Of a stretch of DNA of 64,000 bases, positions 1 through 64,000 are shown in pieces. Source of the DNA: Bolinopsis microptera (lineage: Eukaryota; Ctenophora; Tentaculata; Lobata; Bolinopsidae). The DNA lies in NCBI RefSeq assembly GCF_026151205.1, contig NC_087078.1, positions 5,473,675-5,537,674 on the forward strand, given 5' to 3'. The position numbers and the translations under genes are program-made. Numbering within the stretch: position 1 is the stretch's first letter; each line of letters opens with the position of its first letter. Below the pieces are notes generated by a model. The model worked only from the letters and a program-made list of their open reading frames with translations. It had not been told where the DNA came from and searched no databases.

Positions 1-498
1 CATCTGCACAGTTTTCCTTGTACTTAGCAGTAGGGTTAGAGTTCCAAGAAGTATAGAATGGTTACACTAGTCTCACACACTGAGAACAATCAGCTCTGGT
101 TGAAGCGACAGACATATGCAATCTTAATACAGAGGATTTGTTGAATTTAAATGCTATTGCCATCAAAATCGTATCTAGAAAAGTTAAATGGCTTGGTGGC
201 TCCTTACATTGGTTGCTTACAGGGCTTGTTATTGGAATATGGGACTTTAGCCAATTCTGAGATCCTCTGATCTGAAAAGGCTACCCCTGAATCTTATTTC
301 TGAGTCAAAATAAGAATGTGAGCTGTTGACAACCCTACAAATTTCCTATTTAGCTACCTGATGCTGACCACCCATCAAACTTTATTTGGATCCATGCCCA
401 TTCCAACTGCCCTATTTTTCTTTGCTCGTATCAATTTTTTTATAAGACTTTCACTTAGAAATTGTAACGTATCTACTAACGACTTTTTCATAGGAAAG
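1..498. other. 5' flank of PSMB7, no gene seen
   Basis: AT-rich sequence with no exon-like open frame that I can support. At its end, a T-rich tract followed by TAG (492-493) looks like a splice acceptor five bases before the PSMB7 start codon. The 5' leader may therefore be spliced, in cis or in trans. Confidence 0.5.
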
Positions 499-3400
499 AT
501 GGTTTCTGTTGCAGTGGACCAGATGTTGATGGGGAAGAATGAACCCAAAGGATTTTCATTTGAAAATTGTCGAAGGTAAGCCATTGCATCATTCTGTCAA
601 TTTTTTTTATTGAAATCTTTCAAATCAGTCAATTACATACAAGTTTACACAATGAATTAGTTAAATATAATATTGTCCTCTAAGCATGGATTGTCAAAGT
701 TGAAATTGTCTCGGACAAAATGTATGTAACCAAAGGACCTGAGGGTCACCAAAACACAGATATTGAGTGCAAATGCAGCTCCTGCACAAGCATGGGCCCT
801 TAGAGTTCAGAAATATTTTATCTTTCAATATTGAGTTATAATATAGTGGATAAAAGTTCAAAATTCAGTCCAAATTAGCATACTTGTTTCATTTTAAAAT
901 CATATTGATTTTGAAAGACATGTGGTGAACCATCTTTTATATTTTTGAAATTTCAGAAATGCCTTCATGGCTAAACAAGGTGTGACCCTCCCAAAAGCTC
1001 GTAGTACTGGAACAACAATTGTTGGCGTGATATTCAATGTAAGTTTTACTTTGTAATTCCCACCGTGAATAAGAATATATAATACTGGTGAATTCTTTGA
1101 TGCTTGTAATTTTGAAATCTCACAACACATTAATTATGGCACTGTTTAGAATTTATAGTCACTTTCAAAATTCTATCTTTTCGGTTCAGTAGCTCATAGT
1201 TCAACCTTGATAGTTAATCTACAATGCTGCTATCAATTAGATCACAAAGGTTTTACAGACCCTGTCAGCAAATAACCCAAGTTATTATCAGGAAGGTGTT
1301 GTGTTGGGAGCAGATACTCGTGCCACTGGCGGCAGTATTGTATGTGATCTGAACTGCGAAAAGATCCATTATATCGCAGATAATGTCTACTGTTGTGGAG
1401 CTGGAACTGCAGCTGATACTGAGTTCACTACCAGGTTTAGTATTGTACTATTTGAGTAGTTTCAGTAGTATTTGAGTAGTTTGAGTATTTAAGATTGTTT
1501 GAGTCTCCTTTTGCTTAATGGTTAACCGATAGCAGTTGTGAACTTGCTGGATATTTATAATAGAACACTACATTAAAACATTATTACCGTTGACTGTATT
1601 ACGTTGTAATAATGATTGATGGTTATCTACCATGTGCATGCACATGGTTTGATATTTTTCTCTCCAATCTGTCCACTGGAAGTTAATTAATGCAACTATT
1701 TCAGGATGGTGTCATCTAAAATGGAGTTGCTAAAATTGAGAACAGGAAGAGAGGGCAGGGTTATCAGCGCCCTAAGGATGCTCAAACAGTATCTCTTCAG
1801 GTTTGTTACAGCCTTTACATCAATAACGACAGTTCATAAAACGTACTTAACCCTGTAAAACTTTAATCTTTTTAATTTGTTTTGCAACAAAGCATTTACC
1901 ACTTTATATTTGTAGAAATAATCCATTGACAACATCTTCACCAAATTTTGCCAGTTATCAACCATGAACCTTGCAGATATCAAGGTCAAGTAAGTGCTGC
2001 TCTAGTCCTAGGAGGTGTGGATGTAACAGGTCCTGCCCTCTACACAGTGTATCCACATGGTTCTACTGACAAGCTTCCTTACGTAACTATGGGCTCTGGA
2101 TCCCTTGCTGCTATGAGTGTGTTCGAGGACGGATACAAACTTGGCATGAATGTTAGCGTAAACCAATTTGTTTACCCATTTTGATTATTTAGTAACTTTT
2201 TGTGTGTTATTTTTAGTTTATTATTTATTTTACCTCGTGTGTTTAACAGATCTTAATTTAAATATTATGGCGAGATGAGTTATTTAATCGTTGTAATATT
2301 ACGTTCAATTATTTACTTATCTTCCTGATATTGGCAGTGAAACTGGTTTTGTTAACACATTATGTACACCATTACATGTAACTTTCTTATGTATGTGCAT
2401 TGTGCATTTGGGTAAAATGTACCAAAATGTTTAATCACATTTTGTCTCTAGTATCTTAAACTCTGTAATAACCGATATTTATCTTCATACTTTTTTAATT
2501 ACTTTGATATTGGTCATAAAAAGAAGTTTAAACCCATTGCAGGAAGAGGACGCCAAGAAGCTGGTTCGTGACGCTATACGAGCGGGTATTGTAAACGATC
2601 TGGGGTCTGGAAGTAACGTTGATATCACTGTTATCAAGAAAGGGAGTGTTCAGCAGTTCAGACCTTACGAAGTTATCTGCAAAAAATCTGAAAGGTAACT
2701 TAATTGTTTAGACTACTTCTTCAAAAACCTTCTAAAAACTTTCAGATTCGTCAGTGATAGTCGGCCAAAGTATACAACTAATTTAAGTATCTATATCCGG
2801 GTGTGGCTTATTATTATAAGATGAATGCCGTTATACTAAGAATGCCAGGCAATCTGCCAGCCAAACGGAGCCGTTCTACAATATATTTTTCTATATCAAG
2901 TTACTGCGTTATCATCAGCTCATTTCGTTGTTATTGAATTTCTGACCGAGTTTATTTTCTTCGATTGTGTGCTTAACACGAATGTTTAGATAACTTTTGT
3001 TTTTGCGTACAATGAAGTGACAATTTTTCTAAATATTCTCAAATAATTATCATTTTTGTACAAATATTGTAGATATTATATAATTAACCCTAACTTAGAA
3101 CAGTGTCATCATCATTAATTAATCTCGGCTAGATCTTTAAAAGACAGATTCATAACATCAGAATTGTTAAACTCCCTGCCAGTCAGCCCTCTCAGTATCT
3201 CTATCAACTCTACAGTCATCAGAGAGTCAAGACCAAACTCGATAAGTTTTCTGTTCTGGTCCGTTACCATGTTAACTCCCAAAAGTTTCTTTGTTTGTTT
3301 GATAAGGACACTTTCTTCTGCCATCCCATTCTCAGTCACATGTCTGCTGACTTGCTGTATTTTAGGAGATCCCCTCCAGATGGCTACTATCTCGTAATCA

Positions 3401-6400
3401 CTATTTGAGATAACATTCCAATCGGATGGAGGTCCGGTAGGCTGAATGTTGAAGAACAGAGACATTTCAGTGATATTATCGTTTGTCTCGATGACTATAA
3501 TCTGCTGCAAACAGGCCTGGTAGTTATTTGTATTAAGTGATGAGGAGCACTCCTTCACTGCAGTAGTCCTAACCAAGGACCCAGACAACATCAGAAAACC
3601 ATTGTAGATTACTTCTATTTTGTTTTGCAGAATGAAAACATCTACAAAGTTGTTTGAAGATCGCTTAGGGCTGGATTTCAGCTTCTCTCCGCTGAGAATG
3701 AAAGCTTTATCATCATCAATTTGAGCTAACTTGCTCATTACATCGAGCATCATTTCGCTCCCACTTATAATCTCGTTTAGATCAAATCTGGAAACATCCA
3801 AAGAGAAATGACTCAAAGTGTGAGGTTGTTCTTGTAGCGTTGGTGTGCCCAGAACAGGAAAATGTTCCTGCTCTGGCACATACCAGCTCTGCGAAGTATC
3901 CCAACTCAGTAGACTCCCCGTATTCAGCTCCTCCTCCTCCTCCTCTCCCAGGATACTGAGATCTAGACTACTGTTAATCAGGTGGATCTGTTTCAGTGCT
4001 TTTACCAGTTGGTGCTGCTGTTCTCTCAAACAGAGTGGTATACAGGTCACACCAGGGATGTCGTGTTCTAATCCTCTACAGAACATAGGATGTGGAGAGA
4101 GCTCTAGAACCACTGCATCTGTGGGGATTCTGCTGATGTAGGTGTCATAAAACCTGACTTGCTCTGTCATGTTGGTCACGAAATAGTCTGCGTCAATCTG
4201 GAACATTCCCTGCTGAGAGGTGCTGTAGAAGTTTGACGGTGGAGATAAGGAAGTTGGAAATATGTTATCTAGACTCTCCTTGTAGAATGCTGAAACAGGC
4301 AGCATGTGCCTGGAATGGAATGCTTTGTTATGTGTCTTCAACAAAGTGCATCTCACGTCCCCTTTTTCTAACTTTAACCTTGCTTTCTCCACCTCTTGCT
4401 GATCTCCTGAGATAACAAAAGATTTAGAGCTGTTCAAACAAGCCAGATCCACATGAAAACTACTAAGTTTTCTTCCAATCCAGCCTCTGATATCTGGCAT
4501 CTTAGCTGGGAGTGTGACTGCTAACATTGCACCCTCAGCGCTTTTATCAACAGATGAAGCCCTGTGTACAGCGCAGTTCACTGCTTGTTCCCGGGTTATG
4601 GTTCCTGCTGCGTACAGGGCACCTATCTCCCCGAAACTATGCCCTATAATTCCTTCTAACTTTACTCCCAGCTCCTTCAACAGATCTATGTGTGCGATTT
4701 GAAACGTCAGCAACGACACCAGCATATCATAAACACTGCCACTGATTTGCGCGTCGCTGCAACTATTCAATATCTTCTTAGTTGCGGTGACTGAAGAACT
4801 GTAGCCTGGTATTTTCATGAGACTTTGCCCCATCCTCTCCCAATTAGCCCCCACCCCTCCGACTACTAACCAAAGTGGTCTACTTTGTGTGGTACCTGTT
4901 TCCGTCGTGTCAGACAGATAATCATAAACTCCCCTCGCAGAACCAGACCTAAATCTCATATTTAGGTTATCGTATAAACGAGCCTTGTGAGAAGAGTTGC
5001 GGTAGTAGTGCATGATGTTCTGTACTGTGACACTGTTGTGAGCTGCAACTGCTAGATATCTGGGTACCCCGCTAGGAACGTGCTCTGAAACAGCTCCTTC
5101 ATACTTGATGATGCAGTAAGAACCCGTCAGTCCACAAGCTGTGATGAATGTAGCTGGGATTGTGGCAGCTTTTTGGAACACAGCAAGAAGTAGTGTCGTG
5201 AAGCCAGCTACTGGACCAAGATCACCAAACCTTGCAATCGTGCCATGCAGCTGGTATTCAAATGGACTCTTATGAGTCATACCCTCCAGCAATGTTTCCT
5301 CCATGTGACCAATGTTTCTGTTCCAACTATTATCACCGAGCACCTGAACCGGATCTAATCCCTCTCCATTCTGATTACTATCAGCTACTGTCCTCCAAAT
5401 AGATTCCATCCCTCTCGCTACCTCACCATCATTACTTGACCCAACAAACATTAACCAGGTATTCTCGATAGTTCCATACACTTTAGTCGCCTGCCCTCGT
5501 TTAGCGATGACAATAATTCCCCCACCCTCACACCTCTCAATCTCCGGATCCATTATCTTCACCACTCTGGTGTAGCTAGCCTTGATGTTGAGCTCTATAG
5601 CACCTACAATCACCACATCACATCTCCCATCACGTATCAGAGATACTGCGTTGTGGACAGCTACCAGGCTGTTCCCGCTTGCTACTGTGTAACTAGGTCC
5701 TGTTAGGTTACACTCAAATGATATCCTGTTAGCTATCATGGCCCTGCAGCCCCCTAGAACACCGTAGCCAGAGAGAGCAGGAATGTCGTAACCTACTGAT
5801 TCCCCGAAGTCACTGACCTCACATGAGACCACGCACCCGATGACAGGCTTGTTCCCCTGCGCAGTGTTGAGAGTTGGCGTAAGGTTTATTCCAGCATCAC
5901 ACAGTGCCTCTCGTGCGCAATGTAGCAGGATCCTAATCTGGGGGTCACAGTTCTCAGCCTGGTGTGCGTGTACGCAGAACTGTGATGTGTCTAGTTCATC
6001 TTTTGCTATAACCCTTGGATAGATCAACTTACCATCGGGCACTTTGGCAAACTCTGCAAACCGCTGAGCGTTATCAAGTCCAGGGAATCGACAGGCAACT
6101 CCTGCTATAACAATCTCTGAATCCATGGACTTGCCTAACGGATAACTTACAGAAAACAAAACACTGCACTGTTAACTGTCGGCTTTTTGAAGGATTTCCT
6201 TTGGTGTCCTATAAGTATGTTGTTAGAGATGAGGTGAGGTCTGCGCTAAGTCACCTATCACGTGACACCTCCAGCTCTCTAACCTAGCCTTCTCATCTCC
6301 AACACTTGGAACAATAGTATCAGTGATATGACACAAGATAGCTCCTAATCGTCAAATTTGTCTAGCACTTTTTCTCTGGATACGGAACAACAGCTACCCG

Positions 6401-6906
6401 TGTAATAACCAAATATCCCGGCGCGGCTCCCTTGTGTCTTGCAACTCTTATATATAATTAGCTAAACCAGGGGTTTATGAGAGGGGGATGTTAAGATGAG
6501 GGATTTAAACACAGAATTAGGGTTATGATACTTTTAAGCGGGGGTCTGTGTCTCAGTTGGAGGTAGCACTAACTCTCAGGGTAATACAACTCACTCGCCC
6601 TCCCTTACAACTGAGTACAATGACGTCATAATCACTGTCATGATCAGTAATTAATGGGACCCGTTTTTAATTAAGCATTAAGTTTAGCTTTGGTAGATTG
6701 TATGAGCAAAGGACGTATGAAATAGCAACGAATCACAACTTAATCCATAATTTAATTTATTTTAACAGTTAAAATTAATCAATATAATTTGCAGACAAGG
6801 AGACTACACTTTCCCCATTGGAACCACTGTGGTAACAAGCTCTCATGAAATGGTCCCGTTCTCAGCCCTCAAGGTCACTGATGAAGAGGTCATGGAGATC
6901 TCTTAA
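499..6906 (+). CDS. PSMB7: Proteasome subunit beta type-7 (beta-2, trypsin-like)
   Basis: Seven exons: 499-575, 957-1038, 1292-1434, 1705-1800, 1977-2151, 2543-2694 and 6795-6906. All junctions are GT-AG and phases match, giving 278 residues, close to the human length of about 277. The propeptide ends STG before the mature TTIVG. Counting from the catalytic Thr1, Asp17 (GADTR) and Lys33 (EKIHY) are present, and Gly45 (CCGAG) gives the open S1 pocket expected of the beta-2 trypsin-like site. [25 protein letters not shown] and NDLGSGSN are strongly conserved. The protein is an N-terminal nucleophile hydrolase of the 20S core particle. The C-terminal exon is divergent but keeps the GTT core of the beta-2 tail. 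The last intron (2695-6794, 4.1 kb) contains a complete antisense gene; the other introns are 0.2-0.4 kb. Confidence 0.96.
3115..6126 (-). CDS. Intronless PKS/FAS-like protein: inactive KS, AT, ACP
   Basis: A single-exon gene of 1003 residues on the opposite strand inside the last PSMB7 intron. The frame stays open to 6159 but has no ATG there, so the ATG at 6124-6126 is the start; it puts MDSEIVIAG at the usual ketosynthase N-terminus. Residues 1-345 are a ketosynthase fold ([33 protein letters not shown] at 143-160). The catalytic Cys is missing, with a two-residue gap against the usual DTACSSS. The first catalytic His (HGTGT) is replaced by NGEGLDP, and the second also seems lost. Residues about 417-700 are an acyltransferase with the GHSFGE nucleophile (495-500) and AFHS histidine (604) intact. 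HFPVLGTP (755-762) may be a dehydratase remnant. The C-terminus is an acyl carrier protein with GLDSL and attachment Ser968. No ketoreductase, enoylreductase or thioesterase is seen. It resembles a loading-module arrangement; the product is unknown. A possible AATAAA lies about 160 bp downstream (plus-strand 2951-2956). Confidence 0.88.
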   Translation of the reverse strand: MDSEIVIAGVACRFPGLDNAQRFAEFAKVPDGKLIYPRVIAKDELDTSQFCVHAHQAENCDPQIRILLHCAREALCDAGINLTPTLNTAQGNKPVIGCVVSCEVSDFGESVGYDIPALSGYGVLGGCRAMIANRISFECNLTGPSYTVASGNSLVAVHNAVSLIRDGRCDVVIVGAIELNIKASYTRVVKIMDPEIERCEGGGIIVIAKRGQATKVYGTIENTWLMFVGSSNDGEVARGMESIWRTVADSNQNGEGLDPVQVLGDNSWNRNIGHMEETLLEGMTHKSPFEYQLHGTIARFGDLGPVAGFTTLLLAVFQKAATIPATFITACGLTGSYCIIKYEGAVSEHVPSGVPRYLAVAAHNSVTVQNIMHYYRNSSHKARLYDNLNMRFRSGSARGVYDYLSDTTETGTTQSRPLWLVVGGVGANWERMGQSLMKIPGYSSSVTATKKILNSCSDAQISGSVYDMLVSLLTFQIAHIDLLKELGVKLEGIIGHSFGEIGALYAAGTITREQAVNCAVHRASSVDKSAEGAMLAVTLPAKMPDIRGWIGRKLSSFHVDLACLNSSKSFVISGDQQEVEKARLKLEKGDVRCTLLKTHNKAFHSRHMLPVSAFYKESLDNIFPTSLSPPSNFYSTSQQGMFQIDADYFVTNMTEQVRFYDTYISRIPTDAVVLELSPHPMFCRGLEHDIPGVTCIPLCLREQQHQLVKALKQIHLINSSLDLSILGEEEEEELNTGSLLSWDTSQSWYVPEQEHFPVLGTPTLQEQPHTLSHFSLDVSRFDLNEIISGSEMMLDVMSKLAQIDDDKAFILSGEKLKSSPKRSSNNFVDVFILQNKIEVIYNGFLMLSGSLVRTTAVKECSSSLNTNNYQACLQQIIVIETNDNITEMSLFFNIQPTGPPSDWNVISNSDYEIVAIWRGSPKIQQVSRHVTENGMAEESVLIKQTKKLLGVNMVTDQNRKLIEFGLDSLMTVELIEILRGLTGREFNNSDVMNLSFKDLAEIN
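6127..6794. other. Intron sequence between the nested gene's start and PSMB7 exon 7
   Basis: No further coding frame is visible. This stretch must hold the promoter of the antisense PKS-like gene. On the minus strand TTAG occurs just before the start codon (GCAAGTCC then ATG), a possible acceptor-like site. Confidence 0.4.
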
Positions 6907-7145
6907 TTTATCACATATTTAAACCCAGCTCTGACGTACATTGGATCGCACAGTGACATTTAACTCTTGGTTTTCATATTATAGGGTTTCATGGTTTTTG
7001 TTTGGAAATGATGTTGGAAACTTTGGCTGAAGTTGTTAGAGGTATATTTGTTATATGAGGGTTGATTTGTAATAGCCCGAGCTGTAGGAGTTTAGATTAT
7101 AGATAAGACAATGTAAACAAGGGCTGGATCTCTTGTCGAGTTGCT

Positions 7146-7151
7146 ATTAAA
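7146..7151 (+). promoter_or_regulatory. Candidate PSMB7 poly(A) signal ATTAAA
   Basis: ATTAAA lies 240 bp after the PSMB7 stop codon. It is the first canonical-type signal I see in this 3' flank. Confidence 0.45.
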
Positions 7152-7348
7152 ATGGAATGTAAAAGTATTTCTATTGAAATCTATTATGGTATGTGCTTTT
7201 GTACAATCTATATAATATAATCTTGAACGTGATATTTGTGATATCCAGGTTTAGACCATCATTTCTTGATGATACATCGTCATCATCACCCTTTACTCGA
7301 TCAAAATTCGATTTTTAAATCGTAAAATTGAAGGTAAAATTTGACAAC

Positions 7349-7477
7349 AGTCCTAGTAGGCCTCATGTAGCCGGTGGGCCCGACATGATACGACATATCT
7401 CGACACGTCGGCGCGGGGTTTGTCAGGGTTTGTCGGGATTTGTCGAGCCTGGAGGCTACATGGGGCCTCCTAGTCAG
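7349..7477. mobile_element. Small inverted-repeat element (MITE-like)
   Basis: About 125 bp whose ends are imperfect inverted complements: GTCCTAGTAGGCCTCATG at the left and a complementary CATGGGGCCTCCTAGTCAG at the right. The interior contains short GACA/TGTCG repeats. It lies in the PSMB7 3' flank and encodes nothing. It is probably a short non-autonomous DNA element or a palindromic relic. Confidence 0.5.
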
Positions 7478-7601
7478 TAATTAACTTATAAGTCAAGCTA
7501 TGTTTATCAAAACTTCTGATAATAATTATCTGCTATAAAATATTAGTAACATAACTAACTAATCCAGATATTAACAATATGTAATGAACTGAAAAGTAAG
7601 G

Positions 7602-8796
7602 ATGCCTAAGAAACTAAAGCTTGGCGTCTCTGCAGCATGGTCTTCAGACTCCTCGGGTTGGGGAGTGCCTTCTTCAACCGTTCCCACCGGTTCGTAAACG
7701 ACTTTAAGATTTACTGTTACATGGCGTATTAACTGTCCAAAATATCTTGATTATAAAATTTGCTTGTGTAGCCCCCCGCCCCCCCCCCCCCCCCCCCCCC
7801 CCCCCAATCCTCACTATTTATGCACTTGTTTTGTTATAGTGTAACATTTCAGATAACTGGGGTGGATGGGCTGACACGTGGGGTAACTCGTCAGGAGATA
7901 TCTGGGACAGTGTAGCTTCAGAGCCTGCTGCTGCTGACCCGCCCCCTGATTGGGGTTATGACGACGGCTGGTCTGGCCCTGCGCCAGATTTCCAGGCTAT
8001 GGATCTTTTTCCGTCTTTAGCCGCGAACAAGCAGGGTCCAAAACGTGGGAAAGGATTCGGCAGTCAGCCCCAAAGGCCGAAACCTGCAGACTTTTCAGCT
8101 GTGCTTGGAACTAAAGTTAGTAAGGATCGTAGTGGTGACAAAGGGATGAGCGGCAGACAGAGAAACAGAACTGACAGTCAGGACGGGAAGAGCTGGATCC
8201 AAAACAGCGTTGACATAAATAAAAACCGGTCTTCTCTAGAAAAGCCTATCAGTTCAAATAATTCTATCAGTCAACCCCAATCTATCTCTTATCTAAAGCA
8301 GGCTACAAAGCAGCCTACCCAATCTTTAGAAGATATTCTTTATACTCCCAAGCAGGAACCTGCCCCTTGGGGACCCCCTCCTAAAGTAGTCAATAAACCT
8401 AAACCTCAGTCGGTCAAAGATGTATCGAATAATCCTCAAAATACCGGTAAACCTTTGTCAGTGAACACTGATGTGGATTCAGGGAAACATGATACAAATT
8501 CAAATGTAATGCGTCCAATGAAACCTTGGTTTTTGGAGGAGCCTCCAATTTCAACTGACAGTATTTTCAACAGTTCATCAAATGTGAAATCGGATGTATC
8601 AAAATCACCAGTGCAAGAACAGGTTGTTCAAAAATCGAACACGGTCGTAAAACCTCAAGCTGAAGCGACCCCAGTTGCAGCTAAAAAACCAATTTACAAT
8701 CAGTTGCGAGAACAGTTGCAAAAGGTTAGCAGCTTAGGAAAGCCTCTGGTTTACATTATTCAGAATGGTAATATTACTGTGGAATTTGCTGATTGA
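7602..8796 (+). CDS. Hypothetical protein with a GW/WG-rich N-terminus
   Basis: Two exons are proposed: 7602-7689, then 7853-8796, with the TGA stop at the end, giving 343 residues. Exon 2 alone is a long open frame. Exon 1 is joined on the basis of phase: donor G|gttcgt at 7690 and acceptor cag at 7850-7852. The donor is weak and a stronger-looking GTAAAC four bases further breaks the frame, so exon 1 is less certain. The N-terminal 80 residues are acidic and tryptophan-rich (GWG, WGGW, TWG, DWGYDDGW). The rest is basic, Ser/Pro/Gln-rich and probably disordered, ending YIIQNGNITVEFAD. Clustered GW/WG pairs occur in Argonaute-binding hooks and in some coat-binding proteins. I do not recognise the family. 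Confidence 0.72.
7772..7805 (+). repeat. Poly(C) tract in an intron
   Basis: A run of 34 bases, all C except one G at 7778, inside the intron of the GW-rich gene. It resembles the homopolymer ends of the G-tract elements elsewhere, but no matching terminal repeat flanks it. Confidence 0.9.
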
Positions 8797-9341
8797 TAAA
8801 ACAGAGAGTTGTTTTGACAATTATTCTGTGATCATTGCTATTTTCTTCTGCAACTTGCCAGCTGTGTAAAGTTTTCATTGATATTTTGCAGAGCTTTTAA
8901 ATTGCGCCAAACCATACGATTTTATGTAATAACCCCAAAATACCCATTTTACCTCAAATTCCCATTTTGGGGTTGGACACCCCCCAATAATACATTTTGT
9001 TTTCTTTCCGTGACCGGATTTTAAAACTTCATAATACAATGACGTGAGATAAAAAATTGCGAAACGATTGTCATTGGGTTTTAAAAAAATTGTAAAGTGA
9101 ATTCTCATTTTGGGAGCCATAGTTTCTGTTTGTTTAATAATTTATTTTTTAATTGTTTTTCTATGAACAGTAGTGTCGTTTGAACTACCTCGTATGAATT
9201 GACTGTATATAATTATCATTACAAAGAACCCATTCTGCTTCCAGTGACTGCTAAAGTTTATGTGGACAAGTTTTTGATGTTCAGTCCTTTATTATGAAAT
9301 CTTAAATTTCAAATGAATGAGTTTGAATTATTTATACAGAA
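8797..9341. other. Intergenic, 3' flank of the GW-rich gene
   Basis: AT-rich, no exon seen. A TATACAG acceptor-like motif ends at 9339, two bases before the EDF1 start codon. Confidence 0.4.
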
Positions 9342-10996
9342 ATGTCGAGTGATTGGCAAACACAGGACACAGTCCTTTCCAGAAAATCAACTGCAAAAGA
9401 CAGAAAATCTACTTCAGTGAGTGCTATTTTCTTATTTTTTCATATGCTTTTTTTGAGAAAAATCCTAACCGTGAAATTCATTTCTTTTCATTTCCTGAAT
9501 AATAGCTTTTATAGATCTCATTAATCTTGAGTTGAACGCATTTGATTAATTTGTATTATCATAACACCATTAATGATAACCTTATTCTCAGGCCGTAAAC
9601 AAAGCTGCAAGGTCTGGCAATGTCGCTGTTGATAAAAAATGTTAGTTAAATCAAATGGGCGAGGGTCTAATTCTAAATCAGTGGACGTTATTTCAATTTT
9701 TAAATCAGCACATCTTAAATATAAACTTTGTGTGTTCCTTCAGACGGGGGTGGTGGTAACCAGCAGAGGACAGTACAGAAAAACACAGCAAACTTGGACC
9801 GAGAAACCGAAGAGCTAAAACGTGGGTTTGTGTTTCAACGAATTTCCTTCCAAAAATGTCTTAAGACTTAATACCTGAAAATTGTTCACTGACTCCAGAG
9901 GTCATACGCTATTACCGCTGTAAAAGATAAATGATGTTCTCAACCCGCTCTTGATTTATTATCACTGATCACCCCTGAATTACCTTTTTGGGACACCAGC
10001 ACCTCGTACTTTTAATTTTCTTAATTTCACAATTTCACATTATATGAACGGTAAACTTTAACAGATGAAGGAGTGACCAAAGATTTCAGTAAACATCTGA
10101 GAGAAGCGAGAACTGCTAAGGGATGGACTCAGAAAGATATGGCCCAGGTTTGCTGCTATATTTGGGGTAATTTCTGTGCGTTGTGTCCGAACAGTGATCT
10201 TTTAAAGGGGCACTGAAGGTCGGTCACGCAATACACTGACTGCTGACAATATTCGACCCACGATAGCAAAGTGGCGCAGCCCCCACTGCTTTTGAAAAAT
10301 TTTAACTACTAAGCTTATTAACAGTACTGTGATTGGCAAACTTTAGCACAGTAAATTTATAAGTGTGGCCAATAATGTTTTGGAAAATTGCTGAAAAGCC
10401 CTACCGAGTTCGTCGGCGGCACCCGGGCACCGACATTTTCATAGAGCAAGGATTCGCTTCAAACATTTGTGTATGTTTTCGCGCGCGCCTGTCACGTACC
10501 ACCATATTAAAAGGTCTTTGTTTTTAACGAATGACTGTCATGAATGGATATTTATTATGAAGGATGTGTTTGTTTGTTTATAGAACCCGTCCCCAATCTC
10601 GTATTGGAAAATGACTAAACTCAATTCTGAGTGTGAATACGGGTGGTACTATTTATATTAAGCGTTGTTTTTTTTCAGAGAATTAACGAGAAGCCTCAAA
10701 TAATTCAAGAGTACGAAACTGGTAAGGGTCTACCCAACAACCAAGTCCAAAGCAAGATGGAGCGATGTCTTGGTAAGCTTAATAATTTTCAATTATCATC
10801 CTTATTTATGCTACTTTGTAAAGATTTACCGATCATCCCCATCCATATTTCTATCATCCATATTTTTTTACTTCAAACCGTTCAAAATTAAACCTTTTGT
10901 GTCGAGTCTTGATAGCTATTTTGTACAGGAGTCCACCTGAGAGGTAAGGATGCCGGTCAACCACTACAACCAAGAGGAAAGAAGAACAAAACTTAA
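9342..10996 (+). CDS. EDF1: Endothelial differentiation-related factor 1 / multiprotein bridging factor 1
   Basis: Six exons: 9342-9416, 9592-9640, 9744-9821, 10065-10147, 10679-10772 and 10929-10996. All phases match, giving 148 residues, the length of the human protein. The N-terminal MBF1 domain begins SDWQTQDTVL. It is followed by NTANLDRETEELKR and a helix-turn-helix XRE/Cro domain (TAKGWTQKDMAQRINEKPQI, then the NNQV stretch), and a basic tail (RGKKNKT). The protein is a conserved transcription coactivator that also binds collided ribosomes. A small stop-to-start spacing of 405 bp separates it from the following hnRNP U-like gene on the same strand. Confidence 0.96.
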
Positions 10997-11401
10997 AACA
11001 CGGCTCTCGCTCAGTGATCCAGTTTTCTCTTGGTTACTCGGTTGTGGTTAATTTCTTGTTTTTTGGCTCGTTTGATAAAAAGACCTTCAAATTTATAGCA
11101 TTGGGGCCCAGTGATAGGGCTGAAAGTACAAACTTGTTTTCCATTTTATGTAACCTTATTTATTCGAGCCTTTAGAGTTTAGACATCTTGATTGTAAACA
11201 GCTTTCTTACTTTGAGTTTTACTTCACAGGGCTATAACTTTTAATTCTTCTGAAATTTAAATTTAAAAACGCCTGAACTGCCGTTGTTATCATCGCTTTA
11301 CATCTTCTGCAGGAAGTCTTGAAAATATATCATATTATTAGAATCTAGACCGTAGAAGCAAATTACCATTTGAATTAATCCCTTAACTTATCAAGTAGTC
11401 C
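10997..11401. other. EDF1 3' flank / hnRNP U-like 5' flank
   Basis: No exon seen and no canonical AATAAA noticed. It ends in AAGTAG three bases before the next start codon, which could be an acceptor. Confidence 0.4.
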
Positions 11402-14400
11402 ATGTCGAGATTCAGAGGAAATCCCCGGTTTGGGGGTCCTGGTCCGGGAGGGCCCCCTCGCCACCTCATGAGAGGAGGCGGTCCACCTAGAGGAGGACGA
11501 GGAGGATTCCAGCAACACCGGGACCGACAGCCCATGAACTTGATGGGTGGACCCGGGCCTAGAGGACCTCCTAGAGATAACGGACCGGGGCCTAGAGGCC
11601 CTCCTAGAGATCGAGGCCACGATGGCCCCAGAGGCCCCTCTAGAGATAGAGGTCAGTGAATAATTTTGTACAGAACCTTATAAGTTCTTTTCTTAAACAT
11701 TCAATTTCGCTTTATTCGTGTCCTAGAAACCTCTTAGAGCCACCAATAAGCATATTTTCTTGACCCCTCGAGTAAACTCTTAATTCAGGAGGTTTCCAGA
11801 ACAACAATTTCCGCGGGCGAGTAAATTTCCGCGGTGGGAACAACCGTGGCCCTATGAACTCATCACCAAGCAGCTCCAACATCAGAACTGAAAGTAAAGA
11901 TAAAAGCGAAGTAAGTTCAATATACAACTTTTCTCGTCCTGTGAGGAAACATTTCAATAAGTGCGAATTGTTATTGTGCAGAAAATTTTACCTGCACAAT
12001 TTTTGATTGGTTTGACTTATTATTGCCACCAGGTTCAAGAATTTCCAGTCCCAGCTGTAAAACCAGCTGTTAAAGATGAACCCAAAGCCGTAGAAGAGCA
12101 GCCTAAAAAAGCGGTTGAGCCAAAGAAAGACGAGCTAATGGATACAGCTGAATCCAGCAAGCCTGCTCCAGCTCCCGAAGCCCCTGCAGAAGTAGTACCT
12201 GCTCCAGAACCGGAGGTTACAAAACCTGATCCAGTGGCCGAAGAGAGCGTTCCACATCTCACGGAGGTTTGTCAAACAAGGAATAGAATTTAACTGTAGG
12301 AAAAACAAACGACAGATAATGAAATTAAACAAAAATTTGTTATTTAACGGGGGGGGGGTGTCACGTCCGTCTATGTCCGCTTGTCTCATAGAATCCAAAA
12401 AGGACAGGACATAGGCGGACATAGGCGGACATAGGCGGACATAGACGGACATAGGCGGACATAGGCGGACATAGGCGGACATAGACGGACATAGGCGGAC
12501 ATAGGCGGACATAGGCGGACATTAATGGACACCTAAATTGCTAAATAAAATGTTCAATTTTTGCTGTTATAGGGGATCATGTTTTTTGTCCGTTCGGTAC
12601 CCTATATTTTCAAAACGGACAAAAAATAGAGCGGACAAAAACGGACAAAAACGGACAAAAATGGAAATAACATTTAGATGCTTCCTCCTCCTACTCTTCC
12701 TCCTCCTCCCCCTGGGTCTTCCTGATCTTCCTCAGTCCTCTTCCTCCTCCCCTCCTCAGTCCTCCTCCTACTCCTCCTCCTCGTCCTCAGTCCTCCTCAT
12801 CAGTCCTCAACAGTCCTCCTCCTCCCCAGTCCTCCTCCTCCTCTTCATCCTCCTCCTCTTCCTCCTCAGTCCTCAGTCCTCCTCAGTCCTCCTCCTCATC
12901 CTTCTTCTCAGTCCTCAGTCCTCCCCCAGTCCCCCTCCTCCTCCTCCTATTCAGTCCTCCTCCTCCTCCTCCTTCTCAGTCCTCCTCAGTCCACCTCCTC
13001 CTCCTCCTCCTCCTCCTCTTCCCTCTCAGTAATCCTCCTCAGCCATCCTCCTTAGTCCTCCTCAGTCCTCCTCCTCAGTCCTCCTCCTCCTGGGTCCTCC
13101 TCCTCCTCTTCATCCTCCTCCTCTTCCTCCTCGGTCCTCAGTCCTCCTCCTCCTGGGTCCTCCTCCTCATCCTTCTCATCAGTCCTCCTCCTCCCCAGTC
13201 CTCTCCCAGTCCCCCTCCTTCTCCTCCTCCTATTCAGTCCTCCTCCTCCTCCTCCAGTTCTCCTCAGTCCTCCTTCTCATTTCTCCTAAGTCCTCCTCCT
13301 GAGTCCTCCTCCTGAGTCCTCCTACTCTTCCTTCTGAGTCCTCCTCCTGAGTCCTCCTCCTCTTCCCTCTCAGTTATCCTCCTCAGTCATCCTCCTCAGC
13401 CATCCTCCCCAGCCATCCTCCTCAGCCATCCTCCTCAGTACTCCTCAGTCCTCCTCCTTCTCAGTCATCGTCAGTCCTCCTCCTCAGTCCTCCTCAGTCC
13501 TCCTCCTCCTCCTGGGTCCTCCTCCTCCTCCTCCTCCTCCTGGGTCCTCCTGGGTCTTCCTGATCCTCCCCAGTCCTCTTCCTCCTCCCCTCCTCAGTCC
13601 TCCTCCTACTCTTCCTCCTCGTCCTCAGTCCTCCTCATCAGTCCTCAACAGTCCTCCTCCTCCCCAGTCCTCCTCCTCCTCTTCATCCTCCTCCTCTTCC
13701 TCCTCAGTCCTCAGTCCTCCTCAGTCCTCCTCCTCATCCTTCTTCTCAGTCCTCCATCCTCCTCCTCAGTCCTCCCCCAGTCCCCCTCCTCCTCCTCCTA
13801 TTCAGTCCTCCTCCTCCTCCTCCTTCTCAGTCCTCCTCAGTCCACCTCCTCCTCCTCCTCCTCCTCCTCTTCCCTCTCAGTAATCCTCCTCAGCCATCCT
13901 CCTTAGTCCTCCTCAGTCCTCCTCCTCAGTCCTCCTCCTCCTGGGTCCTCCTCCTCCTCTTCATCCTCCTCCTCTTCCTCCTCGGTCCTCAGTCCTCCTC
14001 CTCCTGGGTCCTCCTCCTCATCCTTCTCATCAGTCCTCCTCCTCCCCAGTCCTCTCCCAGTCCCCCTCCTTCTCCTCCTCCTATTCAGTCCTCCTCCTCC
14101 TCCTCCAGTTCTCCTCAGTCCTCCTTCTCATTTCTCCTAAGTCCTCCTCCTGAGTCCTCCTCCTGAGTCCTCCTCCTCTTCCTTCTGAGTCCTCCTCCTG
14201 AGTCCTCCTCCTCTTCCCTCTCAGTTATCCTCCTCAGTCATCCTCCTCAGCCATCCTCCCCAGCCATCCTCCTCAGCCATCCTCCTCAGTACTCCTCAGT
14301 CCTCCTCCTTCTCAGTCATCGTCAGTCCTCCTCCTCAGTCCTCCTCAGTCCTCCTCCTCCTCCTGGGTCCTCCTCCTGGGTCCTCCTGGGTCTTCCTGAT

Positions 14401-17400
14401 CCTCCCCAGTCCTCTTCCTCCTCCCCTCTTCAGTCCTCCTCATACTCTTCCTCCTCGTCTTCAGTCCTCATCAGTCCTCAACAGTTCTCCTCCTCCCCAG
14501 TCCTCCTCCTCCTCCTCCTCCTCAGTTCTCCTCAGTCCTCCTTCTCATTTCTCCTAAGTCCTCCTCCTGAGTCCTGCTCCTGAGTCCTCCTCCTCTTCCT
14601 TCTGAGTCCTCCTCCTGAGTCCTCCTCCTCCTCCCTCTCAGTCATCCTCCTCAGTCATCCTCCTCAGCCATCCTCCCCAGCCATCCTCCTCAGCCATCCT
14701 CCTCAGTACTCCTCAGTCCTCCTCCTTCTCAGTCATCGTCAGTCCTCCTCCTCAGTCCTCCTCAGTCCTCCTCAGTCCTCCTCCTCCTCCTGGGTCCTCC
14801 TCCTCCTCCTCCTCCTCCTGGGTCCTCCTGGGTCTTCCTGATCCTCCCCAGTCCTCTTCCTCCTCCCCTCCTCAGTCCTCCTCCTACTCTTCCTCCTCGT
14901 CCTCAGTCCTCCTCATCAGTCCTCAACAGTTCTCCTCCTCCCCAGTCCTCCTCCCCCTTCTGGGGCCTTTTCCTGGGTCCTCCTCCTGGGTCCTCCTCCT
15001 CCTGGGTCCTCCTCCTCCTGGGTCCTCCTTCTCCTCCTCAGTCCTTCTCCTCCTCCTCCTCAGTCCTCTTCCTCCTCTTCCTCCTCCTCCTCCCTCTCAG
15101 TCATCCTCCTCAGCCATCCTCTTCAGCCATCCTCCTCAGTCCTCCTCCTTCTCAGTCCTCCTCAGTCCTCCTCCTGAGTCCTCCTCCTCCTGAGTCATCC
15201 TTCTGGGTCCTCCTCCTCCTCCTCCTCCTGGGTCTTCCTGATCCTTCTCCTCCCTCTCAGTCATCCTCCTCAGTCATCCTCCTCAGCCATCCTCCTCAGC
15301 CATCCTTCTCAGCCATCCTCCTCAGTACTCTTCAGTATTCTTCAGTCCTAAAAATGTTTGTCCGCTAATGTCCACCAATGTCCGCTAATGTCCACCAATG
15401 TCCATCCAAGTCCGCCAATGTCCGTCCGGGTCCGCCAATGTCCGTCCGAGTCCGCCAATGTCCGTCCGAGTCCGCCAATGTCCGTCCGAGTCCGCCAATG
15501 TCCGTCCGTGTCCGCCGTTGTCCCAAAAAACACGTCCGTTGTCTCATAGAATCCAAAAAGGACAGGACATAGGCGGACATAGACGGACATGACACCCCCC
15601 CCCCCCCCTTTAACCTCTAAAATGTATAATCCCACTTGAATGCTGAAAAAAAATGCCGAGGCTCTCTCGATATTTGTTAAGTTAGCTTAGAATGTCACTT
15701 GAAACCCCGCTGAATTCCTGACTCCCCATCAGGTGTACATTAGTGAGTACCTGTGTGACCTCTACCTTGACGTTGATAAAGACGGTGTGACGGGTATCCC
15801 GAAGAGTACAGCTGGGTTTGACTGCTTGTGGGCCTCGCTTCGCGCTACTCACGGTGTTTCTGGGGGCAAGGTATGCTTGAAAATTTCATTAATGATGGAT
15901 TAGTTTGTTGTTCTTGCTGTTGGTTATTGTGTTTTGTCCGTTCGTTTGTTCGTTTGTTTTACGTCTGTTTGTTTAACTCTTCGTTTTCAGGAAGGGATCT
16001 CATCTTTAACTCTTACTTTCAGATGGAAATTGTATTTGTTTGATAGAAACTTGACCAATATTTAAGAACATTATTCTTATTTAGGGTAGCCATGCTTTGC
16101 TCCTGTGTCGGCGGTTATTCATCTAGTGACACCAACAAGACGATCTGCTTATTTGACAGGTTTGTTCTTTTCGATAGTTTTCTTCGGATTTTCACATTCC
16201 TTCTATTATTGATTTGCTTTAGTTAGTTCTTTAATGTTATTGAGTTTGCTACTGGGTATATAGTTATTACGTAATATAATGCATTGTTGCGAAGATTTTA
16301 GTATTTATCTACGAATCTACTATAAAATAAAATCACCAATAATCAAAACTTATTTAATGCATGATCCGCAAAGTTTCCCCGACAGCTATTATAGCCATGT
16401 TTGCGCAATTCTCCTTGTACACCGTCAGTGACGATAATTATATCTGTTTCCGATAAAAATGCGATAATAGTCACGTGGGTTTATAGAGACATAAAGAAGG
16501 TTTCTAGTTTTGAGTTAGGTATTTCAATATTAAATACGGGTCGAAGAAAGCAACTTATTTCAGCAACACCCATCTAGATCTCACTACACTCTGATCCCGT
16601 AAATTATGTCTTCTGCTAACCACGATTGATGAAGATCTCGTCATATCATATGGGGTTTTTTAGATAGCTAGAAGAAGAAATAGGATATGGGAGGATATTC
16701 ACTATATTTCTGTTCGATTCGGTTCGAAATATTTTGAAAGTTGTTTACATCCCCCGCGTTACGCATCGCCTTGCAGTTTTCTGCGTAATTTTTCAGAGAA
16801 CAGTACCTTTGATAAAAAAGACATGGTCATAGCGATAATATATTGGTTGGGTAATGGGTATTAATTGGATCCTTTTCTGGAACTTTTAATAGAGGTGAAG
16901 TTTTAAGATGTTTACATGAGCCCATATTATAAAGTGCCCCATTTACGTATAGTGTTCAGCGTTAGCAAAGCTGAATTAACATATTTCATAACTCAGTCAA
17001 CAGTAAATTAACAGTATTACTATTAGGAGGCAAAAAGCTGGAATGGAAGTGATCACTATATATAAGCACTACTTATTTACTTGAATCATCGTTTTGTACC
17101 AAAATTGCTCTCCATGAGGCACCGATACGTACCGGGGGAAAAAAAACAAACAAGTGGAGTATTATTCAAAGTTGTTTTATTTATTATAGGTTTTTAAACC
17201 TCGATCTCACGAAACGGACCACGCTCTTAAACACATAGCTGGCGAGCGACTGCTTCACGTAATAAATCACGTACGTCTTTTAAGTGGTTCCCGCACTGTA
17301 TTGCGACAACGCTTTTAATTATTATAAACAAAATTTAACTTAATTAAAATTAATCAGTGAAAAGGAAATTTTCGTTCCTCGAGTACGGCTCACCTTAATT

Positions 17401-20400
17401 CCTCCTTGTGATTGAGGAGAACCAGGATATCCTTGTCGCAATATAATGTTGTCGCAATATAGTGGTCTAGCAATGTAGTGCGGTTACCCTTGCGGGCGTA
17501 TACTTGGTCTTTTGCTTGCAAGTTGTATACTTAGTGATAGTACTCAGCGATAACTCCGAGATGGCCTTCATCAGCGTAGATGAATAAAAAACCAAGATTA
17601 TGCTCCTAACCTGTAAATCTACTCGAATCTTGAAGAGTCCACTCATATCAATTATAAGCATAAATGTAAATGTCCAAAAGATGGCCCCTGTTCAAATTGT
17701 TCTCATAGCTTTGACCGTTGCAGATATGCTGGTCTTATGCGCTTGGTTCGGATCTCGTCACTAAGCCAACTTAGCTATTATTTCATGCTAGGCCTTCGTT
17801 CACCGCGGATACTGCGGCCCCAGGACAGCTTGTTTAGGATCCAGATGAGTTTACGAGACGTCATTCCTCACGAACCTGTATCTCCGTAAATTATTAATAT
17901 TTATCTCTTAATAGTGAGACTAATAACAGTCCAATTTAGATGCTAAATAAAAGTACAACTCTCAACCTCCAAGAGACAATTGTTTCGACCAAAGGATACA
18001 TAGTAGATAAAAATTAAAACTGGATCCAGTACCAGATTTGTTCAATTGCTATTCATTTGCAGCTTTCATTAATGTTGGTGGGTTTGTCGTCGCATCTCGC
18101 CATTTATGATTATTGTAAATTTTCGCCATTCATGATGAGAATGGGAAAATTTATTTTTGCCATCAATGGCAGACATTTTTCCGACTTCTTTTCTCCATAT
18201 ATTGATATCAAAATTCACAAAAGTTAATGGCGGAAAATGTGATCACGCACCCACCAATGTTCAATTTTCTCTCGAGTTGAATTATAGTTCCTTTAGCATA
18301 AGTATATCATCAAATTATAACTTATTTTATAACCATTTTCTTTTTAGAGATTTACAGCTGACCTGAGGAAGAGGAGAACCTTTGGAAGCGAAGATGTCTT
18401 AAATCTTGAAAGCGTGGAAAGACCAGTCATGGTGTAATCTAAATCAACAGATACGAGTTCCAAGAATCGTACAAGGGGTCGTTCACCTGTTACGTTAGCC
18501 AGCTTAGGGGCCAGGGGGGGGGTTCGGAAAAGCTTACTGTAATTACTACACAAGTGTTATGTGTTAAATGGCTTACGGAGGAGGGAAGGGGTCTAAAATA
18601 GCAAAAATCTGGTTAACGTAATACGTGAACAATCCCAAATCTGAATCAAAAGATATGAGTTCCAGGAATCGTCCAAGTAGCTCTCAGATCAATAGCACTC
18701 CATTTATAGAAAAAAGGCACCATTATATTATAGTCTATCTTTTGGAGTGATCATCAAGTTCGGATGTCATTGTTGCCAAGGCGTCGTTTTGTAACTTATT
18801 AAAGCAACAAAGAAGTAAAATGGTAACTGGCGAGGGTTTAAGTTAGTGCTTCAATCTTAATCACGACGAAATTTATAAGTCCTTGAATCTCAACAGTTTT
18901 AGAAAGGCATTTATAATTATGATGAGTCACCATATTTCCTGGTTAAAAGTGTTAAGTGCGGTTGGGGAACCCAAAAAACCAGTCGCCATAAGATATTCCA
19001 GATTTATTTCTATATATCTGCGAAAATAAAGTGAATTTTGGCTCGATATATCATATAACCGTAGGTGGTTTTTCGAGGTTACTCTATGGGCTGAAGTAAG
19101 AATCCTACAGTGTTGCATAAAAATGATTTTTGTTCCAAGACAGAAAATTCTACTAAAAAACAAACGCCGAAGCGTTTCTTTCAATCTTGGTATTGGTTTT
19201 TTGGTTGTCAAAATTAGAATAAAATTTACACAGCAAATTATTCTGACTCCTATGAAAATTGAACATGCTGCTTTTTTACTTAGTTGTTCATACTTGGTCG
19301 GTTCATTTTGGAATACAAATTTTTTAACCATTTTTTGAAAAAACCGATAAAAAACGTTCTTGGTTTTGTAATTGTAAGTTTATTCATATCAATCTCACAA
19401 CAAGTTATGAAGGGGCTAAATGAATAAATTAAGGGCTAATTAAATATTATACTGCTTTAACCAGGCGCACGGGGACGATGTTTTGGGGCAAAACGTTTTT
19501 AACGTCCATAACAACTAAGTTTTTTAAATTTTGACGCCACTGGAAGCCTTTTCATGACTCAGTTTTAGTCTGTAATAATGATTCTGAAATATGAGGAAAG
19601 TTGAGTAGCTCAGCATTTGCTTTAATTAAGTCATAGGAAAGGATCATTTTTCGGTTTAGACTTTGTGTTTCGGTTTTTCTATTTCAGCTACAGAAATCCC
19701 ACCGTTGACCAACCGATCGCGGAATACTTCGATACGACAAACACACTATTATATCTCAGATCAGAATATTATTCAGTGTTTACTCACCTGGCCATCGACA
19801 ATATAGCCGTAAAAATTCATTTGGAGTGCTAGAAGATTTGCTGAGTGGTACGGTTTCTCCCGTCCAAAACTCAAATACATTATTCAATAGACTTGAATAT
19901 TTTAGTAGGATAGCTGTCCAACTTGGACATGGATTTTGAAATGTGAGAGCTCTGTGTAGTGTGTAGCGACCACTTTGGGTAGTATATATGATTGAAAAGA
20001 TGAAGATTATTCATAAGTATGGGAAATAATGGGGAGGTGGTTTTGGCAGTGATTTGATCCCATCAGCTTGCAGCATCGACCAATCAAATACCACCTCCTA
20101 ATCATTACCCACATTTTTATCGCGTTCAAAATCAAATTTGCTCGTTCACTTAACATATATTACGTAAGCCACCACTAGTGGGTAGGTGGTTTTGGAAGAA
20201 TTGCTCCAGTGTTATTTCTACACTGAAACGTGTAGAAGAATGTTTAAAGTGGCTGACGAAGTGGCTTACGTAATATATGAACGAACCCTAAGTAAATTCG
20301 AGGTTGAGAACTGGGTAACCTGGCCTCAAAGTTAAACGGCGTCATAACGAGTACAATTCTGACACGATATGACAAAAACACAAAACCTTGCATCTCGAAT

Positions 20401-23400
20401 CTCGATATCATCAAACAAACAAAACATTTGTATTTCAATAGGCAATACATATTTCGAGGTCAACTAGCACAAAGTAGGAGTCCACAAATTCCGATGATCA
20501 GTCGAATGTTTTGTCTCCATTTTTTATTGTAGTGTTTTAAACGTGTCAAAAAATACTCGAATTTTATGCTTGTCGGCTTCATGAACGTGAATTTTCAAAA
20601 TTCATTCCAGAAGCTTCCAAATATCTAATTCGCCGCGCCGGTTACCCAGCCTTTCCTCAAACTTACCAAATCAGCACTCACGGACTACTCGATTTTCCAG
20701 TGAAAAGATGATCTTAACTATTTCCCAATGCAGCTCACTTTCTCAGAGACAACTCTGGGCTCACTGCCCTCAACAAACTGACCAGTTACCCCAGCAACCA
20801 GTTACCCCAGCAATCAGTTACCCCCGCAACTGATAGAGGGAGATGGTTCCAGCAGAGTTCCTTGTTTTTGTCCCAGTTTGTTTGTCAAGTTGGTTCGTTG
20901 TGATCTGTTAAAATTACTCGTTGTTTCTTTAAATACGTGTGGACTGTATAAATAGAACCTGCAATTGCAGATGTTCTCAGTTAAGTTAACTCACGACTTC
21001 GTGCCTCAAAACGTCGTGGACCCTTTACTTAACCCTAACCCTAACCCTAATCTTATCCCCAACACTACCTCTAATCCATACCCTCACCTTGACCATAACT
21101 CTTACCCTGCTTCACTGGAGCACGATTCTCTGGGGCACGAAGTCAGAAGTACTACTACAACGATTTGTAGTACACCTGACAATCAGACCTGTCGGGAGTA
21201 AATACTGCTGACCACACAGTACCATCTGTTATCCTAATCAGATAACCCTACCTGGTAGAAACAGTTGAACTTTAAGAATGATTTATAATTGCAATTAGTA
21301 GGATTGTTCCGGGGACATTAGGTATAGGTGAAGGTCAGTAATTTACGTGACGCAGTTATTGGATTCGCTGAGTGGTTTTTGAGAGATTATTTATGCAGAA
21401 CATGAGATTTGTAAAATGATTTGGCTCATGAGTTTTATCGCACGCTTGTCTGAATTCAAACGCTTGTGCACGTACACTTACGTCTTACAGCCGTACATGC
21501 GAAATTGAAATGAGAGTTCATTCCACACTGACTGAAGTAAACCAGTGACAACCAAGTATAGCGGAAGAGATACAGGATTGAGGCTTGAAATTATCTAAAT
21601 ATTCCAAAATATTTGATTCACCACATCATATTTGTATCCCTCTTTCCTCGGACGCTATGCCCTCGAAGATCGCACGGACTCTGATGAATCAAATATTTTG
21701 GTATATGTATGATATATTTTTTGACGATGAAATGATCTGGTCGTTCTTTAAATGTTTTATGTGCTATGGAAATATGTAATATAAGGGTGATCAGATCTCA
21801 GCGCACTGATCTGGAACACAAAATTTGTATCGGGTGATGTACAACTACAGTTAAATTGTCACAAATAAAAATTCAAAACCAATCTTCCTCCATCATGTCT
21901 TCCGTCAAACAGTCAGCCATATCTCCGACCACTATCAGGTACTGGCGCAACAACACTGACTTCCCTTTTGGGTTCATTGGAACTTCCTGAGTTTTAAACA
22001 TGCTGGAAACTGAGTAGAGTAAAGTCCTGACACTATACTGTCGTTTTAGCCGAGTGGAGTGTGACTGGTTGGCTTTTGCATCTCTGTAGGGACACTCTCG
22101 ACATACATTGAACTTACCAGTAAAATTGTAAATATCTAACACTGCTGCCCGGTTTGTAAAGTGCTGGAACAAGTTACATAAAGAACCTTCGTCTGTACCG
22201 CCAACACAGAACCAATTGTGGAACCTCCGAAACATGTCTTGCATTACGGGGTAAAGTTTCTTACAGCAGAACAACCTTGTGATCGCTGTAACCATGCCAT
22301 CCTGATAACACTTATCTGGACTCCCCTGCTCGAACATTACCATAAGGGCATCGTAAACCTCCCTGAATTCAAAACGCTGCTCACAAAAAATGCCCACCAG
22401 GAAAAGACTGAGCAACTTCATACTAGGTTTCGTTAGCTTTCTCGGCCAACTCTGGTCCCCTGTGCAAAGATAACTCCGAAAGAAATTGGAAAGTTCGTCC
22501 CATTCTACTGTTTTTCTTCGCTGGAGGGCGCTGAAGTTTTGTGGAGTTGAGTGGTTTTGGGTATCAAAAATTGGGAGAAGTTTAAAACAGGTTATAAAAG
22601 GTATTAAATATGGAATTTTGACCATATGATTTGATCAGGTTGCAGGGCCTGTAATAGGTTAGACTGAGTTTGAAGTAGAGAGAGAGAGAGAGAAAGATGG
22701 AACTGTTAGTTACATGTTCGTTCTTTATTGTTGGAAATCGGTCAAATCTGTTCATTACATTAAATTACCTCGCATTAATTCGTGGTAGTAGCTCTAACTG
22801 AAAGGTCAGAAGAAGTAACCAGAGAAAAGATATCCGCCCCATAAATTTCTATAAAATTCAACATTAAGAGCTCAACTTAAGTCATTACAAAATCCTGAGA
22901 GTTAGGCAACTCGCTATTGCCTCGTAATAAATCTGAGATAAGGGATCGTTCACAATTCACATATTACGATAGCCAACTTCAGCGGCCAGGTAGCGCAGTT
23001 GGTTAGAACGCCTGTCTTACAATCGTTAGGTTGCGAGTTCGAAACCCACTGACTGCCTGGTCGTGGGGTGAGCGTCGTCGACGTTCAGCTAAGGATCATG
23101 AGTGGTCTATGCAGCCCCCCGGTCTACTCAGCCGAATACTCGAGAAATCGGGTGTGAGGGTTAAATGAGGAGCTGCACATTGCAGCAAAGTCTCGGACGA
23201 AGAAAGTATGGTACACACTACCTTAACCGTCACTGGCCAAAAAGATCCTTCGGCTTCCTGTAATTGGCTGGTTGCACTTGTGTAACATTGTGGCTGTTGG
23301 AATACACCGAAGTAAAATAAGTGTCTAGATAAAAAAAACATAGGGGGCAATAGCTCACGCTAGTGTAATTTCTACCCAATAGCCACGTGTTGGGTAGCTG

Positions 23401-26400
23401 AGGGTGGAGGTGTTTAAAATGGCGAAAATCTGGCTTACGTAATTTATGAACGGTCCCTGATGCAATCGTACCGATATTATAGGAAGTTCAAATATTTATG
23501 AAATAACGATTTCCAAAGTCGTTTTAAAAATCCTGAGTCCAAATCACACTGCTTCTAGAAAAATTACGTCACAAGCCGAGTTACTACGGTACTAAATACC
23601 AATATTCGCGAAGTTCTAAATTTCGTGATTTTATATTCTGACACCTGGTTCCATGATAATTTGTATTTTAAAGTTAACCCCTACTGCTCCGGCCGTGCAC
23701 CTGGTTTAATGTTAACTTAGTAACAGAGGTCACGAGCGTCGTGTTATTTACGGTTCCACTGGAAATAGGCAAAACAACCTGAGCTCTGACTGTTGAGGAA
23801 AGCTCGTCATAAAATTTGAAACCATCTACAAAAGCCACATCATAATAGGAGATGCTGGCGTGTTACGTACCGTCTAGCTAGGGTCTAAGTCTCAGGATCT
23901 TATTGTAATGCAGTATCAAAATAGATATCAGGATAATATAATAACTGTGCTGTTTGTGATAAGCCAGTATATAAGGGGAGACTGCGGGGTGTCTACAGAT
24001 TGAGATATCTATTCCACTGAAACTTCAAACACCGAGACGGTTTAACTCCAAACAAATCAAAATACTACCAGCTTATCCGAACTCGTGTTGTCACAAGGTA
24101 TTGAAATACGGATTTTAAGCTGGCCCAGCTCTACTTTGGATTACCTGGTCCGAGGTTCGGTTTTTAACTGAAAATCACCAAAAGTCGTGTTAAGAACATG
24201 TGACATGTGTATCATAGAACTACAGTCTCATCACGTGGTAATAAGGAACGTTGAGGTGGTTAAAGTGAGTCAGGTGTGCCAGCAATTAACAGTGTTAATT
24301 TGTGTAACCACTAACCAGTGGTTACCAGTAGTTACCAGTGGTTACCAGTGGTTACCAGTGGTTACCAGTAGTTACCAGTGGTTACAGTAATCACAGTTAT
24401 TTAATTTTGACTTTATTTTGCAGTTGACACCTCTCATTCTTCAGATAGCGTTTGAAGTGTTGGCACTAGAGAACACCACTAGTAGTACGGAACAGAATGC
24501 TTGTGTACTCAGAGTCGGCTGGTCGCATGATGAGATCGATATATCCGTGAGTTCTTTATTTATTGTTATTTTTTTGTATTTCCTACTTGAATATCTTTGA
24601 TGATCATATCTAAGTTATTCATTATAACAGAGTTATTCATTATCACATCATAACACTGAGTTATTCATTATTAATATTAATTATTACTCAGCTGTTGTTA
24701 TTTCTGCCTTCATTCAGTTTCATAATGAATTATGTATGATACTGATTGTTGCAGTTCAGTCGTTATTTGTATTTATTTTTTAATTATGTCCAAAAATCGT
24801 TCTTATGAGTTATCAAAATTGATGTCATCTAAAATACAAAATAATACACATATTATACACTACTTCACTATAAGTTTTAAACATTTGATTCAAACTTTTT
24901 CAAACAATAAAATTCCGAAATTACCGCACGTTATAAGTTATTTGATTTAAAAGGCGAACCCTGTAGCTGAACATCATACAACAAGATGTTTAAAGTGTAT
25001 AAGTTGCAACTTCCCTCCGAATTTAGGGGGTTGGGATTTGGCAACCCTCTTCGGATCATTGATATGTCCGTAATTTATAGAATAATCAATTGAAAACCGT
25101 AGTTAACGTTACGATACAATTAATATAGACGTCAAGAAATCTTTTGTATTAAAATGTTTCACTTCCTAAATTGCCAAAAGTTCATCTTCAGTTGAGCATA
25201 CAGAACATGAAAACGCCCAAGTCATAGTAAAGATCCTGCCTCATAGCGCTCTTTACCATCTTCCTCCAGGATTCCCAATGTTCCTCGCTGTCAATGCTTG
25301 TTGTCATAACTCCAGATCCATCAATGAGCTGCTCTGCAACATCTCTCAGCAGCTGTTAAGATAGTGGTATTACTATTAAGGGACATGTAATGTAGTCCGA
25401 GGAGTCCTAATCCTCGGACTAATTTAATCCTCCTCGCGTTCTAAAATGCCAGATGGCTTTTCTCTTCTAACATTTTATTATATGTAAGCAAATTTTCGCT
25501 GTAGAATAGTTTCCGAATGTTTTGAGCAAGGTTTGTATTGATTTTTATTGAGTCCGAACACCGAACACGTAACAAACAATAACCCCCCCCCACAGTATCC
25601 CCCAACAGTATCCCCTATATGTTGAGTCTTACCTCCACGTCACTACCACTAAAATCAAACTCCGCCAGACGAGGCCAAACAGGTTTTAAGAATTTTATGG
25701 TGATACCAAGCTCGTAGCCAAGGCTGCTTGGGCTGCTTCTCTTCTTTCTGGGACTTAGATCTGAAATAATTCCCTACTATAAAAAGATGCAGCTACATGT
25801 TTAAAATTTAAAATTCGTGGTTAGAAAATCGAGATCTGATTATAAAGATGACCATAGCCTGGAAAACTACTAACAAGGAGCAGTGAGTGTAGAATTTCCA
25901 GAGGTAATCCCTGGGTATCTGATCTTGAAGGCCAGCAGATTCATGTACTGCATGATACCGTTATTCTCAATATCCTTCATACATCCACACACTTCGGATT
26001 CTGGGTCCAGCAGTTTAGCCGCCAGGTCATACTGTTTAGCAGCTTGGTTCCATAGCTCGGCCATGTGGAAAACGTGTGTTGCCATCTCAAGAGGGCTGTA
26101 ACCTTTCACCTGCCAGTCGGCTCTGTCCATGTTTCTCATCACCTGGGCGATGTTTGTTGGAAATGGGGGGGGGGGGGGGGGGGGGGGAGAAATAGAGATA
26201 AAGTATGGTTTTTTGTTTTGTGTTTAGAAACATTTCTGACGGATTACAGCCTACAAAGTGTTTAATGTTACCTTACCATATCAAACTGTCTCATAGCTGG
26301 AGTGGAGAAGTCGTCATCATAACCAGCCAGGGGGGCATGAGGGAGCACTCTCTCCTCACTATCCATATCCGGGTTCACTGAAAATACAAGCTATTATCAC

Positions 26401-29400
26401 TAGTAGTAGAATATAGCGCATACTATGCTAGTTATACAAGTAAATCTAAAATGTAAATATTCCTAAGCCTGCTTATAATCTTTATGTCAAACCTGTTGGA
26501 ATATTGTTCTCCTCTTGCGCATCACTTTTGAAGTAGAATCTGATGTCCTCCAAGGTAAGAGAGTGGATGCTGTGGGTAACAAACGGGACAAAGTTGTCCG
26601 GATCAATTCCAGCTCTTGTCAGAACACTTGGACAGGTGTCCGGTGAGGGGGCTGAAATAAAAGAGAGAGTTAGACATTCTCTGCATTCCTGTAGCTCTAG
26701 AGAAACATTCCATATTATCAAGTCATCAGAACGCCTGGTCATGGATACGAAACCAAAGATCTATTCGGTATTTTAATTGTCTAGAAAAACCTGTCTGTCC
26801 TGTAGCTGCCAACAATCCAGTAACTATCAGCAATAGCATGATTTTGTCTTAAGACCTTCATAATTGATAATTAATTGTACTTTGCAACCAGCGATACGCA
26901 GATATTAATTCGTAAAAATATAATAGGCAACAGACTAAAGACGAGTGATATGACCATTTTAAAAATTAACCTCCTTTGAAAAATGAACGATTTAAAACAT
27001 AATGCAGGGTTTCTTAAACGAATAAACATCGACAAATTCTCCTGTCAGCACTGGCTTGAAGTTGAAATCTCGTTATCAGATCCCCAGTTCGAGTTTAAAT
27101 AATAATTCGTCTAATTACAATTCTTATCAATAAAAACGTACCGTATCTTCTGTTGGCTTAATTCCATGATTTGCATCAAATCAATAAATATCCGGGACAT
27201 TTGTTGCAACCTTTTGCAGTTTGCACAATTTCAGAAACCTTCCTAATCAAATCTTCCAAAGAAATTAGATTGACCCGGAGGACGCCAGTGGTTCTAATAA
27301 TCGATTTACAAAAACGATAAATATCATAATAATACAACGTAAAAACCGTACAATTACCCTTATCTGTCTTGACCATCTCGCACCGTACAGCTGATTACAA
27401 ATTTTAAAACCACCCATTTTATTACCGCCCATTATCTCAGCTCGGTGAGAATGGAAGTTCATGGGGTTACGGAGGAACAGCCAAGAAGTCACATGACAAC
27501 AAATACCTGAACTATGGAGACAAGTTTGGAGCTGGAGATTCCATCACATGTTACGTCGACCTCGAGTCAGACGTGAGTTACTGTGAAACTGTATTTTCTA
27601 TTTTTAGGCATTTAGTTGACTGGTGCAGTGAGCCTGGCTTAGTGCTCACTGCATCGTCAGTTATATCTCGATCTTACTCATTTTTAAGTTTTACATAATA
27701 TCTTTTGTTCATCGTGAACAATGAACAATAAATTCAAAAATCGAAATTCGCAGGAGAAGACAATTTCCTTTGCAAAAAATGGTAAACATCAGGGTGCAGC
27801 CTTCACTTTGACCCCAGATAATTTGAAGAAACCCCTCTTCCCCTCCGTTTCATCGAAGAACGTCAAATTCTTGGTATGTTATTTTCTGCTGGTTCATTCC
27901 TCTGGACCTGATTTGCTTTAGAAAAATACAAATTCTGCCAAGTACCAGTAATAAAATGCTTGGTACAAATATAAATCCGGAATTTAGCCAGTCAGTTTTT
28001 CAGAGTTTAGTGTATCTTAGTGCAACAATTTAAGTGTATCTTAGCGCAACAAGTTAAGTGTATCTTAGTGCAACAAGTTAAACTTTTATCTTAGTGCAAC
28101 AAGAAAATGGATATTGATTCCTTCATGAGCGACCAGTAACCAGTTAACTAAAAACTTCATTTCAGCTAAATTTTGGACAGCAGCCAACAAAGCACCCCCT
28201 GGCGGATGGTTACAAAATGATTGCATTCACCGCTGCCGACCACGTGCACCCATGTGTAGCAGGCCCTGCCACCCTCGCTGACGCTGAGTTTATCATGATG
28301 GTGGGTCTCCCTGCTGCTGGTAAGAGCACATGGTGTGAGAGCCACGCTGCTGCTCATCCAGATAAGAGATACAACATCCTCGGTACTAATCTGATCATGG
28401 AGAAGATGAAAGTTACTGGTCTCCATAGAAAGAGGAACTACCATGGCCGCTGGGAGGAGCTCATTCAGAAAGCTACCGGTATTCTGAACACTCTGTTCAA
28501 GATCGTGGAACAAAAACTTGAAAGGTTTCCCCGGAACATTATCCTTGATCAAACCAACGTTTACGAAAGTGCAAGACGTAGAAAGCTCCGGAACTTCTCC
28601 AAGTTCGGCCGGAAAGTAGCTGTAATTATCGTGAATGCCGGCGAGGAGTTGACCAAGAGGAACGCTATAAGAGAAAAGGAGGAGGGTAAGTTTGTTCCAG
28701 AAAGTGCTGTTATGGAAATGAAAGCAAACTTCCGTATCCCAGCTCTAACTGAAGGACTCACTGAAGTGCAGTTCATTGAAATGGACGAGTCTGCCACAAA
28801 GAAACAAATAGATGAATTTCAGGCAGAAGGAAAGAAATATAAGGAGCGAGGAAGTCGGTCCGAAAGTGAGAAAGCTAAACCAGGGGAAAAGAGGATGTCT
28901 GAAAAACCTCCCTTTGAGGACAAGCTCAACAAACGTTCAAAACCAGACAATGAGCCCTCAAGATCGGACGGCGGTCGACACCCAAGTAGCTCTCGCGACA
29001 GATCCAACGATGGTGACCGCTCCAGACAAGATCGGCCTAATCGTTCTTTTGAAGATAGGAGAAGAGATAGCGACAGGAGGGACCGAGACGACAAAGATCG
29101 TAGAGTTGAGAGAGGAGGCAGCTCGAGAGGAGGGTTCTCTGTAACTGTGGATAGAAGAGAAGATAACAGGAGGAGGAGTGCGGAGAAAGCTAGATCTACT
29201 TCTGGAGACCGGGGTGGTGACCGGGGTAGCCGGGATCAAGGAGGGAGAATGGGCAGGAACAATGATAGGGACAGTAGAGGGGACAGTGGCAGGGGCAGAG
29301 ATGATCGCAGAGGAGGTGGTGGGCGGTTTGGCAGTAGAGATGCTGATAACAAAGATGAGGGTGGTTTCAACAGAGACAGAGGTGGCTTCAGAGGTGGAAA

Positions 29401-32048
29401 TGACAGAGGTGGGAATGACAGAGGTTCGTCAATTTTGGCATGGAAGTCTTTTGATCAGATTCTACATTCTTGACTGTCCATTTAATTTTTTACATTTTCC
29501 TATCTCTCAAAACAAAACTCTTTCCAATTTCCAAACTAATGATCCCTTTTTTCAGGACGAGATTTTGGACGTGGTGATACCCGTGGTGGTCGTGATGATA
29601 GATCAGGTTTTGGAGGTAACCAAAGTAACAACAGACCATCCCGCTTTAGTGACCGTAATCCTCCTGCTCCAACACCAAGTCAGGATACCAAACCTGGAGG
29701 TTGGAACCAACGTGGTCCTGAACACCAACCCAACCAATATGGCGCTGGTGCTCCTCAGCCAAATAACCAGTTCGGTGGTTCTCGTGATCGTGGGGGGTCT
29801 AGCTTTGGAGGAAACCAAAATGATTCATTCAATAAGCCTCCAGTCAAGACCGAACCTATGGATATAGGTCGCCCAGCTGGTAATCAATACCCTCCCAACA
29901 ACACCAATAGAAACTATCCTCCTGTTAAATCAGAGTCACGTGACCATGATAACACTTCCCAGCATAGCAACAAATCATTCGGTTCCACTATGATTGATTA
30001 CAACACTCCGGAGACAAAACAGTATGGAGTACCCCAAGATAACAGCAATAATATCTCTAACAGAGACCAGTATGGTCAGCAGTCTGCGGGCGGTAATAGC
30101 TCCTTCAACCAACAAAGACCTAGATTTGGAGAGCAAGGTCCAGGAAGTGGTACTCAGCAATATGGTGGCTTCAACAATAACAAAAGCCAACCGTCAGGCG
30201 GGTTCGGGCAATCCGGTGGACCTGGTAACCAGCAGTCAACCGGCTCTAGCCAGCAGTCAAGAGATAGCGGTAAATTTAACCAGGGCGGAAGTAGCTACAA
30301 TCAATCCGGACGCGGTGGTGGTGGTGGTAGTGGTGATGGTGGTCCTAGCAGCTCTCAACCTGGATCTTATGATCTCAGCCAAATTGGCAAATTGTTCAAT
30401 CCGCCCGCACAAGCTCCAGCACCACCTCCAGGGCCCGTTGGAGCTCCGGCTGGATTTGATAGAGTTGGAAATAGTGGCGCTGCCAACAAGCCCCCAGGTA
30501 GGTCTGCTGACTTAGGAGCTCCAAATCAGTACAACCAGCAACAGACTTCTAACTACGGATCTGGTCAGTACAACAGTCAGCCCCCCTTCGTTCAAGATCA
30601 GAAACCAAGCTATGGTGCTGGCAATCAGAGACAAAGTTACGGGGAGAGGCAGAGCTACAGCGACCCGCTAGCAAGGGATTTGGTGAGAGTCACATCGCCA
30701 GCTATGGAGGAAATCAGAGACAAGGCTATGAAGACATACAGAAACAAAAATACGGCGATGTTTCAAAATCATCCGGCTATGGAGAAGCTCCGCGACAGGG
30801 TTCCATCGATAACCAGAGACAGAGCCATGGTGATGACCACAAACAGGGTTATGGAGGCAATCCAAGTCAAAGTCACGGTGAAAGTGCTAGACCAAGCTAT
30901 GGTGAGCCTCCAAAACCAGCCTATGGAGACATTCCGAAACCTAATTACGGAGGTCCGTCAACCCAAAATTATGGAGACACATCAACCCAAAACTACGGAG
31001 AAACATCGAGGCAAAACTATGGAAATTCACAGAGACAAAGCTATGGAGACAGCCAAAGATCTGGATACGGAGACAACCAACCACGATCTGGATACAGTGA
31101 AACGCCAAGACAACCCCAAGGAGACAACTACGGACAAAGTTACGGAGACAGCTACAGTAGTGGATCACAAGTTAAAAAGGAGGACCCGCGGTCTGGATCC
31201 TATGGTGAGCAACCTGCTCATCAGTCCTACAACTCCGGGAACAATTCTGCGCCCCAATATGGTGGGGTTCCAGGTACCTTATCTGTTTGTACTTCGTTGG
31301 CTGTCGACTGCAAATCACATGAATGTTTTTGAATCGAAAAATTTACTTTGAAAATGAAATGTTGCACTATCATGATAGGTTCACAAAACCTTTTTCTTCG
31401 TTTTCTCCATTGAATCAGACCAATTCTAATGAACGCTTTGGACAGCCATGCATGAACCGTTTGAATACTTGTTTAATGCAGTTTTACTTCTCAGCTAACC
31501 CTACGGATCTCAAAGAAAGTGTTTCCCAAATATTCCAGAACTATGGCAGTAAGTGTACATTCCACAATCTATATCTGTTTGAATTTCCATCGTCTTGAAT
31601 TGATTCAGTGACTGCTATGCTATTTTTATTGAACTGTTTTCTAGGCCAGTTGAATGCTGTGGGAGCGAGAGCCTCTAGTCAGGAGGCAGATCAAGGTATA
31701 CAGAGGTACACAAGCCAACAGTCGTACGGAACACAACAGTACACCGCAGTTCAGCAGTACACTGCTGCTCCTCCGGATAATAGCCAGGTAGGAGGATTAG
31801 GGAAGGGGGAGGGGGTATTCGACTCTAGACATGACTATCTGTTACTTCTTCCAAGGGAAGCTTAGGGTAGGGTAACCGTTTTTATGACACCTTTATGTCA
31901 GTCAGTTCTAATTGCGTCGGCATCCTGATAAAAGGTTTAACCGGATAAATATTCGCAGGGACAGCAGCGAGGAGGTCCGCCGGATCAAACAGGCTATCAA
32001 CAATACCCATCTCAGATACCTTATCAGAGCTACCCTGGATACCAATAG
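11402..32048 (+). CDS. hnRNP U-like protein (SPRY, P-loop kinase-like domain, RGG, QYG-rich tail)
   Basis: Twelve exons: 11402-11651, 11789-11910, 12033-12266, 15733-15870, 24445-24546, 27441-27572, 27754-27873, 28166-29423, 29556-31273, 31495-31548, 31645-31787 and 31959-32048; about 1450 codons. The N-terminus (1-200) is Arg/Gly/Pro-rich, then Pro/Glu/Lys-rich; the SAP domain of vertebrate HNRNPU is not seen. Residues about 203-380 are a SPRY domain (EYLCDLYLD, FDCLWASLRATHGVSGGK, RVGWSHDE, SYAKNG-like SFAKNGKHQGAAF). A P-loop GLPAAGKST sits at 413-421, with ILGTN and ILDQTNVYESARRRK as in HNRNPU/UL1. An Arg/Asp/Gly RGG region follows, then a long Gln/Tyr/Gly/Ser-rich tail. The family binds RNA and acts in splicing and chromatin. 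Exon 9 carries an apparent frameshift near 30.63-30.69 kb: frames before and after each fit their own splice phases. Introns 4 and 5 host antisense genes. Confidence 0.9.
12349..15608. mobile_element. Foldback-like satellite-filled element, copy 1
   Basis: The left end is a 10-G tract then TGTCACGTCCGTCTATG. The right end is the inverted complement (CATAGACGGACATGACA) then 14 C. TTTAAC immediately flanks both ends (12343-12348 and 15609-15614), a perfect 6-bp target-site duplication. Inside, in order: a module TCATAGAATCCAAAAAGGAC; an array of the 10-mer GGCGGACATA (about 12402-12522); about 150 bp of unique sequence with GGACAAAAA repeats; about 2.7 kb of CT-rich minisatellite; an array of AATGTCCGCC/AATGTCCGTC (about 15356-15520), the inverted form of the left 10-mer; and a second copy of the module in the same orientation. 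No transposase is encoded. It sits in intron 3 of the hnRNP U-like gene. Confidence 0.88.
12681..15346 (+). repeat. CT-rich minisatellite with ~840-bp higher-order repeat
   Basis: Tandem variants of TCCTCCTCAG with interspersed GGGTCCTCC and GCCATCCTC units. A landmark GGGTCTTCCTGAT recurs near 12.71, 13.55, 14.39 and 14.83 kb, showing a higher-order period of about 840 bp with a shorter last unit. The Ser/Pro-rich frames across it are compositional artefacts. It fills the interior of element copy 1. Confidence 0.9.
15871..18474. other. Intron 4 of the hnRNP U-like gene, first part
   Basis: No exon or recognisable element found. The intron as a whole (15871-24444, 8.6 kb) contains MITEs, a SINE, a short telomere-like repeat, a 10-bp minisatellite and one antisense ORF, listed separately. 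Confidence 0.4.
18475..18636. mobile_element. MITE, copy A
   Basis: 162 bp with terminal inverted repeats: GGGGTCGTTCACCTGTTACG at the left and CGTAATACGTGAACAATCCC at the right. The right-hand interior (AAAATAGCAAAAATCTGG) matches copy C. The ends resemble PIF/Harbinger-type short elements, but no convincing target-site duplication is visible. Confidence 0.68.
20140..20288. mobile_element. MITE, copy B
   Basis: About 149 bp. The left end has CTCGTTCACTTAACATATAT then TACGTAAGCCACC; the right end has GTGGCTTACGTAATATATGA then ACGAACCC. This is the same family as copies A and C, with a truncated left terminus lacking the GGG. Confidence 0.6.
21030..21050 (+). repeat. Short interstitial telomere-like repeat
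   Basis: Three perfect CCCTAA units (TAACCCTAACCCTAACCCTAA), followed by degenerate copies in the next 60 bp. It is far too short to be a telomere. Confidence 0.8.
21873..22625 (-). CDS. Intronless orphan protein nested in hnRNP U-like intron 4
   Basis: One uninterrupted frame of 250 residues from an ATG, antisense to the host. The first 20 residues are hydrophobic (MVKIPYLIPFITCFKLLPIF) and could be a signal peptide or membrane anchor. The rest is mixed alpha/hydrophilic with about ten cysteines, including a CRECPYRD motif, and an acidic C-terminus (DMMEEDWF). Composition and length are unlike chance frames in the surrounding AT-rich intron. I do not recognise the family. A multi-exon version cannot be excluded. 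Confidence 0.62.
   Translation of the reverse strand: MVKIPYLIPFITCFKLLPIFDTQNHSTPQNFSALQRRKTVEWDELSNFFRSYLCTGDQSWPRKLTKPSMKLLSLFLVGIFCEQRFEFREVYDALMVMFEQGSPDKCYQDGMVTAITRLFCCKKLYPVMQDMFRRFHNWFCVGGTDEGSLCNLFQHFTNRAAVLDIYNFTGKFNVCRECPYRDAKANQSHSTRLKRQYSVRTLLYSVSSMFKTQEVPMNPKGKSVLLRQYLIVVGDMADCLTEDMMEEDWF
22942..23457. mobile_element. MITE, copy C, split by a SINE
   Basis: The left end is GGGATCGTTCACAATTCACA; the right end has GGCTTACGTAATTTATGAAC then GGTCCC. The right interior (TTTAAAATGGCGAAAATCTGG) matches copy A. The extra ~360 bp compared with copy A is the tRNA-derived insertion at 22984. Confidence 0.65.
22984..23345 (+). mobile_element. tRNA-derived SINE
   Basis: The head resembles a tRNA gene: an A-box TAGCGCAGTTGG, a B-box-like GAGTTCGAAACCC, and acceptor arms GGCCAGG / CCTGGTC that still pair. 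The anticodon stem does not pair, and extra bases separate the T-arm from the 3' acceptor strand, so this is not a functional tRNA. A non-tRNA body of about 280 bp follows, ending near an A-rich GATAAAAAAAACAT. It is inserted in MITE copy C. Family and boundaries need a library comparison. Confidence 0.65.
24313..24385 (+). repeat. 10-bp minisatellite GGTTACCAGT
   Basis: About seven tandem copies of GGTTACCAGT with an AGTTACCAGT variant, 60 bp before exon 5 of the hnRNP U-like gene. Confidence 0.92.
25188..26839 (-). CDS. Six-exon orphan secreted protein nested in hnRNP U-like intron 5
   Basis: Exons in transcript order: 26839-26791, 26651-26493, 26377-26277, 26142-25875, 25760-25633 and 25352-25188. 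All have GT-AG borders and consistent phases (1,1,0,1,0), giving 289 residues. The start MLLLIVTGLLAATGQT is a clear signal peptide. The body has few cysteines (CPSVL, CGCMKDIE) and looks helical (MATHVFHMAELWNQAAKQYD; LLRDVAEQLIDG; EEHWESWRKMVKSAMRQD), ending VFMFCMLN. The whole gene lies antisense inside the 2.9-kb intron 24547-27440. I do not recognise the family. Exon 4 can also be read through to an in-frame TAG two codons after the proposed donor, so a shorter isoform is possible. Confidence 0.8.
26165..26187 (+). repeat. Poly(G) tract
   Basis: 23 consecutive G in the third intron of the nested secreted-protein gene. No terminal inverted repeat is attached. Confidence 0.95.
28010..28103 (+). 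repeat. ~25-bp tandem repeat in hnRNP U-like intron 7
   Basis: Four diverged copies of GTGTATCTTAGTGCAACAAG then TTAA, the last imperfect, 60 bp upstream of exon 8. Confidence 0.85.
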
Positions 32049-34933
32049 CCTGCCTTCTTTTCCAGGAACTTTTATCTCTGAAATATTTTATCTACAGACG
32101 TCTAATTTTTTTACAGATGAATTAGAATTTGACTGTTTTGGTTCACGTTGTAGTTTTAAATGCCCCTCTTAACCTCGATTAAACTATCGTCGTTGTTATA
32201 TTCTTTTTGTTTTATTAGGCGGACTGAGAAATGAGAAAGCGAATGAGTGAAGTTGAAACAAGACGATTATATTATAGACCTCACAAAACTCCACGTATAT
32301 TGATATTTCTTATTCGACACTGTGAATGTGGGATTGATTGGATTTTATAATTCCAATTTCAATCGATCTCACTTAGCTAATTCTTTTATCATCCAAGATC
32401 GAGAGAAACCTTTCTCAGCTCCAAGCTTTGAGAAGACTCTTTCGGTGTTGGTTTGTAAAGATCAATGAATGTATCGTGTAGTGAAATTGAATGAAAAATT
32501 ATTTATTGATATTATGTTCTATATTTGTTATTCAAGAAAAAGTCTGTCTTCGTTGTACATTTAGTGTTAACTAGTGATGCTCGCAAAATATTTATTCAAA
32601 ACTCGGCGCATGTCTTGGTAGATTATAAACCTACAAATACATTACCTGGGGACCTCAGGCTATTTAATTATATTTATGTTCATAATCATAGAGTTCGGCG
32701 GAATGACAGGCTGAATCCACAGTCAGAGAACGAATTTTCCAGGTTGCGCGCGCGCGATCTATATTTTATTTTAATTTTCCCTTGCGATACAATATAGTAA
32801 ACGTTGCATACATTTTTCTTGTCATATGTTGTATGACCCGCCGCGCACGAGTGCGCGGCTCCCCTGTATCGTAGAAACTCTATAGTGAAACGACAATGGG
32901 GGTCACGATGTGCTAAACATTTTTTCTGTGCATGTTAAGAGACAAGCAACGTGAGTCGTAGTCATAATGTAACACCAATCTAAGGCCGCCCGGGTCGTTT
33001 GCATAATTATTACATAATCAGCCGAAAGCAGAGGATGGGATTCAATCTTGACGGATGTTACTCGTCTAAATTTCTTCGAAGTAGCGCGCGCCGCAATTTC
33101 TTCTCGACGGCACGAGCTACGAAGTAGCGCGCGCCGGGCCAGATCATTAACAATGGTCAAAATTCAATCATGTCAATGAAACAATAAATTTAATTTAAGC
33201 ACTCGCAGTTTAATGTGAGTTTGTGCTAACAATACTTTTGCTTCCTTGCGGGAAATATTTGCAAATTATTTACCTGCGGGGACCTCAGGTTGACGAATGT
33301 TACTCGTCAAAATTTCTTCGAAGTAGCGCGGCGCTTTCTTTTTGAAATGTTACGTGCTACGTTGCTTTAACCAACGCCCCCGTCACGCAGTACGCATATA
33401 CACATGTGGCTATGTGAACGTGTTACGAAGTAGCGCGCGCCGGGCCAGACCATTAACAATGGTCAAGACATCAGGCTATCATGTTCATCAACATAAAATA
33501 GAGATTCGGCGGAATGACAGGCTGAGCGCGGCCCAGTAACAAATTATCAGCTCTCAGTGTCCACGAGTTTTAGTGCATATAATTCCCGGAAAATATTATA
33601 AACAAGAAATGCAGCCGCTTTTCCTTTGCGGATAATCGCTCAATTTCCCGCTTTGACCATTATTAATGGTTATTGGCCCGGCGCGCGCTAATTCGAGGAA
33701 ATTTAGACGAGTAACATCCGTCAATTTCCCGCTCCGTGATGGCGTATTTTATTATATTCCATAAACCCTGGGGAACCCAGGCTTTACGTGGTTTATATAC
33801 ATTATGCATCCAGAATCCAGATATGGCGGATCCGCACTGTCACTCCAAGGAGTGACAGTGTCCAGTTAATTCCATATGGAATTTGAAAATAGTGTATATT
33901 TCTATGTATGTAGTAACCATACGTTTAAATTGTTTATGCAACCTGATATGACACAAATCTATGCAATATAGTATTACTAACTTGCGAAGTATCAATTAGT
34001 GCTTAGTGGATACGTACATGTCAAAATTAACAATTTACTTGATCAGTTCAGCGCCGCATGCCAATAATAATTTAATTCGGAATATTTTGCAAACTAACTA
34101 ATTTTTGGATTTAGATTAATTCGATGTAATGGGTCCAAGTTACTGCGGACATAGTTCACTATGTGTTTACCGTGTTTGGGTGCCCATCATATTTTACAGA
34201 TGGGGGCGATATTTTGAACGATTCTATTTTATATTCATCTATTGCTGTACTCTGTAAAATTTGAAAAGTATTTAATAAAAAAAAACTTTGCGCAGTTGTA
34301 TGTTGTAAATTAGTAGGAATGTGGGTGACATTTGTCATTTGTGCTCACGGGCCACGTATGTACGCTCGCAGGCACGCATGCACCTCGTTTGCTTGACTCT
34401 TTTCTGCCTTCGGCACAGGAGTCATGGATCGATAAAAAATCTAAAACATTAATCAAAATTCTAGGAATGCTGTTTCCTATTCCTGTCCTTTTTCTACAAT
34501 CTTGCTAAAAATCGTAAGGTCCAACTCCATTTGCAAGCTGAAATTTACCACAAAGAAGGGTCGTTTTTGGTCAATTTGCAATGTTTTTTTTTTTTTTCAT
34601 GTCCCTGTTGCCGGGGGGGATTTTGTTTAGTTTTTAATATAATATAGATTAATCTCTATCTTAGTTTGAACCATGAAATGTCAAGCAAATCTAAAAAAGA
34701 AAATGCAGTAAAAATGAATTAATTAAGTTGTAATTTTACATATCTCATATTTACTTGAAATTGAAATGTAAAAATTAAATTGACTGTAAGAATACTTAGA
34801 TTTTCTCCGAACGATGAATTAAATTTCAATCAAAACACTACTCAGTTAAACAACAAATTTCAGTTAGAAACAAAAATTTTAATTTTATGCCATTTATTAC
34901 AGAATAAACAAGTTTACAATAAATCAATTTTGA
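32049..34933. other. Downstream flank of hnRNP U-like gene; GC-rich composite repeats
   Basis: No supported gene. Between about 32.64 and 33.73 kb several motifs recur. GTAGCGCGCGCCGGGCCAGA plus ATTAACAATGGTCAA occurs at about 33.12 and 33.43 kb and inverted near 33.65-33.69 kb. TTACTCGTC followed by AAATTTCTTCGAAGTAGCG occurs at 33.05 and 33.30 kb and inverted near 33.70 kb. GGCGGAATGACAGGCTGA occurs at 32.70 and 33.51 kb. The pattern suggests overlapping old mobile elements. The rest is AT-rich. Confidence 0.6.
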
Positions 34934-34939
34934 TATATA

Positions 34940-37793
34940 GGGGGGGGGGGGGGGGGGTGTCACGTCCGTCTATGTCCGCTTGTCTCATAGAATCCAAAAA
35001 GGACAGGACATAGGCGGACATAGACGGACATAGACGGACATAGGCGGACATAGACGGACATAGGCGGACATTGGCGGACATAGACGGACATATACGGACA
35101 TTAATGGACACCTAAATTGCTAAATAAAATGTTTAATTTTTGCTGTTATATCATGTTTTTTGTCCGTTCGGTACCCTATATTTTCAAAACGGACAAAAAT
35201 GGACAAAAACGGACTAAAATGGAAATAACATTTAGATGCTTCCTCCTCCTACTCTTCCTCCTCCTCCTCCTAGGTCTTCCTGATCTTCCTCAGTCCTCTT
35301 CCTCCTCCCCTCCTCAGTCCTCCTCCTACTCCTACTCCTCCTCCTCGTCCTCAGTCCTCCTCATCAGTCCTCAACAGTCCTCCTCCTCCCCAGTCCTCCT
35401 CCTCCTCCTCCTGAGTCCTCCTCCTGGGTCCTCCTCCTGGGTCCTCCTCCTCCTCTTCATTCTCCTCCTCTTCCTCCTCAGTCCTCCTCAGTCCTCCTCC
35501 TCATCCTTCTCCTCAGTCCTCCATCCTCCTCCTCAGTCCCCCTCCTACTCCTCCTATTCAGTTCTCCTCCTTCTCCTCCTCAGTCCTCCTCCTTCTCAGT
35601 CCTCCTGAGTCCTCCTCCTCCTCTTCTCCTCCTAGGTCTTCCTGATCTTCCTCAGTCCTCTTCCTCCTCCCCTCCTCAGTCCTCCTCCTACTCCTACTCC
35701 TCCTCCTCGTCCTCAGTCCTCCTCATCAGTCCTCAACAGTCCTCCTCCTCCCCAGTCCTCCTCCTCCTCCTCCTGAGTCCTCCTCCTGGGTCCTCCTCCT
35801 GGGTCCTCCTCCTCCTCTTCATTCTCCTCCTCTTCCTCCTCAGTCCTCCTCAGTCCTCCTCCTCATCCTTCTCCTCAGTCCTCCATCCTCCTCCTCAGTC
35901 CCCCTCCTACTCCTCCTATTCAGTTCTCCTCCTTCTCCTCCTCAGTCCTCCTCCTTCTCAGTCCTCCTGAGTCCTCCTCCTCCTCTTCTTCCCTCTCAGT
36001 CATCCTCCTCAGCCATCCTCCTGGGTCCTCCTCCTCAGTCCTCCTCCTCCTGGGTCCTCCTCCTCTTCTTCATCCTCCTCATCTTCCTCCTCGGTCCCCA
36101 GTCCTCCTCCTCAGTCCTCCTCATCATCCTTCTCATCAGTTCTCCTTCTCCTCAGTCCTCTCCCAGTCCCCCTCCTTCTCCTCTTCCTATTCAGTCCTCC
36201 TCCCCCTCCTCCTCCTCAGTTCTCCTCAGTCCTCCTTCTCATTTCTCCTAAGTCCTCCTCCTGAGTCCTCCTTCTGAGTCCTCCTCTTCCTCCTGAGTCC
36301 TCCTCCTGAGTCCTCCCCCTCCTCCCTCTCAGTCATCCTCCTCATTCATCCCCCTCAGCCATCCTCCTCAGCCATCCTCCTCAGTACTCCTCAGTCCTCC
36401 TCCTTCTCAGTCATCGTCAGTCCTCCTCCTCAGTCCTCCTCAGTCCTCCTTCTCCTCCTGGGTCCTCCTCCTCCTCCTCCTCCTGGGTCCTCCTCCTGGG
36501 TCTTCCTGATCCTCCCCAGTCCTCTTCCTCCTCCCCTCCTCAGTCCTCCTCCTACTCCTCCTCCTCGTCCTCAGTTCTCCTCATCAGTCCTCAACAGTCC
36601 TCCTCCTCCCCAGTCCTCCTCCTCCTCCTGGGGCCTTTTCCTGGGTCCTCCTCCTGGGTCCTCCTCCTCCTGGGTCCTCCTCCTCCTGGGTCCTCCTTCT
36701 CCTCCTCAGTCCTTCTCCTCCTCCTCCTCAGTTCTCTTCCTCCTCTTCCTCCTCCTCCTCCCTCTCAGTCATCCTCCTCAGCCATCCTCCTCAGCCATCC
36801 TCCTCAGCCATCCTCCTCAGTCCTCCTCCTTCTCAGTCCTCCTCCTGAGTCCTCCTCCTCCTGAGTCATCCTCCTCAGTTCTCCTCCTCCTCCTCCTAGG
36901 TCCTCCTTCTGGGTTTTCCTCCTCCTCCTTCTCCTGGGTCTTCCTGATCCTCCTCCTCCCTCTCAGTCATCCTCCTCAGTCATCCTCCTCAGTCATCCTC
37001 CTCAGCCATACTCCTCAGCCATCCTCCTCAGTACTCTTCAGTACTCAACAGTCCTCCACCTTCTCAGTCCTCCTCAGTCCTCCTCCTGAGTCCTCCTCCT
37101 CCTGAGTCATCCTCCTCAGTCCTCCTCCTCCTCCTGGGTCCTCCTCCTGGGTCCTCCTCCTGGGTCTTCCTGAGTCCTCTTCAGTCCTCTTCCTCCTCCC
37201 CTCCTCAGTTCTCCTCCTACTCCTCCTCCTCGTCCTCAGTCCTCCTCATCAGTCCTCAACAGTCCTCCTCCTCTCCAGTCCTCCTCCTCCTCCTCCTCCT
37301 CCTGGGGCCTTTGATAAAATTTGATAAAATAAGTTAAAGCTATTAATAGCTTTAGTGCGATTAATAAGTTATATTCCCTATATATATTTCGTTAAATAGG
37401 TACTGTGCCTACTGTGTACCCTGTGTAACTGTTTCAAAGATATGTTGACGACACAAATAGATCTGGATTTAGCGACCGGATTTGGTGACTGGATTTAATT
37501 AAATATTGGGAATATTTGTGAGATCTTTATTCTTTAGACCTCTTATATGTCCGCTGATGTCCACCAATGTCCGTCCGAGTCCGCCAATGTCCGTCCGGGT
37601 CCGCAAATGTCCGTCCGAGTCCGCCAATGTCCGTCCGAGTCCGCCAATGTCCGTCCGAGTCCGCCAATGTCCGTCCGTGTCCGCCAATGTCCGTCTGTGT
37701 CCGCCAATGTCCCAAAAAACACGTCCGTTGTCTCATAGAATCCAAAAATGACAGGACATAGGCGGACATAGACGGACGTGACACCCCCCCCCC
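34940..37793. mobile_element. Foldback-like satellite-filled element, copy 2
   Basis: Same plan as the copy at 12.3 kb. An 18-G tract and TGTCACGTCCGTCTATG form the left end; the inverted complement and 10 C form the right end. TATATA flanks both sides (34934-34939 and 37794-37799), a perfect 6-bp target-site duplication. The GGCGGACATA array is at about 35005-35100. The unique ~120 bp is nearly identical to copy 1 (CACCTAAATTGCTAAATAAA; CGTTCGGTACCCTATATTTT). CT-rich satellite fills 35236-37310. It is followed by about 200 bp of AT-rich sequence absent from copy 1, then the inverted 10-mer array (37547-37710). It is intergenic, 66 bp upstream of the next start codon. Confidence 0.88.
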
Positions 37794-37858
37794 TATATAC
37801 TGAAACATCTGAGGTATATTCCTGAACTTCTTTGTTGCTATATACTACTCCTTAAAGA

Positions 37859-38942
37859 ATGTCTTGGCACTTCAAACTCATACCTGGCCCTGCTATCATT
37901 GTCATCATAAAAGCAGGTACAGTTTTACATTTTAACTTACTCTAAATTTAAAGGCATTATTTTATTATCTGTTATTATTCATTACTTCATTACTTCTTCT
38001 TTATTCAATGATGATCTAATTGTCTCAACTTGTTTGAAAATGTTCTAATCGTTGTAAATTTTGAGTGTATCCTAGCTGTAATGACTTTTTTGTTCTTTAA
38101 AATCTGAAAATATGCCTACTCCAGTTTCTGTGGTTTGTAATCATCACAGCTGGAGAGAAGATAAAAAGGGCATCAGACCAGATCCTTCTGGGGATAGTTT
38201 GTCAGTTGGCTGTGAGTATAATTAATTTTATTGTTAAGTAATGCTAAAAAGTTGTATACATAAAAGTAAATTATATATTATACCAATGCAATTCCCTATC
38301 AGATTTACAGTTCATCACATTGGCAATCAATTATTCAAATAAAACAATTTAGATTTAAAAATCCCTTCATTGAAAAAATACCTTTGAGAATTCTTACTCC
38401 ATTACATCGCTGTAATGGGAACATTATCTTTCAGTTATAATCCTAATTGCTGCAATCTGCACGGGTTTCTCAGTGGGAATTGTTTATGCTATTTCGCAAT
38501 ATTTTGGTGCCGCATGCTGTTACAGAGAACCACAACCACAAGCACCTGGTAAGCTGATCTAACAATTAGCCACACCAACTGTAGTTTATAATAACAACAC
38601 TGCATAATTGTTTATTAGATTACAGTGAAATCAGATGTTTATTTCTTTCTGTTGCTAGTGAGATAATTTACCATTCCTTAATTCAAAGTAATGACCATTT
38701 CGTGTTCGGATGAAATAAAATAACATAAAAACGAGGTGTGCAATTTCCCATATTTGCACATTGCTTAGTGTTACAGCAATGTATGTACATGTTATCAAAA
38801 ATAGTATTTCAACAATCTCTTCGTTTCAGGATATCATGAACTTGGCATTCCAAGTTACAGAGATGCCCTAAAATATGACATTCCACCAAATTATGAAGAA
38901 ACTGATCCTCAAGCAAAAACTATTGTTTCCCAGAACATTTGA
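37859..38942 (+). CDS. Small single-pass membrane protein with PPxY motif
   Basis: Four exons: 37859-37916, 38125-38211, 38435-38548 and 38830-38942, phases consistent, giving 123 residues. A hydrophobic N-terminus (KLIPGPAIIVIIKAG) may be a signal peptide. One clear membrane segment (IILIAAICTGFSVGIVYAIS) is followed by a cysteine pair (AACCYREPQ), consistent with palmitoylation. The cytoplasmic tail contains DIPPNYEE, a PPxY motif of the kind bound by WW domains of NEDD4-family ligases. The arrangement resembles WBP1/VOPP1-type adaptors, but I cannot assign a family. Its start lies 60 bp from the target-site duplication of the preceding mobile element, so the promoter may be affected. Confidence 0.78.
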
Positions 38943-39801
38943 AGTATCCACATAATTGCATACTTTGCCAGCTTTAACTTCCAAGTTTCACCTGTGCAGA
39001 ATACTTTCTGTTTCATGGAAACAAATATAGTAAACTATTGTCATGGTGGCCAAGTTTCATAAAAAAAAACATTACCAAGGTAGTAAAAATGTAAGCTTGG
39101 TGAAAAATGACCACGCTGAGTAAACTATGTGGTGACCCTCGAGTTTTTTGCTCTTATGCTACACATAAGGACCCTACAGAAAATGTATTGGATTAAGTCA
39201 AGGGATCGGATTGACAAGTATTGTTACTACCTTATATGGTTTTGCTGGCTACATTATTGTGGCACCCTTATAATCTTATTGATAAGTGTGACCCATATCA
39301 GCTTGATTAAGTTAGAAAGCTTTGATCATTTATAAATCAGTAATATTTTAGTCTTTTAAATTATACACTTAAATCAGTTTAAACTTTTGTCAAGTTTGCA
39401 GATGCATGATGTATTTATTATATTACAATTTTTAGATGTTATACTATACTACAGAATGGAGTTAGAATTGAGTTAGATGATATCGAATTTTAGAATATTT
39501 TTACATTTTTATTTTGTATGAGATATTCATATTTTTAAAGCAGTGACCATCAAACAATTTTATTAAATTTCACATTATATTTCAATATTGATTTTGTCCG
39601 ATGACGGACTCAGCTTATCAGCTTCGTTTCATTTTATTGAAAAATTTGATCTCTACTTTTTATATATAAAATCTGTCAGAAAAACGTTGGAACTAAAACA
39701 AATTAGGAGAGTGTGTTCATTAAACAGTTGTTGCAGCAAAGGAATGTTTTGTAAGGTTAACATTCTTTGCCCCTTGATGGTTCTGACTCAGGTATAAGAA
39801 A
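38943..39801. other. Intergenic
   Basis: AT-rich 3' flank with no exon seen. A CTCAG acceptor-like site at 39790-39791 precedes the next start codon by ten bases. Confidence 0.4.
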
Positions 39802-40454
39802 ATGTCAGAAAGGTTAACGATATTCAGTACTATAGAAGACCTGAGAGGTTGCAGTGATAACGCCTTAGTAGCAGATATAGATGCAGTGGGTAGGGAAGTG
39901 ATTCTTAAGTATATTCTTGAATTGAGGGAAGCAGCCAGGATAGCCGAACTAGGTTTGTAAACTGAAAATTTCAATAAATTACCTTATTTTGACGTTTACT
40001 CTGATGTTGATCCTAGTTTACAACCCAAGAAGACTGCCACTCACCATCTCTCCCAGGTCCCCCAATAGTGTGCCCAGGACCTCCAGAGTTACCTGTACTT
40101 TACTTAAACTCGGAGGATGAAGAAGGAGAACAACAAGCTCGTCGCGCCAAATCATCTCGAGCACAGATCAAGTTTACTGCTCGCTTCAAAAACGAAACAG
40201 CTGGTAATATAGACCTAATTTGGAAGGATTATGATGGGAAAGAAGTGGTAGTTAGGCAGGATATCAAGCCTGGAGACCCTCACGGAGAATGTACTTACTT
40301 AACTCACCCTTTTATTGCTAGAGACAGTGCAACAGGGAAACTGAGATCTTTCAACTATCAGTCTACAACATCACTTGTTTTTGAGGGGCTCAATTTCGGT
40401 GTCCCTCATAATGCTGACGTTAATGTGACCATTTGTGAGGAAATTTCGATGTAA
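39802..40454 (+). CDS. VHL beta-domain protein, paralogue 1
   Basis: Two exons, 39802-39952 and 40057-40454, giving 182 residues. The N-terminal ~50 residues (MSERLTIFSTIEDLRGCSD) are shared only with the neighbouring paralogue. The C-terminal ~110 residues fit the VHL beta sandwich: IKFTARFKNETAGNIDLIW, DYDGKE, THPFIARDSATG, LVFEGLNFGV. Against the hydroxyproline pocket of human VHL, Trp88 and His115 appear kept (LIW; THPF), Ser111 is Thr, Trp117 is Phe and Tyr98 is not conserved. The alpha domain that binds elongin C is absent: the frame stops after the last beta strand. It is therefore more like VHL-like beta-only proteins than a ubiquitin-ligase receptor. The ligand is unknown. Confidence 0.82.
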
Positions 40455-40646
40455 ATGAAAAGTTGATAAGCTGGAGGAGTTTTTCATAATCTATCGTGGA
40501 AAAGTTGACCTTCAGAAAACGAGTAATTTTGAGTTTTGGATGTTAAGGGGTTTTTATTTAATTTGGTAGCTTAGAAAGTAAGAAAATCAAAGAAAATACG
40601 GCTGCAAACAGCACAACGGCAGCTTTCAGAGCAAACGGCATCGAAT

Positions 40647-40652
40647 AATAAA
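40647..40652 (+). promoter_or_regulatory. Candidate poly(A) signal AATAAA (VHL-like 1)
   Basis: AATAAA lies 193 bp past the stop codon of the first VHL-like gene. Another AATAAA occurs at 41174-41179. Confidence 0.5.
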
Positions 40653-41328
40653 TAATTCAAGTTTAGACACAATCTACCTGACATTTTCCTTCAAAAGATG
40701 TTGCAAGACTTTCAATGAAGGAAATTTTGATTTGAAATTATAAGTTATATGAGTTATGACTTGATCATCTTAGATTCTTTATATTTATAACAGCATGTAA
40801 GACTGCGCCATATTGATTTTAAATCATTATTAATTTGTAAGATTTATTAGCCTATTACGAAAGTTATGTTACGATGTATTTGAGATTATTTTCTAGAGAT
40901 TGTAATTGTTGCAGTATTTTTAGTTGTGATCTTCATGTAAATTTAAATTTCAGTATAAACTGAACTAAAATGATGATGAAGATTTTTATACCAGCTAGAT
41001 TTATTGAATGTGATATTTGGTAATTGGTATGTATGAATTATATAGAATGTAACTGATCAACATTTAATTGATTATAGATTTAATTGCTGATCGTGAGGCA
41101 TGCAGTCAGTATTATACAGACAACCTGCAATACTGTGGGAATACATCAATAATATAAGATGCGGTAAAATACAAATAAAATACCTGGAACAAAACTTAAC
41201 AAACTAATCCGACAGAAATCGTATTAAACAGAGTAGAAATTTCAAAGTTCAAACTTTATTCGCACATTGTTATAATCCGCATATTATACTTATAATAATT
41301 ATAATAGTTATAATTCAGGGATAGGAAA

Positions 41329-42061
41329 ATGTCAGAAAGTCTGAGTATTTTCAGTACAATAGAAGATCTGAGAAGTTGCAGTGATTTTACTTTACTTGAG
41401 AATATTGGTTCAGTTCGGAGGGATGTGGTGCATGCATATATCCTAGAATTGAGGGACAACTCTAAGCAACTTGGGGCACTTGAAGTAGGTTTGTGAGCTA
41501 CGAATAATTCTGATTCATATTCTGTTTTTATTTTCATATGAGTTTTGTCGGACTCATCTTTCAATAAACCAGAAGATGGCCGTTCGAACGCGTGCATGCA
41601 ATGCTATAAGACATTTGTTTAATTATTCCTTATATGTGACATACGGTGGGGTCATACCTTTTCAGTTTCAGGAAATAAAAGTAATATCTGAGATGTGAGT
41701 TGAATATATTTACTTTTCAGAAGAGGAAGACGGTGAACGTCCCGCTCATCCTGCTCGTCCTACACAATCTAAATCATCTCGAGCAGAAATAAAGTTTACA
41801 GCAATCTTCACAAACGATACAGCTACTAATATCGACTTAATCTGGATAGACTATGATGGAAATGATGTAGTGGTAGGACAGAATATCAAGCCTGGTGGTT
41901 CTCGCGTGAAGTATACTTATTTTACTCACCCTTTTTTCACAAGGGACAGCTTGACAGGTGACTTGAGATCTTTTAATTATGAGTCTACAACATCAGTTGT
42001 TTTTGAGGGACAAAACTTTGGTGTGGGCTCCGGGGATACTGTTAAAGTTAGCATCTTTTAG
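41329..42061 (+). CDS. VHL beta-domain protein, paralogue 2
   Basis: Two exons, 41329-41488 and 41721-42061, giving 166 residues, with the same intron position and phase as the upstream paralogue. The N-terminus SESLSIFSTIEDLRSCSD and the beta domain (LIWIDYDGND, THPFFTRDSLTGDLRSFN, VVFEGQNFGV) match it closely. It lacks the proline-rich linker that follows the splice site in paralogue 1 and ends at the last beta strand, again without an alpha domain. The pair arose by tandem duplication, including the region before each start codon (AG acceptor-like site ten bases upstream in both). Confidence 0.82.
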
Positions 42062-42837
42062 AAAGTTTTGGTAGCATTGTGAAATGATATTTAATCCGAG
42101 GCTTTACTTTACCATTACTATTGCAACGACTGATTTTGTATTAAATGTTATACAAGCTTTAATAACAGTCTTATCAGAGGATTTGTTGTTATTCCAATTT
42201 TAAGTTTTAAATTTGTATCAATTAATAATTCTTTTGTAAATTATTTTCATTAATTATGGTTACCGCTACATTAATTAACATATTCCAAAAATGTATGTTA
42301 TCGTGTATTTTAAACTAACAATTCAGTGATCATTTATTTTTGTGTAAGTAAATACATGTTAATTCATATTTAAGTATTTAGACTTTTAGAAATATTAATT
42401 TAATTGTTTTATACTGTTTAGCCAAAGCGGTACCATGGGTTTGAACGTTTTTAAGTTTTTTTATGTGTTTAATGATGATGTGTTTATAATTCGGTATTAT
42501 GCTATTACTTGATTTTTATATCAAGCATTTAATTTATTAATTGATAAATTGAATTTTTATTTTGCTGTCGTCCATGTCTACTTTCGTTTGATAATTACTA
42601 GACTTCATCCTCTTTAAACTCTACCTTGATTTTATTCGCAGTTTTCACTGATCACTGATCCTCAAATCTTTCATCACTTCCAGATCCAGCTTCCTCAATA
42701 TTCCATTAAATATTTGTAACTGTTTGTATATAAACTCTTAATGAATATTGAATATATAAACTTATATTTTTGTTATTTGTTTATATTATTAGTTTATGAT
42801 CAGTTTATTATATTAGTTTATATTATTATTATATAGA

Positions 42838-57838
<15,001 letters not shown>

Positions 57839-60800
57839 GGGACACAGGAAATAACTAAACTCCATCACACACGAATCTCTTTGGCAAAGTCTCTTCAGAT
57901 CCTAATAAAGTCCCGTGAACGACCTACTGTGATTTTAACTGTTATTTATACCGTTTGCGCACAGGAGTATACATATTACAATATTATGTAACATTAAACT
58001 ATATAAACTAATAATTGTTAAACGGGTTTGTGTGAGAATAAAGGCATCGGTTTTGTTAGAAAGCTTTTCGGCCACGATTTATATAATTTAAATTTGATTA
58101 ATTTGTTACCGTACCTATTCAGTATATTTATATCCACGTTTCCTTAATAAGTAGAGGTGAAGTTGGGATTTAATATGGGTTTGAGTTTAAAAGTACATGT
58201 CCTTTAGTGACCACTCGACACCTCAGCTAAATACAGCTTGAAGGGTCCCACATACAGAAAGTTTTTAATTTCCTCGCAGATCAATGTTTCCTCCCTAAAA
58301 TGTTTGTTATTCCTTTAAAATAAAAAGGTCAGGTCCTCTAAAAATGTCTTTTTTGGCACCAAATTTCCTCAAACATTGCCTCGCAGATTATCAGGCCGCC
58401 TTTCTGGATGTGGGAGAAGGGTTCGTTTAAATCTTATCCTGAAAGAATTTTATAAACCCGCTTTTTCTTCGACGTGGTCATGATTTTCCAAAACTGTCCG
58501 AAATTAGTAAACTACACTGCCAACATAAGCGACTGCTGTACTGCTGAAATAATGCATGTTCATAACTTATTACTATTTGATTGCAGTGGAGCTTTGCAAG
58601 GTTGAGCGTTTGTTAATAGTAGTGTTATAGTATCCAATTATTGCGGACTGCGGAGTTATAGAATTAAAGTAAAAATGCTGCGGATAATGATGTATATAGC
58701 TTGAAGTATTTGACGATCTTATGATAAAGTATGTTCATAAAATTATAATAGAGATGTCATCATCTGGATATTTTTAGAGTGATCAAGTGTTAAGACATTA
58801 TCGACGTTACCATTTTTACTTGGTATTGATGTCGAAAATTGCAGTCCATCTTTCCATAAAAGCGCAGATAGTGGATTGATATTTTGTATCAGGCACAATA
58901 CAACTATAATATTGAGAGTGCACCTGTTTATAAAGTGGTACCGTATAAATTTATGATAATATTTTGTTGTACAAACTATACAACCAAATTAAATTCTTAT
59001 CTTTAAAATGAAGTTGTCCATTGTTCAATCATGAAATGATATGATGAATTGAGTATTAGAGTTTGGATACCTGAATGTAAATATCCAACATTTGTCACGA
59101 ACAAATTATTGTAGATTTATAATATATTATGATAATCAGATAAATAATATTAAGTATTATTAATATATAATATATATATATTAATAATATATTATTGATA
59201 TCACAATAAATTCAATTTCAAAACGAGGTCTCTTCCAATACTACTCAGTATAGTGATACTGATGAAAATCGATATTATCATATATCATATCGCATTATAT
59301 GCAAATATGATTCAATCATAGATGGCAGTGTATCAGAACAGGATCACTAATGAAGATTATCACAAAAAATGTAAGGATAGGTTAACATTTACTTTCAATT
59401 TTCAGTTTTGTATATCACGTCATGCGCTACTTCGAGAACATTAGCTCAAAGAGCGAATATTTTCATGATACCATCATTGATATCGTCATGATGCTACAAA
59501 TCAGGCAGTATTACTGCAAAACCCGGTTAGATCTAAGTTCTTATGACGTCATTAAAAGTGGGTGGAAAGCTATTTGAAGACGTCATAGTGTCATACTGAT
59601 ACGTTCTCGGAATTCTTGAAAAGGCCAAGCCCATATTAAAGACGCGGCTAGGCTTCTAAAAGGTGCTAAGTAGGCTAGAATAGTGTTGTATTTTCTGTAG
59701 CTTTGAATCTTTATTGTACTAGTACAGTTGGCTCCCGATATTTTATGTACTCCTTTCTTTTATCTTTGAGTTTGAGTTCTATTTGCGCGATTTTGTTTGA
59801 ATAATGTAAGTTTAGTTTTATAATTATATCAATGAGCGTGTAACGTATACTCATATTATAATGTCACTGATACTCCGATGGCAATTCATGAGCATCAATT
59901 CAACTACCACATAGACTTCTATCATCACACATCAGAGCTTCCTATACAAATTGGTTTTCTGAAACTTCAAGTATTATACTCCTACTATTGCAACTGTATC
60001 TCTATTATAATTCAAAGAATTCCCTTTGTATGTATTTACGACCGCCCACGTGCAAATCAGACGAGAAATAGGTAGTTGCGTAGTAACCATAGTAACGAGG
60101 ATTGTTACACGGACGTGCACGTGCAATGATTGTTTTAACGTCATTTTAATCGGTTTTGTTGATATTACGGCTACGCTGTGTTTAGTACGAGCGCAGCAAC
60201 ATTTTATTTGGCTGTATCTTCGGTGGGGATGAAATATGAATACTTTTTGACACGATTAAAACTGACTTCCAAAGAATACTATTAGGTTCCTCCCTGTGAC
60301 CACGGGCTTTCTAGTATTATATAATACTAACTTTTACTACATTATATCAGTTTTACACGATCCTCACTTTTTCAAGATTTATTCATCCCGAATAATCAGG
60401 GATCATGTAAAATTAAACCGGATTCAGCAGGATTACTTTACAGTTTACGTCTAGTTCTACCAGTGGTCAGTGACAGTGCATTCCAAATACATTTACTGAG
60501 AATAAGATTACGAATCAGGATACAGATAAGGGAAGTAATATCACCATTAAATTAAGAACCTCTCCGAAAATAAGGATACAGATAGGGAACCTCCCCGAAG
60601 GTTTTACGTAAATCACAGCTGTTCATGTCATGGCGGGAGTAAGATGACGCATTTTGTGTGACAGTGTTAAACCTTAGCAAAGAAGTTTGTACTTGGTGGG
60701 GCCAGATGACGTGTGGTTTATCAGATGCTAGAATGTTTGATATATAAATACTCGCTGATAATTGCAATTGTGTCATTATTATAGGATTATGTTTAGTATT

Positions 60801-62147
60801 TTCGTCACTGAATACGTTGTTGAAAACATGTACCAGGAACCATGGTAAAAATAAAAGGATATAATGTGGTTTTATCGTTATATAATCAGATTTCGTAGGA
60901 CTAGGAGTTTTTATTGTCTGCTTTTATTCTCACTTGCAGATTTATGGGCTTGCCCTTGGCAACCTGCCCTGCCCCACACTTTGCTTTGAATTACTATTTA
61001 CTAGGCCGAACCATAATCAGATTAGACTCTTCCTTGTCTACATGATAAAGTTTGGTAACGAGGCTGTATCTTTAGGACACCGTAGTTAACGTTTTACAGG
61101 AAACACAGACTTTTGCTGTTAGCTCGCTTCCGGCTCCAACTATAATATTACCATGACGTGCACAATTCAACAGCTCATTTAAATAGCTTTGTCAATTTCT
61201 CAGTCTTAAACCGCCATTAATTCTCTTGTAACCGCTTGACGTGATAAAATAATAGGAAATTCTTAACTCTAACGAAATCAAGCAGAGTTTAACTAAATTT
61301 CCCAAATTAAGACATCGCCAATACTCTGCTGCATCTAAAGAAGCATCAGACCAGTTGATAACTTCGGTGTGAAGGAATGCTGCTTTTTGAACACTTTGCA
61401 TTGCATGTCAGAATTTGTATTATTTCGTCCAAAGTTTAAATTCCACCACCCTCTTATTTGTCACCACGAAGCTGAATGCTTGTCGAACTCTGACCACCAT
61501 TAATTTGCAATCCTTAATCCAATCTCTAGAATTCCTCACTTCATCCCAGATCATTAATCACTAGTCTCCCTGAAGGATTAGTTGGGGGCTGGTCCGCTTT
61601 GTCCCGTTATATGGCCACATTTCCTTGACGTATTAATACTTGAGATTCTAACGATTAGATCGCCTTACAATAACTAGTCATGACATGTGTTTGTATGTAA
61701 TAAAATCCAATCAAATGAAATATTATACCTCCTTCGTTTTAGAAAGCTTCAGTAGCAATTTGATTTGATTTGACTTTGCTCATGCGGATTCGTTTTGATT
61801 TTTGGCAATAGCCCCACCAGTACTACAACTAAGAATAGAACATTTTGTTTGTACGCTCCTTCCACTTTCTAATATTACGGTTAAATATAATTTTGATAAT
61901 TTTCATGTTGCAATTAGTCTAATCAAACACGAAAGATAAGCCGTTGATTTTAATTAATTATACCTCAAATCTCCGTTGGTCGGGATTTTTAACTTATAAG
62001 CTATAATTCTTATTTTTATGCTCAATGTTTCGTAGACCACGTTTGAAAGTTTCAAAACGATCTCGGACTGAATATGTTACTTGGATTGTAAAATTTACTG
62101 CAACTGTTCTTGTGAAGTTGGTCTTGATTTTATCTAGAATCTTTTTT
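57839..62147. other. Gene-poor AT-rich intergenic region
   Basis: 4.3 kb without a gene I can support. It holds AT palindromes (for example TATATATATTAATAATATAT near 59.17 kb) and scattered short frames. One 51-codon frame (59422-59577) is discussed as a finding. Confidence 0.5.
59422..59577 (+). CDS. Possible short ORF after an acceptor-like site
   Basis: 51 codons from ATG to TGA, with exon-like codon use (MRYFENISSKSEYFHDTIID). A TTTTCAG acceptor-like site at 59399-59405 precedes it. No family is recognised and chance is a real possibility. Confidence 0.2.
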   Translation: MRYFENISSKSEYFHDTIIDIVMMLQIRQYYCKTRLDLSSYDVIKSGWKAI

Positions 62148-62856
62148 GGGGGGGGGGGGGGGGGGGGGGGGGCCAACCATATTAAAGTATATTAAAATGT
62201 AGGATTTTTCCCGATTTTGACCCGGGGATATACTTTAATATACTTTAATATACCTACAATATACTTTAATATCCCTATCTCCTTGGAGGCCTACTTCAAA
62301 AATTGTTGCCCAAAATAAGCTTGAAATGCAATTCTTAATCTATTCCAAAAAGTTCTTGAAAAAATATTGAAAACTGATGGAGTTATTTCAATTTTAATGA
62401 AGTCATTTTGGCTAGTATTCCGAACCGAGATATTATGTGCAATTTTCCCAATTTTGTTCATGGAGGTCTTTTTACTTAGTATCCACTATATTCAACAAAC
62501 ACTGAGTTATATCTTTCACATAGAGTTAGTCTCATTAAAAAATATTGAAATTTTATCGAATTTGGTCAAAAGCGAATTTGGGCAAAAGCGTATGCCCAAA
62601 TATGGGCATACTTTTTAAAGCTCATAGCTCAGCCAATTTTTGACCAATCTGGATGGAAATTCATGTACTAGTCCTAAAACAGGCTTATCTTGCGAATCTG
62701 AGTGAAAAATATAGTTCATCATGTAAATCTTAACGAAGAATATAAATCTTCTAATTGTAGGTATATTAAAGTATATTAAAATGTAGGATTTTTTCCGATT
62801 TTGACCCGGGGATATACTTTAATATACTTTAATATGGTTGGCCCCCCCCCCCCCCC
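62148..62856. mobile_element. G-tract terminal-repeat element with 6-bp TSD
   Basis: The left end is 25 G then CCAACCATATTAAAGTATAT; the right end is the inverted complement then 15 C. TTTTTT flanks both sides (62142-62147 and 62857-62862). Both ends carry the same ~75-bp module in direct orientation (TGTAGGATTTTTCCCGATTT, GACCCGGGGATA), bounded by tandem 10-mers TATACTTTAA and their inverses. The interior is AT-rich and encodes nothing. Its right edge is 33 bp from the TIMP start codon. Confidence 0.85.
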
Positions 62857-62895
62857 TTTTTTGTACTGAAAAATAACCTCCTACCCAATACAGAA

Positions 62896-63727
62896 ATGAG
62901 TTCGTTACTTTTGCTGCTACTAGCGTGTTTGGTGGGCGTGGCACATTCCTGCTCCTGTGCCCGAAGGAGGTACAATGCTGAGGTTTGTGACGACAGAGTA
63001 AAGTACATCATCAAGGTGAAGATAGAACAGGATCTTGATGATAAGGAATCATTTAATGATGATGACCAGGTACGTAATTTCAAGTCCATTTCAATTGGAA
63101 TTTCCGGCAGCTTCGATAACAATCCTCGGCCTCTTTTATGTATTTCTTTTCTTTCGTAACACAAAGTTAGTAAGTAAAAATTCACATTAAGTCAGCTTCC
63201 CATATCCAGAATCTTTCAATAATTGTATTATCCAGGGCGACGTGGACTCCTATGTTTGGCCGCCTCTCACTACCGACATGCCGACCACAACCACCACGGA
63301 CTGGTACAGGATCCGCCGAGTACGAGCCAAGATCCTCCACTTCTACAAAGGAAAAGGAGAACTGGGCACGGATATAATCCTGGAGAGTGGCATGATGGAC
63401 TCCATGTGCGGTATTGGTGCCTGGCTGACCCCCGGAGAGAAGTTCGCTCTTTCAACCAACAGTCTGGAGGTAGCCAAGATGGGCCTCTGTTCCTTCAACT
63501 TTGTGGTTGGAGGCTGGGAATGGGACCAAGTGGAACCAGTGCTGAAGAACCATGACTGTGACTGCAAGTTACAGGCGTGTCGGATGAGGGTAAACAGAAA
63601 AGTACTCCGAGGAATGTGCAAGGATACCGCTGCTTACTGCGCTCAAGATGACAAAGGGAAGTGTAGGTGGTACAATGCTGAGTCTATAGAATCTTGTAGA
63701 CTTCCCCCGTACATGAGAAGGAACTGA
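62896..63727 (+). CDS. Tissue inhibitor of metalloproteinases (TIMP)
   Basis: Two exons, 62896-63069 and 63236-63727, giving 221 residues. The signal peptide MSSLLLLLLACLVGVAHS is cut before CSC, placing the metal-chelating N-terminal Cys of the inhibitor at residue 19. Cysteines at mature positions 1, 3 and 13 match the TIMP N-domain. Nine more follow (MCGIG, LCSF, DCDCKLQAC, MCKD, YCAQ, KCRWYN, SCRLP), twelve in all, as in vertebrate TIMPs, so both the OB-fold inhibitory domain and the C-terminal domain are present. WYRIRRVRAKILHFYKG and MCGIGAWLTPGEKFAL are typical. It inhibits secreted metalloproteinases in the matrix. A mobile element ends 33 bp upstream of the start codon. Confidence 0.93.
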
Positions 63728-64000
63728 ACACTCGGACCCTGCCAAGAGCAATTACTTACAAGAACAAATTTATTCCAAAGAACTGTGAAGAAAGGACGCC
63801 CATGTTTTCCTTAACGAATGATACCCGTACAATATTTATTTGAAATATTTACAATTTACGAAGAGGTATAGCAAATATTTATCGTTCTGAACCACCACGA
63901 GAACTCGATCCACTCCATGCATGGTTGGTAATATATCACGAACACTTATTACGTGGTTGATATTGCGTACACTTAAAACGAGCTGATGATATGATGTGTT
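63728..64000. other. TIMP 3' flank
   Basis: AT-rich; no AATAAA and no other gene seen before the window ends. Confidence 0.4.

Follow-up and report, generated by a model that had tools for sequence, protein, structure and literature searches.

Copy 1 has composite, foldback-type ends and open reading stretches on either side

The window (the whole stretch of 64,000 nucleotides analysed) holds two copies of an element that we call family 1, and a shorter element, family 2. Copy 1 of family 1 is flanked by two open reading stretches that have plausible borders of GT and AG type, and its parts are the following.

12343-12348, no strand: left target-site duplication TTTAAC (sequence; junction comparison over copies)
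12349-15608: copy 1, the whole element
12349-12358, + strand: terminal G tract, G10, directly inside the left TTTAAC
12349-12387, + strand: left arm of the terminal inverted repeat (TIR), 39 nt (inverted-repeat search)
12365-12430, + strand: left hairpin module, arms 12365-12387 and 12408-12430, 83% complementary
12381-12406, + strand: spacer TTGTCTCATAGAATCCAAAAAGGACA of the left end, within the left hairpin module
12407-12522, + strand: left array, 11.6 copies of GGACATAGGC (tandem-repeat finding)
12526-12682, + strand: left subterminal stretch, including a short CGGACAAAAA array at 12632-12665
about 12683-15330, + strand: CT-rich minisatellite cargo, commonest long-range period 851 bp
15370-15516, + strand: right array, 7.3 copies of the 20-bp unit GTCCGCCAATGTCCGTCCGA
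15539-15564, + strand: second copy of spacer TTGTCTCATAGAATCCAAAAAGGACA, oriented like the one at the left end (sequence)
15566-15608, + strand: right TIR arm (15566-15604) and C tract, C14 (15595-15608)
15609-15614, no strand: right target-site duplication TTTAAC, directly outside C14

The 39-nt TIR is 90% complementary, and the inner inverted arrays (125 nt) are 74-79% complementary. The initial annotation had described a Foldback-like element with a short TIR, G-tract ends and a CT-rich minisatellite interior, and this anatomy was borne out. Its description of the arrays as inverted copies of one 10-bp repeat stands only in part, as a GGACA/TGTCC core is common to both arrays but the unit of the right one is 20 bp. 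The left hairpin module folds with a z of -5.3 relative to shuffles. As 40 of 200 shuffles fold equally well as the right end or better, it is plausible that the hairpins have no function.

A 6-bp duplication, mostly centred on TA, marks the boundary of the family 1 copies read

The boundary of copy 1 is shared by many other places. Its 26-base end, with up to 3 mismatches allowed, occurs at 820 places in the 265-million-base genome, and the reversed control at none; exact 16-base ends number 749 (control 0). Of the 80 exact ends listed for contig C1, 12 are unpaired and the others make up 34 inward-facing pairs, which span 1.8-6.0 kb with a median of 2.6 kb.

A perfect 6-bp duplication was found in 34 of the 35 complete copies read, at most two bases of the run being allowed into the duplication, with the interrupted run of L041 handled and L048 added manually; the same freedom applied to mispaired flanks gave 10/1190. 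Under stricter scoring, 28 of 33 copies were flush and exact at 6 bp, versus 7 of 1056 mispaired flanks. It needs to be mentioned that for both counts copies were picked by similarity, so young copies are over-represented in the sample. The sole exception among the 35 is L051, in which the duplication is absent. Tabulation of the flanking hexamers gave the consensus NWTAWN, the third base being T and the fourth A in 29 of the 34 duplications each, and a central TA was present in 26/34, as compared to 8.9% TA in the flanks. TIRs thus lie within a target-site duplication of fixed length, which is a feature of class II (TIR) DNA transposons.

The duplication encloses the G/C tracts, which makes them part of the element. 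Their lengths over the 35 copies range from 6 to 36 on the left and from 5 to 30 on the right. Inside the G tract, family 1 elements start with TG and finish with CA.

The minisatellite travels as cargo

Relatives of the left subterminal stretch were recognised in 31 of the 35 copies, on average 0.8% off the column consensus. The whole 2.2-kb elements L058 and L059, located on different contigs, align satellite included with 2201 matches, 3 mismatches and 10 gap columns; their flanks are unrelated, with alignment scores of about zero, and their duplications differ (ACTAAA and TCTGTA). In addition, a paralogous relative resembling an empty site runs across the junction for four of six insertions tested (L022, L024, L028 and L036). 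Two of these relatives are imperfect, that of L022 being without three junction bases and that of L028 having a 12-base gap near the junction; for L040 and L041 no junction-spanning relative was found.

As L058 and L059 are alike within unrelated flanks, and four of the six insertions have empty-site-like relatives, the sequence enclosed by the ends moves as cargo, and this includes the minisatellite. Family 1 is Foldback-like and non-autonomous and, by the small divergence of its subterminal stretch, a young DNA transposon. The view of the initial annotation that TTTAAC on both sides marks a unit that moved therefore agrees with the duplications and with the L058/L059 comparison, as does the satellite-carrying part of its suggestion that such elements spread satellite DNA into introns. 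Carriage of a minisatellite to new sites as transposon cargo, seen here copy by copy, is among the origins proposed for dispersed satellite DNA. Tetris of Drosophila virilis, a foldback-type transposon which carries satellite DNA and is a source or vehicle of tandem repeats, resembles family 1 in this link between a foldback-type element and tandem repeats.

The second copy in the window also contains a stretch other than satellite:

34940-37793, + strand: copy 2 of family 1, TATATA at 34934-34939 and 37794-37799

Its non-satellite stretch (37310-37545, 236 bases) is present in further copies. As a remnant of an autonomous form it was rejected, since the three loci read all lie within ordinary copies. 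L045 and L046 have family 1 ends and different cargo, with a period of 502 bp in L045.

Family 2 has ends of the same plan and a different sequence

62148-62856, + strand: family 2 element, 709 bp, G25 to C15, TTTTTT on both flanks

This second family, as well as the plan that it has in common with family 1, is new relative to the initial annotation. A 73-nt direct repeat, itself a hairpin module, stands at both of its ends. No sequence similarity between the two families was detected beyond that of shuffles; what they have in common is G/C tracts, a directly repeated hairpin module at both ends and mostly 6-bp duplications. The 40 scored copies of family 2 are 98-100% identical. Perfect 6-bp duplications flank 16 of 21 junctions (controls, 7/420), the others being three of 5 bp, one of 7 bp and one junction without duplication; family 2 has no central TA. 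One copy pair has common flanks (L087/L088 and L095/L096), which shows that flanking DNA can be duplicated. A third candidate, L033:18-2077, at first looked G-tract-like, and was rejected because its inverted repeat runs on outside the G tract.

Since these unusual ends recur in two families of different sequence, it looks as if their plan is what is recognised, and on that basis the enzyme can be hunted for directly.

No transposase-like frame was seen in complete copies

The 35 complete copies contain 451 frames of at least 80 residues, 390 of them low-complexity. The remaining 61 are of at most 155 residues and have the appearance of frames running through arrays or satellite edges; a Pfam scan of 10 of them gave zero matches, and no transposase-like frame was seen in the 35 copies.

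All 12 unpaired ends of contig C1 lie in loci that were read (L039 and L043-L052; L045 and L052 extend past the stretch read, and the right end of L045 is outside it). Frames were listed for nine loci with incomplete elements or unpaired ends and a selection was scanned, which revealed no transposase belonging to these elements; the scanned frames of L045 and L046 had no Pfam match inside the element. Among loci read for an autonomous partner, L044 contains an unrelated insertion, which has inverted repeats of its own, 8-bp flanks CCTCAGCC and a 99-residue frame without Pfam match above cut-off, and L049 and L050 have LINE-type frames inside. A 6.5-kb pair on contig C2 (6752769-6759297), of which 251 bases were sampled, has a LINE-like frame matching that of L049 with an E of 7e-8 in a single comparison; judging by this frame, a nested LINE probably explains the length of the pair. 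Exact family 1 ends with a different continuation were found at 2 and 1 places, one of which is L046 and one L060, the latter an ordinary copy when read, and exact family 2 ends continue differently at 1 place; the end patterns used would miss an autonomous copy with a diverged end.

Proposed mechanism of movement

In the reading that we consider likely, family 1 is a non-autonomous DNA transposon whose foldback-type ends are acted on in trans, by an enzyme that leaves duplications of 6 bp, and whose interior is cargo. Against it stands that no enzyme was found, so that movement in trans is an inference. From outside in, each end would present a G tract, the short inverted repeat, and the hairpin module with an array of GGACA/TGTCC motifs, which are probably repeated binding sites. 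An integrase or transposase acting in trans would cut at the G-tract boundary and insert the element at a staggered break of 6 bp with TA at its centre, repair of which would give the 6-bp duplication. Afterwards, satellite length may be altered by internal tandem duplication and G-tract length by slippage. Family 2 most likely uses the same or a related enzyme. Tracts of 5 to 36 bases raise the question of how an enzyme locates its boundary at a homopolymer.

Relation to known superfamilies

The initial annotation could name no matching superfamily. This holds in the narrower form that, judged by sequence features, IS3EU, Dada, Tm1 and Maverick each fail in a feature tested, so that none of these four appears to fit. 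An undescribed superfamily, with G-tract ends, direct hairpin modules and 6-bp duplications, is possible, if on balance doubtful. On one hand, two families without detectable similarity have this plan in common, and the four tested superfamilies do not fit. On the other hand, no enzyme is known, and the unclassified non-autonomous families with 6-bp duplications listed in Repbase count against it. A fuller version, which we advance with more doubt, is a new mobile-DNA superfamily with homopolymer-G ends, a direct hairpin module at both ends, 6-bp duplications and two sequence-unrelated members, whose enzyme would tolerate the G tract or make it, for instance through sliding back in protein-primed copying of a linear intermediate. 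Sliding back on a terminal repeat is a property of protein-primed polymerases.

The elements are unlikely to be divergent members of IS3EU/GingerRoot, or of a different known DDE superfamily that makes 6-bp duplications, with G tracts acquired at their ends. Duplications are described as usually 6 bp in IS3EU and as 6 bp in GingerRoot, which occasionally has TG..CA ends (PMC10045372), and TG..CA is found inside the G tracts here. Complete IS3EU families, however, are described there as always having TA..TA termini, whereas here the duplication adjoins the G tract and neither TA..TA nor TG..CA. Dada elements have no terminal inverted repeats (PMC3706591) and insert into small RNA genes; unlike them, the present elements have a TIR, and the 64-kb window gave no Rfam match at gathering score.

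A non-autonomous derivative of Polinton/Maverick type is also quite improbable. Here a retrovirus-type integrase would make the 6-bp duplication, and protein-primed replication with sliding back would give the variable homopolymer end. In the descriptions consulted, rve-type integrases of polinton-like viruses typically yield 6-bp duplications (PMC12220804), which Polintons/Mavericks also have, and vertebrate Mavericks end in the micro-repeats (AGT)2, (AG)3 or (AC)3A (PMC8097293), a design that a (G)n end would follow with a period of 1; terminal inverted repeats are a further likeness. However, these published vertebrate motifs of AG, AGT and AC type are not those found here, and vertebrate Mavericks are given as 12.7-24.6 kb long with many genes (PMC8097293), whereas the present copies are of 0.7-6 kb without recognisable genes. 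In the selected frames scanned, polymerase, capsid and integrase had no match.

Drosophila FB, Galileo and sea urchin TU have long inverted arrays of short tandem repeats and modular middles that differ between copies. Family 1 resembles FB in its long inverted arrays of repeats of about 10 bp, but duplications are 9 bp in FB, 7 bp in Galileo and 7-9 bp in the foldback group, as opposed to 6 bp here, and we know of no G-tract ends in FB, Galileo or TU. Tm1, a Mutator/Foldback element of root-knot nematodes, shares with family 1 a composite TIR of tandem motifs (in Tm1 most often 14 bp, in variable number) and is described in MITE-like and cargo-bearing forms (PMC3169594). The same description gives it duplications of 8-10 bp, most often 9 bp, without consensus, asymmetric 7-bp terminal motifs and a Mutator-type transposase, in contrast to the 6-bp, TA-centred duplications and G-tract ends of the present elements, in which no transposase was seen. 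A Foldback element proper is thus very improbable, whether of the FB kind of Drosophila, of the Galileo kind (P superfamily) or of a Mutator type like Tm1.

That there is no transposon at all, and that these loci arose by segmental duplication or by a local expansion of satellite that chance repeats happen to flank, seems hardly credible: the interior is indeed tandemly repeated, long G tracts are prone to slippage and one family 2 pair has common flanks, but the 34/35 duplications, the unrelated flanks and the junction-spanning relatives disprove it for the copies read. Absence of a shared boundary or of flanking direct repeats, which the initial annotation had named as fatal to its reading, was looked for, and in each case the opposite was seen.

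Family 1 ends enclose a CT-rich satellite in the window

In the genome (264.65 Mb, 232 contigs), the window is G000:C7:5473675-5537674. Read 5' to 3', copy 1 lies between two TTTAAC hexamers: G10 leads into a 39-nt terminal inverted repeat (TIR; 90%) and a left array of GGACATAGGC; a short non-satellite stretch separates this array from 2.6 kb of CT-rich minisatellite, after which come a right array and the right arm of the inverted repeat, with C14 at the end. The G/C-tract ends, TIR, arrays, CT-rich interior and TTTAAC on either side were thus found as the initial annotation had claimed. It had also described the arrays as built of one 10-bp repeat; an array does lie at each end, but that on the right has a 20-bp unit.

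Features of the window (forward-strand coordinates)
12349-15608: copy 1
12381-12406 and 15539-15564: spacer TTGTCTCATAGAATCCAAAAAGGACA, in the same orientation at both ends of copy 1
34940-37793: copy 2, flanked by TATATA at both ends
37310-37545: non-satellite stretch close to the right end of copy 2
47541-47581 and 49241-49261: 60-base windows pure in C+T or G+A outside the copies

The C+T share of the interior averages 0.80 (with the L051 copy misoriented); of the 2885 60-base windows taken outside copies 1 and 2, 5 reach the same purity in C+T or G+A. The stretch at 37310-37545 has 41 genome matches, 20 of them over 100 bp; in each of the three further loci read, it sits inside a family 1 copy.

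Family 1 is repeated genome-wide and duplicates 6 bp of its target

A genome-wide search with the ends, suggested earlier as a check, revealed a shared boundary: an exact 16-base end occurs at 749 places (reversed control 0), and a 26-base end with up to three mismatches at 820 (control 0). Among the first 100 exact matches listed, 80 lie on contig C1: 34 inward-facing pairs with a median span of 2,632 bp (range 1,775-6,022), plus 12 unpaired ends. The DNA search had 1565 first-look candidates, of which the best 40 were scored.

Forty-four loci (L017-L060), drawn from the best-match and exact-end lists and hence favouring young copies, were read by place. One complete element each came from 33, which with the two window copies gives a set of 35; the other 11 (L029, L034, L043, L044, L045, L046, L047, L049, L050, L052, L054) were truncated, nested, end-mutated, or their reading stopped short.

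Family 1 inserts with a 6-bp duplication and has a target preference. Under a strict rule (flush and exact), duplications were present in 28 of the 33 copies then in hand and in 7 of 1056 mispaired flanks. When up to two run bases were allowed into the duplication, with the interrupted run of L041 treated by hand and locus L048 put in by hand, a perfect 6-bp duplication was found in 34 of 35 copies, against 10/1190 mispaired flanks given equal freedom; tabulating the flanking hexamers thus bears out the duplication first proposed. L051, with none, is the sole exception. In L046 and L047, left out of these counts, five of six bases match by eye. The consensus is NWTAWN: T is the third base of 29/34 duplications and A the fourth of 29/34, and 26/34 have a central TA, versus 8.9% TA in the flanks.

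The satellite is carried as cargo

The closest of 161 compared pairs of similar length, L058 (contig C11) and L059 (C1), differ by 3 mismatches and 10 gap columns against 2201 matches when the full element is aligned with its runs left out, and their flank alignments score about zero; the satellite therefore moves together with the ends and is carried as their cargo. For six insertions in repetitive flanks, the flanks were joined by script and relatives across the junction sought. Four had one: L036, in its own tandem repeat (111/114 columns); L028, in L024 (148/168, a 12-base gap falling close to the junction); L024, in turn, in L028 (124/154, with one gap at the junction, because the L024 duplication includes one G of the run); and L022, for which L018 supplies the relative (167/225, three bases being absent at the junction). 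No relative crossed the joined flanks of L040 or L041. Together with L058/L059, these four agree with the earlier view that the element moved as a unit.

In L045:1300-7001 and L046:300-1240, family 1 ends surround a different, non-CT tandem repeat (period 502 bp in L045), parts of which occur widely across the genome; the ends thus stay the same while the cargo varies.

Tracts, arrays and folding of the ends

Over the 35 copies the G tract measures 6-36 (median 11) and the C tract 5-30 (median 10), lengths at opposite ends being uncorrelated (r 0.05, 33 copies). With L051 counted in the wrong orientation, the first 260 bases contain on average 12.8 GGACA motifs and the last 300 bases 11.3 TGTCC motifs, versus 1.4 of either motif per kb of the middle. 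The left end of both window copies folds better than 200/200 shuffles (z -5.3, -6.6). At the right end no clear advantage over shuffles is seen, 40/200 and 3/200 of which fold equally well or better (z -0.85, -2.34).

A second family has the same plan in another sequence

An inventory of G and C tracts across the window brought to light a 709-bp element of family 2.

62148-62856: family 2 copy with G25, C15, TTTTTT outside and a 44-nt inverted repeat (95%)

A 73-nt direct repeat, 99% alike, stands at both its ends and is itself a hairpin (23-nt arms, 27 nt between; z -2.3 and -3.0, with 3/200 and 2/200 shuffles as good). The sequence of the element has no similarity beyond shuffles to the ends of family 1 (38/100 shuffles align as well); family 2 is the plan of family 1 with other sequence. 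An exact 20-base end occurs at 247 places (control 0), and the best 40 of 1321 candidates, which were scored, are 98-100% identical.

Junctions were read for 20 scored copies and the window copy. Among these 21, a perfect 6-bp duplication was seen in 16, 5 bp in three, 7 bp in one and none in one, with 7/420 in the mispaired control. Two of the 20 copies, L087/L088 and L095/L096, have flanks that differ from each other by a single base, so the two are probably one insertion, duplicated; the window TTTTTT, a homopolymer, is weak evidence alone. Counting this pair once and omitting the window copy leaves 14/19 with a perfect 6-bp duplication. Family 2 duplications are rich in A/T and have no TA at their centre.

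Coding capacity and possible mechanism

The 35 complete copies hold 451 frames of at least 80 residues, 390 of low complexity; the other 61 reach at most 155 residues and look like frames through arrays or satellite edges, and none of the 10 scanned matches Pfam. In nine incomplete or unpaired-end loci, frames were listed and a selection scanned, giving LINE-type matches in L049 and L050, a GDSL-lipase-like match beside the LINE frames of L049, and a YEATS match in L048 and a leucine-rich repeat match in L054, both in stretches taken for host DNA. No transposase of these elements appeared among the frames scanned from the complete copies and these nine loci. Exact ends rarely continue in any way but the two usual ones (2, 1 and 1 places).

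Vertebrate Mavericks have 6-bp duplications and end in short micro-repeats (PMC8097293), and 6-bp duplications are typical of polinton-like virus rve integrases (PMC12220804); on these grounds a Maverick-type origin would be attractive. Three other systems differ: Tm1 duplications are mostly 9-bp without consensus (PMC3169594), whereas family 1 has 6 bp and NWTAWN; Dada is without terminal inverted repeats (PMC3706591), unlike copy 1 with its 39-nt TIR; and TA..TA termini mark every complete IS3EU family (PMC10045372), whereas family 1 has a G tract next to the duplication. A limited literature search turned up no such elements in titles or the openings of abstracts, and no claim is made that they are unpublished.

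We propose that an enzyme acting in trans, either a DDE transposase or an integrase of the retrovirus type, may bind the motif arrays and cut at the G-tract boundary, while the G/C tracts would change by slippage and the cargo would undergo internal tandem duplication.

Other observations

Long G/C tracts at window 26165-26187 and 7772-7805 had no inverted-repeat partner in the scan. L033:18-2077 was rejected as a G-tract element of this plan, its G tracts lying inside its inverted repeat. A separate insertion within a copy, L044:1375-2209, has inverted repeats GGCAGTATCGAGATAGCC and 8-bp flanks CCTCAGCC; its short frame, with no Pfam match above cut-off, presumably resembles the start of a Merlin/IS1016-type transposase. 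In L054, a nearly identical frame (SAVNLSGHFHLLLSEDCT...) lies on either side of a one-ended copy (11-262 and 1876-2127), so the flanking DNA seems to be duplicated around it.
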